Notes under the pieces: generated by a model
Seen by the model: the letters and a program-made list of their open reading frames with translations, nothing else
What the model was told of the DNA's origin: nothing
The model's database searches: none
In this document: positions 1 through 64,000 of the stretch, piece after piece
Position numbering within the stretch: position 1 is the stretch's first letter
Layout: every line of letters starts with the position of its first letter
Program-made: the position numbers and the translations under genes
Assembly: GCA_945876205.1 (NCBI GenBank)
Contig: CAMCNL010000001.1
Span: 1-64,000 of the forward strand
DNA from: Candidatus Sulfopaludibacter sp. SbA3
GTDB taxonomy: Bacteria > Acidobacteriota > Vicinamibacteria > Vicinamibacterales > UBA2999
DNA: 64,000 nucleotides
Direction of reading: 5' to 3'

Positions 1-616
1 GGCCGCCCTCGATGCTCGCGCCGCCGCCTTCCGTCATCGCAAACTCGGCATCGATCTCGGGGAAGTGCTCGCGGACCATGAAGTTGATGCCGACGCCGGT
101 GGTGTCGGCCTCTTCACCCGATTCGGCGAGAAAGATGACGTCGCGATCCAGCTGAACGCCGAGCCGCTTCAGCATCAGCATCGTGACCAGATTGGCGGCC
201 AGCACCGGCTTGTCGTCCTTGCTGCCGCGTCCCCAGATGTAGCCGTCCTTCTCGATCGCGCCAAACGGATCGACGGGCCACTTCTCGCGCTGCACGCCGA
301 CGACGTCGGTGTGCGCCAGGATCAACAGCGGCCGCTTCGACCCATTCCCCTTGATCCGTGCGACGAGGTTGGCGCGCGCAGGATCGAGTGCGAACGTGCT
401 GGTCGGAATCCCTTCGGCCTCGAGCACCTTCTTCAGGTAGTCGACGACCAGCGTTTCGTGGCCCGCCGTGCTGTCGATCTGCACCATGGCGCGGTAGTGC
501 TTCAGGATTTCAGGACGTAGCGCGTTCCAGTCCACCGCCTTTGCGGCGGGCGGCGCCTGCGCACCGAGAGAGGCCATGGAGATGACGGCGATCGCGACGG
601 TAAGAATGAACTTCAT
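1..616 (-). CDS. M20 family metallopeptidase, N-terminal part (runs off window)
   Basis: The protein reads from an ATG at 616 and is still open at the window edge, so its C-terminus is missing. A signal peptide of about 20 residues (MKFILTVAIAVISMASLGAQ) points to export. The zinc-peptidase core follows: LAHTDVV with the first metal-binding His and Asp, GRGSKDDK with the bridging Asp, and ESGEE with the catalytic Glu pair. These are the hallmarks of M20 dipeptidase/carboxypeptidase-type enzymes, which hydrolyse peptides or N-acyl amino acids with two zinc ions. The family is certain from the motifs; the substrate cannot be told. Confidence 0.9.
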   Translation of the reverse strand, partial: MKFILTVAIAVISMASLGAQAPPAAKAVDWNALRPEILKHYRAMVQIDSTAGHETLVVDYLKKVLEAEGIPTSTFALDPARANLVARIKGNGSKRPLLILAHTDVVGVQREKWPVDPFGAIEKDGYIWGRGSKDDKPVLAANLVTMLMLKRLGVQLDRDVIFLAESGEEADTTGVGINFMVREHFPEIDAEFAMTEGGGASIEGG

Positions 617-637
617 ATCAATATTTGTAGTTGACGA

Positions 638-1003
638 TCAGGTGTAGAGCGGCGCCATCGGCGCCGGGTTCACGACGACGAACTCGAACCGGCCCGGGAT
701 TCGTTGCGCCTCGGCGTCGAGCGTGAACCGTATCTCCGTCGGACTCACCACCTGCGTCGGTACGGGCTTGCCCTTGAAGTGTACGGTTGACCGGCGCACG
801 AAGTTGATCCCCTTGACGGTGACCGTCGCCGGGGTCGTGCCCTGCGTGACGATGCAGGGATCGAAATTCTGGATGGCCGGCTGTGGCGAGTTAGCGGGAT
901 CGGCGACCGGCGTCCGGCCGGCGCCCTCGACCACGAGCGCCGCGGGCTGCTGTGCGTAGGTGGACTGGGCCGCGAACCGAAGGGCGAGACACAACTTCCT
1001 CAT
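638..1003 (-). CDS. Small secreted protein with an IPT/TIG-like fold
   Basis: A 121-residue protein with a short N-terminal export signal (MRKLCLALRFAAQSTYA). The rest resembles one immunoglobulin-like IPT/TIG domain: an early FDPCIVTQG segment, then TVTVKGINFVRRSTVHFKG and a late strand EFVVVNPAP. Such domains usually mediate extracellular binding or surface display. It lies on the same strand as the M20 peptidase 21 bases downstream, so they may share a transcript. No catalytic motif is visible. The TIG assignment is by pattern only. Confidence 0.6.
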   Translation of the reverse strand: MRKLCLALRFAAQSTYAQQPAALVVEGAGRTPVADPANSPQPAIQNFDPCIVTQGTTPATVTVKGINFVRRSTVHFKGKPVPTQVVSPTEIRFTLDAEAQRIPGRFEFVVVNPAPMAPLYT

Positions 1004-1022
1004 CGACGCCTCCGGGCGAATC

Positions 1023-1634
1023 CTATCCGATCGTGTCGTAGGGAATCTCGTGAAACATCGGCAGGCCAGCGACCTGGATCACGTGCATGAGACCGTCGCG
1101 CTCGTGGAATTCCATGCGGTCGCGGTCGATGACGACGGTGTTCGGGTACAGGGAAGCGAGCCGGCGGAATTCGCCATCGATCAGGCGGAAGCGCTCCACC
1201 ATCCGCTCAGCGCTCTCGTTGGGCCGGTTTCGTCGCCTGATGTGCTTTTCGACGGTGTCGGAGCTCGATGTGAGCACGATCACTTTGTCAGGGCTCCACG
1301 CGTCGCCGATCGCCGCCACCTTGCGAAGCTCCGCGTGATGCTCGGGAGGATATTCCGCGATGTGCGCTTCGAGCGTAATCCGCGCGCCCTCGAAGAAGAC
1401 CACCCTGCCAGGTCCGTCACCGCGGCCCGCGTCACGGTAGTTCGCGTCATAGAGCCTGGCGAAGTAGGCGGTGACGCCGACGGGATTACGCCCCGCCTCG
1501 ATATCTTCGAGCACTCGAGGATCCCAGACGCCCTTCTCGCCCTCGCCATACGATCCGTTGTGATACAGGTCGCCGAGCTGCCTGAGCAGCGTGCTCTTTC
1601 CGACTCCCGGTCCTCCGACGATCGCGACACGCAT
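1023..1634 (-). CDS. P-loop NTPase, nucleotide kinase-like AAA family protein
   Basis: A 203-residue cytoplasmic protein that begins at once with a beta strand and a Walker A loop (GGPGVGKST, residues 7-15). VVFFEGARI further on looks like the Walker B or lid strand of kinase-like P-loop proteins, and RRRNRPNESAERMVER resembles the arginine-rich lid of nucleoside or thymidylate kinases. A substrate cannot be assigned; NadR/AAA_28-type kinases are the closest general match. The ATG at 1634 lies close to the divergent glycogen phosphorylase gene, so the two promoters must overlap or sit inside the short spacer. Confidence 0.6.
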   Translation of the reverse strand: MRVAIVGGPGVGKSTLLRQLGDLYHNGSYGEGEKGVWDPRVLEDIEAGRNPVGVTAYFARLYDANYRDAGRGDGPGRVVFFEGARITLEAHIAEYPPEHHAELRKVAAIGDAWSPDKVIVLTSSSDTVEKHIRRRNRPNESAERMVERFRLIDGEFRRLASLYPNTVVIDRDRMEFHERDGLMHVIQVAGLPMFHEIPYDTIG

Positions 1635-1718
1635 AGCTGATTGAATAGCTTATCGCCTGCCATCAAGGTGCCGCCCTGGCTGCCGATTACTGCCTCAGGC
1701 GCATTTAGCGCGCATGGA

Positions 1719-4223
1719 GTGCCATTGACACCCTTCCCAACCGGCCTTTTCGAATGCGACAAACTCGGAAAGGATCGAGAGTCCCTCCGGCGGTCCCTAT
1801 CGAACGGCCTGGTCTACTCCATGGGCAAGGACCCAATCACCGCCACGACGCGTGACTGGTTCAACACGACGGCCTATGCCGTCCGCGAGCGGTTGATCGA
1901 GCGCTGGATGGAGACCATGCGCAGCTACTACCGCGCCGACGCCAAGCGCGTGTACTACCTGTCGATGGAGTTCCTGACGGGCCGGCTGCTGTCGAACGGC
2001 CTCCTCAACATGGGCGCGTACCAGAACTGTCGCGACGCGCTGTCGGACCTCGAGCTCGACATGGAGCGAATCTGCGACCAGGAACCAGATGCGGCTCTGG
2101 GCAACGGCGGGCTCGGGCGGCTGGCGGCGTGCTTCCTCGATTCGATGGCGACGCTCTCGCTGCCCGGGTACGGCTACGGCATCCGTTACGAATACGGCAT
2201 GTTCAAGCAACGCATCGAGCACGGCTCCCAGATCGAGCGTCCCGACAACTGGCTGCGGTACGGCAATCCCTGGGAGTTCCCCAGGCCGGAGGTGATGTTC
2301 CCGGTGAAGTTCGGAGGGCGCGTCGTCGAGGTTCGAGAGCTGGATGGCGATTCACGGTTTCACTGGGTGGAGACCGACGACGTGATGGCCATGGCCTTCG
2401 ACACCCCGGTTCCCGGCTGGAACACGAACACCGTGAACAACATGCGCCTCTGGTCGGCAAAAGCGTCGAACGACTTCGACCTGAGACACTTCAACGAGGG
2501 GCACTACATCAAAGCCGTTGAAGAGAAGAACGCCTCGGAGAACCTCTCCAAGGTCCTCTACCCGGACGATCGGACCGAGCGTGGCCGCGAGCTCCGGCTG
2601 AGACAGCAGTACTTCTTCGTGTGCGCGTCGCTCCAGGACATCCTGCGCCGTTTCCTGGTGAACGGCACGAGCCTGGATCAGCTGCCGGACAAGGTCGCGA
2701 TTCAGCTCAACGACACCCATCCCTCGATTGCGATTCCCGAGCTCATGCGCGTGCTCGTCGACGTCCATCACTTCGAGTGGGACCGGGCCTGGGACATCAC
2801 GCGCCGGACCTTCTCATATACCAACCACACGCTGATGCCGGAAGCGCTCGAGTCGTGGCCCGTGAGCCTCTTCGAGCAGGTGCTGCCGCGCCACCTGCAG
2901 ATCATCTACGAAATCAACCACCGGTTTCTCGCAACCGTGCGGCATCGCTATCCCGGCGACGTAGACCGGCTCACACGGATGTCGATCGTGGACGAGGGAG
3001 GAGGCCGCAGGCTGCGCATGGCCCACCTGGCGATTGTCGGAAGCCACACGGTCAACGGCGTGTCGCAAATTCACACCGACCTCATGAAGCAGACGATCTT
3101 CGGCGACTTCGACCGCTGCTGGCCTGAGCGCATCGTCAACGTCACCAGCGGCATCACGCCGCGCCGCTGGCTGAACCAGGCCAACCCGGGCCTGTCGGCG
3201 CTGATCAGCGACTACATCGGCACGAAGTGGGTCGGCGACCTCTCGGAGCTCCGGCAGCTGGCGCCGCTGGCCGAGTACCCCGAGCTGCGGCACCGGTTCC
3301 GCGAGGTGAAGCGGGCGAACAAGGAGCGGCTCGCCAGAGTCATCGGCGACGAGCTGAGGCTCGACGTCGATCCGGCCTCGATGTTCGACGTCCACGTCAA
3401 GCGTTTCCACGAGTACAAGCGTCAGCTCCTGAACGTCCTGCACGTCGTCACCCGGTACAACCGCATCCGCGCCGGCGGGGACGACCTGATGGTGCCGCGC
3501 ACGGTGATCTTCAGCGGGAAGGCCGCGCCCGGCTACGGGATGGCCAAGCTGATCATCACGCTCATTCACTCGGTCGCCGACGTCGTGAACCACGACCCCG
3601 CGGTTGGCGATCGGCTGAAGGTGGCCTTCATCCCCGATTACAGCGTGTCGAACGCCGAACGGATCGTTCCAGCCTGCGACCTGTCCGAGCAGATCTCCAC
3701 GGCCGGCACCGAGGCCTCAGGCACCGGCAACATGAAGCTGGCGCTGAACGGCGCCCTCACGATCGGCACGCTTGACGGGGCCAACGTCGAGATGCAGGAA
3801 GAAGTGGGCCCCGACAACATCTTCATCTTCGGCTTGACGGCGGAGGAAGTCGCGGCCCGCAAGGCCGCCGGCTACAACCCGTGGGACGTCTACGGCTCCG
3901 ACCCGGAGCTCCGGCAGGCGCTCGACATGATCGCCGGCGGTCATTTCTCGCCGAACGCTCCAAACCAGTTCCGGCCTGTCTTCGACGCGCTGACGGCACA
4001 CGGCGACCACTTCCTGGTGCTGGCCGACTACGCGTCCTATATCGCGTGCCAGGAACGAGTCGACCGGCTCTACCGCGACGCGGACGGGTGGGCCAGGCGC
4101 GCGATCCTGAACGTCGCGGGCATGGGCAAGTTCTCGAGCGACCGCACCATCCGCGAGTATGCCGAGAGAATCTGGCACGTCAAGGCGGTCACCCGGCGGC
4201 CCGATACGCCGACCGCCGTGTGA
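1719..4223 (+). CDS. glgP: Glycogen/starch/alpha-glucan phosphorylase
   Basis: Releases glucose 1-phosphate from alpha-1,4-glucans with pyridoxal phosphate. Nearly full-length similarity to the E. coli enzyme is apparent: RVYYLSMEFLTGRLLSNGLL, LGNGGLGRLAACFLDS, LNDTHPSIAIPE, TSGITPRRWL, the KRFHEYKRQ segment, and GTEASGTGNMKLALNGALTI containing the PLP-binding Lys. I placed the start at the GTG at 1719 (about 834 aa), because the E. coli N-terminus begins a similar distance before the GKDP motif and this leaves about 84 bases for a divergent promoter. The frame is open further upstream to a TTG at 1641. Neither start has a clear ribosome binding site. Confidence 0.95.
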   Translation: MPLTPFPTGLFECDKLGKDRESLRRSLSNGLVYSMGKDPITATTRDWFNTTAYAVRERLIERWMETMRSYYRADAKRVYYLSMEFLTGRLLSNGLLNMGAYQNCRDALSDLELDMERICDQEPDAALGNGGLGRLAACFLDSMATLSLPGYGYGIRYEYGMFKQRIEHGSQIERPDNWLRYGNPWEFPRPEVMFPVKFGGRVVEVRELDGDSRFHWVETDDVMAMAFDTPVPGWNTNTVNNMRLWSAKASNDFDLRHFNEGHYIKAVEEKNASENLSKVLYPDDRTERGRELRLRQQYFFVCASLQDILRRFLVNGTSLDQLPDKVAIQLNDTHPSIAIPELMRVLVDVHHFEWDRAWDITRRTFSYTNHTLMPEALESWPVSLFEQVLPRHLQIIYEINHRFLATVRHRYPGDVDRLTRMSIVDEGGGRRLRMAHLAIVGSHTVNGVSQIHTDLMKQTIFGDFDRCWPERIVNVTSGITPRRWLNQANPGLSALISDYIGTKWVGDLSELRQLAPLAEYPELRHRFREVKRANKERLARVIGDELRLDVDPASMFDVHVKRFHEYKRQLLNVLHVVTRYNRIRAGGDDLMVPRTVIFSGKAAPGYGMAKLIITLIHSVADVVNHDPAVGDRLKVAFIPDYSVSNAERIVPACDLSEQISTAGTEASGTGNMKLALNGALTIGTLDGANVEMQEEVGPDNIFIFGLTAEEVAARKAAGYNPWDVYGSDPELRQALDMIAGGHFSPNAPNQFRPVFDALTAHGDHFLVLADYASYIACQERVDRLYRDADGWARRAILNVAGMGKFSSDRTIREYAERIWHVKAVTRRPDTPTAV

Positions 4224-4495
4224 TGGTGGCCCTTCAATCGCTGACCCGCGTGGCGACTCCATGACAATTCTTCAGTAGCGCAGCAGGCTCGGTGTGCCGC
4301 CTCTCCGACCCTGGCAGTCACAGCGCCGCACAGGAGCCGCAAGGGCGCGAAAATTCCCCAACACCAGCGAAGGTTTTCCCACACCTGCGGCGGTGGATAC
4401 GCGTGCGCTCACGCGTGAGATGAAATTTTCCCGCAAATTTCTGCCGATGGCACGAGCGGCGGGCCTGGCACGCAAATCGCCAAGCACATCGCCCG

Positions 4496-5002
4496 ATGAC
4501 CGACGTGCTTGACGCTGTCGCAAACACTGCGTTCGCAACGTGGGTGCGGGAGTCGCCTTCTCCCTTCGCCTACACGGCCATGCTGTCGCTTCATGCCGCC
4601 GGCCTGGCCTTCCTCGTTGGCTTCAGTGTCCTGATTGCCTTGCGATTGCTCGGGCTTGCCCCGACCATCCCGCTGCCGCCTCTCGCGAAAGTCTTCCCGG
4701 TGATCTGGGTGGCGTTCGCGGTCAATGCCGTGTCGGGGAGCGTCCTGCTCATCGCGGGCGCGGCGACGCTCGGACGAGACCCGCTCATCTACATCAAGCT
4801 CGCGCTCATCGCGGTCGCCATGGTGATCATGCGTCGCATCCAGACCCGCGTGTTCGGCGATCCCGCGCGTCTGCAGAAAGAGGGCTTGCCGAAGGGAACC
4901 GGGCTTCTGGCGGCGACGGCGATCATCTGCTGGAGCGGGGCGATGGTGTCCGGCCGCCTCACCGCGTATCCGGGCCTGGCGCAATCTTGGTTGGGGCTGT
5001 GA
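4496..5002 (+). CDS. Integral membrane protein (DUF6644-like), first of a tandem pair
   Basis: A 168-residue protein with about four hydrophobic segments (around residues 25-50, 60-85, 98-112 and 138-158). The first carries a histidine (LHAAGLAFLVGFS). It shares its layout with the next gene: a TWV start, an ALRLLGLA segment, a VNAVSGSVLLIAGA turn and a closing SGRLTAYPG. This fits the uncharacterised DUF6644 membrane family. The histidines inside membrane segments could bind haem, but that is speculation. It is 15 bases upstream of its paralogue and surely co-transcribed with it. Confidence 0.65.
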   Translation: MTDVLDAVANTAFATWVRESPSPFAYTAMLSLHAAGLAFLVGFSVLIALRLLGLAPTIPLPPLAKVFPVIWVAFAVNAVSGSVLLIAGAATLGRDPLIYIKLALIAVAMVIMRRIQTRVFGDPARLQKEGLPKGTGLLAATAIICWSGAMVSGRLTAYPGLAQSWLGL

Positions 5003-5017
5003 GGAACGGACACGAGC

Positions 5018-5554
5018 ATGATTGAATCGCTGGCACATCTGCTCACGAGCAAGACGATATCCACCTGGGTCACCGACGTCGCCTCGGTGTGGGCCGTGGC
5101 CGAGATCTTCCACTACGTGGGCATGCTGCTGCTCATCGGCAGCGTGGGACTGCTGGACTTCCGAATGCTGGGGTTGGCCAAGGGACTGCCGATTGCCAGC
5201 CTCGAACGGCTGGTCCCGATCGGCATGATCGGGTTCGCGCTGAACGTCGTGACCGGCGCGATATTCATCTCCGGCAATCCCGGCGCGGGTGCGTTCGAGT
5301 ACCTGACCAACTTCGCGTTCCAGATGAAGATGCTCTGCATCCTGCTGGCGGGCGTGAACGTGATGGTGTTCTACTTCACCGGCGTGTCCAGGGCGGCGCA
5401 CGCGACCGCTCCCGACGGCGATGCGCCGCGATCGGCCAAGATCGTCGCGGCCACGTCGATCGTGCTGTGGTTGTGCGTGATCTACTTCGGCCGGATGATC
5501 ATGTACAACGACACGCTGCTCAACGTCCTGTGGCCGATCCCGCCACAGCCGTGA
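5018..5554 (+). CDS. Integral membrane protein (DUF6644-like), second of a tandem pair
   Basis: A 178-residue paralogue of the preceding gene. Shared positions include STWVTDVASVWAVAEIFHY, LLDFRMLGLAKG, GFALNVVTGAIFISGNP and a last membrane helix with YFGRMIMYND. Four membrane segments are expected. Adjacent paralogues of this size could form a heterodimer in the cytoplasmic membrane. Function is unknown. The start ATG at 5018 follows the previous stop closely, and GAGG stands upstream. Confidence 0.65.
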   Translation: MIESLAHLLTSKTISTWVTDVASVWAVAEIFHYVGMLLLIGSVGLLDFRMLGLAKGLPIASLERLVPIGMIGFALNVVTGAIFISGNPGAGAFEYLTNFAFQMKMLCILLAGVNVMVFYFTGVSRAAHATAPDGDAPRSAKIVAATSIVLWLCVIYFGRMIMYNDTLLNVLWPIPPQP

Positions 5555-5597
5555 CGGTCTCTGGTGTCCCGGCGCCGGCGACGCCAGCCGATCCAAG

Positions 5598-5633
5598 TGA
5601 TTACACTATGAGCAACGCGATGTTATGATTACA
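5598..5633 (+). promoter_or_regulatory. Direct TGATTACA repeats before vapB (candidate operator/promoter)
   Basis: Two copies of TGATTACA (5598-5605 and 5626-5633) lie 28 bases apart just before the GTG start of vapB. The second overlaps a possible -10 box (TTATGAT). Ribbon-helix-helix antitoxins normally bind repeated half-sites of about this spacing to repress their own operon, so an autoregulatory operator is a reasonable inference. Confidence 0.35.
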
Positions 5634-5635
5634 GC

Positions 5636-5884
5636 GTGGTTAGGACACAGATCCAACTGACAGATGCGCAGGCGCAGACCCTGAAAGCCCTGGCATCCTC
5701 CGAGGGCCGGTCGATGGCCGACTTGGTCCGCGATAGCGTGGACACGCTGTTGCGTGCTCGAGGCACCGTCGATCGCGAGGCCGTCAAGGCCCGGAGCATC
5801 GCCGCGCTTGGCCGGTTCAAGTCGACCACCAGCGATCTGGGCAGCAACCACGACGACCATCTGGCCGACGCCTTCGGCGCATGA
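5636..5884 (+). CDS. vapB: Ribbon-helix-helix antitoxin, VapB type
   Basis: An 82-residue protein with a CopG/MetJ-type N-terminus: the beta strand RTQIQLTDAQ, then helix AQTLKALASSEGRSMADLVRDSV, a typical ribbon-helix-helix DNA-binding dimer unit. The C-terminal tail (about residues 50-82, acidic and histidine-rich near HDDHLADAFGA) would bind and block the toxin. The stop overlaps the toxin start in ATGA, the usual antitoxin-first arrangement. The start is GTG. Confidence 0.85.
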   Translation: MVRTQIQLTDAQAQTLKALASSEGRSMADLVRDSVDTLLRARGTVDREAVKARSIAALGRFKSTTSDLGSNHDDHLADAFGA

Positions 5885-6279
5885 CGGCCTTCGTCGATAC
5901 GTCGGCGCTCCTCGCGCTGCTCGATGCCAGCGAAGACACGCACGCGGCATGCGCGCGGACTTGGAAGAAACTGCTGGAGGACAACGCGCTGCTCGTGACG
6001 TCGAGCTACGTGATGGTGGAGACCTACGCCCTCGCGCAGCGCCGGCTCGGGCTCGAGGCGGTCCGCGTGCTCACGGCCGACTTTCTCCCGCTCGTCACCG
6101 TGGATTGGGTGGACGAGTTCGTCCACGGCGCCGCGCTGGCGTCGCTCCTCACGGCCAACACGCGCGACCTGAGCCTGGTCGACTGCGTGAGCTTCGAGAT
6201 CATGCGCCGGCGTGACCTCCACGACGTATTCGCACTCGACAGTGATTTTTCGAAACAGGGTTTCACGGTCATTCCGTAA
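5881..6279 (+). CDS. vapC: PIN-domain ribonuclease toxin, VapC type
   Basis: A 132-residue PIN-domain protein. The acidic residues for the metal site are present: the Asp in TAFVDTSALLALLD near the N-terminus, a Glu in SYVMVETYALAQ, and Asp residues in TRDLSLVDCVSFEIMRRR and VFALDSDF near the C-terminus. PIN toxins cleave RNA, often tRNA or rRNA, and are neutralised by the antitoxin encoded just upstream with a four-base overlap. The target RNA cannot be deduced. Confidence 0.9.
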   Translation: MTAFVDTSALLALLDASEDTHAACARTWKKLLEDNALLVTSSYVMVETYALAQRRLGLEAVRVLTADFLPLVTVDWVDEFVHGAALASLLTANTRDLSLVDCVSFEIMRRRDLHDVFALDSDFSKQGFTVIP

Positions 6280-6290
6280 TACGGAGACGG

Positions 6291-7349
6291 CTACGAGTGC
6301 GAGTGGGGCTCGTCGTCCTTGGGATGGGTGTGGGTGTGCTTGTGGGCTCCGTGCCCGTGTTCGTGCGGACCGTGGCCATGATCGTGGTCGTGCATCAGCT
6401 CTTTCGGCACGTCCGGAAAGAGCTCCCGCGACGTCGGCGCCGCGCCGCCGGCCCACTCGACCCCGCCCTTCTTGCGCGCGGCTGAGAACAGATCGTCCCA
6501 CGACAGCTTCGCGGGATCGCGCGCGACGTCGAGCCGCTGCGCCAGCGCCGCGAGGATCAACTTGCGAAGGCGCCGGCCGTCCCATCCTTCACAGAGCGCC
6601 GCCAGCTCGGAGAGTCGCGCCGCATCCCGCGTCAGCGGCAGCAGCGCCGGCCACTGCACCGCCACCTCGCTGATCGAGCTGCCGAGGATCGCGGCCGTCG
6701 TCTCGCGATCGGGCAGCGCGAAGCGCATCACCAGGTCGGCTCGCGAGAGGAACGCCTCGTCCACGGCTTCGATGAAATTCGTCGTCGTCACGAACAGCAC
6801 CGACGGCAGGTTCTTGGCGATCTCGTCGATGCCGAGCAGCACCGCATCGGTCGCGCGATGCACGTCCACGGGATTGGCTTCAAACGACGCGGTCGATCGG
6901 CGCACCGCGAAGCTTTCGACCTCGTCGATCAGCACGACGGTGAACGGGCGCCGCGCGGCAATCTCGGGTACCGTCTCGGTCAGCAGCCGCGTCACGTTGC
7001 GCTGGCTCTCGCCGAGCATGTCGCTGGGAAATGCGTGCGGATTGATCTCGAGCAGGCACGTCGCCCCCTGCCGCGCCAGCGCCAGGGCCGCCACCTGCGC
7101 CAGCCCTCGCGCCATCGTCGTCTTGCCCGTTCCGGGCGGACCGGCGAGGACGATCAACCCGTGCGGCAGCCCCGACAGCATCGACAGCTTCCGGCCATGC
7201 TGCAGGACGAGCAACGCCTGCGCGAGCAGGCGCTCTTTCACCTGGCGCGGCACGATGATCGAATCCCAATCGCGATCGTGATGATCGGCCGGCAGGACGT
7301 GCATCGAGAGCACGCCCGGGGGCAGCGCCGATCGCGGCCGCTCCATCAT
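6291..7349 (-). CDS. TRIP13/Pch2-like AAA+ ATPase with a histidine-rich C-terminal tail
   Basis: A 352-residue AAA+ ATPase: Walker A GPPGTGKTTMARGLAQ, Walker B VVLIDEVES, sensor 1 TTTNFIEAVDEAFLSRAD and a C-terminal small domain with GWDGRRLRKL. The LIDEVES box, the D-x4-A-x-DAVL-x2-ID stretch, the TTxN-x5-D-x-AF-x-RAD stretch and the G-x-x-GR-x-LRKL sensor 2 region follow eukaryotic TRIP13/Pch2, which remodels HORMA proteins, more closely than MoxR or FtsH families. The last 33 residues hold 13 histidines, likely a metal-binding tail. Its start overlaps the stop of the bicupin gene (ATGA), so the two are translationally coupled. No HORMA protein or nucleotidyltransferase is encoded nearby. 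Confidence 0.75.
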   Translation of the reverse strand: MMERPRSALPPGVLSMHVLPADHHDRDWDSIIVPRQVKERLLAQALLVLQHGRKLSMLSGLPHGLIVLAGPPGTGKTTMARGLAQVAALALARQGATCLLEINPHAFPSDMLGESQRNVTRLLTETVPEIAARRPFTVVLIDEVESFAVRRSTASFEANPVDVHRATDAVLLGIDEIAKNLPSVLFVTTTNFIEAVDEAFLSRADLVMRFALPDRETTAAILGSSISEVAVQWPALLPLTRDAARLSELAALCEGWDGRRLRKLILAALAQRLDVARDPAKLSWDDLFSAARKKGGVEWAGGAAPTSRELFPDVPKELMHDHDHGHGPHEHGHGAHKHTHTHPKDDEPHSHS

Positions 7350-8404
7350 TCGCCGGGCCGCTTGTCTTCAGGCCACTCGATCTGCGACAGCTCCTGCATC
7401 GAGACGAGCGTGTCTTCCGCTTCCTCGAACAGCACCATCGGATCCATCAGCGTCCGCATCGTCTCGAGAATCGAGTCGAACATGTGGATGCGCACCAGCC
7501 GGCACTGGTTCACCGGGTCGTCGTTGAAGTGCTGATGCCAGAGGAAGTGATCGACGACGATGAGATCGCCCTTTTTCCAGCGGTGGTGCTCGCCCTGATC
7601 CGGCGAGTGGCCGAGGAAGCTGTGGCCGTAGCCTTCGACGACGTAGAGCCATGCCTCGCCGGGATGGCGATGCAGCGACTGCGTCTTGCCGGGAGCAAAC
7701 TGAATCATCACCTGCGTGAGTCCAGACGCCTCGTTGCCGATCGCGCGGTCGTTGAGAAACTTGGTGCGCGTCCCTCGCGGCGTCGCAAGGATCTCCTGCT
7801 CGTCATAGGGCGTATGGATGCGGCCCGAGCGCCGCTTCTTCGTTTCCTGCGCCAGGCGGCGGAGACGGCGCGAGTAGGGATCGTCGCCCGGGATCCCGCC
7901 GGAAAATTTCGGCCGCGGCGGCAGCTTCTCGAACGGCTCCCGTCCCGCGTCCTCGATCAGGCTCATGCCGAGCGTCCAGAGCATCGGCTCGGACGAATAG
8001 CTCATGAAGCGTCCCGGCCGGTCGCCGTCGTTGCCGTGGCGATGCCAGCTCCACGCGGGGATGTGGATCGCATCCCACGTCTTCCAGTCGTAGCGGACGC
8101 CGTCGACCTCCGTCCAGCCGCTGCCGTCGACCATGAAGAGGATCGCGTCCCAGGAATGGCGGTGGATCGTGGAGGTGGTTCCGGGGTCGACTTCGTGCAC
8201 GAGCGCGTCGAGACAGCGCGTCGGGCGGTCGCCGTCCCATCCCATGTAAACGCCGGTGCGAAGCCCGCGCGCGGTGGGCACGAGCGTCACGTCCTCCTGG
8301 CGGATGACGGTCTGCCGATAGTTTCGCCACTCCTCGATAAACTCGGCGCGGCGCTTCTTCTGGATGGCGTAATGGGTCGTGGTCGTCTTGGTCTTGGTGG
8401 ACAT
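7346..8404 (-). CDS. Bicupin protein, dioxygenase-like, coupled to the TRIP13-like ATPase
   Basis: A 352-residue protein with two cupin domains. The first has STIHRHSWDAILFMVDGSG and a later IPAWSWHRHGN; the second has QSLHRHPGEAWLYVVEGYG and DHFLWHQHFND. Each has the H-x-H and distal H-x3-N pattern that binds one metal ion; domain 1 lacks the usual motif-1 glutamate. The layout recalls gentisate/hydroxynaphthoate dioxygenases, but the substrate is unknown. There is no signal peptide, so it acts in the cytoplasm. I chose the ATG at 8404, since the frame upstream is an arginine/proline-rich extension. It is the first gene of a two-gene operon. Confidence 0.75.
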   Translation of the reverse strand: MSTKTKTTTTHYAIQKKRRAEFIEEWRNYRQTVIRQEDVTLVPTARGLRTGVYMGWDGDRPTRCLDALVHEVDPGTTSTIHRHSWDAILFMVDGSGWTEVDGVRYDWKTWDAIHIPAWSWHRHGNDGDRPGRFMSYSSEPMLWTLGMSLIEDAGREPFEKLPPRPKFSGGIPGDDPYSRRLRRLAQETKKRRSGRIHTPYDEQEILATPRGTRTKFLNDRAIGNEASGLTQVMIQFAPGKTQSLHRHPGEAWLYVVEGYGHSFLGHSPDQGEHHRWKKGDLIVVDHFLWHQHFNDDPVNQCRLVRIHMFDSILETMRTLMDPMVLFEEAEDTLVSMQELSQIEWPEDKRPGE

Positions 8405-8481
8405 GCGGGAAGAAACGATTAGACATAGAATCCCCGGCACGGTCAATTTCTCAATCCCGCTGTCCAGGTGCGCCGTTGAAT

Positions 8482-9090
8482 ATGAACAAGCCGTCTGAGG
8501 GCCGTCAGCCCACTGCACCCGAGGCGGCCGGCTCGGCCACGGCGCTCGCGATCGTCGCCAACGCGCTCCTGCTCTGCTCGCTCGCCGCGCTGCCCGCAGG
8601 GGGTCACACCTCCCGCGTGCAGAATCCGCTACCGCCGCCCGAGCGGCCGGCGGCATCGCACATGGCGACGAGCCATCTGACAATCGACGTGAGCGCCAGC
8701 AAGAACGAGGTGACGCCGGGGAGCCGCGTCTCGCTCCTGCTCGACATCGTGCCTCGGCGGCGGATGCACGTCTACGCGCCTGGCGCCACCGGCTACCGCG
8801 TGATCGAGCTCGCGATGTCGCCTGCCACCGGGGTGACCTATCAGCCGGTGAAATATCCTGCGTCCGAAATCTACGAGTTCGTGCCGCTGCAGGAGCGGAT
8901 CCCGGTGTACCAGAAGCAGTTTCAGCTTGTTCAGCCGGTGACGCTCGACGGCTCTCCCGCCGCCGCGGCGCGCCTCCGGAAGGCGAATACGCTTGTCATC
9001 AAAGGCACGCTGAGCTATCAGGCGTGCGATGATCGGCTCTGTTTCGCGCCGGTCTCGGTGCCGGTGTCCTGGATATTCGCGGTCAAGTAG
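8482..9090 (+). CDS. Exported DsbD alpha-domain-like protein
   Basis: A roughly 202-residue protein with an N-terminal hydrophobic segment (ALAIVANALLLCSLAALPA) that directs export. The C-terminal part matches the immunoglobulin-like N-terminal domain of DsbD: a middle YVPLQERI-like stretch (FVPLQERIPVYQKQF), a late GTLSYQACDDRLCFAPVSV with the characteristic C-x5-C pair, and a final VPVSW strand. In DsbD this domain passes electrons to periplasmic partners; here it is free of the membrane and thioredoxin parts. The thioredoxin-like gene directly downstream suggests a shared thiol-redox role. ATG at 8482 preferred over TTG at 8476. Confidence 0.75.
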   Translation: MNKPSEGRQPTAPEAAGSATALAIVANALLLCSLAALPAGGHTSRVQNPLPPPERPAASHMATSHLTIDVSASKNEVTPGSRVSLLLDIVPRRRMHVYAPGATGYRVIELAMSPATGVTYQPVKYPASEIYEFVPLQERIPVYQKQFQLVQPVTLDGSPAAAARLRKANTLVIKGTLSYQACDDRLCFAPVSVPVSWIFAVK

Positions 9091-9123
9091 CCGCGTCGCA
9101 TGTGCTGAGGCAGAGGAGGAAGA

Positions 9124-10077
9124 ATGCAGCGTCCTGTTGCGGTCCTGGCGGCGATTGTCTTCGCGTGCGGCGCGTGCGGTGCCGACGTCGCCACTGCCGG
9201 GCAGGGGGCCCGCCCGGCTGGACTCGTGCCGAGCGTCCGGGCCGCCATTGCGAAGCACGACTTCGCCGCCGGCGAGGCACTCATCAACCAGGAGCGGTCC
9301 CGGCAGGGCGTGACCTCCGAGCTTGCCGAGGCGGTTTCATGGCTGGGGCGAGGGGCGCTCGCCGACCGCGAGCTCGAGCGGGCCGAGCAGTACGCACTCA
9401 ACGCCGAGGACCTCTCACTCGAGCTGCTGAAGACGACGCGAGTGAACGACGACCGGCATCTGGAGCTTGCGCTCGGCGCGGCGATCGAGGTGCAGGCGCT
9501 CGTCAGGGCGGCACGCGGCGCGCGATCCGAAGCGGTCTACGGACTGAATCGGGCACTCGAGGACTACGGCGACACCGTTCTCCACAAGCGGATTCAGAAG
9601 AACATCAACGCGCTCAGCCTCGAAGGGCAGCCGGCCATCACCCTCGACAGGACGGAGCATCTCGGCGCGGTCGTGCCCACGTTCGATCAGTTGAAGGGCA
9701 AGGTCGTACTCCTCTTCTTCTGGGCGCACTGGTGCCCCGACTGCAAGACCGAAAGCCCAATCATCGCGAGGCTCCTCGACAAGTACCGCAGCCGGGGGCT
9801 CACGATCATCGCGCCCACTCAGCGCTTCGGATACATCGTCTCGGGGGCGTACGCGCCGCCCGACGAGGAACTGCGTCACATCATCGAGGTCCGCGACACG
9901 CACTACCCGTTTCTGCGCGATCAGCCGGTCCCGCTCAGCGACACCAACCACAAGGAGTACGGCGTTTCGTCGACACCCACGCTCGTCCTGCTGGACCGCC
10001 AAGGCATCGTGCGTGTCTACAATCCAGGGACGATGCGCGAGGCAGATCTCGACGCGGCAATCCAGCGTCTGCTGTGA
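9124..10077 (+). CDS. Exported TlpA/redoxin-type thioredoxin-like protein
   Basis: A 317-residue protein with a signal peptide ending near a Cys/Ala-rich segment (ACGACGADVATAG). The first half is helical; the second is a thioredoxin fold with WAHWCPDCKTESP, where CPDC is the redox-active pair, and a late SSTPTLVLLDRQGIVR containing the cis-Pro loop. Such proteins reduce disulfides in the periplasm. A strong ribosome site (AGAGGAGGAAG) precedes the ATG. The gene lies 33 bases after the DsbD-alpha-like gene, which could be its electron donor or acceptor. Confidence 0.85.
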   Translation: MQRPVAVLAAIVFACGACGADVATAGQGARPAGLVPSVRAAIAKHDFAAGEALINQERSRQGVTSELAEAVSWLGRGALADRELERAEQYALNAEDLSLELLKTTRVNDDRHLELALGAAIEVQALVRAARGARSEAVYGLNRALEDYGDTVLHKRIQKNINALSLEGQPAITLDRTEHLGAVVPTFDQLKGKVVLLFFWAHWCPDCKTESPIIARLLDKYRSRGLTIIAPTQRFGYIVSGAYAPPDEELRHIIEVRDTHYPFLRDQPVPLSDTNHKEYGVSSTPTLVLLDRQGIVRVYNPGTMREADLDAAIQRLL

Positions 10078-10097
10078 GAGGCACGGTCAATTTCTCG

Positions 10098-11084
10098 ATG
10101 CGCACCCTGTCGACGACGTTGCTGTGCTCCCTGCTCGCGTCTACCGTCCTGCCCGCCCAGGACGCGGGGCTCATCGACCGCGCGAAACGCGAGGGCCGGG
10201 TCGTGCTCTACACCTCGCTCGCCCCCACCGAATCGGCGCCGCTGGCCGCCGCGTTCGAGAAGAAGTACGGGATCAAGGTGGAGCTGTGGCGCGCCGCATC
10301 CGGCAAGGTGGTGCAGCGGACGATCACCGAGGCGCAAGGGCGGCGGTATGCCGTCGACGTCGTCGAGACCAACGGTCCCGAGATGGAGATGCTGACGCGA
10401 GAGAAGCTTCTTGGTCCCCTCTCGTCGCCGTACCTCGCGGACCTTCCGGCCAACGCGATACCCGCCCATCGCAGTTGGGCCCCCGATCGCCTGAACTTCT
10501 TCGTCGTGGGATACAACACCACGAAGGTGAAGCGAGCGGAGATCCCGGCGACCTATGAACGCTTCGTCGATCCGAAATGGAAGGGCCGGATCGCGCTCGA
10601 AGCGAGCGACACCGAGTGGATGGCGACGCTGATCAAGACCTGGGGCGACGCCAAGGGGATGGAGTACTTCCGCAAGCTCTCGGCGATGAGGCCCGACATC
10701 CGCGACGGCCACGTGCTGCTGGCGTCGCTGGTCGCCGCCGGCGAGGTGCCTGTCGGCCTGAGCATGTACGCCAGTAATATCGTGCCGCTGATGCGGAAGG
10801 GCGCGCCGATCGACTTCGTGCCGGTGCAGCCGGTGGTGGCGCGTCCGCAGGGAATCGGCGTGATGAAGAACGCCCCGCATCCGAACGCCGGACGACTCTT
10901 CACCGACTACGTGCTGTCACCCGAAGGACAGAAGCTGTTTGAATCAATGGGCCGCGTGCCGGCAAGCACGCGCGTGAAGAGCTCGCTCAACAACTTTCCG
11001 TTCACGATGATCGACCCGATCACCGTGCTCGATGAGTCGATGAAATGGGAGAAGCTGTGGAACGGCTTCTTCCTGAAGAAATAG
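10098..11084 (+). CDS. Extracellular solute-binding protein, iron(III)/AfuA type
   Basis: A 328-residue periplasmic binding protein. After a signal peptide (MRTLSTTLLCSLLASTVLPAQ) it has the family opening EGRVVLYTSLAPTESAPLAAAFEKKYG, the hinge FVVGYNTTKV, PKWKGRIALEASD and LSPEGQKLFESMGRVPAS near the end. These are typical of ferric or related anion-binding ABC components. No permease or ATPase gene is nearby, so it is an orphan here. I start at the ATG at 10098; the same frame is open far upstream, but that stretch overlaps the thioredoxin gene and is not coding. Confidence 0.85.
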   Translation: MRTLSTTLLCSLLASTVLPAQDAGLIDRAKREGRVVLYTSLAPTESAPLAAAFEKKYGIKVELWRAASGKVVQRTITEAQGRRYAVDVVETNGPEMEMLTREKLLGPLSSPYLADLPANAIPAHRSWAPDRLNFFVVGYNTTKVKRAEIPATYERFVDPKWKGRIALEASDTEWMATLIKTWGDAKGMEYFRKLSAMRPDIRDGHVLLASLVAAGEVPVGLSMYASNIVPLMRKGAPIDFVPVQPVVARPQGIGVMKNAPHPNAGRLFTDYVLSPEGQKLFESMGRVPASTRVKSSLNNFPFTMIDPITVLDESMKWEKLWNGFFLKK

Positions 11085-11105
11085 CCGATAACTACGGAGG
11101 GTCAC

Positions 11106-11963
11106 GTGCGCAAGCTGATCATCGTTCCTGGAATCGTCGGACTGGCCGCGATCGTCGTTCCTCTTCTTCTTCATGCGCAGGGGGTCGTCCAGCCCGGGGC
11201 CGTGCGCCAGCCAGGCCAGGAGGTTCAGGGCCCCCTCGGTCCTGTCGGTGCGCTGGGCCAGGAATCGGCCAATCGCACCCCGCTCCCGACCGGCCCGCCA
11301 CCGCGGCTGCCGGATGGCACGATCGACTTCACCGGCACGTGGACTGGCGGCGGCCCGGTGAACGACATCGCGGCGGGCCTGCCGAAGGGCGAGACGCTGC
11401 CGCTGCTGCCGGCATCCATCAAGCTGATGGAATACCGCGCGCAGCACGAGACCGACGATCCGCATCTCTGGTGCATGCCGATGGGCGTGCCGCGCGTGAC
11501 GCCATATCCCTACCGCTTCGTGCAGAACTTCACGCACAAGGCGCCGACGCACATGTTCATCCTCCACGAAGCGACGCTGCACACCTTCCGGCAGATCTTC
11601 ATGGACGGCCGCAAGCACCCCGCCGAGCTCGACCCGAGCTGGTTCGGCCACTCAATCGGGCATTGGGAGGGCAAGGACACGCTGGTCATCGACACGGTCG
11701 GCTTCAACGACAAGTTCTGGTTCGACCGGAAGGGCACCCCGCACACCGAGCAGCTCCACACTGTCGAGCGATGGACGCGGCCGAACATGGGTACGCTGAT
11801 CAACGCCGTGACCATCGAAGACCCAGGAGCGTTCTCCAAGCCCTTTACGGTGACATTCACGGCACGGCTCGCCCCCGCCGGTGACGAGCTGATGGAGTTC
11901 TTCTGCCAGGAAAATAATCAGTACGGAATTGCGGGAGGCAGCCAGAATCCCTTTAACAAGTAG
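11106..11963 (+). CDS. Secreted protein of the W/MDGR paralogue family, copy 1
   Basis: A 285-residue exported protein (MRKLIIVPGIVGLAAIVVPL signal). Family marks: PRLPDGTIDFTGTWTGGG near the N-terminus, CMPMGVPR, IFMDGRKHPAEL, then GHSIGHWEGKDTLVIDTVGF with FNDKFWFD, and a closing EFFCQENNQYG. Five more paralogues are in this window. The gene starts at GTG 11106 behind GGAGG and follows the solute-binding protein, likely in one operon. Function unknown. The conserved aspartates, histidines and tryptophans could form a binding or catalytic pocket, but no known fold can be assigned by eye. Confidence 0.7.
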   Translation: MRKLIIVPGIVGLAAIVVPLLLHAQGVVQPGAVRQPGQEVQGPLGPVGALGQESANRTPLPTGPPPRLPDGTIDFTGTWTGGGPVNDIAAGLPKGETLPLLPASIKLMEYRAQHETDDPHLWCMPMGVPRVTPYPYRFVQNFTHKAPTHMFILHEATLHTFRQIFMDGRKHPAELDPSWFGHSIGHWEGKDTLVIDTVGFNDKFWFDRKGTPHTEQLHTVERWTRPNMGTLINAVTIEDPGAFSKPFTVTFTARLAPAGDELMEFFCQENNQYGIAGGSQNPFNK

Positions 11964-11993
11964 GCGAGCGCCCCTGAAAAAGGCGACACTGTT

Positions 11994-12572
11994 ATGGTGA
12001 GCAATCAGGAAGCCGCCAGGCCGTTATGGCTATTGCCGATTGGCCGCCTGCATCCGCTGTGGTGGGCGGTCGTCGGCGCGGGATTGATCTGGCTGGACTA
12101 CGTCGACGGCCCCAACTCGCAGTATCCCGTGGTCTACGTCATCCCCGTCACGTTGGCGGCGTGGTATTCGGGGCGATGGCCGGCGCTGGCGCTGGCGTTG
12201 ACGGTGTCGATCACGCACGCCGTGTTTCTTCTCGCGCACTGGAACCCGCCCGGGGATCCGTTCGCCGGCCTGTGGCCCACGATCATTCGGGCGGGCGTGG
12301 TCATCGTCATGGCGCTCTGGTTCGCGCGCCTCGCCGAACACGAGCGCAAGGTGCACGTCTACGTCGAGCGTCTGGAAGGCCTGCTGCCGATCTGCGCCTT
12401 CTGCAAGAGCATCCGCAACCAGACCGGCGAATGGGAGCCGATCGAGCGATTCATCTCGAACCGCTCTGAAGCCGAGTTCTCACACAGCTTCTGCAAGAGC
12501 TGCGGAAAAATCCACTACCCCGACTTCGACTACGACGCCCCTTCGCCCTCCTCCTCCGGTTCGGTGAACTGA
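11994..12572 (+). CDS. Membrane protein with a C-terminal Cys-rich LLPICAxCK tail
   Basis: A 192-residue protein with about four membrane segments up to residue 110 (PLWWAVVGAGLIWLD, YPVVYVIPVTLAAWY, ALALALTVSITHAVF, AGVVIVMALWFA). A short coiled stretch and a tail follow: LLPICAFCKSIRNQTGEW, then SHSFCKSCGKIHYP. This C-x2-C...C-x2-C tail is common on bacterial response regulators and sensor proteins and may bind a metal. The membrane part resembles DUF4118-like sensor modules without a kinase. Signalling output is therefore unclear. It ends six bases from the convergent copy 2 gene. Confidence 0.7.
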   Translation: MVSNQEAARPLWLLPIGRLHPLWWAVVGAGLIWLDYVDGPNSQYPVVYVIPVTLAAWYSGRWPALALALTVSITHAVFLLAHWNPPGDPFAGLWPTIIRAGVVIVMALWFARLAEHERKVHVYVERLEGLLPICAFCKSIRNQTGEWEPIERFISNRSEAEFSHSFCKSCGKIHYPDFDYDAPSPSSSGSVN

Positions 12573-12578
12573 GTCGCC

Positions 12579-13421
12579 TTACTTGATGCTCGTGCCGGTG
12601 CCCGGCTTGATCCCGGACGCGGCGCCGTACTGATTGTCTTCGAGGCAGATAAATTCCATCAGGTCGCCGCCGCCGGTCTTCAGATCGGGCTTCAGCAGGC
12701 GCGCGGTGAAGTTCAGCGTCACCGGCTTCGAGAGCGCGCCGGGATCTTCCCATGTGAACTGATGCTTCAGCGTTCCCCAGTTGGGTCGCGAGAAGCGCTC
12801 GATCGTGTGCATCTTCTCGGTGTGCGGCGTGCCGCGGCTGTCGATCCAGAACTTCTCGTTGTAGCCGACGGTGTCGACCACCAGCGTGTCGCCTTCCCAC
12901 CGGCCGATCGAGTGTCCCCACCACGACGGAATCAGGCCGTCGGGATGTCCACGCCCGTCCATGTAGATCACGCGATGCGCGCCCGCGTCGCCGGTCTCGT
13001 GCAGCAGGTAGATGTGCGACAGCCCCTTCGACGTGTAGCTCATCGCAAACTTCCACGGGTACGGATTGACGCGCGGCACGCCCATCGGCAGGCAGATGGT
13101 GTACGGTTCCTGCTCTTCCCTGCGGTTGCCGCGGAGCTCGCGCGCCCACGGCAGCAGCGGCAGCTCGCCGGGCTGGAGGCCGCCCTCTTTCTCGATGTCG
13201 GCGTTGGATCCGCCGCCGACCCACGGGCCGGTCAGGTCGACCTTGCCGTCCGGCAGTCGCGGTACCGGCTGGCTGTTCGCTTCGGACTCGGGCACGACCG
13301 GGCTGCCCACGAAGATATAGCCCACCTGTCCCGTGGGCCCGGGCAGACCCTGTGACGTCTGCGCCACCAGCGACAACGCCACTCCCACCACCATCGTCAA
13401 CGCAAAGAGCAGTCTTTTCAC
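12579..13421 (-). CDS. Secreted protein of the W/MDGR paralogue family, copy 2
   Basis: A 280-residue paralogue of copy 1 with a signal peptide (MKRLLFALTMVVGVALSLVA) and the same marks: PRLPDGKVDLTGPWVGGGSN, CLPMGVPRVNPYPW, IYMDGRGHPDGLIP, GHSIGRWEGDTLVVDTVGY and EFICLEDNQYGAASG. It begins with GTG at 13421, two bases after the stop of the molybdenum hydroxylase gene, so it is probably the third gene of that operon. A role tied to the exported oxidoreductase is therefore possible, but not shown. Confidence 0.75.
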   Translation of the reverse strand: MKRLLFALTMVVGVALSLVAQTSQGLPGPTGQVGYIFVGSPVVPESEANSQPVPRLPDGKVDLTGPWVGGGSNADIEKEGGLQPGELPLLPWARELRGNRREEQEPYTICLPMGVPRVNPYPWKFAMSYTSKGLSHIYLLHETGDAGAHRVIYMDGRGHPDGLIPSWWGHSIGRWEGDTLVVDTVGYNEKFWIDSRGTPHTEKMHTIERFSRPNWGTLKHQFTWEDPGALSKPVTLNFTARLLKPDLKTGGGDLMEFICLEDNQYGAASGIKPGTGTSIK

Positions 13422-13423
13422 GG

Positions 13424-15727
13424 TTATACCTTCGCCGCCTTGAGGGCGGCAAGCACGCGCGCTTCCCTGAACGGCATCCGCCGGAGGCGAACGCCGGTCG
13501 CATCATGAATTGCGTTGGCGACCGCCGCGATCGTCGTCTTGCACACCGTCTCGCCAGCGCCGTAGTGCGGCAGGTCGGGCCGGTTCGGATTCGGATCGCC
13601 GTTGACGATGACCACGTCGATCTGTGCCGGCGCGTCGAGATGCGTCAGCGTCGGATGCGAGCGCCAATCGACGCTCGTCACCTTCTCGGTGTCGAACGTG
13701 ACCTCTTCGTAGAGCGAGCGGCTGAGCGAATGCAGCATGCCGCCTTCGACCGTGCGGCGCAGCGCCTCTGGATTGATCACCAATCCGCAGTCGTGCGCAC
13801 AGACAAAGCGCTTCACCCACACCTTGCCGGTCTTGCGATTGACCTCGACCTCCGCGATCTGCGCGACCACCGTCTGGTTGCGGAAGGCGTACGACACGCC
13901 GCGCCCGGTGAGGATGTCGCCGCTGCCAAGCGGCTTCGGCGACGGACGCGGATCCCACCCGTACTTCTCGGCCACCGCCTTCAACACCGCGATCGAGCGC
14001 GCGCGCTTGAAGCCGGTGTCGTCAGCCGTGCTGCCCATCAGCAGCTTCATGCGGAACGCGACCGGATCGGCCTTGGCCGCCGCGGCCAGCTCGTCGATGA
14101 ACGACTCCGAGGCGAAGGTCGTCTGCGGACCGTTCGGATCCCGCAGGTTGCCGGTACGGAGCGGGGTTTCCCACACCAGCGGAAGGCTGACGACGTGCGC
14201 CGCCATGCGGCGATTGGGGACGGCGTACATGTCGTTCGGCGTAGACGCCCCGCCCGTGTTCGGCTTCTCCTGCCGCAGGCCCGCGAGCTGCGCGATCAGC
14301 ACGGTGCCCGCCTCGTTGTAGCCGAGGTGATTGTGGTCGCAGCCGCGCGCGTCGTAGTCGAGCGCCACGAGATTGCCCTGGGCATCGAGACCGCCGCGCA
14401 TCGTGAACGTGTAGGCCGGCCCCTTGGTATCCCACGCGGTCTCTTCGTCGCGCATCCACTGCACGCGCACGGGACGACCGAGCTCATTCGCCAGATAGGC
14501 CGCCTCGAACCCGGCGTCGTCGGCCGCCGTGCGGCCGTAGCCCTGCGGGCCGTCCATCCAGATCACGCGCACCCGGTCGCGCGGCATCTTCAGGAACTGC
14601 GCGACGCCGTTGCGCATCCCGTACGACTTCATGTCGTTGGAATAGATCGTCATCTGGCCGTTCGACGGATCGGCCATCGCATGCGCCGGACCGATCGACG
14701 TGTGACCCTGGAACGGGACGTCGTACTCCGCCGTGACGACTCTCGCCGCGCCCGCGAGTCCGGTGTCGATGTTGCCCACGGCCACCGGCGGCAGGCTGAT
14801 CGTCGGCGTGGCGCTCCGCATGTACTTGTGCAGGTTCTCGGAGGACGGGAAGGGGGCCGTCGCCGGCTTCTGCCAGTTGACCTTGAGCTGCCGCGCCGCG
14901 CGGATCGCCTGCTCTTCGCGCTCGCAGACCACGGCGACGTAGTTACCCTTGCTCACGACCTTGACGAATCCTGGAATGCCGCGCACCGAGGATTCGTCGA
15001 TGCTGACGAGCTGCGCGCCCGCGACCGGCGGCTTGACGTTGCGCGCGTGCAGCATGCCGGGCAGCTTGACGTCCACCGCCCACTTGTTCGTGCCGTCCAC
15101 CTTCGGCGGAATGTCGTACCGCTGCGGCGACTGCCCGACGTTCTTCATGTCCTGCACGGCCTTCAGCTTGGCCACGCCGGTTGTCTCATCGGCATTCCTG
15201 CCGGTGAGCGCGACGTTGAACTTCCGGCCGCCGATCAGCCGTCCGTAGGTGATCGTCTTCGAGGGATCGCCCTTTACCGCGATCACGCCGTCGCTGACCG
15301 TCAACTGACTGACCGGGACGGCAAACTGCGCCGCCGCCATCTCCAGCAGCACGCGACGGCCCTCGGCCGCGACGCGGCGCATCGGCCAGCCGTCGGTCTG
15401 CAGCGCATCCGAACCGCCCGAGCCGCCTTGATCGACGGTGACGTCGGTGTTGCCCATGATGACGGTGGTGCGGTCGTAGGCGAAGTCGAGCTCGTCGGAC
15501 ATGATCTGGCGGAAGGCGGTGCCGGTGCCCTGGCCGAGATCGGTCTTGCCGACGTAGAAGGTCGCCGTGTTGTCTTCGCGGATCACGATCCACGAATCGA
15601 GCTGCCTGAAGTCGGGGTCGGGATACGGCCCGCCGGCCTGCAGCGCCTCGAGATCGGCCAGCGAGACCGCGCCGATGCTCAGGACCAGGAAGCCAGAGCT
15701 CTTGAGGAAGTCTCTTCGGTCGCTCAT
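13424..15727 (-). CDS. Molybdopterin-binding subunit of a xanthine dehydrogenase-family hydroxylase
   Basis: A 767-residue large subunit. The N-terminus SDRRDFLKSSGF and a hydrophobic stretch look like a Tat signal. Internal marks: KTDLGQGTGTAFRQIMSDEL, NTDVTVDQGGSGGSDALQTD, GHTSIGPAHAMADP and, near the C-terminus, a cofactor-binding VEGGMLHSLS segment. It resembles isoquinoline 1-oxidoreductase/aldehyde dehydrogenase-like enzymes of the two-subunit type (no FAD subunit here), which pass electrons to a cytochrome or quinone. The start ATG at 15727 overlaps the stop of the iron-sulfur subunit. MoaB and MoeA encoded at 34 kb could serve its cofactor. Substrate unknown. Confidence 0.9.
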   Translation of the reverse strand: MSDRRDFLKSSGFLVLSIGAVSLADLEALQAGGPYPDPDFRQLDSWIVIREDNTATFYVGKTDLGQGTGTAFRQIMSDELDFAYDRTTVIMGNTDVTVDQGGSGGSDALQTDGWPMRRVAAEGRRVLLEMAAAQFAVPVSQLTVSDGVIAVKGDPSKTITYGRLIGGRKFNVALTGRNADETTGVAKLKAVQDMKNVGQSPQRYDIPPKVDGTNKWAVDVKLPGMLHARNVKPPVAGAQLVSIDESSVRGIPGFVKVVSKGNYVAVVCEREEQAIRAARQLKVNWQKPATAPFPSSENLHKYMRSATPTISLPPVAVGNIDTGLAGAARVVTAEYDVPFQGHTSIGPAHAMADPSNGQMTIYSNDMKSYGMRNGVAQFLKMPRDRVRVIWMDGPQGYGRTAADDAGFEAAYLANELGRPVRVQWMRDEETAWDTKGPAYTFTMRGGLDAQGNLVALDYDARGCDHNHLGYNEAGTVLIAQLAGLRQEKPNTGGASTPNDMYAVPNRRMAAHVVSLPLVWETPLRTGNLRDPNGPQTTFASESFIDELAAAAKADPVAFRMKLLMGSTADDTGFKRARSIAVLKAVAEKYGWDPRPSPKPLGSGDILTGRGVSYAFRNQTVVAQIAEVEVNRKTGKVWVKRFVCAHDCGLVINPEALRRTVEGGMLHSLSRSLYEEVTFDTEKVTSVDWRSHPTLTHLDAPAQIDVVIVNGDPNPNRPDLPHYGAGETVCKTTIAAVANAIHDATGVRLRRMPFREARVLAALKAAKV

Positions 15728-16188
15728 GCCGTCACCTTCGCGGCGCGCTTGATGGCGGCCTGGATGCGGTAATAGGTCATGCACCGGCACAAGGTGCTCG
15801 CCATGCCCTGCCGAATTTCGGCGTCGGTGGGATTGGGATTCTTGTCGAGCAGTACCTTCGCGGTCATGATCTGCCCGTTCTGGCAGAAGCCGCATTGCGG
15901 CACCTGCTCGTCGATCCAGGCCTGCTGCACCGGATGCAGGACGCCGTTGGTGGACAGCCCCTCGAGCGTGGTGATCTCGGCGCCGCGGACCGACGAGACC
16001 GGGGTCACGCAGGAGCGCACCGTCTCGCCCTTGATGATCACCGTGCAGGCGCCGCACTGGCCGAGGCCGCAGCCGAAGCGCGGTCCGTGCACGTCGAGAT
16101 CGTTACGCAGGATGTATAAGAGCGGAGTGGACGGCTCGACATCCACGGTGTGGGTCTTGCCGTTCACGTTGAGGGTGATGTTGGCCAT
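15724..16188 (-). CDS. [2Fe-2S] subunit of a molybdenum hydroxylase
   Basis: About 154 residues: plant-type ferredoxin domain with CGLGQCGACTVIIKG, then the helical domain with CGFCQNGQIMTA and TLCRCMTYYRI that binds the second cluster. This is the standard small subunit of xanthine dehydrogenase-family enzymes, carrying electrons from the molybdopterin centre. Start at ATG 16188; a TTG nine bases upstream is also in frame. It is the first gene of an operon with the large subunit (ATGA overlap) and then secreted copy 2. Confidence 0.93.
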   Translation of the reverse strand: MANITLNVNGKTHTVDVEPSTPLLYILRNDLDVHGPRFGCGLGQCGACTVIIKGETVRSCVTPVSSVRGAEITTLEGLSTNGVLHPVQQAWIDEQVPQCGFCQNGQIMTAKVLLDKNPNPTDAEIRQGMASTLCRCMTYYRIQAAIKRAAKVTA

Positions 16189-16305
16189 AACTGACAATCC
16201 TGGTTAGGGATACCGACTCCTGTTCGTTGCTTGTACATGGGGCCGGCGGGACTGTCAATCCCGGGTGTCGATCGAGAGGCCCGGCTCGAGACGACCTGGC
16301 GCTGC

Positions 16306-17514
16306 TTAGGGGGCCGACCGGAGCCCTGCGACCTCGGCGAGGACGATGGCCGGACGATTCGCCGCGAATGCGCGCAGGAAGGCGATGGATCCCTCGAATT
16401 CCTCGTTCGAGTTGGACTTCCGCTGGTCGGCGTAGGCGGCGTCGCGAATCAGGTTGGCTCTGCTGACGATTTCCTGGTCCATCCAGCCGCCGCCGCTGGC
16501 GACACGGGCACAGGTTTCGAGCACCTGCAGGTAATAGGCACGCAGATCGGGATATTCCAACAGGCGCCGCATCGGGATGTTGTCGGCCACCCGCAACATC
16601 ACCGACGAGTCAACCGCCTGAAACGATTGGTCACGATCCCACGGGATGAAATGATGACGGGTCGATCCGGTAGGGCGATACACATGGACGTTGTTGATCG
16701 CCCAGTAGCCAAGAAGCCCATCCAGCTCCGACACGTAGGTTTCAACCGCGGCGTGCGTCAGAAACGCGGTCACGTCGAGATATCGGTCGACCGATTCGCG
16801 CCAGGTCGGCGAGTTCTCGCGATTGACCTCCTGAAAGAGATCGTGGAGGGGCGCATACAGCGTGGCGTCGGCCTCGAGCTCATGATTCTCGGGCTTGAAT
16901 CGCACCTTGTAGGGCTCGAGCGATTCACCCAGATACTCGCCATGAAACTCGCTCTGCCATTGGTACTCGAACACGTTCCCCGAGCGGTCGCCGAAGGCGC
17001 GTTCCAAGAAAGCAGCGTCGATCGCCTCGATGGCGCTGTACACGCCCTGGTAGACGTCGTCAATGAAGAGCCGGACGAACGACTCGCGAGGCGCCGGTTG
17101 GCCGAGCCTCGTGAACAGCGCCATCGTCACGCCTTCGCGCACCAGCGACGGGTCCTGCAGGAGATTGTCGAGCATCAGCGATGAGAGCCCGAGAAATCGC
17201 TGGCCTGCCACGTAGCGATTGAAGTCGACCCTCAGCGCGGGCTTGGCGGGGTTGCGGCTGGCGTTGCCCCGCGACCGGATGCCGACACTGCGCACCCGGA
17301 TGCCGCGCCACTCCATGTCGGCTTGGTAGTAGGTGTTTTCCAGGTAGGTGTCGCGCAATTCCTGCAGATCGCGCGAGTTCATGAATAGCCGCAGGTCGTT
17401 CAGAGTACCGGGCGCGAAGAAGTCGTCAGTCGTTTGCGCGGCGGCGGCGGACGCCGCCGCAGTCAGCGTGATGACGAGGACGATGAGGCGTCGAACGTTC
17501 ACGGCCGTGCTCAC
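16306..17514 (-). CDS. CotH-kinase-like exported protein
   Basis: A 402-residue protein with signal sequence (RLIVLVITLTAAASAAAA) and CotH family features: GIRVRSVGIRSRGNASR, LRVDFNRY near the front, then RLFIDDVYQGVYSAIEAID and the key HHFIPWDRDQSF box, where the Asp pair matches the metal-binding part of CotH atypical kinases. Such kinases phosphorylate spore or surface proteins; the target here is unknown. It starts with GTG at 17514, overlapping the porin stop by four bases, so the two are coupled. Confidence 0.8.
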   Translation of the reverse strand: MSTAVNVRRLIVLVITLTAAASAAAAQTTDDFFAPGTLNDLRLFMNSRDLQELRDTYLENTYYQADMEWRGIRVRSVGIRSRGNASRNPAKPALRVDFNRYVAGQRFLGLSSLMLDNLLQDPSLVREGVTMALFTRLGQPAPRESFVRLFIDDVYQGVYSAIEAIDAAFLERAFGDRSGNVFEYQWQSEFHGEYLGESLEPYKVRFKPENHELEADATLYAPLHDLFQEVNRENSPTWRESVDRYLDVTAFLTHAAVETYVSELDGLLGYWAINNVHVYRPTGSTRHHFIPWDRDQSFQAVDSSVMLRVADNIPMRRLLEYPDLRAYYLQVLETCARVASGGGWMDQEIVSRANLIRDAAYADQRKSNSNEEFEGSIAFLRAFAANRPAIVLAEVAGLRSAP

Positions 17515-18848
17515 ATGGCAAATCTGAACCGCACCACGCGGCTCCAGAACGAGGACGCCGCACGCTCGGGGAGCGCGCCGCCGGCGAAGTCACCGGCGGT
17601 CGGCATCGACAACCTGTCGCGAACGAGATTCGCCTGCACTCTCACCCATCGGTTCGGCGACCAGTTGACGCCGAGCGTGAGCACGCGATCGCGGTACGGC
17701 AGGATTGCCTCCGCGCGTGGACCCGTCGACGGCAGGCCGGGGCCGCTGCTCGAGAGGCGAACCGCCTCGATTCGTGCCGCCAGTTCGACGGCACCCGCGC
17801 CGCCGCGGAACAGGGGACGCCGCGGTTCGTCCGCGCCGCCTTTGGCCTTACGCTCTCCCGTGACGACCCAGCCGCCCTGCGCATACCAGGCGTCGGCGCG
17901 CAGCGGCGGCAGATCGGTTTCGTCGATGCTCTGTCCGCGGCGCTCGCTCGTCAGGCGAACGAACTCCGACTGCACCGAGAAGGGACCTGGCCGCCAGCGC
18001 ATCTCGACACCGGCGCGGCTCCGCGTGCCCTGCACCGCGAGCCCCGGGCGGAAGAAGGGCTGGCCAAGCGCCGTGTCGACGCGAAGGTCGGCGATACCCG
18101 CGGAGACACGGCTCGACGTGTAGGCGATTCCGGCCTGCAGGTCCTTGAGCAGGAGCGATGTCGACGACCGGAATGGCTGCACCAGCAGGCGGCCGGCGGC
18201 CGTGCGTCCGCCAGAGACACGCACCGTGTCGTTGCCGCGTGCGTTGTCGCCATCATGGGCGAACATGCCCGCCTCGTACCGCAGAACGCCCGCGCGTCCG
18301 TGCACCATGACTCCGGGATCGCGGCCCGGTGACAGTTCCGCGGCGCGGGAGCGATAGACGAAATCGAGATTCGCCGAGCTCGTGTTCTCGTCGAGACCGA
18401 ACGGCAGCTTGAACTGCCCCGCCTGGATCCGCACACCGTTGAAGCGGTGATAGTCCACGTAGACGTCGCGCCACGGGCGCGCGTGGGCGAGCTCGCGCTC
18501 GACCTGGAAGTCGGCGACGCCGCCGATCTCGCCGCTGACGCCGATGCGGCGCCGCGCGATGTCGAAACGCGAGGTGTCAGTGTCTCGGAGCGAGGCCTCA
18601 GAGCGGCGCAGGTCGCCAGTCAGGCGCGCGCGGAAATCGATCCGCAGGAGATCGCCGTAGCGCAGCGAGGGACGGTTGTCCCACGAAAATTTCCACACCC
18701 GTTCGGAATTTGTCGCAGACGCGTGATCGTCGGCCTGCTGTGGCGGCGCCTCCTGCGCGAAGCTCAACTGGGGAAGAACCAGCATCACGGCGACGCTCAC
18801 CAGGGCCTTGCGGTTCACGCAACCTCGGTTAGAATTAGTCATTCCCAT
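17511..18848 (-). CDS. Outer membrane porin, OprP/OprO-like
   Basis: A 445-residue protein with a signal peptide (ALVSVAVMLVLPQLSFAQ), alternating hydrophobic/charged strands throughout, and an end of RVVRFRFAM, an aromatic C-terminal strand typical of outer membrane barrels. RIQAGQFKLPFGLDENTSS and FVYRSRAAELSPGRDPGVMV are hallmarks of phosphate-selective porin-like proteins. It would form a channel for anions or oligomers. It is the first gene of a two-gene operon with CotH. ATGs at 18848 and 18842 are both possible starts. Confidence 0.85.
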   Translation of the reverse strand: MGMTNSNRGCVNRKALVSVAVMLVLPQLSFAQEAPPQQADDHASATNSERVWKFSWDNRPSLRYGDLLRIDFRARLTGDLRRSEASLRDTDTSRFDIARRRIGVSGEIGGVADFQVERELAHARPWRDVYVDYHRFNGVRIQAGQFKLPFGLDENTSSANLDFVYRSRAAELSPGRDPGVMVHGRAGVLRYEAGMFAHDGDNARGNDTVRVSGGRTAAGRLLVQPFRSSTSLLLKDLQAGIAYTSSRVSAGIADLRVDTALGQPFFRPGLAVQGTRSRAGVEMRWRPGPFSVQSEFVRLTSERRGQSIDETDLPPLRADAWYAQGGWVVTGERKAKGGADEPRRPLFRGGAGAVELAARIEAVRLSSSGPGLPSTGPRAEAILPYRDRVLTLGVNWSPNRWVRVQANLVRDRLSMPTAGDFAGGALPERAASSFWSRVVRFRFAM

Positions 18849-18955
18849 TCAATAGATAAGGATCTGGCCTGACGACGCCTCATCAGTCTTGCGGGCGCAA
18901 TCCTCTGTGCGGCCCTCATCTGAACGTCACCGCGGCCGGTGGTGGTGCAACTGCA

Positions 18956-19888
18956 ATGCCCTTAGCACGCTCCCCACGCCGAGCTCGTCTCTTCGTCGTC
19001 GGGGCACTCGCCTGTACGGCCTGGTCATGCGGGGGCCGCGAGATGGGGTCGGTGAACCCGACCGCGCCTTCTCCTCTCACGGCACTGGTGCTGGCCTCTG
19101 AGGGTGGGTCGGCGGTGCTGGTGGGTGCCGGCGACATCGCTCAATGCGGTTCGCAGGGAGCGGAGAAAACCGCGAAGCTGCTCGACGGTATCTCGGGCAC
19201 CGTCTTCGCCGCCGGCGACAACGCCTACGGGGATGGCAGCGTCACGGACTATCGCGACTGCTATAACCCTTCGTGGGGGCGGCACCGCAGCCGGACGCGA
19301 CCCGTGCCTGGGAACCACGAGTACCAGACCCCCAATGCGGCAGGATACTTCGATTACTTCGGCGGCAGCGCCGGGCCAACCGGGCTCGGCTACTACGGCT
19401 ATACGCTCGGGTCGTGGCGCGTACTCGCGCTCAACAGCGAACTACCGGTAGGCGCCGGCTCACCCCAACTTCAGTGGGTGCGCGATCAGCTCACCAACGA
19501 TCCACACCGATGCACCGCGGTCTACTGGCACCGGCCGCTATTCAGCTCAGGCCGCAACGGCCCGAGTGCGGACATGCAGCCGCTATGGCGCCTGCTTTAC
19601 AGCCTGGGCGTGGACATCGTGATCAACGGCCACGATCACGTCTACGAGCGGTTCGCTCCGCAGACACCCGACGGACAACCCGATCCCGTCAAAGGCATTC
19701 GCCAGTTCACCGTCGGCACCGGCGGAGCGCCGTCGTCCGAGGTGGTGGCCAGGGCGGCTAACAGCGAGGTGGCCGCGAGCGTCTGGGGCGTCGCGTCGTT
19801 CACCCTGCAGAGCGACCGCTATACGTGGGCGTTCATCCCGGTCGAGGGCGAGGTGTTCAGAGACTCAGGCACGGGAATGTGCCACTGA
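18956..19888 (+). CDS. Exported metallophosphoesterase, probably a lipoprotein
   Basis: A 310-residue calcineurin-like phosphoesterase with the metal-site motifs GAGDIAQC, GDNAYGDG, PGNHEYQT and NGHDHVYER in order. An N-terminal segment ending AWSCGG suggests a lipoprotein cleavage site. The family hydrolyses phosphomonoesters or diesters, often as a purple acid phosphatase/PhoD relative. It stands alone on the plus strand, convergent with secreted copy 3. Confidence 0.87.
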   Translation: MPLARSPRRARLFVVGALACTAWSCGGREMGSVNPTAPSPLTALVLASEGGSAVLVGAGDIAQCGSQGAEKTAKLLDGISGTVFAAGDNAYGDGSVTDYRDCYNPSWGRHRSRTRPVPGNHEYQTPNAAGYFDYFGGSAGPTGLGYYGYTLGSWRVLALNSELPVGAGSPQLQWVRDQLTNDPHRCTAVYWHRPLFSSGRNGPSADMQPLWRLLYSLGVDIVINGHDHVYERFAPQTPDGQPDPVKGIRQFTVGTGGAPSSEVVARAANSEVAASVWGVASFTLQSDRYTWAFIPVEGEVFRDSGTGMCH

Positions 19889-19902
19889 GCGACCGAACGC
19901 AT

Positions 19903-20766
19903 CTATTTCTGTTCAGTCGCAGAGACTCCGGCGGCCGGCTCGGCGAATTCCTTGTTATATTTCGCGGTTTCCGTCGGCGAGCACTCCATCTCCCGGATGT
20001 CGAAGCTCGGCGGCTGCAGCCTCAGGCGCAGGCGATCGAGGGCGACCCACGGCCTGGTATAGAACGTCGGATCGGTGAGCGTCACCGTCAGCTCCAGATG
20101 GTCGCGATCGATGCGGCGGTACCGCTCCTCGACGCGAAGGTTGAAGCTGTGCGGCCGCCCCACGTTGTCGAGCCACGTGCGCTCATCAAGCCCGATCGTC
20201 TCGACGACGAAGGTGTAGTCGTCGGTCCATCGGCCTGCTGAATATCCCCACCACCGCGGCTCCAGGCCGTCATCGAGCTTGGGCAGCGCCCGGCCGTCGG
20301 TCCAGATGTTCCGCCACTTGTGGTTGAACTGATAGAGCACGAGCACTTGATTGGCGAGCTGGACGATCTGGCTCGTCCTGAAGTTGTGCAGCAGGATTCG
20401 CGGAAAGCCCTGCGGGTCGCACATCGGCACCGGGTCGTTCGACAACGCCGACGGCACCATTCGCACCCCCCACGCCGGCTTGTTCTTCATCCACGCCTCG
20501 AGACCTTCCGGGGTGAAGGGCAGTTCGTGTTCCGGCTTGCCATCAGACGGCATCGCCTTCGCGCCGGTCGCCTGGATGGCGTCACCCGGCCCGAGCGCCG
20601 GTTCCCAGATCCCCGACAGCTCGCGGCGCGGCGCCGGCGAAGGCTTCTCGTTGGGTCGATCGAAATCGTAAACCGCGCCAGGCACGCGCACCTGGGTGAA
20701 TGCGATTGATGAAGAGGCCAGCACCCCTGCGCACGCCAGGAGAGCGACCGCGACACCGTGTCTCAC
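19903..20766 (-). CDS. Secreted protein of the W/MDGR paralogue family, copy 3
   Basis: A 287-residue exported protein (signal MRHGVAVALLACAGVLASSS). Family marks are LSGIWEPALGPGD, CDPQGFPRILL, NIWTDGRALPKLDD, GYSAGRWTDDYTFVVETIG and LDERTWLDNVGRPHS. It starts with GTG at 20766, four bases inside the preceding DUF6152-like gene, showing translational coupling. Function unknown. Confidence 0.75.
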   Translation of the reverse strand: MRHGVAVALLACAGVLASSSIAFTQVRVPGAVYDFDRPNEKPSPAPRRELSGIWEPALGPGDAIQATGAKAMPSDGKPEHELPFTPEGLEAWMKNKPAWGVRMVPSALSNDPVPMCDPQGFPRILLHNFRTSQIVQLANQVLVLYQFNHKWRNIWTDGRALPKLDDGLEPRWWGYSAGRWTDDYTFVVETIGLDERTWLDNVGRPHSFNLRVEERYRRIDRDHLELTVTLTDPTFYTRPWVALDRLRLRLQPPSFDIREMECSPTETAKYNKEFAEPAAGVSATEQK

Positions 20767-21161
20767 AGGCGGGCCCCTTCACCCGGCACGGCCGGAGCGT
20801 CCTGCGTGCTGAGCGTCTTTCCGTCCGGAAAGACCACCTGCAGGACGCGGCCGACCGGGCTCCCGTTTTTCACCGGCTCGACGGTCACCGTGACGCGGTC
20901 GCCGGCCTTGAACGAATTCCTCGCCCAGCCGCGGTTGAACATGTCGGGTGGATTGCTGGTTTCGGCGATCCAGTGCTTGACGGTGCCGCTGGCGTCGGTC
21001 ACGTCGAACTTCAGGAAGCAGTGCGGGTTCGCCCAGGTCCACTCGACCACCGTGCCTTCCATCACCAGTTTCTTGCCGCTGTCGAAGGTGGCCGCCCCGT
21101 GATGCGCGGCAACGGGAGTAAGAAGAGTGAGAACGAACGCGATGGCCAGTACCTGTTTCAT
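20763..21161 (-). CDS. DUF6152-like small exported protein
   Basis: About 132 residues. After a signal peptide it has AHHGAATFDSGKKLVMEGTV, VEWTWANPHCFLKF, WIAETSNPP and a SFKAGDRVTVTVEP strand, the pattern I know from DUF6152 proteins: a small beta-barrel-like domain of unknown role. It is coupled to secreted copy 3. The ATG at 21161 fits the signal peptide better than the one at 21179. Confidence 0.75.
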   Translation of the reverse strand: MKQVLAIAFVLTLLTPVAAHHGAATFDSGKKLVMEGTVVEWTWANPHCFLKFDVTDASGTVKHWIAETSNPPDMFNRGWARNSFKAGDRVTVTVEPVKNGSPVGRVLQVVFPDGKTLSTQDAPAVPGEGARL

Positions 21162-21206
21162 GATGTGACTCGTATACATGGCGCCTGCAAAGCTGTCAAC
21201 CGAGGG

Positions 21207-21911
21207 CTAAGGCCGCAGCCGCGCCATGATCTTTCGCACGTATTCGCGGGTCTCGCCGTAGAGGGCGGTCTTACCGCTGGCGTAGCGCTGGGCGAATCCG
21301 GGGCCGGCGTTGTAGGCCACGAGCGCCAGCTCGATGCTGCCGAACGTCTTGAGCTGTTCGGCAAAGTACCTCACACCCCCTTCGATGTTCTGTTCGGGCA
21401 CGCGCGGATCGACACCCAGCTCCCGCGCGGTCGCCGGCATCAACTGCATGAGACCGATCGCGCCCGCGGTCGATCGCGCGGCGTGATTGAACATCGACTC
21501 GGCGCCGATGATGGCGCGCACGACCGACGAATCGACCTGGTGGAGATTCGCGTACCGATCGATCAGGGTGTCGAACTCAGTGAATGACGCGAACGGTATT
21601 TCCGGCGGCGGCGCAATGAGCGCGTTGCGGGCCGCCGTCGCGAGCATGTACTGGCTGTCGAGATAGTTGGCCGCCTCTTCGCGTCCTCGTCCGACCGCAA
21701 TCATCAGCGCCGCGTTATCGAGCGCCTTCTGACTGATACGTCCGCTGAGGATGTCCTCGGTCTCATGCGCGGAATACCCGAGCGCCAGCAACCGGTACTC
21801 CGCGTCGTCACGGGCGCTGTCGCGCGCGCTGATGTCCTGGGCCGTCGCCGGACTCAGGGAGCCGCCGAGGAGCGTCAGCAGGAGGACGGTGGAAGCGGAA
21901 ACCCGAGCCAT
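21207..21911 (-). CDS. Soluble lytic transglycosylase-like protein
   Basis: About 234 residues with a signal peptide. The C-terminal part is an SLT domain: IIGAESMFNHAARSTAGAIG carries the catalytic Glu (GAES), followed by GLMQLMPATARELG and VAYNAGPGFAQRY. It cleaves the glycan strand of peptidoglycan to give 1,6-anhydro ends. Starts at ATG 21911. It stands 207 bases downstream of pcaDC, likely with its own promoter. Confidence 0.9.
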   Translation of the reverse strand: MARVSASTVLLLTLLGGSLSPATAQDISARDSARDDAEYRLLALGYSAHETEDILSGRISQKALDNAALMIAVGRGREEAANYLDSQYMLATAARNALIAPPPEIPFASFTEFDTLIDRYANLHQVDSSVVRAIIGAESMFNHAARSTAGAIGLMQLMPATARELGVDPRVPEQNIEGGVRYFAEQLKTFGSIELALVAYNAGPGFAQRYASGKTALYGETREYVRKIMARLRP

Positions 21912-22118
21912 GGCACCTCCGTAATCGGCACCAGGACACGGAACTGTAGCCAAGAGATAGTTGACGTCATTAATTTGAAAGCGTAATTTCCCTCACCAAA
22001 AGCCCTCGTTGGCGTCATTTTGCCGAAAGGGACAGTTGTGGCCGACCTCTATCGCCAGGACATCGAGCGCTCGCGCAGTACGGCGGCGGATTGACAGCTC
22101 GGCTGGTACGCCGGGGCG

Positions 22119-23288
22119 TCAGCCCAGCTCGGCGAGGACTTTCGCGGCCACGCCCAGCGCGTGGTTCGCGGCGGGAACGCCGCAGTACACCGCCTGCTGG
22201 AGGATGACTTCCTTGATGTCGTCGGCGGTGAAGCCGCCGCTGACGAGGGCGGCGCGCACGTGCAGCGCGAACTCTTCCCACCGGCCCAGCGCCACCATCG
22301 TGCCGATGACGAGTACGCGGCGGGTCCGCTCATCGAGGCCAGGGCGCGTCCAGATCTCACCCCAGACATAGCGGGTAATCAGGTCCAGGAACTCGGCGTT
22401 GAGCGGCGTGGCGTTCTTGATCGAACGGTCGACGTGCGCATCGCCGAGGATGCGGCGGCGCATGCGCTCTCCGCCGGCGTGCGATGGCTCGTCGCGCGGG
22501 CCGCTCATCACCTGAAACACCGCCTCGCCATGCCGCGAGAAACTTTCCGCGCACTCGACGTTGGTGAGATGTGCGGCATTGAGCGTCAGGAGCGTCGAGC
22601 CGCGGATGGCGAACGAGATCGCTTCGGCGTCGGCCACCGTGGTCGACGTGTCCTGGTCGCCGGCGATGACCAGCGCGAAGCTGTGAATGCCCCCGATTTC
22701 GTCGCGAAGATCGGCGTCGCGCAGCGCCGCACAACACCCGACGTAACCGTCCGGATTGATCGACGCCACCATCTCCCGAAAGCGAGCGACGATCGCCGGC
22801 TCGCGTTCGCGGAACGCCGGCGAGAACCACGCCGGCGTGATCATGTCGCCGATCGCGGCCATCCCTTCACCGCGGACCTTGGCGATGCGCTCGGTCCACC
22901 GCTGCGCCGTGCCGACCCGAGCGGCGGTGTTCGCAATGACCAGCGACCGCACGCGCGCCGGCTGGCGCACGCCCAGCCACATCGCCGTCAGGCCGCCGAG
23001 CGAGATCCCGCAGACGTGCGCCGACTCGACGCCGGCGGCATCGAGCACCCTGATGGCGTCGTTCCCGAGATCGTCGAGGGTGTACTCGCCTGGCGGCACT
23101 CCGGATTGCCCGTGCCCGCGCGTGTCATAGCGGATGACCCGCAGCCGCGGCGACCAGGCGTCCGCCTGCGCGGACCACATGTCGAGCGTGGTGCCGAGCG
23201 AATTGATGAGCAGCACGGCGGGCGCGTCCTCAGGGCCATCGACACGGTAGTGGAGCCTCGCGGATCCGGCGCCGACGCTACCGTCCAT
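22119..23288 (-). CDS. pcaDC: Bifunctional 3-oxoadipate enol-lactonase/4-carboxymuconolactone decarboxylase
   Basis: A 389-residue fusion of two steps in protocatechuate degradation. The N-terminal part (about 1-250) is an alpha/beta hydrolase with nucleophile elbow GISLGG and LLINSLGTTLDMWSAQ. The C-terminal part (about 265-389) is a carboxymuconolactone decarboxylase domain (TRYVWGEIWTRPGLDERTR, HVRAAL, VAAKVLAEL). The fusion is known as PcaL/PcaDC. It overlaps pcaB by 11 bases. Confidence 0.9.
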   Translation of the reverse strand: MDGSVGAGSARLHYRVDGPEDAPAVLLINSLGTTLDMWSAQADAWSPRLRVIRYDTRGHGQSGVPPGEYTLDDLGNDAIRVLDAAGVESAHVCGISLGGLTAMWLGVRQPARVRSLVIANTAARVGTAQRWTERIAKVRGEGMAAIGDMITPAWFSPAFREREPAIVARFREMVASINPDGYVGCCAALRDADLRDEIGGIHSFALVIAGDQDTSTTVADAEAISFAIRGSTLLTLNAAHLTNVECAESFSRHGEAVFQVMSGPRDEPSHAGGERMRRRILGDAHVDRSIKNATPLNAEFLDLITRYVWGEIWTRPGLDERTRRVLVIGTMVALGRWEEFALHVRAALVSGGFTADDIKEVILQQAVYCGVPAANHALGVAAKVLAELG

Positions 23289-24633
23289 GCACGTTTCCCA
23301 CTCGCGCCAGGACGCGCTCCACGAACGTGCGGGCTTCTCCCAGGTACGAGTCAGGCGAGAGCAGCCGATCGATCTGGGCGCGCGTCATCCACGATGTCAC
23401 CGCCGGATCGGCAGCCAGCGCTTCGGCCAGCGGGATGCCGTCGATCCGGGCGCGCCGGCTCGCGGCACTCACCAACGCGTGCGCCTGGCTGCGCGCCATG
23501 TGCGTGCTGAGCGACACCGTGACGGCTTCCGCGAGCGCGAGGCCACGCGTGGCATTCAAGTTGGCTCGCATGCGGGCCTCGTCGATCCTGAGCGTCTCCA
23601 GCGCGTCGCCGATGGTGCGCGAGGCGCCCGCCGTCACGCGAATGAGCTCGGGCAGCGCCGTCCACTCCACCTGCCAGCCCCCCAGCCCGCGCTCGTGCTC
23701 CTGCGGCATCGCCGCAAGAATCGACGCGACCAGTCCCGGCGCACGCCCCGCGGCCGCGAGCGCCACCGACGCCCTCACCGGGTTCTGCTTCTGCGGCATT
23801 GACGACGACCCGCCCGCCAGGTCATCCGCCGCTTCGGCGACTTCGGTCTGCGCGAGCAGGCCGAGATCGCGCGCGATTTTTCCGAGCACGCCGCAGGTGA
23901 CGCCGAGCGCGCAGGCGAGCGTCGCGATCCGATCGCGGTGCGCATGCCACGGGACGTCGGGCGCTCGCAGCTCGAGGATCGCCGCGAGTCTCTCCGCGAC
24001 CTCCTCACCACGATCGCCGAGCGCGGCAAGCGTGCCAGCCGCGCCGCCGAACTGCAGCACGCGCGCCTGTTCCAGCGCGCCGGTGAGCGCGAGACGCTGG
24101 CGGTCCATCGCATCGAGCCACCCGGCCGCCTTCAATCCAAACGTGATCGGCGTCGCCTGCTGCAGCCACGTCCGGCCGGCCATCACCGTGTCGATATGCT
24201 CGCGCGCGTGCCTCGCCGCGGCGGCTTCCGCACGTTCGAGGTGACGCAGGATGACGGGGACGGCGGCGCGCACCTGCAGGACGAGACCGGTGTCAACGAT
24301 GTCCTGGCTGGTGGCGCCCCAGTGGACATGGCGTGACGCGTCCGGGTCGGAGGCGGCCACGATCCGCGTGAGCTGCCTGACGAGCGGGATGGCGAGATTC
24401 CCGGCCTCGGCGGCCTCGGACGTGATCAGCGCCGGGTCGAGCAACTCGGCTCGCGCGACGGCGCGAATCGCGGTGGCCGCGGAGCGGGGAATGATGTCGA
24501 GATGCGCTTCGGCATCGGCGAGCGCCGCTTCGACGTCGAGCATCGCCTGCAGGCGCGCCTGGTCCGACAGGCGAGCATCCGCCTCGGCGTCGCCGAAGAG
24601 CGCGGCGAACAGATCGGGAGCGGCATCAGGCAT
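23278..24633 (-). CDS. pcaB: 3-carboxy-cis,cis-muconate cycloisomerase
   Basis: A 451-residue member of the fumarase/aspartase superfamily: HWGATSQDIVDTGLVLQVR and the signature loop GGSSSMPQKQNPVRAS, whose serine region is catalytic. In the pathway it lactonises 3-carboxymuconate made by PcaGH. Its start overlaps pcaG by eight bases, and its stop overlaps pcaDC. Confidence 0.92.
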   Translation of the reverse strand: MPDAAPDLFAALFGDAEADARLSDQARLQAMLDVEAALADAEAHLDIIPRSAATAIRAVARAELLDPALITSEAAEAGNLAIPLVRQLTRIVAASDPDASRHVHWGATSQDIVDTGLVLQVRAAVPVILRHLERAEAAAARHAREHIDTVMAGRTWLQQATPITFGLKAAGWLDAMDRQRLALTGALEQARVLQFGGAAGTLAALGDRGEEVAERLAAILELRAPDVPWHAHRDRIATLACALGVTCGVLGKIARDLGLLAQTEVAEAADDLAGGSSSMPQKQNPVRASVALAAAGRAPGLVASILAAMPQEHERGLGGWQVEWTALPELIRVTAGASRTIGDALETLRIDEARMRANLNATRGLALAEAVTVSLSTHMARSQAHALVSAASRRARIDGIPLAEALAADPAVTSWMTRAQIDRLLSPDSYLGEARTFVERVLARVGNVHGR

Positions 24634-25183
24634 CGAAAAATGCCGTCTCGTCGCTACCCTGGAGACGAACGTCGAATTGGTAGACGCCAGGCGAGGTCGT
24701 GCGGGCGATCAGCGTGTGGCGCCGCGCCTCGGGCACCAGCTGCAGCACCGCGTCCCGCGCATTCGCCGCTTCGTCGTCGAAGTACAGCCGCGTAATGAAG
24801 CGCGTGAGGATCCCGCGTGCCATGACGCTGACCATGATGTGCGGCGCCTGGGGGTCGCCGCCGGGCAGGGCGATCGGTCCCGGCTTGATCGTGTCGAAGT
24901 GGAAGGCGCCGGCGGCGTCGGTGTGACGCCAGCCGTATCCATAGAACGTCGGATCGGCAGAGGCGCCGCGCGGATCCTCGGGATGCGCGTACCGTCCTTC
25001 CGCATCGGCCTGCCAGATCTCCACCAGGCCATCTGGAATCACCGTGCCCGCGCCGTCGTACAAGACGCCGTCGATCGCAATCCGCTGACCTGGTGTTTCC
25101 GACGTCACCATCACCAGTGGCACACGCCTGCGCAGAAAAATGTCGAAGTAGGGACCGACAGTCTGAAATGGGCTCACGCCCAC
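24626..25183 (-). CDS. pcaG: Protocatechuate 3,4-dioxygenase alpha subunit
   Basis: About 185 residues: FQTVGPYFDIFL, IDGVLYDGAGTVIPDGLVEI, WQADAEGRYAHPEDPRG and GYGWRHTDAAGAFHFDTIKP are typical of the alpha subunit, which supports ring cleavage but does not hold all iron ligands. It starts at GTG 25183, one base after the pcaH stop, with GGAG seven bases upstream; the frame is open further upstream, but that stretch lies in pcaH. Confidence 0.92.
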   Translation of the reverse strand: MGVSPFQTVGPYFDIFLRRRVPLVMVTSETPGQRIAIDGVLYDGAGTVIPDGLVEIWQADAEGRYAHPEDPRGASADPTFYGYGWRHTDAAGAFHFDTIKPGPIALPGGDPQAPHIMVSVMARGILTRFITRLYFDDEAANARDAVLQLVPEARRHTLIARTTSPGVYQFDVRLQGSDETAFFDA

Positions 25184-25184
25184 G

Positions 25185-25901
25185 CTACTTCTCCATCGGC
25201 GTGGCGTTGCGGCCGCGCAGGATGATGTCCCACCTGAATCCAAGCGCCCAGTCGGGCGACGTCAGGCCGATATCGAAGGCGGCGATCAGCCGCTGCCGCG
25301 CCTCGGGATCGGGGATGGAGTTGAAGATCGGATCGATCGGCTGCAAGGGATCACCGGGAAAGTACATCTGCGTGACCAGCCGCGTCAGGAAGCTCGGGCC
25401 AAACAGCGAGAAGTGAATGTGATTCGGGCGCCACGCGTTGTAGTGGTTGCCCCACGGATAGTGACCCGGCACGATCGTCACGAACCGGTACCAGCCCTCG
25501 CTGTCGGTGACCGTGCGCCCTGCTCCGGAGAAATTCGGATCGAGCGGCGCATCGTGCGCATCAATCTTGTGCGCGTAGCGGCCGGACGCATTCGCCTGCC
25601 AGATCTCCACGAGCGTGTCGGGCACCGGACGGCCGTCCTCGTCGCGCACGTGCCCTTCGAGAATCATCCGCTCGCCGATCGGCTGACCGGCATGCTGCCG
25701 CGTGAGATCGTGATCGAGCGGGCCGATGCGGTCGTACGGGAACACCGGCCCCGTCAGCTCAGACAGTGTCTGAGGAATGACGATGAGCGGCTCCTTCGGA
25801 TGCCGCAGCACCGTGCTTCGGTAGGCCGGGTCGGCCGGCGGATGCACGCCGGGGGGCACGCGCCGGTACGGGCCCGGCTTGATCGAGATGTCTTCCGCCA
25901 T
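25185..25901 (-). CDS. pcaH: Protocatechuate 3,4-dioxygenase beta subunit
   Basis: A 238-residue subunit with the Fe(III) site: tyrosines in GWYRFVTIVPGHYPWG and the two histidines in NHIHFSLFG. Other marks are PLIVIPQTLSELTGPVF and LVEIWQANASGRYAHKIDAH. It opens the ring of protocatechuate to 3-carboxy-cis,cis-muconate. It is second in the operon, one base after the NHL gene stop. Confidence 0.93.
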   Translation of the reverse strand: MAEDISIKPGPYRRVPPGVHPPADPAYRSTVLRHPKEPLIVIPQTLSELTGPVFPYDRIGPLDHDLTRQHAGQPIGERMILEGHVRDEDGRPVPDTLVEIWQANASGRYAHKIDAHDAPLDPNFSGAGRTVTDSEGWYRFVTIVPGHYPWGNHYNAWRPNHIHFSLFGPSFLTRLVTQMYFPGDPLQPIDPIFNSIPDPEARQRLIAAFDIGLTSPDWALGFRWDIILRGRNATPMEK

Positions 25902-25902
25902 C

Positions 25903-26964
25903 CTAGTTCCTGACGTACTTCGTCACGCCCCTGACGGTGGCTTCGGCGGTGTAGAGATTGCCGGCCGCGTCGCGCGCGATGCCCTCGCCCATCGCTCCCT
26001 CCGGAGCCTCCGTCTTATGCGGCGGCACGAACATCGTCACCTTGCCGTCTTTGAGATTGCCGATGCGGATCCCTTTGAGCCAGCCCGGATGCCGCCGGGC
26101 GTCGGATTCGGAGTCGGCCGCGTAGAGATTGTCGTCCTTGTCGATGGTGATGCCGCTGACGCGGCTGAACTCGCGGAATTCGGTGATGAACTTGCCGTCT
26201 TTATCGAGCACCTGGATGCGGTGATTGTGGCGGTCGGCGACGACCAGCCGTCCGCGTGAGTCCCACGCCATCGCGTGCGGCGTCCTGAACTCACCCGGCC
26301 CCGTTCCCGTCTTGCCGATCGTCTTGATGAACTTCCCGTTCTTGTCGAACACCGAGATGCGTCCAACGAGATTCGGGTCGAGGACGTCGGTGTGACTCTC
26401 CGACACATAGACATCGCCATTTGGCCCCGTCAGCACGTTGGTCGGATCGGTCAGCAGCTCCGGCGGATTTCCGGCCATCCCGGACTTGCCGAGCGTCATC
26501 AGCACCTTGCCCTCGGGACTGAATTTGACGACGAAGCTGCCCTTGTTCTTCTCGGCGGGAAAGGCCTTGATCTCGGCGTCGGTCGGGCGGCGTGAGTCGG
26601 CGACCCAGATGTTGCCGTCACGATCGACGTGCAGGCCGTGCGGCCACACGAACATGCCGGCACCGAACGCGGTCAGCCGCTTGCCGTTCTCATCGAACTT
26701 CTGGATCGGGTCGACCTTCGAGCCGACGCACCCCTGTCCCGTGCCGCATCGGTCGGCAACCCAGACGGACTTGCCGTCCTTGTCGATGGCCACGCCGTTG
26801 GCAGCGCCCCACGGCCGTCCTTCCGGCACAGTTCCCCAGTTGCGGATGACGCGATACGGATTGGCGCCGCTGTTGACCGGCTGCTGTTCCTGCGTCTGGA
26901 CCTGGACGGAAAGCAGCGCGACGACGGCGATAGATAAGACCTTCGATAATGCTGAAGTAGGCAT
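25903..26964 (-). CDS. Exported NHL-repeat beta-propeller protein, first gene of the pca operon
   Basis: About 353 residues, with a signal peptide (SIAVVALLSVQVQ) and repeated NHL blades: FDENGKRLTAFGAGMFVWPH, DRDGNIWVADS, KFSPEGKVLMTLGKSG, DKNGKFIKTIGKTGTGPGEF, DRHNHRIQVLDKDGKF and IDKDDNLYAADSES. Such propellers bind ligands or act as lactonase/lyase-like enzymes (peptidylamidoglycolate lyase relatives). One base from pcaH, so the exported protein is made with the protocatechuate enzymes. It may bind or process aromatic substrate outside the cytoplasm; that is inference. ATG at 26964 chosen. Confidence 0.8.
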   Translation of the reverse strand: MPTSALSKVLSIAVVALLSVQVQTQEQQPVNSGANPYRVIRNWGTVPEGRPWGAANGVAIDKDGKSVWVADRCGTGQGCVGSKVDPIQKFDENGKRLTAFGAGMFVWPHGLHVDRDGNIWVADSRRPTDAEIKAFPAEKNKGSFVVKFSPEGKVLMTLGKSGMAGNPPELLTDPTNVLTGPNGDVYVSESHTDVLDPNLVGRISVFDKNGKFIKTIGKTGTGPGEFRTPHAMAWDSRGRLVVADRHNHRIQVLDKDGKFITEFREFSRVSGITIDKDDNLYAADSESDARRHPGWLKGIRIGNLKDGKVTMFVPPHKTEAPEGAMGEGIARDAAGNLYTAEATVRGVTKYVRN

Positions 26965-27014
26965 TGCGAAGGCTAACCTACCACAGCGACCCCGCATAGA
27001 ATAGGCGCGCTTCG

Positions 27015-29231
27015 ATGCTTCGAATGGCGCGCGCCACGACCTTCGTGCTGGCCCTGGCGTCTCCGGTGGCCGCCCAATCTCTCGTTCCGCCTCAGACGGT
27101 CGCGCACGACGATCAGGGCCGCGCGACCGTTCGCGCCGTACGCCTCACGCAGCCGCTCAGCCTCGATGGCCGTCTCGACGAGGAGGTGTACAGGGCCATC
27201 CCTCCGATCGACGGCTTTCTTCAGCAGGTTCCCCAGCAGGGCGCGCCGGCCAGCGAGCCGACCGAGATGTGGGTGTTCTTCGACGAAGACAATCTCTACA
27301 TCGCGGCACGATGCCTCGACAGCCAGCCCGGACGGATTGCCGCCAACGAGCTGCGCCGCGACAATAACGGCATCTTCGAGAACGACAACTTCGGCATCGC
27401 GCTCGACACGTTCCTGGATCGGCGGAACGCGTACTACTTCCAGACCAATGCGATCGGCGCGCTGCGCGACGCGACCGTCACGGAGTCCGGCAACAACGCC
27501 AACTGGAGCACCGTGTGGGACGTCCGGACCGCCAGGACCGACACCGGCTACACGCTCGAGATGGTGATCCCCTTCAAGTCGCTGCGCTACCGGGGCGCCG
27601 GACCGCAGACGTGGGGCATCAACGTGCGGCGGGTGGTCAAGTGGAAGAACGAGTCGTCCATGTTGAGCCAGGTGCCGGCCTCGTTTTCCGCCGGCTGGAC
27701 GCAGATGTCGGTGGCCGGCACCCTGGTCGGGCTCGAGACGCCCGCGCAGGCGCTCAACCTGGAGCTCAAGCCGTACGGCGTGACGTCGTTGACCACCGAT
27801 CGCGCGGCGCGGGTCCCCTTCAGCAACGATCGAAAGTCGAGCGCTGGCTTCGACGTGAAGTACGGCCTGACGCGCGGACTCACCGCCGACCTGACGGTGA
27901 ACACCGATTTCGCGCAGGTCGAGGAAGACCTGCAGCAGGTCAACCTCACCCGCTTCGACGTCTTCTACCCCGACAAGCGCGATTTCTTTCTCGAGGGCCA
28001 GGGCATTTTCGATTTCGGCGGCCAGGCCGGCTTCAGCGCCCGAACTGCCACGGTGCCGATCATGTTCTTCAGCAGGCGGATCGGCCTGAGCAACGGGCAA
28101 TCAGTGCCGGTGATCGCCGGAGGCCGCGTCACCGGCAAGGCCGGGAAGTTCGACGTGGGCGGCCTGGCGATTACGACCGCCGACAAGGCCGAGGCTGGCG
28201 CCGTGCAGACCACGTTCTCGGCGATGCGTGTACGCCGCAACATCCTGCGCCGCAGCAGCGTCGGATTCATCGCGACCGGCCGCTCGCCGGCCGGGTCGGC
28301 GTCCGGCACCAACGCGCTGGGCGGCGTGGATGCCGATTTCCGGTTCTTCGACAACATTCAAGCCAACGTCTACTGGGCGCGCACCTCGTCAGCCGGTCTC
28401 AACGGCGATGATGCGAGCTACCGGACGCGCTTCCTCTACGGCGGCGATCGCTACGGTTTCGAAGTCGACCGCGTCGTGATCGAACCGCAGTTCAACCCCG
28501 AGGTGGGATTCGTCCGCCGGGGCAATGTCGCCACCAACTCCGCCAGCGCGCGGTTCAGCCCGCGGATGCGGCGAGGCCGGCTCGTGCGCAGGCTGACGTG
28601 GCAGGCCGATCTCGACTACCTCACCGATGCCGCGGGCGACCAGTTGGAGGATCGCGCGGTCGCCGGCGTGTTCGGTGTCGAATTCAACAGCGGCGACGAG
28701 GTCACCGTCACCGGCACGAGACTCTACGAGCGGCTGCCGCGCGACTTCACGATCTCGCGCGGCGTCGTCGTGCCGGCCGGCGAGTATTCGTACCAGATGC
28801 TGAACGCGTCCTACTCGCTCGCGCAGCAGCGAATGGTGTCGGGCACCGCCTCAGCCTCGTACGGATCGTTCTACAACGGCACGCGGGCGACGGCGGCCTA
28901 CACCGGACGCATCGGCTTTTCCCCACACCTGGCGCTCGAGCCGAACCTGACGCTCAACTGGGTGAGGCTCCCCTACGGCGATTTCGACGCGAGACTGATT
29001 GGGATGCGCTTCGTGGTGTCGCCGACGGCACGCCTCGGGTTCAGCTCGCTCACGCAGTTCAATCCTGGCGCGCATTCGCTGACGTCGAGCGTCCGGATGC
29101 GGTGGGAATACACGCCCGGCAGCGACCTCTACGTCGTCTATAGCGACGGCCGGGACACCGCGGTGGCGAATCTTCCGATCGTGCAGAACCGATCGTTCGC
29201 GATCAAAGCCACGCGCCTGTTTCGATTCTGA
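27015..29231 (+). CDS. DUF5916/CBM9-like secreted protein with outer membrane barrel
   Basis: A 738-residue exported protein (signal ends VAAQS). The N-terminal third is a family-9 carbohydrate-binding-like domain: LDGRLDEEVYRAIPPI, WVFFDEDNLYIAARC and LEMVIPFKSLRYR. The rest is the DUF5916 region: NTDFAQVEEDLQQVNLTRFD, YPDKRDFFLEGQGIFDFG and many strands ending in KATRLFRF. The C-terminal Phe is typical of an outer membrane barrel. The role is unknown; related proteins sit near peptidase and sugar systems. It ends five bases from the convergent gene. Confidence 0.8.
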   Translation: MLRMARATTFVLALASPVAAQSLVPPQTVAHDDQGRATVRAVRLTQPLSLDGRLDEEVYRAIPPIDGFLQQVPQQGAPASEPTEMWVFFDEDNLYIAARCLDSQPGRIAANELRRDNNGIFENDNFGIALDTFLDRRNAYYFQTNAIGALRDATVTESGNNANWSTVWDVRTARTDTGYTLEMVIPFKSLRYRGAGPQTWGINVRRVVKWKNESSMLSQVPASFSAGWTQMSVAGTLVGLETPAQALNLELKPYGVTSLTTDRAARVPFSNDRKSSAGFDVKYGLTRGLTADLTVNTDFAQVEEDLQQVNLTRFDVFYPDKRDFFLEGQGIFDFGGQAGFSARTATVPIMFFSRRIGLSNGQSVPVIAGGRVTGKAGKFDVGGLAITTADKAEAGAVQTTFSAMRVRRNILRRSSVGFIATGRSPAGSASGTNALGGVDADFRFFDNIQANVYWARTSSAGLNGDDASYRTRFLYGGDRYGFEVDRVVIEPQFNPEVGFVRRGNVATNSASARFSPRMRRGRLVRRLTWQADLDYLTDAAGDQLEDRAVAGVFGVEFNSGDEVTVTGTRLYERLPRDFTISRGVVVPAGEYSYQMLNASYSLAQQRMVSGTASASYGSFYNGTRATAAYTGRIGFSPHLALEPNLTLNWVRLPYGDFDARLIGMRFVVSPTARLGFSSLTQFNPGAHSLTSSVRMRWEYTPGSDLYVVYSDGRDTAVANLPIVQNRSFAIKATRLFRF

Positions 29232-29235
29232 GACG

Positions 29236-29646
29236 CTATGGTTCGAGGGCTGTTCCAGGAATTGGGGGCAGCGATGACGCCCGGCCGAGGATTTTTCCGT
29301 CGGCAAGTACCGCCTTCAGGATGCGGCCCATCGGTTGGTTGTTCTTCGCTGGCTCGACGGTGATCGTCACGCGGTCGCCGGCCTTGAACGAGTCTTTGCG
29401 ATAGCCAATCGGGAAAATCGTGTTGGGCGCCTGGCCCTCCGCAATCCAGTTCGCCGCCGTGCCGTCCTCACGGGTGATCACGAGCTTCAGCAGGCAGTGA
29501 GGATTGGCATAGAGCCATTCCACGACGGTGCCTTGCAGCACCACTTCCTTGCCGGTATCAAACGCCGCGCTGCCGTGGTGCGCGGCCAGCGCAGAAGACA
29601 TGAACAACCCGGCAACCGCGGCGAACAGCATGAATGTACGTGTCAT
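29236..29646 (-). CDS. DUF6152-like small exported protein
   Basis: A 136-residue copy of the small exported family, with LAAHHGSAAFDTGKEVVLQG, VEWLYANPHCLLKL and SFKAGDRVTITVEPAKNNQ. It is last in a five-gene minus-strand run, nine bases after secreted copy 4. The close likeness to the 20.8 kb copy (SFKAGDRVT shared, NPHC shared) suggests recent duplication of a pair. Confidence 0.75.
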   Translation of the reverse strand: MTRTFMLFAAVAGLFMSSALAAHHGSAAFDTGKEVVLQGTVVEWLYANPHCLLKLVITREDGTAANWIAEGQAPNTIFPIGYRKDSFKAGDRVTITVEPAKNNQPMGRILKAVLADGKILGRASSLPPIPGTALEP

Positions 29647-29655
29647 GGGTGTGTC

Positions 29656-30540
29656 CTACTTGCCGCTCACGGTGTCGCCGAAGAACTTGTTGTAGTTCTC
29701 CTGATCGAGGGGTGAGCAGGTATATTCCTGGACGTCGGTGCGCGCATCGTGCAGACGCATCGGCATTCTCATCGACTCCCACGGTGTGGTGTAGAGCCTG
29801 GGATCGTCGATCCTTTCCGTCCACAGCATCGTGTCGTTGTCCACGCGCCGGAAGGTCTCGATGATCCGCGCCCGATCGCTGATCGGGCGGCCGGTCGAGT
29901 CGAGCCATACCCGGTCTTCCGGCATCGTTCCCACTGTCTGAACCTCAAGCGTCTGATCGTCGAGCCAGGTGCCAACCGAGTAGCCGAAGAACCGCTGTTC
30001 GCGGAGCTCGCCGCCGACGGTGACGCCGCCGTCCACGACCTTGGGCAGCTCGCGGCCGTCGGTCCAGATCACGCGCCAGCGGTTGTCGAACTGGTAGAGC
30101 ATCGCGATCTTGTACTCGTCCTGGTAGATCTGCAGGATCCTGATGTTGTAGTGGTTGTAGCGGGGAAATCCGAGCGGCTCGCACTTGTTCCGCGGATCGT
30201 TGCCCTGGGCGGGCAGCACGGCATCGATCCCCTCGAGCGCCTTGTGGGACTTGTACAACTCGAGGCCGTAAGGCGTGTAGGGGAGCTGATTTTCCGGCCG
30301 GCCGTTATTGGGCTTCCCCTGAACGCCGCCGCCTTGCGTTCCCACTCCAGGGCCTCCCGCCGGACCCCACGTGCCGGCCAGGGTCCGCCGCGGCGCCGGC
30401 TTCCTGTTGGCGGCCGTGATCGGCGGCTTCTCCCACACCGGATCGACCCAACCGCCGGGAGCAGCGTTCTGCGCCGCGGCGGAAACAGAGAACGCCGTGG
30501 CGACGGCGGCCAGCACGAGGATCGCAATGTGTCCGCGCAT
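29656..30540 (-). CDS. Secreted protein of the W/MDGR paralogue family, copy 4
   Basis: A 294-residue exported protein (signal MRGHIAILVLAAVATAFSVS). Marks: LAGTWGPAGGPGVG, CEPLGFPRYNHYN, VIWTDGRELPKVVDGG, GYSVGTWLDDQTLEVQTVGT and VWLDSTGRPISD. It is most similar to copy 3 (same spacing and EPLGFP/DPQGFP box), and like it pairs with a DUF6152 gene. Function unknown. Confidence 0.75.
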   Translation of the reverse strand: MRGHIAILVLAAVATAFSVSAAAQNAAPGGWVDPVWEKPPITAANRKPAPRRTLAGTWGPAGGPGVGTQGGGVQGKPNNGRPENQLPYTPYGLELYKSHKALEGIDAVLPAQGNDPRNKCEPLGFPRYNHYNIRILQIYQDEYKIAMLYQFDNRWRVIWTDGRELPKVVDGGVTVGGELREQRFFGYSVGTWLDDQTLEVQTVGTMPEDRVWLDSTGRPISDRARIIETFRRVDNDTMLWTERIDDPRLYTTPWESMRMPMRLHDARTDVQEYTCSPLDQENYNKFFGDTVSGK

Positions 30541-30566
30541 GCGCGGATCCTACATCGGACGGTGTC

Positions 30567-31325
30567 TTACTGGGTTGGACGGCAGTTGCCGCCCGCGCAT
30601 CGATTGTTCTCTTCGCACACGTACTCCAGAAGGCCGATCTGCTCCCAGTCGGGACGAAGGGTCAAGTCGAAGTCCTGCGAAAACGGCCGCTCGAAGATCT
30701 TGGGGTCGTCGATGGTGATGCGATAGTGGAGCTTGTTGCCTTCGCGCTGCAGACGTTCGGTGACGTGCAGCGCGTCGCTGTGCCAGCGGCTCTTGGTCGG
30801 ATCGGTGTAGTGATAGTCATCCAGGATCCACCGCTTGAAGTTGACGGTGTCGATGACCAGCGTGTCTCCGTCCCACTTCCCGACCGAATCACCGTAGTAC
30901 GAAGGCTCGATTCCCTCGCGGTGCGGACGGCCGTCGAGCGGGATGATCCGGCTTGCACGCTGGAGCTCCGGCGTGATGACGATGTACTTGGAATTCTGAA
31001 CGATCTGGATGGGCAGGATGTAGAGCATGCCTGACGGAAAGCCCGACGGCAGGCACGCCGCGCGAGGTTCATCGACACGCGCATCACCGGTGCGCGGCTG
31101 GTAGAGGAGGCTTTCGGCGCCGGGCTTTACCGGCGCCATCTTGTCGGCGTTGAAAATCAGGTTGCCGCGCGGCCCGGTCGCATTGACCGTCGAGGGCGCG
31201 GTGTAGATGCCGGAGAAGTCAGGCTTCCCGTCGGCCGTCCGGGGAACCTCCTGAGCGTATGACGTGGCCGCGGCGAGCACGAGCGCTGCCGCAAGAACGG
31301 CTGACGATATCCACCGGGCACTCAT
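30567..31325 (-). CDS. Secreted protein of the W/MDGR paralogue family, copy 5
   Basis: A 252-residue exported protein with VPRTADGKPDFSGIYTAPS, CLPSGFPSGM, IIPLDGRPHREGIEPSYYGD, SVGKWDGDTLVIDTVNFKRW and a LEYVCEENNRC end. It starts in the stop of the DUF6152-like gene upstream (ATGA). No function is known; the DGRPHR and WDGDTLVIDT boxes are the conserved core. Confidence 0.75.
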   Translation of the reverse strand: MSARWISSAVLAAALVLAAATSYAQEVPRTADGKPDFSGIYTAPSTVNATGPRGNLIFNADKMAPVKPGAESLLYQPRTGDARVDEPRAACLPSGFPSGMLYILPIQIVQNSKYIVITPELQRASRIIPLDGRPHREGIEPSYYGDSVGKWDGDTLVIDTVNFKRWILDDYHYTDPTKSRWHSDALHVTERLQREGNKLHYRITIDDPKIFERPFSQDFDLTLRPDWEQIGLLEYVCEENNRCAGGNCRPTQ

Positions 31326-31717
31326 CGTGCGGCCTCCGGAGCGATAAACACATTGGTGCCATCAGCAAAGGTCACGCGGCGGCTGTTGGCGTTGTTCGAG
31401 CCATCCCGCGCGCGGTTCCCTTCGACGTTGACGATCTCGCCGATCTTCAGCGCCGACTTGTTGATGCCTCGGCGCATCAACGATCCGGGAGGACCCGAAG
31501 AGAATCCCCAGGTGGTGACCTTGCCGGCGTCGTCTTTCACGTCGACGTAGAACCAGATGTGCGGATTCTGCCACTCGACTTTCGTGAGTGTGCCGCTCAC
31601 TTTCACGGGACTATTCGAGTCGAACTCGGCCGCTTCTGAATGATGGGCAAGAATCGGCGCGGCGAGATTGATGAGGCCCAACCCGACCACAATAAGCGTC
31701 AGTAGATTACGGATCAT
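31322..31717 (-). CDS. DUF6152-like small exported protein
   Basis: A 131-residue copy: signal peptide, AHHSEAAEFDSNSPVKVSG, VEWQNPHIWFYVDVKDDAGK, SSGPPGSLMRRGINKSALKI and NSRRVTFADGTNVFI. This version has the common DUF6152 AHHS and NPHIW spelling. It overlaps copy 5 by four bases and follows copy 6 by 22 bases. Confidence 0.8.
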   Translation of the reverse strand: MIRNLLTLIVVGLGLINLAAPILAHHSEAAEFDSNSPVKVSGTLTKVEWQNPHIWFYVDVKDDAGKVTTWGFSSGPPGSLMRRGINKSALKIGEIVNVEGNRARDGSNNANSRRVTFADGTNVFIAPEAAR

Positions 31718-31739
31718 CGTCGAATCTTAGCCTACCGCC

Positions 31740-32696
31740 CTACCGCCCGCCATCGGTCTTGCAGGTCAGGTTCGGCGCCGCCTCCGGACGGCCTTGCGCC
31801 TCGATCCAGCCGCAGCAATAGCGGGTGCATTGCGCCGGCGGCGCGTAGCTTTTCAAGGTTTTGCGGAATTCGGGATAGAGCGACGCGGCGTAGCCCATCG
31901 CCGCTTCACGCGGCAGGTTGTAGCTGCGCACCATGTGGTCGGCCTGCGGGTTTCCACCAGGCACGTAGTGCGGCACGATGCCGCTGTCCTCGAGGCGCGG
32001 GATCTCCGTCACCGAGTTGCATGAGTTGAAAAGGCCGATGTTGGCCCGGGGATCGAGCTGAAACGTGCGGCTGACGACGTGCGGTTCGGTGAGATAGACG
32101 GGATCTTCCTGGATGACGACGATCGTCAGCAGGTTGTCGTGGCGCGTCAGGTGTGCCGTGACCGTCGCCTGATCGCTTGCCGGGATGCCGTTACCGCGGC
32201 GGATGGTCGTCGCCTTCAGGTGCGTGGTGCGTACCGTCAGGGTGTCGCCCTCCCACGTGCCCGTGGTGAAGCCGGAGAAGCGATAGAACGCGTTGCCGGA
32301 CGGGTGCGGCCGTCCGTCCATCCAGATCGTCATCACGTCGCGCAGGAAATCGCCGCCGATGTGCCACGCGAGCACCGCGCCCCGGTCGTCGAACTCGCTC
32401 CAGATCCGCAATCCGAGCGGCCGGAACATGAATGACCAGGGAGACCACGGCATGCACTGACGCTCGGTCAGCGACAGGAGCGTCGGCTCGTAGGCGAGCG
32501 CCCGCGCGCGCCCCTCGTCGGCGAGCGGCAGACCGGTGAAGTCGGCGAGGTCGGATCCCGGGCCGCGCTCGATGTAGTCCTCGTGCAGGCGGGACGCCCA
32601 GGATCCGGTGAGGTCGATTTGTGCCGACGCCGGAATGCTCGCCAGGATCAACACCGCCGCGAACAGCACACGCCGCATCGTCAGAACACGTTCCAT
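31740..32696 (-). CDS. Secreted protein of the W/MDGR paralogue family, copy 6
   Basis: About 318 residues; a signal peptide (MRRVLFAAVLILASIPASAQ) lies six codons inside the ATG at 32696, and the ATG at 32678 could be the true start. Marks: IDLTGSWASRLHEDY, MTIWMDGRPHPSGNAFYRFS, TTGTWEGDTLTVRTTHLKA and a C-terminal region with cysteines (CTRYCCGWIEAQ). It is the most divergent of the six and is first in the five-gene minus-strand run. Confidence 0.75.
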   Translation of the reverse strand: MERVLTMRRVLFAAVLILASIPASAQIDLTGSWASRLHEDYIERGPGSDLADFTGLPLADEGRARALAYEPTLLSLTERQCMPWSPWSFMFRPLGLRIWSEFDDRGAVLAWHIGGDFLRDVMTIWMDGRPHPSGNAFYRFSGFTTGTWEGDTLTVRTTHLKATTIRRGNGIPASDQATVTAHLTRHDNLLTIVVIQEDPVYLTEPHVVSRTFQLDPRANIGLFNSCNSVTEIPRLEDSGIVPHYVPGGNPQADHMVRSYNLPREAAMGYAASLYPEFRKTLKSYAPPAQCTRYCCGWIEAQGRPEAAPNLTCKTDGGR

Positions 32697-32773
32697 GCCT
32701 GCCGAATGTAACGCATGCCTATGCCGCAGGCACCTGCAACGTCCTGGTTGGTAGCGTGATTTCACGGATCGTG

Positions 32774-33124
32774 TTACGACGCCGCTCGGAGCAGGAATTC
32801 GACTTTCACAGCGTCGTATGGAAAGACCACGCCCCCGCCGGGCGCGCGGTCGAGGACGCCGGCGTTGAGCAGCGCCGTGACATCGCTGTGCACCGCCTTG
32901 ACGTCGCGGTCCACACGCCGCGCGGCCTCACGGATTGAGATCGGACCTGCTCCGCACAGCGCCTTGAGCAACTCCCAGCGCTTGGCCGTCAGCACTTTCC
33001 AGAGCAGCTCCGGCGAGGCAAAACTGATGCGCGCCGATTTCTCCGCCTTGCCGGTCTTCCACACACGGACGAAGTCCTTCATCGTCTCGGCCGGAGCGCG
33101 GACGTCAAGAGTGATGGTTTTCAC
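32774..33124 (-). CDS. HTH antitoxin-like regulator, TumA type
   Basis: About 116 residues with an MarR-like winged helix: WELLKALCGAGPISIREAAR, VDRDVKAVHSDVTALLNAGV and a final VVFPYDAVKVEFLL. This matches the HTH partners encoded next to DUF6516/TumE toxins. GTG at 33124 is preceded by GAGGTGG. It overlaps the toxin gene by 20 bases, so translation is coupled. It probably represses the pair and neutralises TumE. Confidence 0.75.
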   Translation of the reverse strand: MKTITLDVRAPAETMKDFVRVWKTGKAEKSARISFASPELLWKVLTAKRWELLKALCGAGPISIREAARRVDRDVKAVHSDVTALLNAGVLDRAPGGGVVFPYDAVKVEFLLRAAS

Positions 33125-33401
33125 GGTTCCACCTCGCAATGTCGCGTTGGAAGTCGGCAATGAGCTTGTCCGGCGTCTCGAAGGGATAGGCGCTTTCCTT
33201 TTCCCCGAAGTGTCGGTGATCGCCTTTGCCGACTTCGTTGTCGTACCGCACGACACATGCGCCGTCGACAACGTAGGCCAGACGGTACTTGAACTGGTGG
33301 GTCGAGCCCGCCACGGGTCTCGGCAGTTGCCACAGCACCAGCTCGGCGAATGCGGCTTCCGAGAAGGCAATGCGGCTCCGGAGCAGCGGCACCGCCTTCA
33401 T
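33105..33401 (-). CDS. DUF6516/TumE-type toxin-like protein
   Basis: About 98 residues with the family motifs FAELVLWQLPRPVAGSTHQF, KYRLAYVVDGACVVRYDNE and GKGDHRHFGEKESAYPFET. The KGDHRH-x-G box is the clearest sign of this family, predicted to be a toxin encoded with a following HTH protein. Activity is not established by sequence. Start at ATG 33401, inside a palindrome that could be the operator. Confidence 0.75.
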   Translation of the reverse strand: MKAVPLLRSRIAFSEAAFAELVLWQLPRPVAGSTHQFKYRLAYVVDGACVVRYDNEVGKGDHRHFGEKESAYPFETPDKLIADFQRDIARWNRENHHS

Positions 33402-33450
33402 GTTGGTCAAAATACCAACACTCGCTACGTGTTGTCAATTATCACAACAC
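33401..33450 (-). promoter_or_regulatory. Twin palindromes upstream of the TumE/TumA pair (candidate operator)
   Basis: Two perfect inverted repeats: TGTTGGT-(6 nt)-ACCAACA at 33401-33420, and GTGTTGT-(8 nt)-ACAACAC at 33429-33450. They share a TGTTG core. Toxin-antitoxin operons are usually self-repressed at such sites, so binding by the HTH protein is likely. Confidence 0.55.
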
Positions 33451-33564
33451 CCTCGGCCCACCGCCCGCGCAGTACAAGAAGGCGATCGCACAGGCACCTC
33501 GCGCTTGCGGCGAAGGACAGGGTTGCGTCGCAGCTCACGGTGGGTCAGGTCGCTCGAATGAGGT

Positions 33565-33577
33565 TGGTGCGCCCTGC
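33565..33577 (-). repeat. Partial copy of the tRNA-Arg 3' end
   Basis: Thirteen bases equal to the tRNA 3' end with CCA (33658-33670), flanked by a near-identical TGAGG on the outer side. It lies 93 bases downstream of the tRNA. It may be an attachment-site scar or a small duplication. Confidence 0.5.
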
Positions 33578-33657
33578 CCGCCTTCGTTCGCCGTGGCGCG
33601 AGACGCGAACTTCGGCGCGCCATGGGCGTGTCGAGTCAGAACTTACGCTGATTGAGG

Positions 33658-33734
33658 TGGTGCGCCCTGCAGGAGTCGAACCTGCGACCTCCTGGTTCGT
33701 AGCCAGACGCTCTATCCAGCTGAGCTAAGGGCGC
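33658..33734 (-). tRNA. tRNA-Arg (anticodon ACG), CCA encoded
   Basis: On the minus strand: acceptor arm GCGCCCT pairs with AGGGCGC, D-loop AGCTCAGCTGGATAGAGC, anticodon stem-loop CTGGCTACGAACCAG with anticodon ACG, T-arm GCAGGTTCGACTCCTGC, discriminator A and encoded CCA. The A34 would be edited to inosine to read CGU, CGC and CGA, as in most bacteria. Full cloverleaf can be drawn by eye. Confidence 0.95.
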
Positions 33735-33765
33735 GCGAAGGGTAGGGATCGAAAACTGAAACACC

Positions 33766-33771
33766 ACTATA
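33766..33771 (-). promoter_or_regulatory. Possible -10 box for tRNA-Arg
   Basis: TATAGT on the minus strand about 32 bases before the tRNA 5' end; no clear -35 box. Confidence 0.3.
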
Positions 33772-33819
33772 TCAGGAGAATTCGATGGCCTCCAAGCCGC
33801 CGGGGAAGAACCGCCTGAC

Positions 33820-33825
33820 TATAAT
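33820..33825 (+). promoter_or_regulatory. Possible -10 box for moaB, near-leaderless
   Basis: TATAAT ends nine bases before the GTG start of moaB, so a transcript from it would be almost leaderless. No clear -35 box is seen. Confidence 0.35.
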
Positions 33826-33834
33826 CAGCGGGCC

Positions 33835-34344
33835 GTGAGCGAGCCTTCAATCGAACACAAGGCGCAGGCGCCTGCGTCGGTGACCTGCTTCATCCTCACC
33901 GTCAGCGATACGCGCACGCCTGACACCGACACCAGCGGCCACGCCATCCTCGAGCTGCTCGAAGCGGCCGGCCACACGGTGCTCGATTACGCGATCGTCA
34001 AGGACGATCCGCTCCAGGTGGCATCGGCGGTGCGCGCGCAGCTCGCCGACGAGCGCGTCAGGGTCATCATCACGACAGGCGGCACCGGCGTCAGCTCTCG
34101 CGACGGCACCTACGAGGCGATCGACGGCCTGCTGGAGAAACGCCTGCACGGATTCGGCGAGCTGTTCCGCATGCTCAGCTTCCAGGAGATCGGATCGGCC
34201 GCGATGATGAGCCGCGCGACCGCCGGCACCGTGGCGCGCAGCGCGATCTTCGTCCTGCCTGGCTCCGAAAGCGCCGTCCGCCTCGCCATGACGCAGCTCA
34301 TCGTCCCGGAGCTCGGACACGTCGTGCAGCAGTTGAATAAATAG
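33835..34344 (+). CDS. moaB: Molybdenum cofactor biosynthesis protein, MoaB/Mog family
   Basis: A 169-residue protein: VTCFILTVSDTRTPDTDTSG, VRVIITTGGTGVSSRDGTYE and SAIFVLPGSESAVRLAM match MoaB/Mog, which adenylates molybdopterin before metal insertion. The short N-terminal EHKAQAP stretch is usual for MoaB. GTG start at 33835. The next gene, moeA, starts directly after the stop. Confidence 0.93.
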   Translation: MSEPSIEHKAQAPASVTCFILTVSDTRTPDTDTSGHAILELLEAAGHTVLDYAIVKDDPLQVASAVRAQLADERVRVIITTGGTGVSSRDGTYEAIDGLLEKRLHGFGELFRMLSFQEIGSAAMMSRATAGTVARSAIFVLPGSESAVRLAMTQLIVPELGHVVQQLNK

Positions 34345-35565
34345 ATGACGACGAAGATGCGGCCGTTCAAGGGGACGATCCCGCTCGACCAGGCGCGGGC
34401 GTTGATTGACGGGGCGATTCGTCCGATCGAGCGGATGGAGCATGTCGCGCTCGAAGCGGCGAACGGGCGCGTCCTCGCCAGGGACGTGGTGTCCACCGCC
34501 GACGTGCCGCCATTCACGCGCGCGGCCATGGACGGTTACGCCGTGCGCGCGCAGGACACGACCGGCGCCAGCCGCGCGCAGCCGAAGACACTCACCTGGA
34601 TTGAGAAAGTCTTCACGGCGCAGATGCCATCACGCACGGTCGGCGCCGGCCAGTGCACCGAGATTGCCACCGGCGCGCCCATGCCCGACGGCGCCGACGC
34701 GGTGGTCATGGTCGAGGAAACCGACGCGGACGATGGAGGGAGCGTTCGCGTCTTCGCGGGCGTGGAGCCGGGGCAGAACACCGGCCGGCAGGGTGCCGAC
34801 ATCCAGCGCGGCCAGACAGTGCTTCGCGCCGGCGAAGAGCTGAACGCCAGCCGCGTCGGCGCCATCGCCGCCGTCGGCCTTCGCAGCGTCGACGTGTACG
34901 CGCGTCCGCGCGTGGCGATACTCTCGACCGGCAACGAAATCGTCGAACCCGGGAAGCCGCTCGAGCCGGGCCACATCTACGACATCAACCGCTTCACGCT
35001 CTCGGCGGCGGTGGCCGAGCACGGCGGCGTGCCCGTGCCTCACCGCGCAGCGGCCGACACGATTGCGGACATCTCGCGCGCGGTGGAAGACTGTCTGCAC
35101 GAAGACGTGCTCGTCTTCTCTGGCGGCAGCTCGGTCGGAGAACGCGACCTGATCCTCGACGTGCTCGGCGATCTCGGCGAAATCCTCTTCCACGGCATCT
35201 CGGTCAAGCCAGGCAAGCCGACGGCCTTCGGATTGATCAAGGGCAAACCGTTCTTCGGCATGCCGGGCTACCCCTCGTCATGCCTCTCGAACGCCTACAT
35301 CCTGCTGGGCCCCGCGCTGCGACAGATCGCCCGCCTGCCGCCGCGCATGGTCAAGAAGATCGCCGTTCCGCTCGCAAAGCGCATCGTGTCGCCAGCCGGG
35401 CGCCACCAGTTCTACACCGTGCGAATCGTCGATGGCACAGCGCTCCCCGCATTCAAGGCCTCGGGCGACATCACCAGCATGTCGCAGGCGGATGGCTACA
35501 TCGAAATCCCGATCGACATCGACATCGTCGAGCAGGGCGCAGTGGTTGAGGTGACGTTGTTTTGA
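34345..35565 (+). CDS. moeA: Molybdopterin molybdenumtransferase
   Basis: A 406-residue Moe[14 protein letters not shown] in domain [63 protein letters not shown] and [20 protein letters not shown]. It inserts molybdate into adenylated molybdopterin. It directly abuts moaB and overlaps the next gene (TTGA). Users in this window include the molybdenum hydroxylase at 13-16 kb. Confidence 0.95.
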
Positions 35566-35921
35566 CTGAGTCGCAACAGAAGGTCGTCGAGAAGATTGGC
35601 ATCCCGGTGGCGAGGCGCCACATCTTTCTCTGCGCGGATCAGGCGACGCCCAAGTGCTGTGACAAGGAGCGCGGGATCGCGGCGTGGGACTTCTTGAAGA
35701 AGCGGCTCAAGGAGCTCGGGCTGGCCGACCAGGGCGGTGTCCTGCGCACCCGGGCGAACTGCCTGCGGATTTGTGAAGGCGGGCCGATTGCCGTCGTCTA
35801 TCCCGAGGGAACCTGGTACGAAGAATGTGATCCGCCAGTACTCGAGCGGATCATCCAGGAACACCTGATCGGCGGCCGCATCGTCACGGACCACCTGATC
35901 GCGGCGCATCCGCTCGGCTAA
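35562..35921 (+). CDS. Thioredoxin-like [2Fe-2S] ferredoxin
   Basis: A 119-residue protein: [19 protein letters not shown] and [20 protein letters not shown]. Cys24, Cys32/33, Cys67 and Cys71 give the C-x7-8-C...C-x3-C pattern of thioredoxin-like ferredoxins, which are related to the NuoE subunit. TTG start overlaps the moeA stop by four bases. A role in electron transfer to molybdenum enzymes or to complex I downstream is possible; neither is proven. Confidence 0.85.
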
Positions 35922-36071
35922 TTCCAGTTCCTCACGGTTCTGCCGATTATGAACGGCGGTGAGACTTTCGCCTGTCCGATCTGCGCGTAACGCCGTTTCG
36001 TTCACATTTGCGGCAGTTTTGTGGCTCGCCGGCGCCAGCACCGGCCTCCTCGCGACGGCGGCTGTCGCGTG

Positions 36072-38183
36072 ATGCCCCGCTACTCGCTGCTGATCGTGGA
36101 TGACATTGAGCCCAACCGGGAGGCGTTGTCGCGCCGGCTGGCGCAGCGGGGGTACGCCGTCACCACGGCGGCCTGCGGACACGACGCGCTGGCGCTCGCG
36201 CTGACGCAGCCCTACGACCTGGTGCTGCTCGACGTCGAGATGCCCGAGATGAGCGGTCTCGAGGTGCTCAGCGAGCTTCGAAAAACCCGCTCGCAAACCG
36301 ATCTGCCGGTCATCATGGTCACCGCCCGCACCGAGGGCGCCGACATCGTCGAAGCGTTCCGCCTGGGCGCGAACGATTACGTGACCAAGCCGGTCGATTT
36401 CGCAGTGGCGCTCGCACGCATCAGCACCCACCTCGCGCACAAGTCAGCCGTCGCCGACCTGCGCATCAGCGAAGAACGCTACGCGCTGGCCGGCACCGGC
36501 GCACGCGACGGCCTCTGGGACTGGAACCTCACGACCAACGAAGTGCACTGGTCGGCTCGCTGGAAGGACATGCTCGGCTACAGCGAGCCCGAGATCGGCG
36601 CCGGCCCAGATGAATGGTTCTCGCGGGTGCACGAAGATGACATCGACGCCGTGCGGGAGCAACTGAAAGCGCATCTCGAAGGCGACGCCGGGCATTTCGA
36701 GTCGGAACACCGGATGCGGCATCAGAACGGGGCGCTGCGATGGGTGCTGTGCCGCGGCGCCGCCGTCTGGAACGCGGCGGGCGTGCCCACACGGCTGGCG
36801 GGCTCGCTGACCGACATCACCGACGCCAAGGTCTCCGACGCCGTCACCGGCCTTCCCAACCGGCATCTGTTTATCGACGTACTCGATCGGGCGATCAAGC
36901 GCGCGCAGCGGCGCTCAAACTACCGGTTTGCACTGCTCGTTCTCGGGCTCGATCGGCTGAATCTCGTCAACGAGACACTGGGGCCGATGACCGCCGATCG
37001 GCTGCTCGTCGCGGTGGCCAACCGGCTGCAGGCGCGGCTCCGTCCCACCGACTCGCTGGCGAACGAGGGTCCCGGCTGCACGCTCGCGCGGCTGGGCGGC
37101 AACGAATTCAACGTCCTGATCGACGACATTGGCGACGCCAGCGACACCGTTCGAGTGGCGCAGCGCCTCCGTGCCGCCTTCGAGCAGCCATTCGACCTGG
37201 ACGGCCAGGAGGTCTTCATCTCGGCCAGCGTCGGCATTGCCATCAGCACGACGGGCTACACCCGAGCCGAAGACATCCTGCGCGACGCCGTCACGGCGCT
37301 GCACCGTGCCCAGGCCGAAGGCACGGTTCCCTGCGAGATTTTCGATCCGACGATGCGCGAGAAGGCGATTGCGCGGCTGCGCATCGAAACCGACCTGCGG
37401 CGGGCGATCGATCACGAGGGCTTCGACCTGCACTACCAGCCGATCGTCGCGGTCGAGACCGGGGCAATTACCGGATTCGAGGCGCTGATGCGCTGGGGAC
37501 ATCCCTCGCCCGGCATGGTCGGCCCCGCGGAATTCATCCCCGTCGCCGAGAGCACGGGCATGATCCTGCACCTCGGACAACTGGCGCTCTTCGAGTCGTG
37601 CCGGCGGATGGTCGACTGGCAGAAGAAATTCGGAAGCCTCGCGCCGCAGACGATCTCCGTCAACGTCTCGAGCCGCCAGTTTTCGGCCATCGACTTCGCC
37701 AGCGAGATAGAGGCGGTGCTTGACCGAACCGGCCTGCCGCCGACGAGCCTGAAGCTCGAAATCACCGAGAGCGCGTTTCTCGACGACCTCGACGCCGCGC
37801 GGGAGATGGTCGAGCGGCTGCGGATCATGGGCGTCGGCTGCAGCCTCGACGACTTCGGAACCGGCTACTCTTCCTTGAGCTACCTCCACCAGTTAATGGT
37901 CGAGACGCTGAAGGTCGATCGTTCCTTCGTGAGCCGCATCGGCCGCGCCAAGCGGGGCGCCGAGATGCTCCAGGCGATCGTCAGCCTCGGGCACAGCCTG
38001 GGGATGGATGTCGTCGCGGAAGGCGTGGAGACACGCGAGCAGTTGACGCAGCTCAAGGCGCTTGGCTGCGAATACGCGCAAGGGTTCTACTTCTCAATGC
38101 CGGTGACCGCCGCGGCCGCCGAGCGCCTGATCGAGCGTCAGCCCTGGACGGGTGACGCGCTCCTCTCCAAGCTAGCGTCGTAG
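36072..38183 (+). CDS. Response regulator with PAS, degenerate GGDEF and EAL domains
   Basis: About 703 residues. Receiver domain with LLIVDDIEPN and the phosphorylation Asp in VLLDVEMPEMSG; PAS segment DGLWDWNLTTNEVHW; a GGDEF domain whose signature is LGGNEFNVL, so it is probably not an active cyclase; and an EAL domain with FEALMRW, DDFGTGYSSLSYLH and EGVETREQL, which keeps the c-di-GMP phosphodiesterase residues. The GGDEF part may serve as a GTP-binding control. ATG at 36072 used. Confidence 0.92.
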   Translation: MPRYSLLIVDDIEPNREALSRRLAQRGYAVTTAACGHDALALALTQPYDLVLLDVEMPEMSGLEVLSELRKTRSQTDLPVIMVTARTEGADIVEAFRLGANDYVTKPVDFAVALARISTHLAHKSAVADLRISEERYALAGTGARDGLWDWNLTTNEVHWSARWKDMLGYSEPEIGAGPDEWFSRVHEDDIDAVREQLKAHLEGDAGHFESEHRMRHQNGALRWVLCRGAAVWNAAGVPTRLAGSLTDITDAKVSDAVTGLPNRHLFIDVLDRAIKRAQRRSNYRFALLVLGLDRLNLVNETLGPMTADRLLVAVANRLQARLRPTDSLANEGPGCTLARLGGNEFNVLIDDIGDASDTVRVAQRLRAAFEQPFDLDGQEVFISASVGIAISTTGYTRAEDILRDAVTALHRAQAEGTVPCEIFDPTMREKAIARLRIETDLRRAIDHEGFDLHYQPIVAVETGAITGFEALMRWGHPSPGMVGPAEFIPVAESTGMILHLGQLALFESCRRMVDWQKKFGSLAPQTISVNVSSRQFSAIDFASEIEAVLDRTGLPPTSLKLEITESAFLDDLDAAREMVERLRIMGVGCSLDDFGTGYSSLSYLHQLMVETLKVDRSFVSRIGRAKRGAEMLQAIVSLGHSLGMDVVAEGVETREQLTQLKALGCEYAQGFYFSMPVTAAAAERLIERQPWTGDALLSKLAS

Positions 38184-38196
38184 CCGACCGCTCTTA

Positions 38197-38202
38197 TATA
38201 AT
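38197..38202 (+). promoter_or_regulatory. Possible -10 box for the kor-nuo region
   Basis: TATAAT 78 bases before korA, with no convincing -35 box. GGGAGCAGG just before the ATG is the ribosome site. Confidence 0.3.
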
Positions 38203-38279
38203 CTTTCGGCAATCCAACCCGTAAACAACTGGAATCTCCTCCACAGTTATGCGGTAAAGGCTGGGAGCAGGATAGAAAC

Positions 38280-40133
38280 ATGTCAGTGTCCGATGTCGCC
38301 GAGCAGGAAACCGCCTCGCGTCCCCGCGAGGACCGCATCATCAACGATTTCGCCATCCAGGTAGCCACCGTCAATGGATCGGGCAGCCAGACCGCAAACA
38401 TGGTCCTGCTGCGCTCTATTTTCCAGATGGGCGTGCCGGTCTCCGGCAAGAACATGTTCCCGTCGAACATCGCGGGCCTGCCCACGTGGTACACCATTCG
38501 CGCCAGCGCGAAGGGATATATCGGCCGCAAGAAGGAAGTCGACTTCCTCGTGGCCATGAACGTCGAGACCGCCAAGGAAGACGTCCTGACGCTGGCGCCC
38601 GGCGCCGCGGTGCTCTACGACGAGCCGCTCAAGCTGAATGAGCTGCGCAAGGACCTCACCTTCTATCCCGTCCCCTTCGACAAGCTGATCAACCCGATTA
38701 CCACCGACGCCAAGCTGCGGCGCCTCGTGCGCAACATGATTTACGACGGCGTGCTCTCGCGCCTGCTGTCGATCGACATGATGCAGATGGAGAAGGCGCT
38801 CCGGAAGCAGCTCGGGAAGAAGGAAAAGGCGATCCAGCTCAATCTGGGCGCCCTCAAGGCGGGCTACGCCTTCGCCGAGGCCAGCCTCACCAAGCAGGAT
38901 CCGTTCGTCGTCGAGCCGATGGACAAGACCACCGGCATGATCCTGATCGAGGGCAATGCCGCCGCCGCGATCGGCTGCATGATGGCCGGCGTCACCTTCG
39001 TCGGCTGGTATCCGATTACCCCGTCGTCGTCGCTCTGCGAGTCGCTGATCGAGTACTTGAAGAAGTACCGGAAGGACCCGGAGACCGGCAAGACGACGTT
39101 CGCGGCGATCCAGGCCGAGGATGAGCTCGCGGCCCTTGGCATGGTCATCGGCGCCGGCTGGATGGGTGCCCGCGCCATGACGTCCACGGCTGGCCCCGGC
39201 ATCTCGCTGATGTCCGAGTTCACCGGCCTCGGCTACTACGCCGAAGTGCCGGCGGTGATCTTCGACGTCCAGCGCGTCGGGCCGTCAACCGGCCTGCCCA
39301 CGCGCACCGCGCAGCAGGACATCCTCTCGACCGCGCTCCTCTCGCACGGCGACACCAAGCACCCGCTGCTCCTGCCCTGCTCGGTGCACGAGTGCTACAC
39401 CATGGCGATGGACGCGTTCGACCTCGCCGAGCGTCTCCAGACGCCGATCTTCGTGATGACCGACCTCGACCTCGGCATGAACAACTGGATGTCGCAGCCG
39501 TTCGAGTTTACCGAGCGCCCGCTCGACCGCGGCAAGCGGCTCGACGCCGCCAAGCTGAAGGAGCTCGGCCAGTGGGGACGCTACAAGGACGTCGACGGCG
39601 ACGGCATCCCCTACCGCACGGTGCCCGGCGACGGCATGCCGGCGTACTTCACCCGCGGCTCCGGCCACAACGAGTTCGCGCAGTACAGCGAGCGCGCTGA
39701 CGATTACGCCAACAACCTCGATCGGCTCGGGCGCAAGTTCGACACCGCGCGGACGCTCGTGCCGAAGCCCGAGGTCGTGATGAGCGCCAAGGCCGCCAAG
39801 AGCGGCAAGGGCGGGATCGGCATCATCGCCTGGGGCACCACGCACTGGGCGATCGTCGAATCGCGCGACCAGCTGGTCAACGAGGAACAGATCGAGACGT
39901 CGTACCTCCGGCTCCGCGCCTTCCCGTTCACGAAGGAAGTGTGGGAATTCGTCGACAAGTGCGAGCGCGTCTACGTCGTCGAGCAGAACCGCGACGGCCA
40001 GATGCTCTCGCTGCTCAAGATGGAGTGCAACGCGGAGCAGTTCGCCAAGCTTCGCAGCATTCGCCACTATGTCGGGCTGCCAATCGACGGCCGGTCCGTG
40101 ACCACCGAACTGTTGAAGCAAGAGGGCCGGTAA
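38280..40133 (+). CDS. korA: 2-oxoacid:ferredoxin oxidoreductase, fused gamma-alpha subunit
   Basis: A 617-residue subunit. The first ~190 residues are the gamma domain (FAIQVATVNGSGSQTANMVL, MGVPVSGKNMFPSNIAGLPT). The remainder is the alpha domain: VGWYPITPSSSLCESL, AIQAEDELAALGMVIGAGWM and TSTAGPGISLMSEFTGLGYY. With KorB it oxidises a 2-oxoacid, probably 2-oxoglutarate, with CoA and reduces ferredoxin. It starts a plus-strand run that leads into complex I. Confidence 0.92.
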   Translation: MSVSDVAEQETASRPREDRIINDFAIQVATVNGSGSQTANMVLLRSIFQMGVPVSGKNMFPSNIAGLPTWYTIRASAKGYIGRKKEVDFLVAMNVETAKEDVLTLAPGAAVLYDEPLKLNELRKDLTFYPVPFDKLINPITTDAKLRRLVRNMIYDGVLSRLLSIDMMQMEKALRKQLGKKEKAIQLNLGALKAGYAFAEASLTKQDPFVVEPMDKTTGMILIEGNAAAAIGCMMAGVTFVGWYPITPSSSLCESLIEYLKKYRKDPETGKTTFAAIQAEDELAALGMVIGAGWMGARAMTSTAGPGISLMSEFTGLGYYAEVPAVIFDVQRVGPSTGLPTRTAQQDILSTALLSHGDTKHPLLLPCSVHECYTMAMDAFDLAERLQTPIFVMTDLDLGMNNWMSQPFEFTERPLDRGKRLDAAKLKELGQWGRYKDVDGDGIPYRTVPGDGMPAYFTRGSGHNEFAQYSERADDYANNLDRLGRKFDTARTLVPKPEVVMSAKAAKSGKGGIGIIAWGTTHWAIVESRDQLVNEEQIETSYLRLRAFPFTKEVWEFVDKCERVYVVEQNRDGQMLSLLKMECNAEQFAKLRSIRHYVGLPIDGRSVTTELLKQEGR

Positions 40134-40136
40134 ATC

Positions 40137-41189
40137 ATGTCGACATCAGCCACGCCTCCGGCCGCGCCGGGCAAGAAGATCAACCGCATCGGGCTCGATC
40201 CGGTCCCCTACCGCGGCGGCAAGACGACGCTCTGCGCCGGCTGCGGCCATAACGCCATCACCGAGCGCATCATCGACTCGTTTTTCGAGATGGGCATCGA
40301 CCCGACGCAGGTCATCAAGTTCTCGGGCATCGGCTGCTCGAGCAAGAGCCCGGCCTACTTCCTGAGCGCCGCCCACGGCTTCAACTCGGTGCACGGCCGC
40401 ATGCCGTCGGTGGCGACCGGCGCCATCTGCGCCAACCGGAAGATGCTCGCCATCGGCGTCAGCGGCGACGGCGACACCGGGGCGATCGGCATCGGCCAGT
40501 TCATCCACCTGATGCGCCGCAACATCCCGATGATTTACATCATCGAAGACAACGGCTGCTACGGCCTGACCAAGGGGCAGCTCTCGCCGACCGCCGACCT
40601 CGGCTCCACGCTCAAGAACGGCGTGGTCAACGACCTGCCGCCGATCGACACCTGCGCGCTGGCCATCGAGCTCGGCGCGTCGTTTGTCGCGCGGTCGTTC
40701 TCGGGCGACCCGAAGCAGCTCAAGGCGATCCTCAAGGCGGCCATCAGCCACAAGGGCACCTGCATGATCGACGTGATCTCGCCCTGCGTGACCTTCAACG
40801 ACCACGAGGGTTCGACCAAGAGCTACTCCTACGTGAAGGAACACGACGAGCCGCTTGGCGACGTCGGCTTCGTTCCGTTCTTCGAAGACATCAATGTCGA
40901 ATATGATGCCGGCACGACAACATCCGTGACGCTGCATAACGGTTCGCGACTGCTCCTCACCAAGATCGCCGAGGACTACAACCCGACCGACAAGGTGATG
41001 GCGACGCGCCTGATCCAGGAGACGTCACGGCGGGGCGAGTTCGCCACCGGCATCCTCTACGTCGAGCCGGACAAGCCGGACTACCTCGAGATGCTCGGCG
41101 TCGTCGACGAGCCGCTGGCGTTCCTGCCCGACTCGAAGACGCGTCCCGGCAAGGCGGTCCTGGCTGAAATCATGGAGAGCTTCCGCTGA
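40137..41189 (+). CDS. korB: 2-oxoacid:ferredoxin oxidoreductase, beta subunit
   Basis: A 350-residue TPP subunit: [48 protein letters not shown] and [20 protein letters not shown], with the CAGCGH and GIGCSS cysteines that bind a [4Fe-4S] cluster and the GDGD diphosphate loop. Three bases after korA. Its stop overlaps the proposed start of nuoA. Confidence 0.93.
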
Positions 41190-41539
41190 CCGGATACCTC
41201 CCCGTCGTCGTGTTCTTCGGCATGATCGTCGCTTTTGGCGTCGTGTCGCTGGGCGCGGCGTGGCTGCTGCGGCCGTCGAGGCCGACCAAGCAGAAGCTGG
41301 AAAGTTACGAGTGCGGCGCCGAGCCGATTGGCGAGGCGTGGGTGCAATTTCCGGTTGGTTTCTACCTGGTGGCGTTGATTTTCATCGTGTTCGATGCCCT
41401 GGCGGTCTTCCTGTTCCCGTGGGTGCTCGCGCTTCGCGGGCTCGGGATGTGGGGCATGGGCACGATGGTGTTGTTTCTCTCGATCCTGTCGCTGGGGTGG
41501 GTTTACGCCTACCGGGAGAAGATCCTCGAATGGCAATGA
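41186..41539 (+). CDS. nuoA: NADH-quinone oxidoreductase subunit A
   Basis: Three membrane helices: the first from [20 protein letters not shown], then [19 protein letters not shown] with the conserved loop, and [13 protein letters not shown] extend the start to CTG 41186, which overlaps the korB stop as CTGA, because family members include the YLPV stretch. The first ATG/GTG in frame is at 41210, which would cut the first helix. CTG is a rare start codon, so this is a proposal. Confidence 0.85.
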
Positions 41540-42171
41540 AGCCGCCGAACGTTCCGGTCATTCCCGCGCCCGTCTGGCGGAATTTCAAGGAGCTGCAGGA
41601 GTGGGAGCAGCTGCACAAGACCAGGCCTGAGGGCGACCAGCACTCGCAGGCGTTCACCTCGCTGACCGAGGGCATCCACGGGTTTCCCGGCGGGTTCCTG
41701 GTCACGACCACGGCCGACGCATTCCTCAACTGGGCCCGCAAGTCGTCGATCTGGCCGGTGACGTTCGGACTCGCGTGCTGCGCGATCGAGATGATGGCGA
41801 CGTTTGCGTCGCGCTTCGACGTCGAGCGGCTCGGCATGGTGCCCTGGGCGTCGCCGCGCCATTCGGATCTGATGATCGTCTCGGGCACGGTCACGATTAA
41901 GATGGCGCCCATGCTCGAGCGCATTTACGCGCAGATGCCCGACCCGAAGTGGGCCGTGTCGATGGGATCGTGCTCCAACTCCGGCGGTCCGTTCCGGCAC
42001 GGCTACCACGTGGTGAAGGGCGTCGATCGCGTGATTCCGGTGGACGTCTACGTGCCCGGCTGCCCGCCGCCTCCCGAATCGCTGCTCAACGGACTACTGC
42101 TCCTGCAGGACCAGATCAGCCACTTCCGCAAGACTGGCCGGCGCGCTCCGCCAACGCCGAAGGTCGACTGA
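41530..42171 (+). CDS. nuoB: NADH-quinone oxidoreductase subunit B
   Basis: A 213-residue protein with the N2 cluster ligands in [22 protein letters not shown] and [11 protein letters not shown]. The long N-terminal addition (1-60) is unlike the short E. coli form. ATG at 41530 overlaps nuoA by ten bases; longer readings of the frame enter nuoA and are rejected. Confidence 0.95.
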
Positions 42172-42175
42172 CGCG

Positions 42176-42628
42176 ATGACCGCCGAGCAGGCTACCGCAC
42201 TCATCGCAGAGCGCTTCGCGGGCGCGCAGGTCACGGCCGGTATTCCTCTCGTCGTGATGGTGCCCCCGGATCAGTGGGGCGCCTTCGCGCAATTCGCCAA
42301 AGAGACGCTCGGCTGCCAATTCTTCTCTTTTTCGAGCGCCGTTGACTGGAAGGCTGACGGCCTCGAGGTGATCGCGCGCGTCGAAAACCTCGACGCCGGG
42401 TTTGCCGTGATGATGAAGACGCGGCTGGGCCCTGGCGTGTCGACGTGCGCGTCGATGGTGCCGGTCTATCGCGGCGCCAACTGGATGGAGCGCGAATGCT
42501 GGGACATGTTCGGCATCCGCTTCGAGGGCCATCCGGACCTGCGGCGCATCCTGCTCGAAGATAGCTGGGTCGGGCACCCACTCCTGAAGTCTTACGCGGT
42601 CGACACGCCGTACCCGCCCTACCGATGA
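42176..42628 (+). CDS. nuoC: NADH-quinone oxidoreductase subunit C
   Basis: A 150-residue separate NuoC, with VPVYRGANWMERECWDMFGI and RFEGHPDLRRILLEDSWVGH, the 30-kDa subunit signature. Ends with HPLLKSYAVDTPYPPYR. Four bases after nuoB; overlaps nuoD by ATGA. Confidence 0.93.
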   Translation: MTAEQATALIAERFAGAQVTAGIPLVVMVPPDQWGAFAQFAKETLGCQFFSFSSAVDWKADGLEVIARVENLDAGFAVMMKTRLGPGVSTCASMVPVYRGANWMERECWDMFGIRFEGHPDLRRILLEDSWVGHPLLKSYAVDTPYPPYR

Positions 42629-43848
42629 GCGGAAATATTCCTATCGCGGACCGTGAAGGTCCGCGCCGCATCGAGCAGGAGTTGACGGAGGCCGATCGGT
42701 CGCGCCGCAAGATCGAGTTCGACTACTCGGGCGGCGAGCGGCTCTCGATGAACATGGGGCCGCAGCATCCGTCGGCCCACGGCGTCTTCCGCGCGATCCT
42801 CGAGCTCGAGGGCGAAGAGGTGGTCGGCGTCGACGCGGTGATCGGCTACCTGCACCGCTGCCACGAGAAGCTCGCCGAGACGCTCACCTACGCGCAGTAC
42901 CCCAGCATCGCCTCGAAGACCGACTACGTCGCCGCGATGACCAGCGAGTTCGCCTACGTGATGGCGGCCGAGCAGATCGGCAAGATCGAAGTGCCGAAGC
43001 GCGCGCAGTACCTGCGGGTGATCTGCGCCGAGCTGCAGCGCATCGCCTCGCACCTGCTCTGGCTCGGCACCTGGTGCATGGACATGGGCGGCGCCCTCGG
43101 CGGCGGCGCGACGATCTTCCTCTACACCATCCGCGAGCGCGAGACGATCCTCGACCTGTTCGAAGAGCTCGTCGGCGCGCGGCTCCTCTATGGATTCTTC
43201 CAGGTCGGCGGCGTCCGCTACGACGCCCCCGCGAACTGGATCGAGCACTGCCGCACGACACTGGACGCGATCGACGGCCGCGTCGTCGAGTACGAACAGA
43301 TGCTCGAGGGCAACCCGTTCTTCCTCGCGCGCGCCAAGGGCGTGGGCTTCATCAGCCGCGAGCTGGCCGAAGACGTCGGCATCGCCGGCCCGCTGCTGCG
43401 TGGTTCGGGCGTCAACTTCGACATTCGCAAGGCCGCGCCGTATTCGTCCTACGAGGATTTCCAATTCACGATCCCGGTGGAAACGGTCGGCGACTGCTTC
43501 GCACGGTATCGAGTGCGGATGGCCGAGTTCCGCCAGGCGAGCTCGATTGCGCGCCAGGCGCTCGACAAGCTCCCCGAGGGGCCGATCTCGTCGATGCCGG
43601 GCCTCAAGTCGGTCGCGCAGGTCAGGATTCCCAAGGGCGAGGCTTATACGCGCGTCGAGGGCCCGCGCGGCGAAGTGGGCTGCTACCTGATTGCCGACGG
43701 CACCGCCAAGCCGTACCGCATGAAATGGCGCGGCGCGTCGTTCTCGAACCTGGCCGTGCTGCCCTACATCGTTCCCGGCGTGAAGGTCGCGGACGTCCCC
43801 GCGATCATGGGCTCGGTGGATCCGGTGTTTGGCGAGGTGGATCGGTGA
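42625..43848 (+). CDS. nuoD: NADH-quinone oxidoreductase subunit D
   Basis: A 407-residue 49-kDa subunit: LSMNMGPQHPSAHGVFRAIL, GYLHRCHEKLAETLTYAQY, VARVICAELQRIASHLLW-like segment (RVICAELQRIASHLLWLG) and ending MGSVDPVFGEVDR. Carries the quinone-site His and Tyr residues (HPSAHG). Overlaps nuoH. Confidence 0.95.
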   Translation: MSGNIPIADREGPRRIEQELTEADRSRRKIEFDYSGGERLSMNMGPQHPSAHGVFRAILELEGEEVVGVDAVIGYLHRCHEKLAETLTYAQYPSIASKTDYVAAMTSEFAYVMAAEQIGKIEVPKRAQYLRVICAELQRIASHLLWLGTWCMDMGGALGGGATIFLYTIRERETILDLFEELVGARLLYGFFQVGGVRYDAPANWIEHCRTTLDAIDGRVVEYEQMLEGNPFFLARAKGVGFISRELAEDVGIAGPLLRGSGVNFDIRKAAPYSSYEDFQFTIPVETVGDCFARYRVRMAEFRQASSIARQALDKLPEGPISSMPGLKSVAQVRIPKGEAYTRVEGPRGEVGCYLIADGTAKPYRMKWRGASFSNLAVLPYIVPGVKVADVPAIMGSVDPVFGEVDR

Positions 43849-44816
43849 CGCTGACGATGCTGATCGCGCCGTTCGTGGTGCTGAACGTGGTGATCGGCAT
43901 GGTCACCTACGTCACGCTGCTCGAGCGCAAGTTCGCCGCGCGCATGCAGTCGCGCATCGGTCCGTACCGGGTCGGGCCGCACGGCCTGCTGCAGCCGATT
44001 GCCGACGCGCTCAAGCTGATGATGAAGGAAGACATCGTGCCGACGGCGGCCGACCGGAGCATCTACAACCTGGCGCCGATCGTCTTCCTGCTGCCGTGCA
44101 TGCTGATCTTCGCCACCATCCCGTTCGCGCCGGGACTGGGCGTGGCCGACCTCAACATCGGCATCCTCTTCTTCCTCGCGGTCTCGGCGATGGAGATCGT
44201 CGGGCTCTTCATGGCCGGCTGGGGATCGAACAACAAGTACGCGCTGCTGTCGGCGATGCGCGCCGTCAACCAGATCATCTCCTACGACCTGCCGTTCATC
44301 TTCTCGGCGCTGGTGCCGGTGCTGCTCGCCGGCTCGCTCCGGCTCTCCGATATTGCTGCGGCGCAGGGCGGCGGCTACTGGTTCATCTTCTACCCGGTGA
44401 TCGGCCAGCTCGCGTTCCTCTTCTTCATCATCTCGACGCTGGCGGCGGAAAACCGCGTGCCCTTCGACATCCTCGAAGCGGAGTCCGAGCTGGTCGCGGG
44501 CTTCCGGGTTGAATACTCCGGGATGAAGTTCGCGCTGATTCAGCTCGGCGAGTACGCACACGTCATCGGCTCGTCCTACCTCGGCGCGCTGCTCTTCCTC
44601 GGCGCCTGGGGCGGGCCCGGTCCCGAATGGCTCGGACCGATCTGGTTCACGCTCAAGGCGGTCGTCCTCTTCCTGCTCGTGACCTGGGTGCGGTGGAGCT
44701 TCGTCCGGATTCGCGTCGACCAGATCCTGGCGCTCTCGTGGAAGGTGCTGATGCCCGCCACCCTGCTGCTGCTCGTGGCCACCGGGATGGTTGTCGTCTG
44801 GAGAATCGCGCCATGA
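43845..44816 (+). CDS. nuoH: NADH-quinone oxidoreductase subunit H
   Basis: A 323-residue membrane subunit: LLERKFAARMQSRIGPYRVG, GLLQPIADALKLMMKED and ENRVPFDILEAESELVAGF with conserved Glu residues. GTG start at 43845 overlaps the nuoD stop (GTGA); an ATG at 43857 is less likely. It forms the link between the quinone chamber and proton pumps. Confidence 0.95.
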   Translation: MTLTMLIAPFVVLNVVIGMVTYVTLLERKFAARMQSRIGPYRVGPHGLLQPIADALKLMMKEDIVPTAADRSIYNLAPIVFLLPCMLIFATIPFAPGLGVADLNIGILFFLAVSAMEIVGLFMAGWGSNNKYALLSAMRAVNQIISYDLPFIFSALVPVLLAGSLRLSDIAAAQGGGYWFIFYPVIGQLAFLFFIISTLAAENRVPFDILEAESELVAGFRVEYSGMKFALIQLGEYAHVIGSSYLGALLFLGAWGGPGPEWLGPIWFTLKAVVLFLLVTWVRWSFVRIRVDQILALSWKVLMPATLLLLVATGMVVVWRIAP

Positions 44817-45361
44817 AGGGCACCGAACCAACGGTCATCGTGCGCGCGGTGCTGAAGGCGATGGGCATGACCCTCCGGAATCTCTTCCGCAAGCCGGTGA
44901 CGGTGCATTATCCGACCACCGAGCGAAAGTATCCGGAGCGGTATCGCGGCCTGCTGGCGCTGGTCTACGAGCCTGACACGGGCGACGAAGCCTGCATCGG
45001 CTGCCGCCTGTGCGAGTTCGTCTGCCCGCCGGCGGTGATCAAGGTCGAGATGCTCAAGACGCCTGAGCGGAACTACGCCAAGAGCTTCACGCTCGAGCTC
45101 TACGCCTGCGAGTTCTGCGAGCTGTGCGTGCAGGTCTGCCCGACCGACGCCATCGTCATGATGAAGTCGTTCGACATGCCCACCGCCGATCGCCGGGAGA
45201 TGCTCCTCGACAAGGATCGCCTCCACACCATCGGCCTGCAGCACGAGCGGACGTGGGCGACGGGCAACAAGCTGCGCGACATGCAGGCGCCACCCAAGGG
45301 CGCGCCGCGACCCGGCCACGCCGCACCTGCTGCTCCCAAGCCGACGGAGGCCAAAGCGTGA
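44813..45361 (+). CDS. nuoI: NADH-quinone oxidoreductase subunit I
   Basis: A 182-residue protein with two [4Fe-4S] motifs, CIGCRLCEFVCP and CEFCELCVQVCP (clusters N6a and N6b). C-terminal tail is Ala/Pro/Lys-rich (PKGAPRPGHAAPAAPKPTEA), beyond the usual end, possibly interacting with a partner. ATG overlaps nuoH stop. Confidence 0.95.
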   Translation: MKGTEPTVIVRAVLKAMGMTLRNLFRKPVTVHYPTTERKYPERYRGLLALVYEPDTGDEACIGCRLCEFVCPPAVIKVEMLKTPERNYAKSFTLELYACEFCELCVQVCPTDAIVMMKSFDMPTADRREMLLDKDRLHTIGLQHERTWATGNKLRDMQAPPKGAPRPGHAAPAAPKPTEAKA

Positions 45362-45852
45362 CAGGCGAGGCCGTCGCGTTCTACGCCCTCTCGGCCATGC
45401 TGGTGGTCTCAGCGCTGGCCGTCGTGCTCTCGAAAAATCTCTTTCACGCCGTGCTCTGGCTGGCGCTGGCGCTCACGGGGACGGCGGGGATCTTCCTGCT
45501 GCTCGACGCCGAGTTCCTCGCCGCCGTCCAGTTGCTGCTCTACGCGGGCGGCGTCGTGACGATCGTCGTCTTTGCCATCGTCGTCACCGAACGCCTGGTC
45601 GGCGAGACCATCACGCAGACGAACCGCCGCATCGCCGGCGGGGCGCTGGTCTGCGGCGCGCTGCTCTGGCTTCTGATCACCACGGTGCTGGAGCGGCCGC
45701 TCGCGACCGAGCGGCCGATCATGCCCGACGACCTCACCAAGGCGATCGGCGAAAGCGTGCTGACCCGTTTCGTGCTTCCGTTCGAGCTGCTGGCGGTCCT
45801 GATGCTGGCGGCGCTTCTCGGCGCGATCTACTTCGCGCGGCCGGAAGAGTAA
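45358..45852 (+). CDS. nuoJ: NADH-quinone oxidoreductase subunit J
   Basis: A 164-residue membrane protein with about five helices; LFHAVLWLALALTGTAGIFL and VQLLLYAGGVVTIVVFAIVV are diagnostic. GTG start at 45358 overlaps nuoI (GTGA). Confidence 0.93.
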   Translation: MTGEAVAFYALSAMLVVSALAVVLSKNLFHAVLWLALALTGTAGIFLLLDAEFLAAVQLLLYAGGVVTIVVFAIVVTERLVGETITQTNRRIAGGALVCGALLWLLITTVLERPLATERPIMPDDLTKAIGESVLTRFVLPFELLAVLMLAALLGAIYFARPEE

Positions 45853-45856
45853 ACGC

Positions 45857-46156
45857 ATGGGCCTGCAGCCGTTTCTCGTCCTCTCGTCGGCGCTCTTCTG
45901 CATCGGGCTGTTCGGCGTGATCACCCGCCGCAACACGATCGGCATCCTGCTTGGCATCGAGCTGATGCTCAACTCGGTCAACATCAACCTGGTGGCGTTC
46001 TCGCGCTTCAACGGCAGCGTTGCCGGCATGGTCTTCACCGTGTTCACCATCAGCATCACCGTCGCCGAGATGGCGCTCGGACTGGCCATCGTCATCCTCC
46101 TCTTCCGCGTTCGCCGCACGGCGATGGCGGATCACCTGGATCTGCTCAAAGGATGA
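45857..46156 (+). CDS. nuoK: NADH-quinone oxidoreductase subunit K
   Basis: A 99-residue, three-helix subunit with GILLGIELMLNSVNINLVAF containing the conserved membrane Glu, and VAEMALGLAIVILLFR carrying the second. Overlaps nuoL by four bases. Confidence 0.95.
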   Translation: MGLQPFLVLSSALFCIGLFGVITRRNTIGILLGIELMLNSVNINLVAFSRFNGSVAGMVFTVFTISITVAEMALGLAIVILLFRVRRTAMADHLDLLKG

Positions 46157-48081
46157 GGACCGACCCCGGCACGCTGGCGCTCGTCTCTCTGCTGCTTCCG
46201 CTGGCATCGTTTTTCGTGCTGGCGATCGTCGCGCCGTTCCGGAGGCTCGGCCGGCCCGCGGCGTACTTCTCGGTGTTGTGCGCCACCGGCGCGTTCGCCG
46301 CCGCGGTCATGGCGTGGCTCGCCCAGGGCGAATCCACCATCCCGACGCTGCACCTCTGGGAGTGGCTGCCGGGCCAGGGAAAATCGCTCGCGACCGTCGG
46401 CGTGCTCGTCGATCCCGATTCGACAGTCATGCTGATGCTCGTCACGCTCGTGGCGCTGCTGGTGCAGGTGTATTCGCTCGGATACCTGCACGAGGAGCCG
46501 CCCAAGGGGCTGGGCCGCTACTACACGTATCAGTCGCTGTTCGCGTTCTCGATGATGGGCCTGGTGCTCTCGCCCAACCTGCTCCAGCTGTTCATGTGCT
46601 GGGAGCTCGTCGGCCTCTGTTCGTATCTGCTCATCGGCTTCTGGTACCCCAAGCCCGAGGCGGCGCGCGCGGCAGTCAAGGCGTTCTGGACGACAAAGCT
46701 TGGCGACGTCGGCTTCCTCATCGGCATCGTCCTGCTGTGGCGGTCGGCCGGCACGTTCGACCTCACCGAGCTGCACGCGATGGTCCAGTCCAGCACCCTG
46801 CCGCTGGCCGGCCTGTCGATCATCACCTTCTGCATCTACCTCGGCGCCGCGGGCAAGTCGGCGCAGTTCCCGTTCCACGTCTGGCTCCCCGACGCGATGG
46901 AAGGGCCGACACCGGTCTCGGCCCTGATTCATGCCGCGACGATGGTGACCGCCGGCGTCTACCTGCTGCACCGGACGTCATGGCTCTTCGCGCTGACGCC
47001 TGACGTGCTGCTGATCGTCGCGTGGGTTGGCGCATTTACCGCGCTTCTCGCCGCGGTGCTTGCCTGCGTGCAGGACGACATCAAGCGGGTGCTCGCCTAC
47101 TCCACCGTTTCGCAGCTCGGCTACATGATGGCGGCGATCGGCGCCGGCTTCTCGGCGGCCGGCTTCTTCCACCTGCTGACGCACGGCCTCTTCAAGGCGC
47201 TGCTCTTCCTCGGCGCCGGCGCCGTGATTCACGCCGTCGGCACCAACGACATCTCGAAGATGGGCGGCCTCGCGCGCAAGATGCCGATCACCGCGATCGT
47301 CTTCCTCATCGGCACGCTGTCGCTCGCCGGCATCCCGTTCTTCGGCGGTTACCTCTCGAAGGAAGAAATTCTCGGCGCGATGTGGGCCGGCGGACTACCC
47401 GGGCCGTTCGCGGTGTTGATGCTGGTGGCGTTTCTCACGGCGTTCTACATGTTCCGCGTCGTGTTTCTCGCGTTCTACGGACCGTCTCACGTGGCCGCGT
47501 CACATGGCGAGCTGGTGATGACGACGCCGCCGGACGAGGGCAAGATCGTGCACGATCAGCCGGGCCCGCACTCGTCGCACCTGCACGATCCGCCCGCGTC
47601 GATGCTGCTGCCGCTGCTGACGCTCGCGGCGCTCGCGATGTTCGTCGGGATCTACTCGACGCTGATCGGCCCGCTGCTGCCGGCGGAAGCCGCCGAGCAC
47701 GCCGCGCCGGGCTGGCTGACGCCGAGCGCGGTTGGTGTGGCGGTCGTGGGCATCCTGCTGGCGTGGCTGACGTATCAGCGCCGGACGATCAACCCCGAGA
47801 GCCTGGCGTCGGCATTCGGACCGATTCGCACCGCCGCTCTCGCGAAGTTCTGGGTCGATGATGCGTTCATCTTCGTCTACGAGCGGGTGCTGCTGACTTT
47901 CGCGCGGGTGGTTGGCTGGACCGACCGCTACATCGTCGACGGCGTGCTCAACATGGTCAGCGCGTGGACGCTGACCGCCGGCGATGACCTGCGCACGATT
48001 CAAACCGGCAAGGCACAGGATTACGTGTACGGTGTCGCGGTAGGGGTGCTGGCGTTGATTCTCTGGATGAAACTGAGTTGA
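46153..48081 (+). CDS. nuoL: NADH-quinone oxidoreductase subunit L
   Basis: A 642-residue antiporter-like subunit: CWELVGLCSYLLIGFWY, AAGKSAQFPFHVWLPDAMEG, PTPVSALIHAATMVTAGVYL and DDIKRVLAYSTVSQLGYMMA. The long lateral helix at the end fits NuoL. Histidine/proline-rich loop near 470-490 (DQPGPHSSHLHDPP) is a local variation. Confidence 0.95.
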   Translation: MRTDPGTLALVSLLLPLASFFVLAIVAPFRRLGRPAAYFSVLCATGAFAAAVMAWLAQGESTIPTLHLWEWLPGQGKSLATVGVLVDPDSTVMLMLVTLVALLVQVYSLGYLHEEPPKGLGRYYTYQSLFAFSMMGLVLSPNLLQLFMCWELVGLCSYLLIGFWYPKPEAARAAVKAFWTTKLGDVGFLIGIVLLWRSAGTFDLTELHAMVQSSTLPLAGLSIITFCIYLGAAGKSAQFPFHVWLPDAMEGPTPVSALIHAATMVTAGVYLLHRTSWLFALTPDVLLIVAWVGAFTALLAAVLACVQDDIKRVLAYSTVSQLGYMMAAIGAGFSAAGFFHLLTHGLFKALLFLGAGAVIHAVGTNDISKMGGLARKMPITAIVFLIGTLSLAGIPFFGGYLSKEEILGAMWAGGLPGPFAVLMLVAFLTAFYMFRVVFLAFYGPSHVAASHGELVMTTPPDEGKIVHDQPGPHSSHLHDPPASMLLPLLTLAALAMFVGIYSTLIGPLLPAEAAEHAAPGWLTPSAVGVAVVGILLAWLTYQRRTINPESLASAFGPIRTAALAKFWVDDAFIFVYERVLLTFARVVGWTDRYIVDGVLNMVSAWTLTAGDDLRTIQTGKAQDYVYGVAVGVLALILWMKLS

Positions 48082-49610
48082 ACCTGCCTCTGCTCTCCAT
48101 CATGACGTGGGCGCCGTTCGTGGCGGCGCTGATCATCATGTTCCTCGGCCGGCGCAGCCCGCTGCTGGTCCGCTGGACGGCGGTGCTCGGCGCGTTCGTG
48201 TCGCTGGTGGCGTCACTCTACGTCTACTGGGCCTACGACCGCGTGGCGGCCGGCTTCCAGTTCGGCGAGAAATTCGCGCTGGTGCCGTCGCTCGGCATCT
48301 CCTACGAGCTCGGCCTCGACGGGATGAGCGCGCTGATGGTGCTGCTCACCTCGATCATCATCTTCGCCGGCGCGTTCGCGTCGTGGACGGTGAAGGAGCG
48401 CGGGCAGGAGTTCTACGCGCTGCTGCTCCTGCTGGTGACCGGCGTCTACGGCGTCTTCGTCTCGCTCGACCTGTTCGTTTTCTTCCTGTTCTACGAGATC
48501 GCCGTGCTGCCGATGTACCTGCTGATCGGCATCTGGGGATCGTCCGGGTACGTGAAGCCGCAGGGCATCTTCGGCTGGGCGATGGGACGCACCGGCGTCG
48601 GCACGAAGGAATACGCGGCGATGAAGCTGACGCTGTACCTGCTCTTCGGGTCGGCCTTCATCCTCGTCGGCATCCTGGCGCTCTACGTCGCCAACGGGTC
48701 CCGCTCGTTCTCGTTCCTCGACTTCCAGGCGATGAACATCGACCCGACGCTGCAGTCGTGGGTCTTTCTCGCCTTCTACATCGGCTTCGGCATCCTCGCC
48801 GCCATCTGGCCCTTCCACACGTGGTCGCCGGACGGCCATGCGTCGGCGCCCACCGCCGTCTCGATGCTGCACGCGGGCGTGCTGATGAAGCTTGGCGCCT
48901 ACGGCGTGGTTCGGCTCGGCATGGGCCTGCTCCCCGACGCGTCGGTTGAGTGGGCGTGGCTGGTCGGCGCCATCGCCTGCATCAACATCGTCTACGGCGC
49001 GCTCAGCGCGCTGGCCCAGACCGACCTGAAGTACGTGATCGCGTACTCGTCGGTCTCGCACATGGGCGTCGTCATGCTGGGTGCGGCGACGCTGACGCAG
49101 ACCGGCCTGAATGGCTCGGTCTTCCAGATGTTCGCGCACGGGATCATGACGGGGCTGTTCTTCGCGCTGGTGGGTCTCGTCTACGAGAAGTCGCACTCGC
49201 GGGAGATCTTCAAGATGGGCGGCTTCGGCACCATGATGCCGGGCATCGCCACCGCCTTCACCATCGCAGGCTTATCGTCGCTCGGCCTGCCGGCCACCGC
49301 AGGCTTCGTCGCCGAGTTCCTCACCTTCCTTGGCGCGTGGAGCTCGGCACACCCCTGGTGGCTGTTCCCCGGCGTCATCGGCGCGCTCCTGACGTCCATC
49401 TACGTGCTTCGCGTGACCAAGGCGATCTTCTGGGGACCGCCAAGCACCGACCCGCACTTCCAGAACCTGCCCGACGCCGTCGGCACGGAATGGGCGGCGC
49501 TCGGCATCCTCGTATTCGTGCTCGTGCTCTTCGGCGTGGTGCCGAGCCTGGCAATCGCGCCGATTGATACGGCGACGATGCCGCTGCTGATGCGGTTGAC
49601 CGGACGATGA
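48078..49610 (+). CDS. nuoM: NADH-quinone oxidoreductase subunit M
   Basis: A 510-residue antiporter-like subunit with GLDGMSALMVLLTSIIIFAG, FFLFYEIAVLPMYLLIGIWG, WPFHTWSPDGHASAPTAVSM and LKYVIAYSSVSHMGVVMLGA. TTG start overlaps the nuoL stop (TTGA). Confidence 0.95.
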   Translation: MNLPLLSIMTWAPFVAALIIMFLGRRSPLLVRWTAVLGAFVSLVASLYVYWAYDRVAAGFQFGEKFALVPSLGISYELGLDGMSALMVLLTSIIIFAGAFASWTVKERGQEFYALLLLLVTGVYGVFVSLDLFVFFLFYEIAVLPMYLLIGIWGSSGYVKPQGIFGWAMGRTGVGTKEYAAMKLTLYLLFGSAFILVGILALYVANGSRSFSFLDFQAMNIDPTLQSWVFLAFYIGFGILAAIWPFHTWSPDGHASAPTAVSMLHAGVLMKLGAYGVVRLGMGLLPDASVEWAWLVGAIACINIVYGALSALAQTDLKYVIAYSSVSHMGVVMLGAATLTQTGLNGSVFQMFAHGIMTGLFFALVGLVYEKSHSREIFKMGGFGTMMPGIATAFTIAGLSSLGLPATAGFVAEFLTFLGAWSSAHPWWLFPGVIGALLTSIYVLRVTKAIFWGPPSTDPHFQNLPDAVGTEWAALGILVFVLVLFGVVPSLAIAPIDTATMPLLMRLTGR

Positions 49611-51031
49611 CCTTCGATCTCGGCATGCCGCTCCTAGCCGAAGTGGCACTGTTTGCGCTGGCGGTCCTCGTGCTGATCGTCGGCTTGATCACGCAGGGCA
49701 ATGCGCATCAGCGCATCGGCTGGCTGACGCTCATCGGCCTCGTTGGCGTCCTTGGCCTGACGTTTGTCGCCACCGAAGGCGCCTCGCTCTTCAGCCTGTC
49801 GTTCGTCCAGGATGACTTCGCGCTCTTCGCCAAACGCCTCTTCATCGTCGCCACCATGGTCAGCCTCCTCGGATCGCTGACCTTGCGCCACTCGACGTTC
49901 GCCAGGCGATCCGCCGAATATCACTTCGCCATCCTCTCCTCTCTCGTCGGGATGATGGTGCTGGCGTCGGCGCGCGACCTGGTGCTGATCTTCGTCGCGT
50001 TCGAGCTGATGTCGATTCCGCTCTACGTGCTCACCGGCTTCCTGAAGCGCGACTCCACGACATCGGAAGCGGCGCTCAAGTTCTTCCTCGTCGGCACCGT
50101 CTCATCGGCCGTGATCGCCTACGGCATGTCGTTCATCTACGGCGTCACCGGCAGTACCGCGCTCGAGGCCATTGGCCCGGCGCTGGCCGACGGCAGTCCC
50201 CTGATGGTGCTGGGGATGACGATGCTGTTCGCGGGTTTGAGCTTCAAGATCGCGGCGTTCCCGTTTCACATGTGGGCGCCCGATGCGTATGAGGCCGCCA
50301 GCACGCCGTTTGTCGCGTGGTTGGCCGTGGCGCCAAAGGCGGCCGGCTTCGTCGCCATCATCCGGCTGTATGTCGAAGGTGCCGGCAGCACCTCGCTGAT
50401 GTGGATGCCGATGGTCGCGGCGATTGCCGGCATGACGATCGTCACCGGCAACCTGATGGCGATTCCGCAGAGCAACATCAAGCGGCTGCTCGCCTACTCG
50501 GGCATCGCGCACATCGGCTACATGCTCATCGGCCTCGCCGCGTTCTCGAGCTCGGGCGTGGCGATGATGCTCTTCTACCTGGTGGCCTACCTGTTCGGCA
50601 ACATGGGCGCCTTCATGGTCGTCGAGGCCGTGGCGCAGTCGGAGTCCTCTGACGGCATCGATGCCTACAAGGGCCTCGCGCAGCGCTCGCCTCTGCTCGC
50701 GCTGGCGATGCTGATCTTCCTGCTGTCGCTCGGCGGCATTCCGTTCGTCGCCGGCTTCTGGGCCAAGCTCTATGTCTTCTGGGCCGCCATCGAGCGCGGT
50801 CTGTACGGCCTGGTCTTCCTCGGCGCCGTCCTGACCGTCGTCGCCCTCTACTACTACCTGCTCGTCGCGCGCCGGATGTATATCGAAACGTCCGACCGCA
50901 CAGATCCCATTCCCGTCCCCGGCCTGCTCGGCCTCGCGATCGTCATCTGCCTGATCGGCGTGATCGGCATCGGCGTCTACCCCGGCCCGTGGGTAGACAT
51001 GGCGCTCCGCGTCGCCTCCACCCTTTTCTAG
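49607..51031 (+). CDS. nuoN: NADH-quinone oxidoreductase subunit N
   Basis: A 474-residue antiporter-like subunit: FVAFELMSIPLYVLTGFLKR, EAALKFFLVGTVSSAVIAYG, AAFPFHMWAPDAYEAASTPF and IKRLLAYSGIAHIGYMLIGL. Last gene of the operon; no nuoE, nuoF or nuoG occurs in this window. Confidence 0.95.
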   Translation: MTFDLGMPLLAEVALFALAVLVLIVGLITQGNAHQRIGWLTLIGLVGVLGLTFVATEGASLFSLSFVQDDFALFAKRLFIVATMVSLLGSLTLRHSTFARRSAEYHFAILSSLVGMMVLASARDLVLIFVAFELMSIPLYVLTGFLKRDSTTSEAALKFFLVGTVSSAVIAYGMSFIYGVTGSTALEAIGPALADGSPLMVLGMTMLFAGLSFKIAAFPFHMWAPDAYEAASTPFVAWLAVAPKAAGFVAIIRLYVEGAGSTSLMWMPMVAAIAGMTIVTGNLMAIPQSNIKRLLAYSGIAHIGYMLIGLAAFSSSGVAMMLFYLVAYLFGNMGAFMVVEAVAQSESSDGIDAYKGLAQRSPLLALAMLIFLLSLGGIPFVAGFWAKLYVFWAAIERGLYGLVFLGAVLTVVALYYYLLVARRMYIETSDRTDPIPVPGLLGLAIVICLIGVIGIGVYPGPWVDMALRVASTLF

Positions 51032-51051
51032 TTTTCAGTTCCCGGTTGTCA

Positions 51052-51065
51052 GTTGTCAGGACAAC
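51052..51065 (+). terminator. Short inverted repeat after nuoN, possible terminator
   Basis: GTTGTC-AG-GACAAC, preceded by a TTTTCAGTTCCCGG stretch; no T-run follows, so termination is uncertain. Confidence 0.25.
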
Positions 51066-51185
51066 CGTACGGTACGCCGCTTGCCAGCCATGGGTCGAAA
51101 GGCGCCTGAGTGCCGGAGATCTGGCAAGAATCGCAGTGATCCGCACTTGGATGCATGGCAGATTCTGCAATGACTGGAGCGGAAC

Positions 51186-51446
51186 ATGATGCTCACGCCT
51201 GGACCGTGGCGCGCTTCCGATCATGACGACTGCGAGATCTGGACCCACGACGGAAGTGTGTTCATCGCAACGGTCGCCTCCCCCCGCAACGCGCCAGTCA
51301 TCGCCGCGACGCCAGACCTGCTTGGCCTCGTGCTGGAGCTTGCCGAGCACGGCTGTCGCTGCGATGGCGCGGGATCGTGCGCAGCCTGTCGAGCGCAACG
51401 CCTCGTCGCAACGTTTGAGTCAGTTCCGATCGACGATGAGTCGTAG
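51186..51446 (+). CDS. Phage-type small protein (TPGPW family)
   Basis: An 86-residue protein: LTPGPWRASDHDDCEIW, IATVASPRNAPVIAATPDLL and a cysteine cluster CRCDGAGSCAAC. The TPGPW opening with AATPDLL is common among phage and prophage proteins of unknown role. Its place beside a methyltransferase supports an acquired segment. Confidence 0.6.
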   Translation: MMLTPGPWRASDHDDCEIWTHDGSVFIATVASPRNAPVIAATPDLLGLVLELAEHGCRCDGAGSCAACRAQRLVATFESVPIDDES

Positions 51447-51494
51447 TCACCGTGCTACCATCGCGGTCCACGCACCGCCAACAGTGGACTTTCA

Positions 51495-53669
51495 TTGAGC
51501 ATCGAGACCAATTTCGATCCGGCGTTCGCGGCTGGTCTTGCATTGCGCGAGAAACAGATTCAGCAGAACTACCGTCCGTTGATCGGCATCCACAAATGGT
51601 TTGCGCGCCGACCCGGGACACTGTTCCGCAATCTCTTGCTGTCGGAGTTCAACGGCGACGAAGCGTTGGCGTCTGCGTACTGGCGAGCGCACGAACTGCG
51701 GGGCGTGATTGCCGATCCGTTCATGGGCGGCGGAACGACAGTGTTCGAGGCGAATCGACTGGGACTCAGCGTCATCGGCTCCGACATCAACCCGATGGCG
51801 CACTGGATAGTAAGGCAAGGGCTCGTCGGGATCGACCGAGAAGCATTTCGCTCAGCCGCACAGGCCGTCGCTGCGAGCGTTGACGAATCGATCGGCAACC
51901 TCTATCGCACGCAATGCCGACAATGCCGCAGGCTCGCGCATGTGAAATATTTTCTGTGGGTTAAGACCGAGTCATGCCCGTACTGCAGCGCGGAGAATGA
52001 CCTCTTTCCCGGATATCTCTTGGCCGAGGCGGTCCGCCACCCCACAAATGTTGTCGTGTGCCACGCGTGCGGCCATTTGAATGAGTACGAACACGTTCCG
52101 ACTCGAAAGCGGCCTGCGGCCTGTGTCGAATGTCGGAGTGACGTCTACGCCGAAGGTCCGGCACGCCGACAGCACATCGAGTGCCGTCAGTGCAGGCGCG
52201 AGTTCGCCTTTCCACAGCGCCCTCTTCTTTCGCGTCCGCCTGAACATCGCATGTGGGCGATCGAATACCACTGCGAGCATTGCAAGCCTTCGCACACGGG
52301 CCGCTTCTTCAAGGCGCCGGACGGGCAGGATCTCGCCAGATTCACCCTAGGGGCCAAGCTCCTGCGCGAAAGCGTCGACCTGCCGATTCCAAACGACGAG
52401 ATACCAAACGGGGACGAAACGGCGCGCCTGCATCGTTGGGGATACCGACGCTACAGAGAGATGTTCAACGACCGGCAACTGCTGGGCTTGGGACTACTGC
52501 TCCGACGGATTCTCGCTGTGCCAGGACCGACAGAACGCGAGGCACTGCTGACGGTCTTTTCTGATTTTCTGCGCTACCAGAACATGCTGTGTCGTTACGA
52601 CACCTATGCACTCAAGTGTCAAGACATCTTCAGCGTGCATGGCTTTCCGGTGGGGCTCCTTCAGTGCGAAAACAACGTGCTGGGTTTCCCCAAGGTGGGC
52701 GCTGGTGGCTTCCGCCACTTCATCGAAAAGTATCTTCGAGCGAAGGATTACTGCACCGCCCCGTTCGAGACCCGAGTCGACGCTGGGCGCAAGCGCAAGA
52801 TCCCTGTGCTTGGCGAACGAATCGAAGCTCGATTCGCAAGTTCAGCCGCCGATACCGACGAACAGAGAAGCGCCTGGCTGCAAGCTGGGCCCGCTGGCGA
52901 TGTTGATCTTACGGGCGTACGTCTGGACGGAGTGTTTACCGATCCGCCATATTTTGACAACGTTCAGTACGCCGAGCTCATGGACTTCTGCTTTGTCTGG
53001 CTGCGACTTGGCTTGGCGGCTGACCACCCAGAGTTTCGCGTGGCTTCGACCCGGCACAGTGGCGAGTTGACGGGAAATGCTTCCATGGCACGCGGGCTCG
53101 AACACTTTGGCAAAGGGCTTTCACAGGTGTTCCGGCATTATGCGGCCGCGCTCAAGCCTGGTGCTCCGTTCGTGTTCACGTACCACCACAACGATCCGTT
53201 CGCGTACCTGCCGATTGTGGTCGCTGTGCTCGACGCACAACTCGAGTGCCTGGCTACGTTGCCCGCTGCGGCGGAAATGGGCGCCTCACTGCACATCGCT
53301 GGCACAGGATCGTCGGTTCTCGATTCGGTCTTTGTCTGTCGACCCATGGGCGGAACGAGGCCGGTGCAATTCCAGGATCTTCTGGCCTCGGTTGAACGCG
53401 ATGTCGCAGCAATGAAGGCCGGTGGCGTGCGCGTCACCGACGGTGACTGCCGATGCTTGATGGCGGGGCACACGGCACGCCTGGCAATAAACACGCTTCG
53501 GCAAACGTGGGATGTAGCGGCGCCGATTGCCGACAAGTTCCTCGCTGCGCGGACGGTGGTTAACGGCTTGATGGCGTCGATCGATCCCGCATTCATCTCA
53601 GCCGCTGCTCAGAAACAACCAAGGGCGAGGCCCAAAGGAGAGCGGGGCGTTGCCGCAGCATCCGTTTGA
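51495..53669 (+). CDS. DUF1156-like DNA methyltransferase with zinc-ribbon inserts
   Basis: A 724-residue protein. Residues 26-40 hold YRPLIGIHKWFARRP, like the WWARRPL entry of DUF1156 methylases. Motif I is ADPFMGGGTTVFEANRLG (73-90), then SDINPMAHW; motif IV is DPPYFDNVQYAELMDF with DPPY at 483-486. Between them lie several CxxC pairs (CRQC, CPYC, CHAC, CVEC, CRQC, CEHC), likely three zinc ribbons. It should methylate adenine-N6 or cytosine-N4. TTG start at 51495. Partner nuclease-like gene overlaps its end by 20 bases. Confidence 0.85.
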   Translation: MSIETNFDPAFAAGLALREKQIQQNYRPLIGIHKWFARRPGTLFRNLLLSEFNGDEALASAYWRAHELRGVIADPFMGGGTTVFEANRLGLSVIGSDINPMAHWIVRQGLVGIDREAFRSAAQAVAASVDESIGNLYRTQCRQCRRLAHVKYFLWVKTESCPYCSAENDLFPGYLLAEAVRHPTNVVVCHACGHLNEYEHVPTRKRPAACVECRSDVYAEGPARRQHIECRQCRREFAFPQRPLLSRPPEHRMWAIEYHCEHCKPSHTGRFFKAPDGQDLARFTLGAKLLRESVDLPIPNDEIPNGDETARLHRWGYRRYREMFNDRQLLGLGLLLRRILAVPGPTEREALLTVFSDFLRYQNMLCRYDTYALKCQDIFSVHGFPVGLLQCENNVLGFPKVGAGGFRHFIEKYLRAKDYCTAPFETRVDAGRKRKIPVLGERIEARFASSAADTDEQRSAWLQAGPAGDVDLTGVRLDGVFTDPPYFDNVQYAELMDFCFVWLRLGLAADHPEFRVASTRHSGELTGNASMARGLEHFGKGLSQVFRHYAAALKPGAPFVFTYHHNDPFAYLPIVVAVLDAQLECLATLPAAAEMGASLHIAGTGSSVLDSVFVCRPMGGTRPVQFQDLLASVERDVAAMKAGGVRVTDGDCRCLMAGHTARLAINTLRQTWDVAAPIADKFLAARTVVNGLMASIDPAFISAAAQKQPRARPKGERGVAAASV

Positions 53670-54705
53670 GGTTGGCGGCGACTATCTCGCGTCTCACATC
53701 GACGAGATGGTCGATGTGACGTTTGCCGACATCCAGTCACAGTTCCTGATAATGCCCCGCGGCCAGAATTTCATCGAGTTCTGGAGCTTTCAGGACGCGT
53801 ACGAAGCACTGAAGCAAGAGACAGATGCCTTTGCGCGTGTCAACGACGGTACGGTTTGGAAAGCACTCGAGCGCAATGCGCTCGTCTTCGTGGTCGTCCG
53901 CACCATACTCGGCGTCTCGCCACCGGAGTGGGCCGATCTGGCCAAGGCCGAACGAGACGTCGATGTCCCGCAAAATGTCGCCAGGCAGTTGGACGCGACT
54001 TGCCGCATTAAAGCGAATTACTTCTCGCGAGATTTGTCTGCCTTGTCACGCCGCCGGATCGAGGCGCTGGTAGCAGTGGCCGTCGAACATGTCACAAAGG
54101 GCGCGCCATCCGTGGCAGTTGCCACGCTGCATCGTCTCAACAAAATCGACACCGCGGAAGGGCTGACCTCGCTTCGGCACGCCGCAAGCCAGCACATTCC
54201 GTATGCTGCGCTGCTCTATGAGCGTTATCTGGGCAGGCCGTTCGCGAGCCATCGAGATGCTGTGTCTGAGTTGGTCGGTGACGTCATGGAAAGTGCCATC
54301 GAGGACAGGCTGGCTGGGGCTCGAATCACGTTTCGTAAGACCAAGCGAGCCGAACGCGTGCCTGGCTTCGAGCAGGCACCGGACTTCTTCGTCCCAACCG
54401 AGATTGCACCAGCGGCCATCATCGAGGCCAAGATCACCGGCGACGACGGCACGGCGCGCGATAAGGTCAGCCGCGTTCTGAATCTTGCGACCATGCGGGA
54501 CAACCGCGAGCGCGCGGGTCAGGCAACATTCGAGGTCATCGCGTGCGTGGATGGTCGAGGTTTTCGTGTGCGGCGCGAAGACATGCGCAAGATCCTGCTC
54601 GCGACCCGTGGCAAGGTGTTCACGCTTGCCACTCTCGATCGATTGATAGAACACACACGGCTGCGAGATTTCTTGCCTCGGCCAACCCACGTGCCGCCGA
54701 GATAA
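53650..54705 (+). CDS. Putative PD-(D/E)XK restriction endonuclease partner
   Basis: A 351-residue protein. Near the C-terminus it has APDFFVPTEIAPAAIIEAKI: Asp245, Glu259 and Lys261 fit the PD-x(13)-E-x-K nuclease pattern, with a preceding helix VMESAIEDRLAGARI that may hold the first acidic residue. The N-terminal two-thirds matches no family I recognise. It overlaps the methyltransferase by 20 bases and starts at TTG 53650 behind GGAG. Restriction is inferred from the motif and partner only. Confidence 0.65.
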   Translation: MPQHPFEVGGDYLASHIDEMVDVTFADIQSQFLIMPRGQNFIEFWSFQDAYEALKQETDAFARVNDGTVWKALERNALVFVVVRTILGVSPPEWADLAKAERDVDVPQNVARQLDATCRIKANYFSRDLSALSRRRIEALVAVAVEHVTKGAPSVAVATLHRLNKIDTAEGLTSLRHAASQHIPYAALLYERYLGRPFASHRDAVSELVGDVMESAIEDRLAGARITFRKTKRAERVPGFEQAPDFFVPTEIAPAAIIEAKITGDDGTARDKVSRVLNLATMRDNRERAGQATFEVIACVDGRGFRVRREDMRKILLATRGKVFTLATLDRLIEHTRLRDFLPRPTHVPPR

Positions 54706-54707
54706 TC

Positions 54708-54745
54708 CCCGGAGATGCGTGTGACCGGGCTCCGCGCCGCATCGC
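54708..54745 (+). repeat. 38-base dispersed direct repeat, copy A
   Basis: CCCGGAGATGCGT...TGACCGGGCTCCG... matches 60538-60575 at 36 of 38 positions (differences at 54721 and 54735). It begins right after the nuclease-like gene stop. Confidence 0.85.
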
Positions 54746-54777
54746 TGCGACTGGACCCGGCCCCTGCGTTCAACCGC

Positions 54778-54783
54778 TATAAT
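54778..54783 (+). promoter_or_regulatory. Possible -10 box for the Tat flavoprotein gene
   Basis: TATAAT 31 bases before the ATG at 54814, with a CGGAGG ribosome site; -35 is weak. Confidence 0.4.
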
Positions 54784-54813
54784 CGGCCCCTCTCAGTATT
54801 TCGGAGGACGGCG

Positions 54814-56601
54814 ATGGCCACGAAGGGCAAAGTTTCTCGTCGTGATTTGCTCAAGCAGGCGGGGCTTACGGGCGCCGCGGCCGCCGCGGGCGGCCTCTCC
54901 TTGTCATCCGACGCATCGGCGCAGGCCGCGACGCCGCCCACGCGGTGGGATCGCGAAACCGACGTTGTGGTGATCGGATCGGGCGCGACTGGAATGCCCG
55001 CCGCCATCACCGCCCGGGAAGCCGGCTCGTCGGTGATCATCGTCGAAGCCAGCAAGGACATCGGCGGCCACGCGATCTGCAGCGGCGCGAATATTCCCCT
55101 GGGCGGAGGCACGTCGGTTCAGAAGAAGGCCGGCATCGCCGATAGCCCGGACCTGGTCTTCCGCGACTTGACCGATTGGTCGGTAGTCCAGCCCAACGGG
55201 GCGCCGGACTACCGTTACAACGATCACGAGATCATTCGCGCCTTTGCTGACAATTGCGCTCACACCTTTGAGTTCCTGGTCGGGCGTGGCGTCAAGTTCG
55301 TCAACGACACGCCCGATGGCCGAGCGGGCAGCGCACATGGTAATTCGGTGCCCCGCCAGATGCATGTTGCGGTGCTCGATTGGCCGCAGGTGCAGACGGG
55401 GCAGCCGGTCGCTGCCGCGGACCGTGCAACCGCGTCCAACGGCAACGGGTTGATGCGTCCGCTCGAGGCGGCGGCGCGCAAGGCCGGCGTCCAGATTCTG
55501 CTCGAACACAGGATGACCGCCATCTACCGTGAACATCCGCAGTCAGGCCGCGTGCTCGGCATCGCCGTCAGCAACAATGGCCGGACGCTGAACATCCGCG
55601 CCCGCAAGGCGGTGATCGTGGCCACCGGCGGTGTGTCCGGGAATGTTCACTTCCGCCGCATGTTCGATCCGCGTCTGACGGAAGAGTATTGCGGTCTCGC
55701 CGGCATGCCCTGGTCCAATCAGGACGCGAGCGGAGAGCTCGCGAGCATGGCGATCGGCGCCTCGCTCTGGGGCCTGGCGAACTTTTCCAGCGAGACCGGT
55801 TCTGGTCTGACCAAACCCGGGAAGATCGGCTGCCAGTACGGCTATGTGAATCTGACGTGGATGCCGGGTAGCCCCGTGTTCGACGAAGCCCGCGCCTCGG
55901 GCTTGCGGGTGCGTGACTGGCAGAACGTCATCATGGTCAACATGCTCGGCAAGCGCTTCTATGACGAGACCGGTGACGATTTCACCGGCAACCAGTACAA
56001 CCAGATCAAGCCCTACGATCCGGCGAGCTATCGCAACGCGAAGAACGTCGCCTACAACCCCAACAATTTCATCAATGCCGCGCTCGCCGGCATCGGCGAC
56101 GGCAAGAACGGCGGCGGACCGATCTGGGCGATCTTCGACGCCGACGCGGCGCAGCGCGAGAAGTGGGATCCGAAGCCACCGAACGTCGACACCGGCGCCG
56201 GGTTCTTCTTCTCCGCCGATTCGATCGACGCGTTGGCGAGCAAGATCCAGATGAAACATCAACGCGTGCCGATGCCTCCGGCAACCCTGCGCGAGACGGT
56301 CGCGCGCTACAACTCCTTCGTCGATGCCGGCAAGGACACGGACTTCGAAAAGCCGGCGCCGAAGTACAGGATTGCGAAGGCGCCCTTCTACGCCGCCTGG
56401 GCCACCCCTGTCATTCACGACACGCGTGCCGGCCTGCGCATCAACGCCAACTGCCAGGTCATGGACATGAACGGCCAGGTGATCCCGAGCCTGTATTGCG
56501 GCGGAGAATCCGCGGGCGGCTTTTCCATGCACGGCCTCGCCCGTTGCCTGTGCCAGGGCTACATCGCGGGACACCGCGCGCACGCCGAACACATCACGTG
56601 A
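54814..56601 (+). CDS. Tat-exported FAD-dependent reductase/dehydrogenase (fumarate reductase-like)
   Basis: About 595 residues with Tat signal (KVSRRDLLKQAGLTGAAAAA). FAD fold DVVVIGSGATGMPAAITARE, then IGGHAICSGANIPLGGG, VIVATGGVSGN and a final SLYCGGESAGGFSMHGLARC. It belongs to the flavocytochrome c/fumarate reductase/KSTD group; no haem motif is present. Substrate unknown. ATG at 54814 chosen because the frame upstream is open but lacks the Tat signal at the start. Confidence 0.88.
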   Translation: MATKGKVSRRDLLKQAGLTGAAAAAGGLSLSSDASAQAATPPTRWDRETDVVVIGSGATGMPAAITAREAGSSVIIVEASKDIGGHAICSGANIPLGGGTSVQKKAGIADSPDLVFRDLTDWSVVQPNGAPDYRYNDHEIIRAFADNCAHTFEFLVGRGVKFVNDTPDGRAGSAHGNSVPRQMHVAVLDWPQVQTGQPVAAADRATASNGNGLMRPLEAAARKAGVQILLEHRMTAIYREHPQSGRVLGIAVSNNGRTLNIRARKAVIVATGGVSGNVHFRRMFDPRLTEEYCGLAGMPWSNQDASGELASMAIGASLWGLANFSSETGSGLTKPGKIGCQYGYVNLTWMPGSPVFDEARASGLRVRDWQNVIMVNMLGKRFYDETGDDFTGNQYNQIKPYDPASYRNAKNVAYNPNNFINAALAGIGDGKNGGGPIWAIFDADAAQREKWDPKPPNVDTGAGFFFSADSIDALASKIQMKHQRVPMPPATLRETVARYNSFVDAGKDTDFEKPAPKYRIAKAPFYAAWATPVIHDTRAGLRINANCQVMDMNGQVIPSLYCGGESAGGFSMHGLARCLCQGYIAGHRAHAEHIT

Positions 56602-56687
56602 CGCGGCCGCTCGCTACATTGGAGCGAGTCGACGGCCGATAGTGGGATGTGGATGGTTCACGCCGGTCACAACACTGCGGAGGATTC

Positions 56688-58226
56688 GTGCGTCTGTTGC
56701 GTAGCTCCTGGCTCTCGGTTGCCCTGTTATTGGCATCCACCCAGCTCGCCGCCGCTCAAACGTGGGCGGCTGGCCTGACGGTGGCCTCCGTTGACGGGGG
56801 ACGGGCCGGCAGCACCGCGTACCGTTCATCGTCGCAGCTTGCGGTCAGCTGGACGGCGCCTGCCGACACCGCCCATCACTACGTCCTCACGCTGACGGAC
56901 GGCGTGACCGGAGTCGCGTCGGCGCTTGACGTCACCAGCACGCGGGTCACCGTGTCGGGGCTGAAGTCCTCGACGCCGCACACCGCCACGCTGAAAGCCT
57001 GCCTGGACGAGGGGTGCACCACCAGCCTCGACGCCGACGCGCCGGCCAGCGGCCAGACCGAAGCGGAGTACTGGCAGGTGCAGGGCACGGGCAACTCCTA
57101 CGGCACCGCGACGAAGATCGTGTCGGACGGAAACACCTATGGGTTCGGCCTGCCGTACGGCTCGTGGGGCGGTGGACTGAGCGGAAAGGTGCAGCTGTAC
57201 TACAACCCGCTCGGCGGAACGGAGAAGGGCATCAAGATCGGAGAGATGTCGAGCGGCACCCTCGATTCGGCATCGTCACTCTCGTCGTACCGGCCGGTCT
57301 CGGGGTTCGGACTGGTGCAATTGTGCTCGGTCGGCGGCCCTGGTGGAGCCGCGCCCTGCGTGGGAGACACCGTTGCCGCCAGCGTGACGACCACCCAGCC
57401 GATTCCCCTGGACGCCTCGATGGGCGGCGGCGTGCGGCTGTTCTTCGAGTCGATGGGCACCGACCGCCGCACGCGCGTGATGTACCTCGACAGCCGCGAC
57501 GGGTACGTCGGCCGCGACTTCAACGCCGGGGCCAAGACCATCTGCAACACGCTGGAGGACTACTCGGCTGGCGGCGGCTGCGCGCCGACGGTCGTCGTCG
57601 GCGTCCAGGGTGATGCCCTCGCCGGCACCCAGGGGTTGGGCCACGCCCGGCAGTTCAAGATCGGCTACCCGACGCGGACCGACTGGCGATGGAACGGCGC
57701 GCCGGGCACCTTCATGGTGATCACGGCCGAGTTCGAGCCGCCGTGCTCGAGCGCAGCATTCTTCAACGTCGCGCACGCCGTGTGGGACGGAGCCCGCTGG
57801 GTCGTGCAGGCCGACGCCGCCGGCTGCCCGAAGTTCCTGGCCGAAATGCAGGCCCCGATGCCCGTGCACGTGGGCGGCACCCGCTACAAGATGTACTTTT
57901 CGCACAACGCGGTCGGGCGCGGCGCGATGTCGAACCCCCTGACCGACATCAAGCCATTACAGGTGGTCTATGCGGATGGCGGCGTGTCGGGCGACCCCGC
58001 CGCCGTGGATTTCGAGGACTGGGAAACAGTTGCGCAGGCGCGCGACGTGCACGTCCTCTGGCCGGATGGATCCCTGCTGAACGTGACGAGCGAGAGCGCG
58101 CTCGACGACTACATGATATTCATGCCGACCGGCAGCCCCTCGCTCCAGATCATGTACGCCAACATGTCGACGCCCGGCACCGGGCTCGCACCGTTCATCG
58201 GCATGGCGGTGCTCGTCAACCCGTAG
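56688..58226 (+). CDS. Secreted protein with fibronectin type III-like N-terminus
   Basis: About 512 residues. Signal peptide (RSSWLSVALLLASTQLAAAQ); then a fibronectin type III-like domain (AVSWTAPADTAHHYVLTLTD, TVSGLKSSTPHTATL). The larger C-terminal part (from about residue 130) has paired tyrosines, RTRVMYLDSRDGYVG and HVGGTRYKMYFSHNAVGR, suggesting a beta-propeller or glycosidase-like fold, not identified. GTG at 56688 follows GGAGGA. Confidence 0.65.
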   Translation: MRLLRSSWLSVALLLASTQLAAAQTWAAGLTVASVDGGRAGSTAYRSSSQLAVSWTAPADTAHHYVLTLTDGVTGVASALDVTSTRVTVSGLKSSTPHTATLKACLDEGCTTSLDADAPASGQTEAEYWQVQGTGNSYGTATKIVSDGNTYGFGLPYGSWGGGLSGKVQLYYNPLGGTEKGIKIGEMSSGTLDSASSLSSYRPVSGFGLVQLCSVGGPGGAAPCVGDTVAASVTTTQPIPLDASMGGGVRLFFESMGTDRRTRVMYLDSRDGYVGRDFNAGAKTICNTLEDYSAGGGCAPTVVVGVQGDALAGTQGLGHARQFKIGYPTRTDWRWNGAPGTFMVITAEFEPPCSSAAFFNVAHAVWDGARWVVQADAAGCPKFLAEMQAPMPVHVGGTRYKMYFSHNAVGRGAMSNPLTDIKPLQVVYADGGVSGDPAAVDFEDWETVAQARDVHVLWPDGSLLNVTSESALDDYMIFMPTGSPSLQIMYANMSTPGTGLAPFIGMAVLVNP

Positions 58227-58282
58227 CGCCGTACAACGGCGTTCCGAGTGCGTGGCGCGAGTGGCCGCCCCCTGCGGGCGGC
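58227..58282 (+). terminator. Two perfect hairpins after the fibronectin-type gene
   Basis: CGCCGT-ACA-ACGGCG (58227-58241) abuts the stop codon; GCCGCCC-(5 nt)-GGGCGGC lies at 58264-58282. Neither has a T-run. They likely stop or slow transcription before the next promoter. Confidence 0.4.
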
Positions 58283-58561
58283 GCTGTACCGCGTCGAGAC
58301 AAGGCTTGGAGCTGCGCCTGGAATATGAGGAGTGCGGGTGCTTTGTCAAGCCATCCCGCTCTCGGAAGGTCGCGTAGCGAAGGGCGGTTAAGGCGGCGGA
58401 AGTTGCTTCTGAAGGCGCGCCTCACGAGCTCCCAGGATCCCTCCGGAGAGTTGTCTCCTGCAACTGATGGAAACTTCGTGCGACCAGCGGAATTTCCCCG
58501 GTGGGCGCTTGACCACGCGCGTTCGACGTGCGATCTGGATGGTTGTCGGCGTATTCGGCTT
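58283..58561 (+). other. Intergenic stretch, no gene seen
   Basis: No gene can be supported. A short open frame at 58467-58655 overlaps the sigma-54-type site and the next gene. The stretch may carry upstream activator sites, but none can be recognised. Confidence 0.4.
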
Positions 58562-58577
58562 GGGCACGGCGGTTGCA
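58562..58577 (+). promoter_or_regulatory. Sigma-54-type (-24/-12) promoter
   Basis: GGGCACGGCGGTTGCA matches the consensus TGGCACGRNNNTTGCW at all defined positions except the first. The -24 GG (58563-58564) and -12 GC (58575-58576) are 12 bases apart as required. Transcription would start near 58588, 30 bases before the cytochrome-porin gene with its AGGGGAG site. Confidence 0.65.
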
Positions 58578-58617
58578 AAAGCGGTGCTTCTCGAACCCTT
58601 ATTAGGGGAGATTTCAC

Positions 58618-59841
58618 ATGCAGATGCTGATCGCGACTCATTCGACTTCTGCTAAGCGCATCCGGGCTGGGTATTACGAGGGGACCCTCGGGTTGGTAGG
58701 TTTGATCATTCTCGCGTTGATCGGGGTCCTGGGAGGCAGTTCAACCGCCGAAGCTCTTCCCGCCTATGCACGGAAACATCAAGTCGCGTGCAGTTTGTGC
58801 CATTCCGCGTGGCCTCTGTTGAACCAGTTCGGCCGCACGTTCAAGGAGAACGGGTATCGCTTCGATCGCAAGCCCGACCCTGCGGCGCCTGAGCCTGGTG
58901 AGACCACGATCGAAGAGCGTCTGGCGCTCGCTCTAAACCTGCCGATGTCGTTTCGGGTGCAGGGCCGGCCGTTTGTGAAGCGGAACACCGACTCACGCTT
59001 TGACATGCAGGTGGTGCACGAAGTCGAGGTTCAGATCAGCGACGGAACCGCCGGGAACATCTCGTACTACGTAAACTTCGAAGCGGCGGACGACGCGGGA
59101 TGGGCGACGGAGCTGGCGGACCTCGTGGGCGGGTGGCACCCCCGTACGCAGGCCAACATCGTGGGAGGCTTTGGCCCCCTGACGTTCGCCGACCCGTACA
59201 ACACGTTTGCGAGCCGGCGCCTGACGCAGGATCGTCCTTCTCCGAATAGCGCCGGCTACCAATCGGGGTACCGCTTCCGAGACTCGACGCAGTTCGGCTC
59301 GTTCTACGGGCGGGCGGGCGGCTTGTTCTACAGTGCCAGCGTGGGCACGGGCGCCGGGGACACAATCGGTGCGGACAAGAAGGACTATCTGGTTCGCGCG
59401 GCGTACGATCTGCCCGTCGGGATCAGTATCGGCGGGTTCTCGCTGACCGGTGACAAGGAGTTGACCACGCCGCTGCGGACGCAAGAGTATTCGCGGGCCG
59501 GCGCCGACGTGCAGATCGACCGAGGGCCGTTCACGGCCAACGCCGTCTGGTACCGAGCGGATGAGGAGGCAGCGGCCACCCTCGTCGGGCAGAAGAACGA
59601 TGCGTGGTACGTGCAGGCGTTGTATGTCACGCCGACGAAGATGCCGGTCGTGCCGGTCGTCCGCTATGAATCCGTCGAGTCCAACTCCGGGGCCGCCTCG
59701 ACCGACTCGCTGGCGCTGGCGCTCCTGGCCTACGTGCGCGGGAACGTGAATGTCTCCCTCGACTACACCACGCAGACCAAAGTGCCGCCGGCCCGTGCCA
59801 AGACGAACCGATTTTCGGTACTCGTTATTTTCGCGATGTGA
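58618..59841 (+). CDS. Cytochrome c-outer membrane porin-like fusion
   Basis: A 407-residue exported protein. After a signal helix it has one haem-binding CSLCH in HQVACSLCHSAWPLLNQFGR, then a long strand-rich region (YYVNFEAADDAGWATELADL, QFGSFYGRAGGLFYSASVG, NVSLDYTTQTKVPPARA) and a terminal NRFSVLVIFAM typical of a barrel. It could carry electrons or ligands across the outer membrane; one haem is too few for a wire alone. Single transcription unit with a sigma-54-type promoter. Confidence 0.75.
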   Translation: MQMLIATHSTSAKRIRAGYYEGTLGLVGLIILALIGVLGGSSTAEALPAYARKHQVACSLCHSAWPLLNQFGRTFKENGYRFDRKPDPAAPEPGETTIEERLALALNLPMSFRVQGRPFVKRNTDSRFDMQVVHEVEVQISDGTAGNISYYVNFEAADDAGWATELADLVGGWHPRTQANIVGGFGPLTFADPYNTFASRRLTQDRPSPNSAGYQSGYRFRDSTQFGSFYGRAGGLFYSASVGTGAGDTIGADKKDYLVRAAYDLPVGISIGGFSLTGDKELTTPLRTQEYSRAGADVQIDRGPFTANAVWYRADEEAAATLVGQKNDAWYVQALYVTPTKMPVVPVVRYESVESNSGAASTDSLALALLAYVRGNVNVSLDYTTQTKVPPARAKTNRFSVLVIFAM

Positions 59842-60117
59842 TACCAGCCTGAGCCTGGCGAGGGACTCGAAATCGAAACGCGCGGGGAGTTGCCCCCGAA
59901 GGCCGAGGCGCGATAGTGCCGACGGCCGAAAGACGAACACCGCGGCGCCGACACACCGACCGAGCGAGTATCGCGAGTGCGGGATGGTGGAGGCGGCGGG
60001 AGTCTTCTACCCGCTTCCTCAAATTCTCGAATACTTTAGCAAAATCGACTTAGTGCCAGCGCCGTCTCTTCCCTTGACGGAGTTCGAGTCGTACAGTGCT
60101 GGCGCATAAACTCTGGG

Positions 60118-60291
60118 TCAACGACATCGCCGGTAGTTGCCGTTCAGCGAGATGCCGGCGACGTTGCGATTCCGTGCGGACAGCTTCAGCCCGCGATACG
60201 TCAGCGAGCCGATGTCGGTGTGGACATCCAGGTCCAATTCCGCAGGGCTCATGCCCTTCGCCAGGTACTCAGAGTAGATTCCCAGGATGTG
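60118..60291 (-). pseudogene. Possible C-terminal gene remnant
   Basis: On the minus strand 57 codons read as a protein-like stretch (GIYSEYLAKGMSPAELDLDV, GLKLSARNRNVAGISLNGNY) to a TGA stop at 60118. Upstream, the frame becomes arginine-rich and unlike a protein. Family not recognised. Low confidence. Confidence 0.25.
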
Positions 60292-60537
60292 TCGGCGGCA
60301 CGCGGGGCCCCTCCGTCGCGGCTCCCTTTGAACCGCTCCTCCACCCCACGAGGACTTCGGCCCCTCCGATGCGTTTGTCAGACTGACGCCGAGCGGGCTC
60401 CTCGAACGCACCGCTACGCGGAGTATCCGCCCCCGCCGCTCGATCTACGTCGCGCATGGGTCGCCGGTCTCATGGCCCGCGCAAGCAGTCGAACCACGCT
60501 GTTCCCTCGTTGTCTTAATGTCGCGTCTGGGCTTGGT

Positions 60538-60575
60538 CCCGGAGATGCGTTTGACCGGGCTCCGAGCCGCATCGC
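60538..60575 (+). repeat. 38-base dispersed direct repeat, copy B
   Basis: Same orientation as copy A at 54708-54745, 5.8 kb apart, 36 of 38 identical. Confidence 0.85.
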
Positions 60576-60662
60576 CGGAGCGGAGTATCCGGCCCGCCGC
60601 GGTATCAGCCGGGTCCAAAAGGACCCGGCCTACGGTCTCTCACTGCTGACCGCCTCGCGAGG

Positions 60663-61043
60663 TTACTTCGTCGCCTGCTGCAGGTAGGCGATCAGGTCCG
60701 CGCGCTCGGCGGGGTCGATTAATCCCGCGTAGGCCATGCGGTTGGCTGGAACCAGCATCTGCGGGTCGGCGATGAAGGTGTTGAGCGTCTCCGGCGTCCA
60801 GGTGATGTCGCTCTTGCGCATGGCGGGCGAATAGCGGAAGTCTTCGATCGAGGCCGCCCTGCGGCCGATGATGCCGTGCAGGCTGGGGCCGACGCCGTGT
60901 TCGCCGGCGGCGACCGAATGACAGGACGCGCACTCCTCAAAGCGCTTCTCCCCGCGCGCGGCGGCCTCGTTGTCCTGCCCGGCGGCGGCAGCCGTGACAA
61001 GGGCAATCGCGCAGACCAGCGTGATCACGATCGACCTACCCAT
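60663..61043 (-). CDS. Monohaem class I cytochrome c
   Basis: A 126-residue exported cytochrome: signal peptide, haem site CASCHSVAAGEHGVGPSLHG and axial-Met region near FRYSPAMRK; ends with ADLIAYLQQATK. It follows the GMC gene by two bases. It would accept electrons from the GMC enzyme. Confidence 0.93.
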   Translation of the reverse strand: MGRSIVITLVCAIALVTAAAAGQDNEAAARGEKRFEECASCHSVAAGEHGVGPSLHGIIGRRAASIEDFRYSPAMRKSDITWTPETLNTFIADPQMLVPANRMAYAGLIDPAERADLIAYLQQATK

Positions 61044-61045
61044 AC

Positions 61046-62812
61046 CTATACCAGTGGACCAGGCTTCTTCACGTACCGCTTGATCGCGTCCGCCGTCCAA
61101 TAGGCGAGCGCGCCCACGGGACCGGTCGGGTTGTAGGCCGAGTTGTGCGGAAACGCGTTGGCGCCGACGACGAACAGGTTGTGGCAATCCCAGCTCTGAA
61201 GGTACTTGTTGAGCGCGCTGGTGCGCGGATTGGTGCCCATGATGGTGCCGCCGGTGTTGTGCGTGCTCTGGTACGGCACCACCGTCCAGGGATCGGTGCG
61301 GGCGGTCGCCGGGTTCATGGTCGTGGGATTCATCGACTTCGCGGTCTGGTTGATGAAGTCGGCCGCGTGCCGCCCCATCTTGTGCTCGTTCTCCTTGTAG
61401 TCGAACGTCATGCGCATCAGCGGCAAGCCGAACGCGTTCTTGTAGGTCGGATCGAGGTCGAGATAGTTGTTGCGGTTGGCCATCACGCTGCCGCTCGCGC
61501 TGATCTGCATCGCGGTCTGGTACCACTTCGCGGTCGCGGCCTTCCACGCCTTGCCCCACTGCGGCGTCCCGGCAGGCACCGGCCGATAGCCGATCGGCAG
61601 CACGGTGTTGAAGCCGCCACCGACGACGTAGCCGCCGACGAACCCGTGCGGCGCGCGATCGAACGCCCAGTTGATGTTGAAGTCGTCGATGCTGGCGTTG
61701 GAGCCGCCGGCGTTCATGAACGGGTTGAAATGCCGCCCTTCGAAGAAGAGCGTCGCCGCCGCGCCTGTCTGGTAGCAGTAGTTCTTGCCGACGACGCCCG
61801 TCTGCGACACGGGGTCGTAGGGCTTGCCGATGCCCGACAGCAGCATCAGGTGGACGTTGTTGATCGCATACGCGCACATCAGCACGACCGCCGCCGGCTG
61901 CTCGAATTCCTCGCCGTTGAGCACGTTGGTGTAGGTGACGCCGGTGACCTTCTTCCCGGTCGAATCCTTGTTGACCCTGGTCACCCACGAATGCGTGCGC
62001 AGCTCGAAGTCAGGGCTCCGCATGGCAATCGGGATCACCGTCATGTGCGGGCTGCCCTTGGCGTTGGCCTCGCACCCGAAGCGCTGGCAATAGCCGCAAT
62101 ACTGGCAGGCGCCGAACTTCGACCCGTCCGGATTGGTATACGCGCGCGACGCGTTCGCCGACGGTCGCGGGAACGGATGGTAGCCGGCATTTCTCGCCGC
62201 ATCGGTGAACATCTGGCTGGCCAGGATCGGTGTCAGCGGCGGCAGCGGATACTCGCGTGAGCGCGGCGACTCGAACGGGTTGCCGCCAGCCAGGATCTCG
62301 CCGCGGATGTTGCCGGCCTTGCCGGAGATCGCCGCCGTCCGCTCGAACTTGTCATAGTAGGGTTCGAGCTCGTCGTAGCTGATGCCCCAATCCTGGATCG
62401 TCATGTCGGCGGGGATGAACGTCTTGCCGTAGCGCTCCTCGTACAGCGAGCGCACCTTGAATTCCATGTCGGTCCAGCGCCAGGTGTGGCCGCTCCAGTG
62501 CACACCAGAGCCGCCGACGACTTCGCCCGGGAGAAACGAGCCCAGGCGGCGCATCGGCAGCGCCTCCTCCGACCGGTTGTTCCGCACCGTCAGCGTGTCG
62601 CGCGCGGTGTTCATCATCAGGTCGTGACGCTGCACGTAGCGGAGCTCGTCGCGCACGTTGGGAACCGAGTAGTCCTTCTCGGTCGATCGCGTCTCGCCGC
62701 GCTCGATCGCCACGACCTTCATCCCGGCGTCGGTCAGCTCCTTCGCCAGGATGCCGCCCGTCCAGCCGAGGCCGATGATGACGACGTCCACTTCCTTCAG
62801 CCTGGTAGCCAT
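61046..62812 (-). CDS. GMC-family FAD oxidoreductase, gluconate 2-dehydrogenase-like large subunit
   Basis: A 588-residue flavoprotein: DVVIIGLGWTGGILAKELTD dinucleotide fold, VGGSGVHWSGHTWRW, and the closing AYNPTGPVGALAYWTADA. CQYCGYCQRFGCEANAKG holds four close cysteines, possibly an iron-sulfur site as in related bacterial FAD dehydrogenases. No own Tat signal; it likely rides with the subunit-3 partner. Substrate (sugar acid or alcohol) unknown. Confidence 0.9.
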   Translation of the reverse strand: MATRLKEVDVVIIGLGWTGGILAKELTDAGMKVVAIERGETRSTEKDYSVPNVRDELRYVQRHDLMMNTARDTLTVRNNRSEEALPMRRLGSFLPGEVVGGSGVHWSGHTWRWTDMEFKVRSLYEERYGKTFIPADMTIQDWGISYDELEPYYDKFERTAAISGKAGNIRGEILAGGNPFESPRSREYPLPPLTPILASQMFTDAARNAGYHPFPRPSANASRAYTNPDGSKFGACQYCGYCQRFGCEANAKGSPHMTVIPIAMRSPDFELRTHSWVTRVNKDSTGKKVTGVTYTNVLNGEEFEQPAAVVLMCAYAINNVHLMLLSGIGKPYDPVSQTGVVGKNYCYQTGAAATLFFEGRHFNPFMNAGGSNASIDDFNINWAFDRAPHGFVGGYVVGGGFNTVLPIGYRPVPAGTPQWGKAWKAATAKWYQTAMQISASGSVMANRNNYLDLDPTYKNAFGLPLMRMTFDYKENEHKMGRHAADFINQTAKSMNPTTMNPATARTDPWTVVPYQSTHNTGGTIMGTNPRTSALNKYLQSWDCHNLFVVGANAFPHNSAYNPTGPVGALAYWTADAIKRYVKKPGPLV

Positions 62813-62822
62813 GTCGTCCTCG

Positions 62823-63551
62823 TTAGCTCATGTCCGCAATGCCGAGCGGATCGGTCGGGAAGGGCTTGTCGCGATACTTCTCGACGTTCTCGCGATTGAC
62901 GGCGAGCGCGCCCGGGAACCCGATCAACTTCCATCCCGCCTTGCCGCGGTTGCCGCCGTAGATCGGATCCGCGAACATGCCTTCCATCACGGTTTGATAG
63001 ACCGTCGTCCAGAAGGTGCGGGTGGGCAGCGCGCCGAGATCGATCTTGCCGGTGGAGAGTCCGATGAGCACGTCTTCACGCTGCGTCGCGTCGATCTTGT
63101 CGAACGTCTTCTTGTAGGTCCTGACGCAGTAGGCGTTGGTCGCTTCGATGCCGGCGCGATAGAGCTGTGCGGGCGTCAGCGGCAGCTGGTAGCCCTGGCC
63201 CGGCTGGCCGATCTTCCAGGGCCCCTGCATGTACAAACGGTCGCCCTTGCCCCAGGCGCCGCCGAGCGCTCGGTCGATGTAGACGTTGATGCCCAGATCG
63301 GTGCCCTTCGGGGTCAGGCCGTCCGCGGGAATCATATGATTGACCAGCGCCTCGACGAAGGCCTGCTCGTCGAGATTCAGGAACTCATAGGCGGCCGTCG
63401 GCGCTTCCTGCGCGGGAGCGGCCGCGGCGGGCTGCTGCGCCAGCGCCGGTGGCGCAAGCGCCGTGGTCGTCGCGGCGACACCGCCGGCAACGGCCTTTCG
63501 AAGAAAGTCGCGGCGGCCGACATCGTGGTCCTTCATGGGCTGATCACTCAT
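62823..63551 (-). CDS. Gluconate 2-dehydrogenase subunit 3-like, Tat-exported
   Basis: A 242-residue protein with Tat motif GRRDFLRKAVAGGVAATTTA, then NLDEQAFVEALVNHMIPADG, GINVYIDRALGG and YKKTFDKIDATQREDVL, as in gluconate dehydrogenase small subunits. It is first in a three-gene operon with the GMC subunit and the cytochrome, and may carry the complex through the Tat system. Confidence 0.9.
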   Translation of the reverse strand: MSDQPMKDHDVGRRDFLRKAVAGGVAATTTALAPPALAQQPAAAAPAQEAPTAAYEFLNLDEQAFVEALVNHMIPADGLTPKGTDLGINVYIDRALGGAWGKGDRLYMQGPWKIGQPGQGYQLPLTPAQLYRAGIEATNAYCVRTYKKTFDKIDATQREDVLIGLSTGKIDLGALPTRTFWTTVYQTVMEGMFADPIYGGNRGKAGWKLIGFPGALAVNRENVEKYRDKPFPTDPLGIADMS

Positions 63552-63700
63552 CGGGCCCTCTTATACACCAGGCGGGCGTTCGCAGTCGGCCAAATCAGGT
63601 GGCGCGGCGCTTGTGGTAGATTGAACAACCGTTCTAACCTCTACTCGCCTCCAGCCCCTCGAACATTCATGCAAACGAACCTCTCAACGGAAGCCTCGTC

Positions 63701-64000
63701 GTGAGCCTTGGCATCAGCGTTCTCGCTGTCGATGATGAGCCCGGAATGCTGCACCTTGTCTCAGCTGTTCTGGGCAAGATGTATGACGTCGTCACCGCCC
63801 GGTCCACGGACGAGGCGTTACAGAAGATATCGCTCAGTGAACCGGATGTCATAATCACTGATGTGCGAATGCCCGGTGACAGTGGCTTGGTACTGCTCGC
63901 ACGAGTTCGAGAACAACACCCGCACATCCCGGTCATTCTCATGACCGGCTACGGCGACAAGGAAGTCGCCGTCACGGCTTTGAAGACGGGAGCCTTTGAC
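63701..64000 (+). CDS. NtrC-like response regulator, N-terminal part (runs off window)
   Basis: At least 100 residues: LAVDDEPGMLHLVSAVLGK, VIITDVRMPGDSGL with phospho-Asp, PVILMTGYGDKEVAVTALKT and GAFD. The MTGYGD-x-EVAV-x-ALK-x-GAFD ending is typical of NtrC-family receiver domains that activate sigma-54. GTG start at 63701 with GGAAG upstream; the frame upstream of it is closed in the best alternative. Confidence 0.85.
   Translation, partial: MSLGISVLAVDDEPGMLHLVSAVLGKMYDVVTARSTDEALQKISLSEPDVIITDVRMPGDSGLVLLARVREQHPHIPVILMTGYGDKEVAVTALKTGAFD

Follow-up and report, generated by a model that had tools for sequence, protein, structure and literature searches.

The window analysed here comprises 64,000 nucleotides at the start of contig CAMCNL010000001.1 of Candidatus Sulfopaludibacter sp. 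SbA3 and carries two overlapping genes on its reverse strand. The upstream gene (7346–8404, minus strand) encodes a bicupin of 352 residues, identified by domain and homology searches as gentisate/salicylate dioxygenase-like and predicted to be a metalloenzyme. The downstream gene (6291–7349, minus strand) encodes an AAA+ ATPase, also of 352 residues, which was assigned to the TRIP13/Pch2 clade from its sequence and from profile and fold matches. The two reading frames share an ATGA (7346–7349, minus strand) made up of the TGA stop of the bicupin and the ATG start of the ATPase, and translational coupling via this overlap is likely. The same −4 spacing is present in five of seven relatives from the window's own family. 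Between the window and the related genome G002, third codon positions differ by 46% and second positions by 3% in the ATPase gene, and by 44% and 2% in the bicupin gene, which is evidence of strong purifying selection on both.

A gene for a substrate-binding protein (SBP) of the SBP_bac_6/8 type is located at 10170–11084 (plus strand) and is divergent from the pair, an arrangement shared with 11 other loci. Its product is 48% identical over 310 residues to an SBP of the cupin/EutA cluster described below, and it is the one remaining trace of that cluster beside the pair. In most relatives the SBP gene lies much nearer to the pair than in the window, where the region in between (8476–10077, plus strand) holds thiol-disulfide genes, encoding a secreted protein similar to the N-terminal part of DsbD and a TlpA/thioredoxin-like protein. 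Just downstream of the ATPase gene and convergent with it, a gene for a PIN-domain (VapC-like) protein and a small ORF upstream of that gene are present at 5636–6279 (plus strand); these two are probably a toxin-antitoxin pair.

The ATPase contains a Walker A motif GPPGTGKT (residues 70–77; 7119–7142), a pore-loop 1 segment FPSDMLGESQR (6999–7031), a Walker B motif VVLIDEVES (6912–6938), a sensor 1 TTTN (6777–6788) followed by SRAD, and a sensor 2 GWDGRRLRKL (6558–6587), all encoded on the minus strand. Alignment and motif checks found both Walker motifs, the sensors and the arginine residues intact. The original prediction had called the protein TRIP13/Pch2-like on account of its LIDEVES Walker B box, TTxN...RAD sensor 1 and G-x-x-GRxLRKL sensor 2; every one of these motifs is present, and the PADLOC TRIP13 model PDLC00915 matches with 322 bits (E=1e-96), the runners-up being the other TRIP13 model with 61 bits and IetA with 51 bits. 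Among Pfam models the plain AAA domain scores 69.6 bits, while the MoxR-type AAA_3 reaches only 19.6 bits, below its cut-off of 27, which rules out a MoxR/NorQ identity. Against the PDB, a single-sequence search gave 95 bits for the best Pch2/TRIP13 structure and 71 for the best VCP/Cdc48, and a family-profile search gave Pch2/TRIP13 152 bits versus 111. All of the top 12 Foldseek matches of the structure model (pLDDT 80) are Pch2/TRIP13 proteins, the bacterial 6p8v (E. coli CBASS Trip13) included. A better fit to some other AAA+ clade, which would have contradicted the prediction, was not seen in PADLOC, Pfam, the PDB or Foldseek. Judged by its sequence, the ATPase is a member of the TRIP13/Pch2 clade, from which hexameric, ATP-driven remodelling is inferred. 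The best solved-structure match, by sequence and by fold, is eukaryotic TRIP13/Pch2; unlike it, the window ATPase has no N-terminal adaptor-binding domain ahead of the AAA module and no HORMA client.

The ATPase ends in a histidine-rich tail (6294–6392, minus strand) which is predicted to be disordered from the model, where residues 322–352 have a pLDDT under 50. The 13 histidines in 33 residues given in the original prediction were confirmed by count, with only 7 in the other 319 residues (binomial p about 1e-13). The tail is however not universal, being present in 12 of the 15 relatives with a readable terminus and absent in L058, L060 and L061. It therefore cannot be essential or part of the core, and as a defining feature of the cupin-linked ATPases it is ruled out. 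In composition it may be compared with the Ni-binding stretches of HypB (17 histidines in 32 residues) and CooJ (16 in 34; PMC8704837). Binding of Ni(II) by the tail, and its hand-over to an enzyme, are inferred.

A Pfam search identified two Cupin_2 domains in the bicupin. The N-terminal cupin carries the metal motif HRHSWDA (8144–8164) and a second motif AWSWHRHGN (8030–8056), in which W120, H121 and G124–N125 are invariant. The C-terminal cupin carries HRHPGEAW (7649–7672), which supplies two His and one Glu, and WHQHFND (7520–7540) with W289, H290, Q291, H292, N294 and D295 invariant, all four motifs being on the minus strand. Both metal motifs are invariant in 15 of 15 sequences, and in the alignment HRHSWDA...W-x-WHR and HRHPGEAW...WHQH-x-ND remain unchanged across three phyla, so that both domains should bind metal. 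The closest characterised or solved relatives are the gentisate, salicylate and 5-nitrosalicylate 1,2-dioxygenases, from which the bicupin differs in that its C-terminal cupin retains a full 3-His/1-Glu set. The bicupin scores about 69 bits against NCBIfam cut-offs of 442–650, and the name gentisate dioxygenase is ruled out by a score of 68.6 bits where 442.1 would be needed; its reaction and substrate are thus far inferred, with no experiment. We know of no need for an ATPase in any of these three dioxygenases. Gentisate dioxygenases are Fe(II) enzymes and are the best likeness of the bicupin, so iron is a possible metal. The structure model of the bicupin is poor (pLDDT 53) and its fold search is therefore only a hint. 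A segment THYxIQKxRRAxFxEEW is conserved ahead of the first cupin and might, as an inference, serve as a handle for the ATPase motor.

In all 16 genomes which hold the cupin-linked branch of the ATPase, the bicupin gene lies directly upstream of the ATPase gene. These genomes (Acidobacteria, Beta- and Gammaproteobacteria, Actinobacteria) comprise that of the window and seven others of its family, six Beta- and Gammaproteobacteria, Nocardioides agariphilus and one actinobacterial MAG. The seven family genomes each represent a separate genus; their ATPases are 85–88% and their bicupins, immediately upstream, 87–93% identical to those of the window. A bicupin-centred search of the family gave the pairing in eight of eight cases, and family genomes without one of the two genes also lack the other. 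In a scan of named genomes, the ATPases of the proteobacteria, of Nocardioides agariphilus and of the actinobacterial MAG are 53–81% identical to that of the window and all are paired. The pairing is thus obligate, and its absence in relatives, which would have spoken against the original prediction, was not observed. The claim that the operon partner is a two-cupin protein and not a HORMA or cyclic-nucleotide gene also extends to every genome of the set, with no HORMA or cyclase gene adjoining. The lack of an adjoining HORMA gene makes it less likely that the ATPase performs the usual work of TRIP13, but has no bearing on its place in the clade. Physical contact between the two proteins is an inference for which there is no experiment.

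The bicupin of the betaproteobacterial locus L052 is 91% identical to that of the window, and such identity across phyla suggests horizontal transfer. Plasmid searches found no copy of the TRIP13–bicupin pair. No further pairs turned up in the orders surrounding one betaproteobacterial genome and that of Nocardioides, and the module therefore appears to be rare and patchy. It is nevertheless carried by a pure culture, Nocardioides agariphilus KCTC 19276. The pair in record VFYY01000081.1 (L050/L005), which is titled Acidimicrobiia, is the same, with identical match figures, as that of G013, a genome placed in the window's family; record title and placement disagree.

The pair is part of a larger catabolic system which includes an ABC importer, a thiamine pyrophosphate (TPP) enzyme, a dehydrogenase and more cupins. 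In L110 (betaproteobacterium SCGC AG-212-J23) the order is a Rieske oxygenase, a second bicupin (bicupin C), a small cupin, two SBPs, a dehydrogenase fragment, the TPP enzyme, an ABC ATPase, an ABC permease, an EutA-like protein, an IclR regulator, a NicO/UreH-type transporter and an SBP, followed by the divergent bicupin–TRIP13 pair. The cluster of L111 is similar, and in both loci the TRIP13 and EutA systems reside within one cluster. In the window's family the ABC/EutA/cupin cluster lies on a separate contig from the pair; in the window's own genome the contig of the cluster is G000:C31 (L068). This contig and L069, L070, L072, L073 and L075 contain cupins, SBPs, the ABC importer, the dehydrogenase, usually the TPP enzyme, and an EutA-like ATPase with histidine-rich ends. 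Rieske oxygenase alpha subunits in L110 (3–734) and L109 (1–1239) are 61% and 73% identical, respectively, to that beside a cupin–EutA pair of Phyllobacterium, and class II aldolase genes are found in L115, L118, L120 and L128. These neighbours hint at a pathway for an aromatic or sugar-type acid.

EutA, the reactivating factor of ethanolamine ammonia-lyase, is a dedicated ATP-dependent partner of one enzyme, and its fold is unrelated to that of TRIP13. The EutA-like protein of the cupin clusters matches Pfam EutA with 379 bits and pairs with a sister bicupin. Whereas canonical EutA sits beside EutBC and lacks histidine-rich ends, the EutA-like proteins of the cupin clusters have a histidine-rich N-terminus and often a histidine-rich C-terminus as well. 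EutA-like genes are present in 15 of the 16 pair genomes: within the family set, 7 of 8 pair genomes have one as compared to 1 of 51 others (Fisher p 2e-7), and outside the family all eight do, although these counts are not independent of relatedness. EutB is absent in seven of the eight family pair genomes, and among the family carriers of an EutA-like gene only G027 has it; for the most part, ethanolamine ammonia-lyase does not accompany the EutA-like protein. The EutA-like gene adjoins bicupin C in eight loci (L108, L112, L114, L116, L121, L124, L125 and L128) which lack the rest of the cluster or have only parts of it, and in L119 and L120 its neighbour is a related cupin. Four plasmid records have an EutA-like match of at least 40%, and the same four, with no others, have bicupin C at about 40%; the EutA–bicupin pair is found on Phyllobacterium zundukense and Sinorhizobium plasmids.

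A further ATPase occurs in the Nocardioides locus L060 (1011–3461, minus strand), where a CDC48-type double AAA+ protein with a histidine-rich N-terminal stretch (DHEHTDEHHHHDHGHSHE) is encoded among bicupins and a similar ABC transporter; the TRIP13 pair lies 5 kb away. No close plasmid relatives of the Nocardioides bicupins were found, and this third pairing therefore rests on one genome.

Evidence for the metal comes from transporter genes. A NicO/UreH-type transporter gene lies next to the divergent SBP gene beside the pair in L052, L058, L110 and L117, which places a NicO nickel/cobalt transporter in the divergent operon of four of the six proteobacterial loci for which upstream sequence is available. 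Those four genomes have one or two NicO genes each, and the probability of such a placement by chance is about 0.002–0.005 per genome. NicO gave no match in any of nine acidobacterial genomes searched, among them that of the window. On a Phyllobacterium zundukense plasmid (L120, 8696–13078) a NiCoT transporter gene and nikR come after a cupin–EutA pair, and another pair of this kind from the plasmids of this species (L128, 9026–16328) is accompanied by a TPP enzyme, an oxidoreductase and a YjbE-family metal transport gene. Owing to these linked nickel-type transporters and the HypB/CooJ-type histidine-rich ends, nickel is the leading candidate for the metal of the bicupin. This identity is inferred, cobalt or iron are not excluded, and the NicO-type transporter beside the pair could serve another enzyme. 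The likeness to the nickel chaperones HypB, UreE and CooJ consists in the histidine-rich stretch, where present, and in the nickel transport genes near some pair loci; unlike the window ATPase, these chaperones are not AAA+ proteins, and they serve hydrogenase, urease and CO dehydrogenase. A working likeness also exists to NorQ/NorD and other MoxR-VWA ATPases, in which an AAA+ motor enables metal insertion into a metalloenzyme (PMC13036017). However, these belong to another AAA+ clade, and a domain search gave no match to a VWA partner in either gene of the pair, the partner of the window ATPase being a bicupin.

Taken with the pairing, the histidine-rich tail and the neighbouring nickel transporter in several relatives indicate that the ATPase probably loads or reactivates the metal of the bicupin. 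We propose, with a probability only slightly above one half (about 0.52), that the bicupin and its dedicated TRIP13-type ATPase form a module for metal insertion or exchange, with nickel as the likeliest metal. The bicupin would be a mononuclear metalloenzyme of the gentisate/salicylate dioxygenase type acting in the uptake and breakdown of an organic acid, perhaps an aromatic one. The TRIP13-clade hexamer would have switched clients, gripping the bicupin instead of HORMA proteins, and would spend ATP on opening it or unfolding part of it, which would expose the metal sites. The correct metal could then enter, or a wrong or oxidised metal leave. Nickel might be supplied from the cytosol or from the ATPase tail, which, where present, would hold it and pass it on as the stretches of HypB, UreE and CooJ do. 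For the second bicupin of the same system, the EutA-like ATPase with its histidine-rich ends may do the same job. That the ATPase acts on a cupin by loading it with metal, unfolding it or activating it had been put forward as an inference at the outset; the nickel-type transporters at four of six proteobacterial loci, the invariant metal motifs and the sister EutA–bicupin pair support it, while the mechanism, metal insertion or exchange included, is experimentally unproven.

A broader and more tentative hypothesis, to which we give somewhat less than even odds, is that bicupins each have their own ATP-driven nickel chaperone, with three unrelated or distant ATPase types (TRIP13, the EutA fold and the CDC48-type protein of Nocardioides) recruited independently, and often provided with histidine-rich ends, for metallating or reactivating nickel-dependent bicupins of one catabolic system. 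If three types of ATPase turn out to act as nickel chaperones of bicupins, this would be a categorically new principle; a metal-inserting TRIP13 and a metallochaperone of the EutA fold would each be the first of its kind described, and a new set of nickel enzymes would be added. If the metal insertion proposal holds, AAA+ and Hsp70/actin-fold ATPases would join the short list of nickel-delivery machines, and nickel-dependent cupin enzymes would be indicated in common soil bacteria. Related modules are present in pure cultures (Nocardioides agariphilus, Phyllobacterium zundukense) and are therefore directly testable.

The main rival explanation, which we consider unlikely without discarding it, has the ATPase rescue the bicupin without delivering metal, in the manner of reactivases such as Rubisco activase or EutA proper. 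By pulling on the bicupin it would expel a tightly bound inhibitor or product, or sort out oligomers that had misassembled; the metal would bind by itself and the tail would be only a metal buffer or incidental. TRIP13 remodels folded clients without degrading them, the sister pair has the fold of EutA whose known role is reactivation, and the tail is dispensable in three relatives, all of which is in keeping with rescue. It leaves unexplained, however, the nickel-type transporters beside the pair, the NiCoT transporter and nikR beside the cupin–EutA pair, and the histidine-rich ends on two unrelated ATPase folds. Metal insertion and rescue share the ATPase as a dedicated partner of the bicupin.

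It is also conceivable, at rather low odds, that the pair is regulatory, with a bicupin that senses a metal or metabolite and switches like a HORMA protein, an ATPase that resets it, and the neighbouring transport and catabolic genes as output. There is a precedent in type III CBASS, where TRIP13 with HORMA proteins regulates cyclase activation (PMC9122588), and in several relatives the pair is divergent to the SBP gene with an IclR regulator close by. Yet the metal sites of the two cupins are complete and, as in enzymes, do not vary, and the domain search found neither a DNA-binding nor a signalling domain in the two proteins. Still a little less credible is mere sharing of an operon, with the ATPase serving other clients of the pathway, such as the other cupins, or the cell generally: the clusters, with up to five cupins, would offer such clients, but in the window's family the pair stays together away from the other cupins, and the pairing holds in 16 of 16 genomes over three phyla, often with a gene overlap.

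Relatives of the ATPase at 42–47% identity belong mostly to loci of type III CBASS, an anti-phage system, where HORMA and cyclase genes accompany them; this assignment excludes L062 and L064. bacHORMA_2 and SMODS are found beside the TRIP13 relative in L065, an S_4TM effector in L067, and in five plasmid loci an annotated CBASS cyclase lies three genes away. That the pair is a degenerate CBASS or other defence system, with the bicupin as effector or sensor, is highly improbable even though its closest non-cupin relatives are CBASS TRIP13 proteins, since neighbourhood domain searches found no CD-NTase, HORMA or effector genes near the window pair or the pairs of relatives, the bicupin partner and the context of transport and catabolism rule such a system out, and bacHORMA_2 was not found in the 16 pair genomes, though a control of the same search also gave no signal, so that no genome-wide lack of HORMA genes is claimed.

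In our tree the cupin-linked ATPases form one group with moderate support (bootstrap 80) beside CBASS TRIP13, and the two are jointly separate from other AAA+ proteins (99/98). The window ATPase resembles bacterial TRIP13 (Cap6) of type III CBASS in profile and in the Walker, sensor and ANPxDxHRATDA motifs. The partners differ, being HORMA and CD-NTase proteins in CBASS and a bicupin here, and most members of the window's branch have a histidine-rich tail. Pore-loop 1 is near-invariant in the cupin branch (PS[DE][ML]LGESQR), in contrast to the SSAMGKTQ or SAEHGxSQ types of CBASS; such a fixed and distinct loop is what a change of client would be expected to leave, an inference from sequence comparison alone. 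To our knowledge, every TRIP13/Pch2 ATPase studied remodels HORMA proteins, in the checkpoint, meiosis or CBASS. In the open-licence literature, to which our survey was limited, no paper connects TRIP13 to a cupin enzyme, or a cupin to AAA+ proteins and reactivation; as far as found, the client and the probable function differ from those of described TRIP13 proteins. The cupin-linked branch, with HORMA exchanged for a predicted metalloenzyme, shows that the TRIP13 motor is portable, and the pair offers a simple two-protein system for asking what TRIP13 recognises. On a Paenarthrobacter plasmid (L096, 4524–5837), a gene annotated as a GNAT acetyltransferase contains an AAA+ domain that shares 34% identity with the ATPase of the window, an annotation issue or a fusion that is worth a look.
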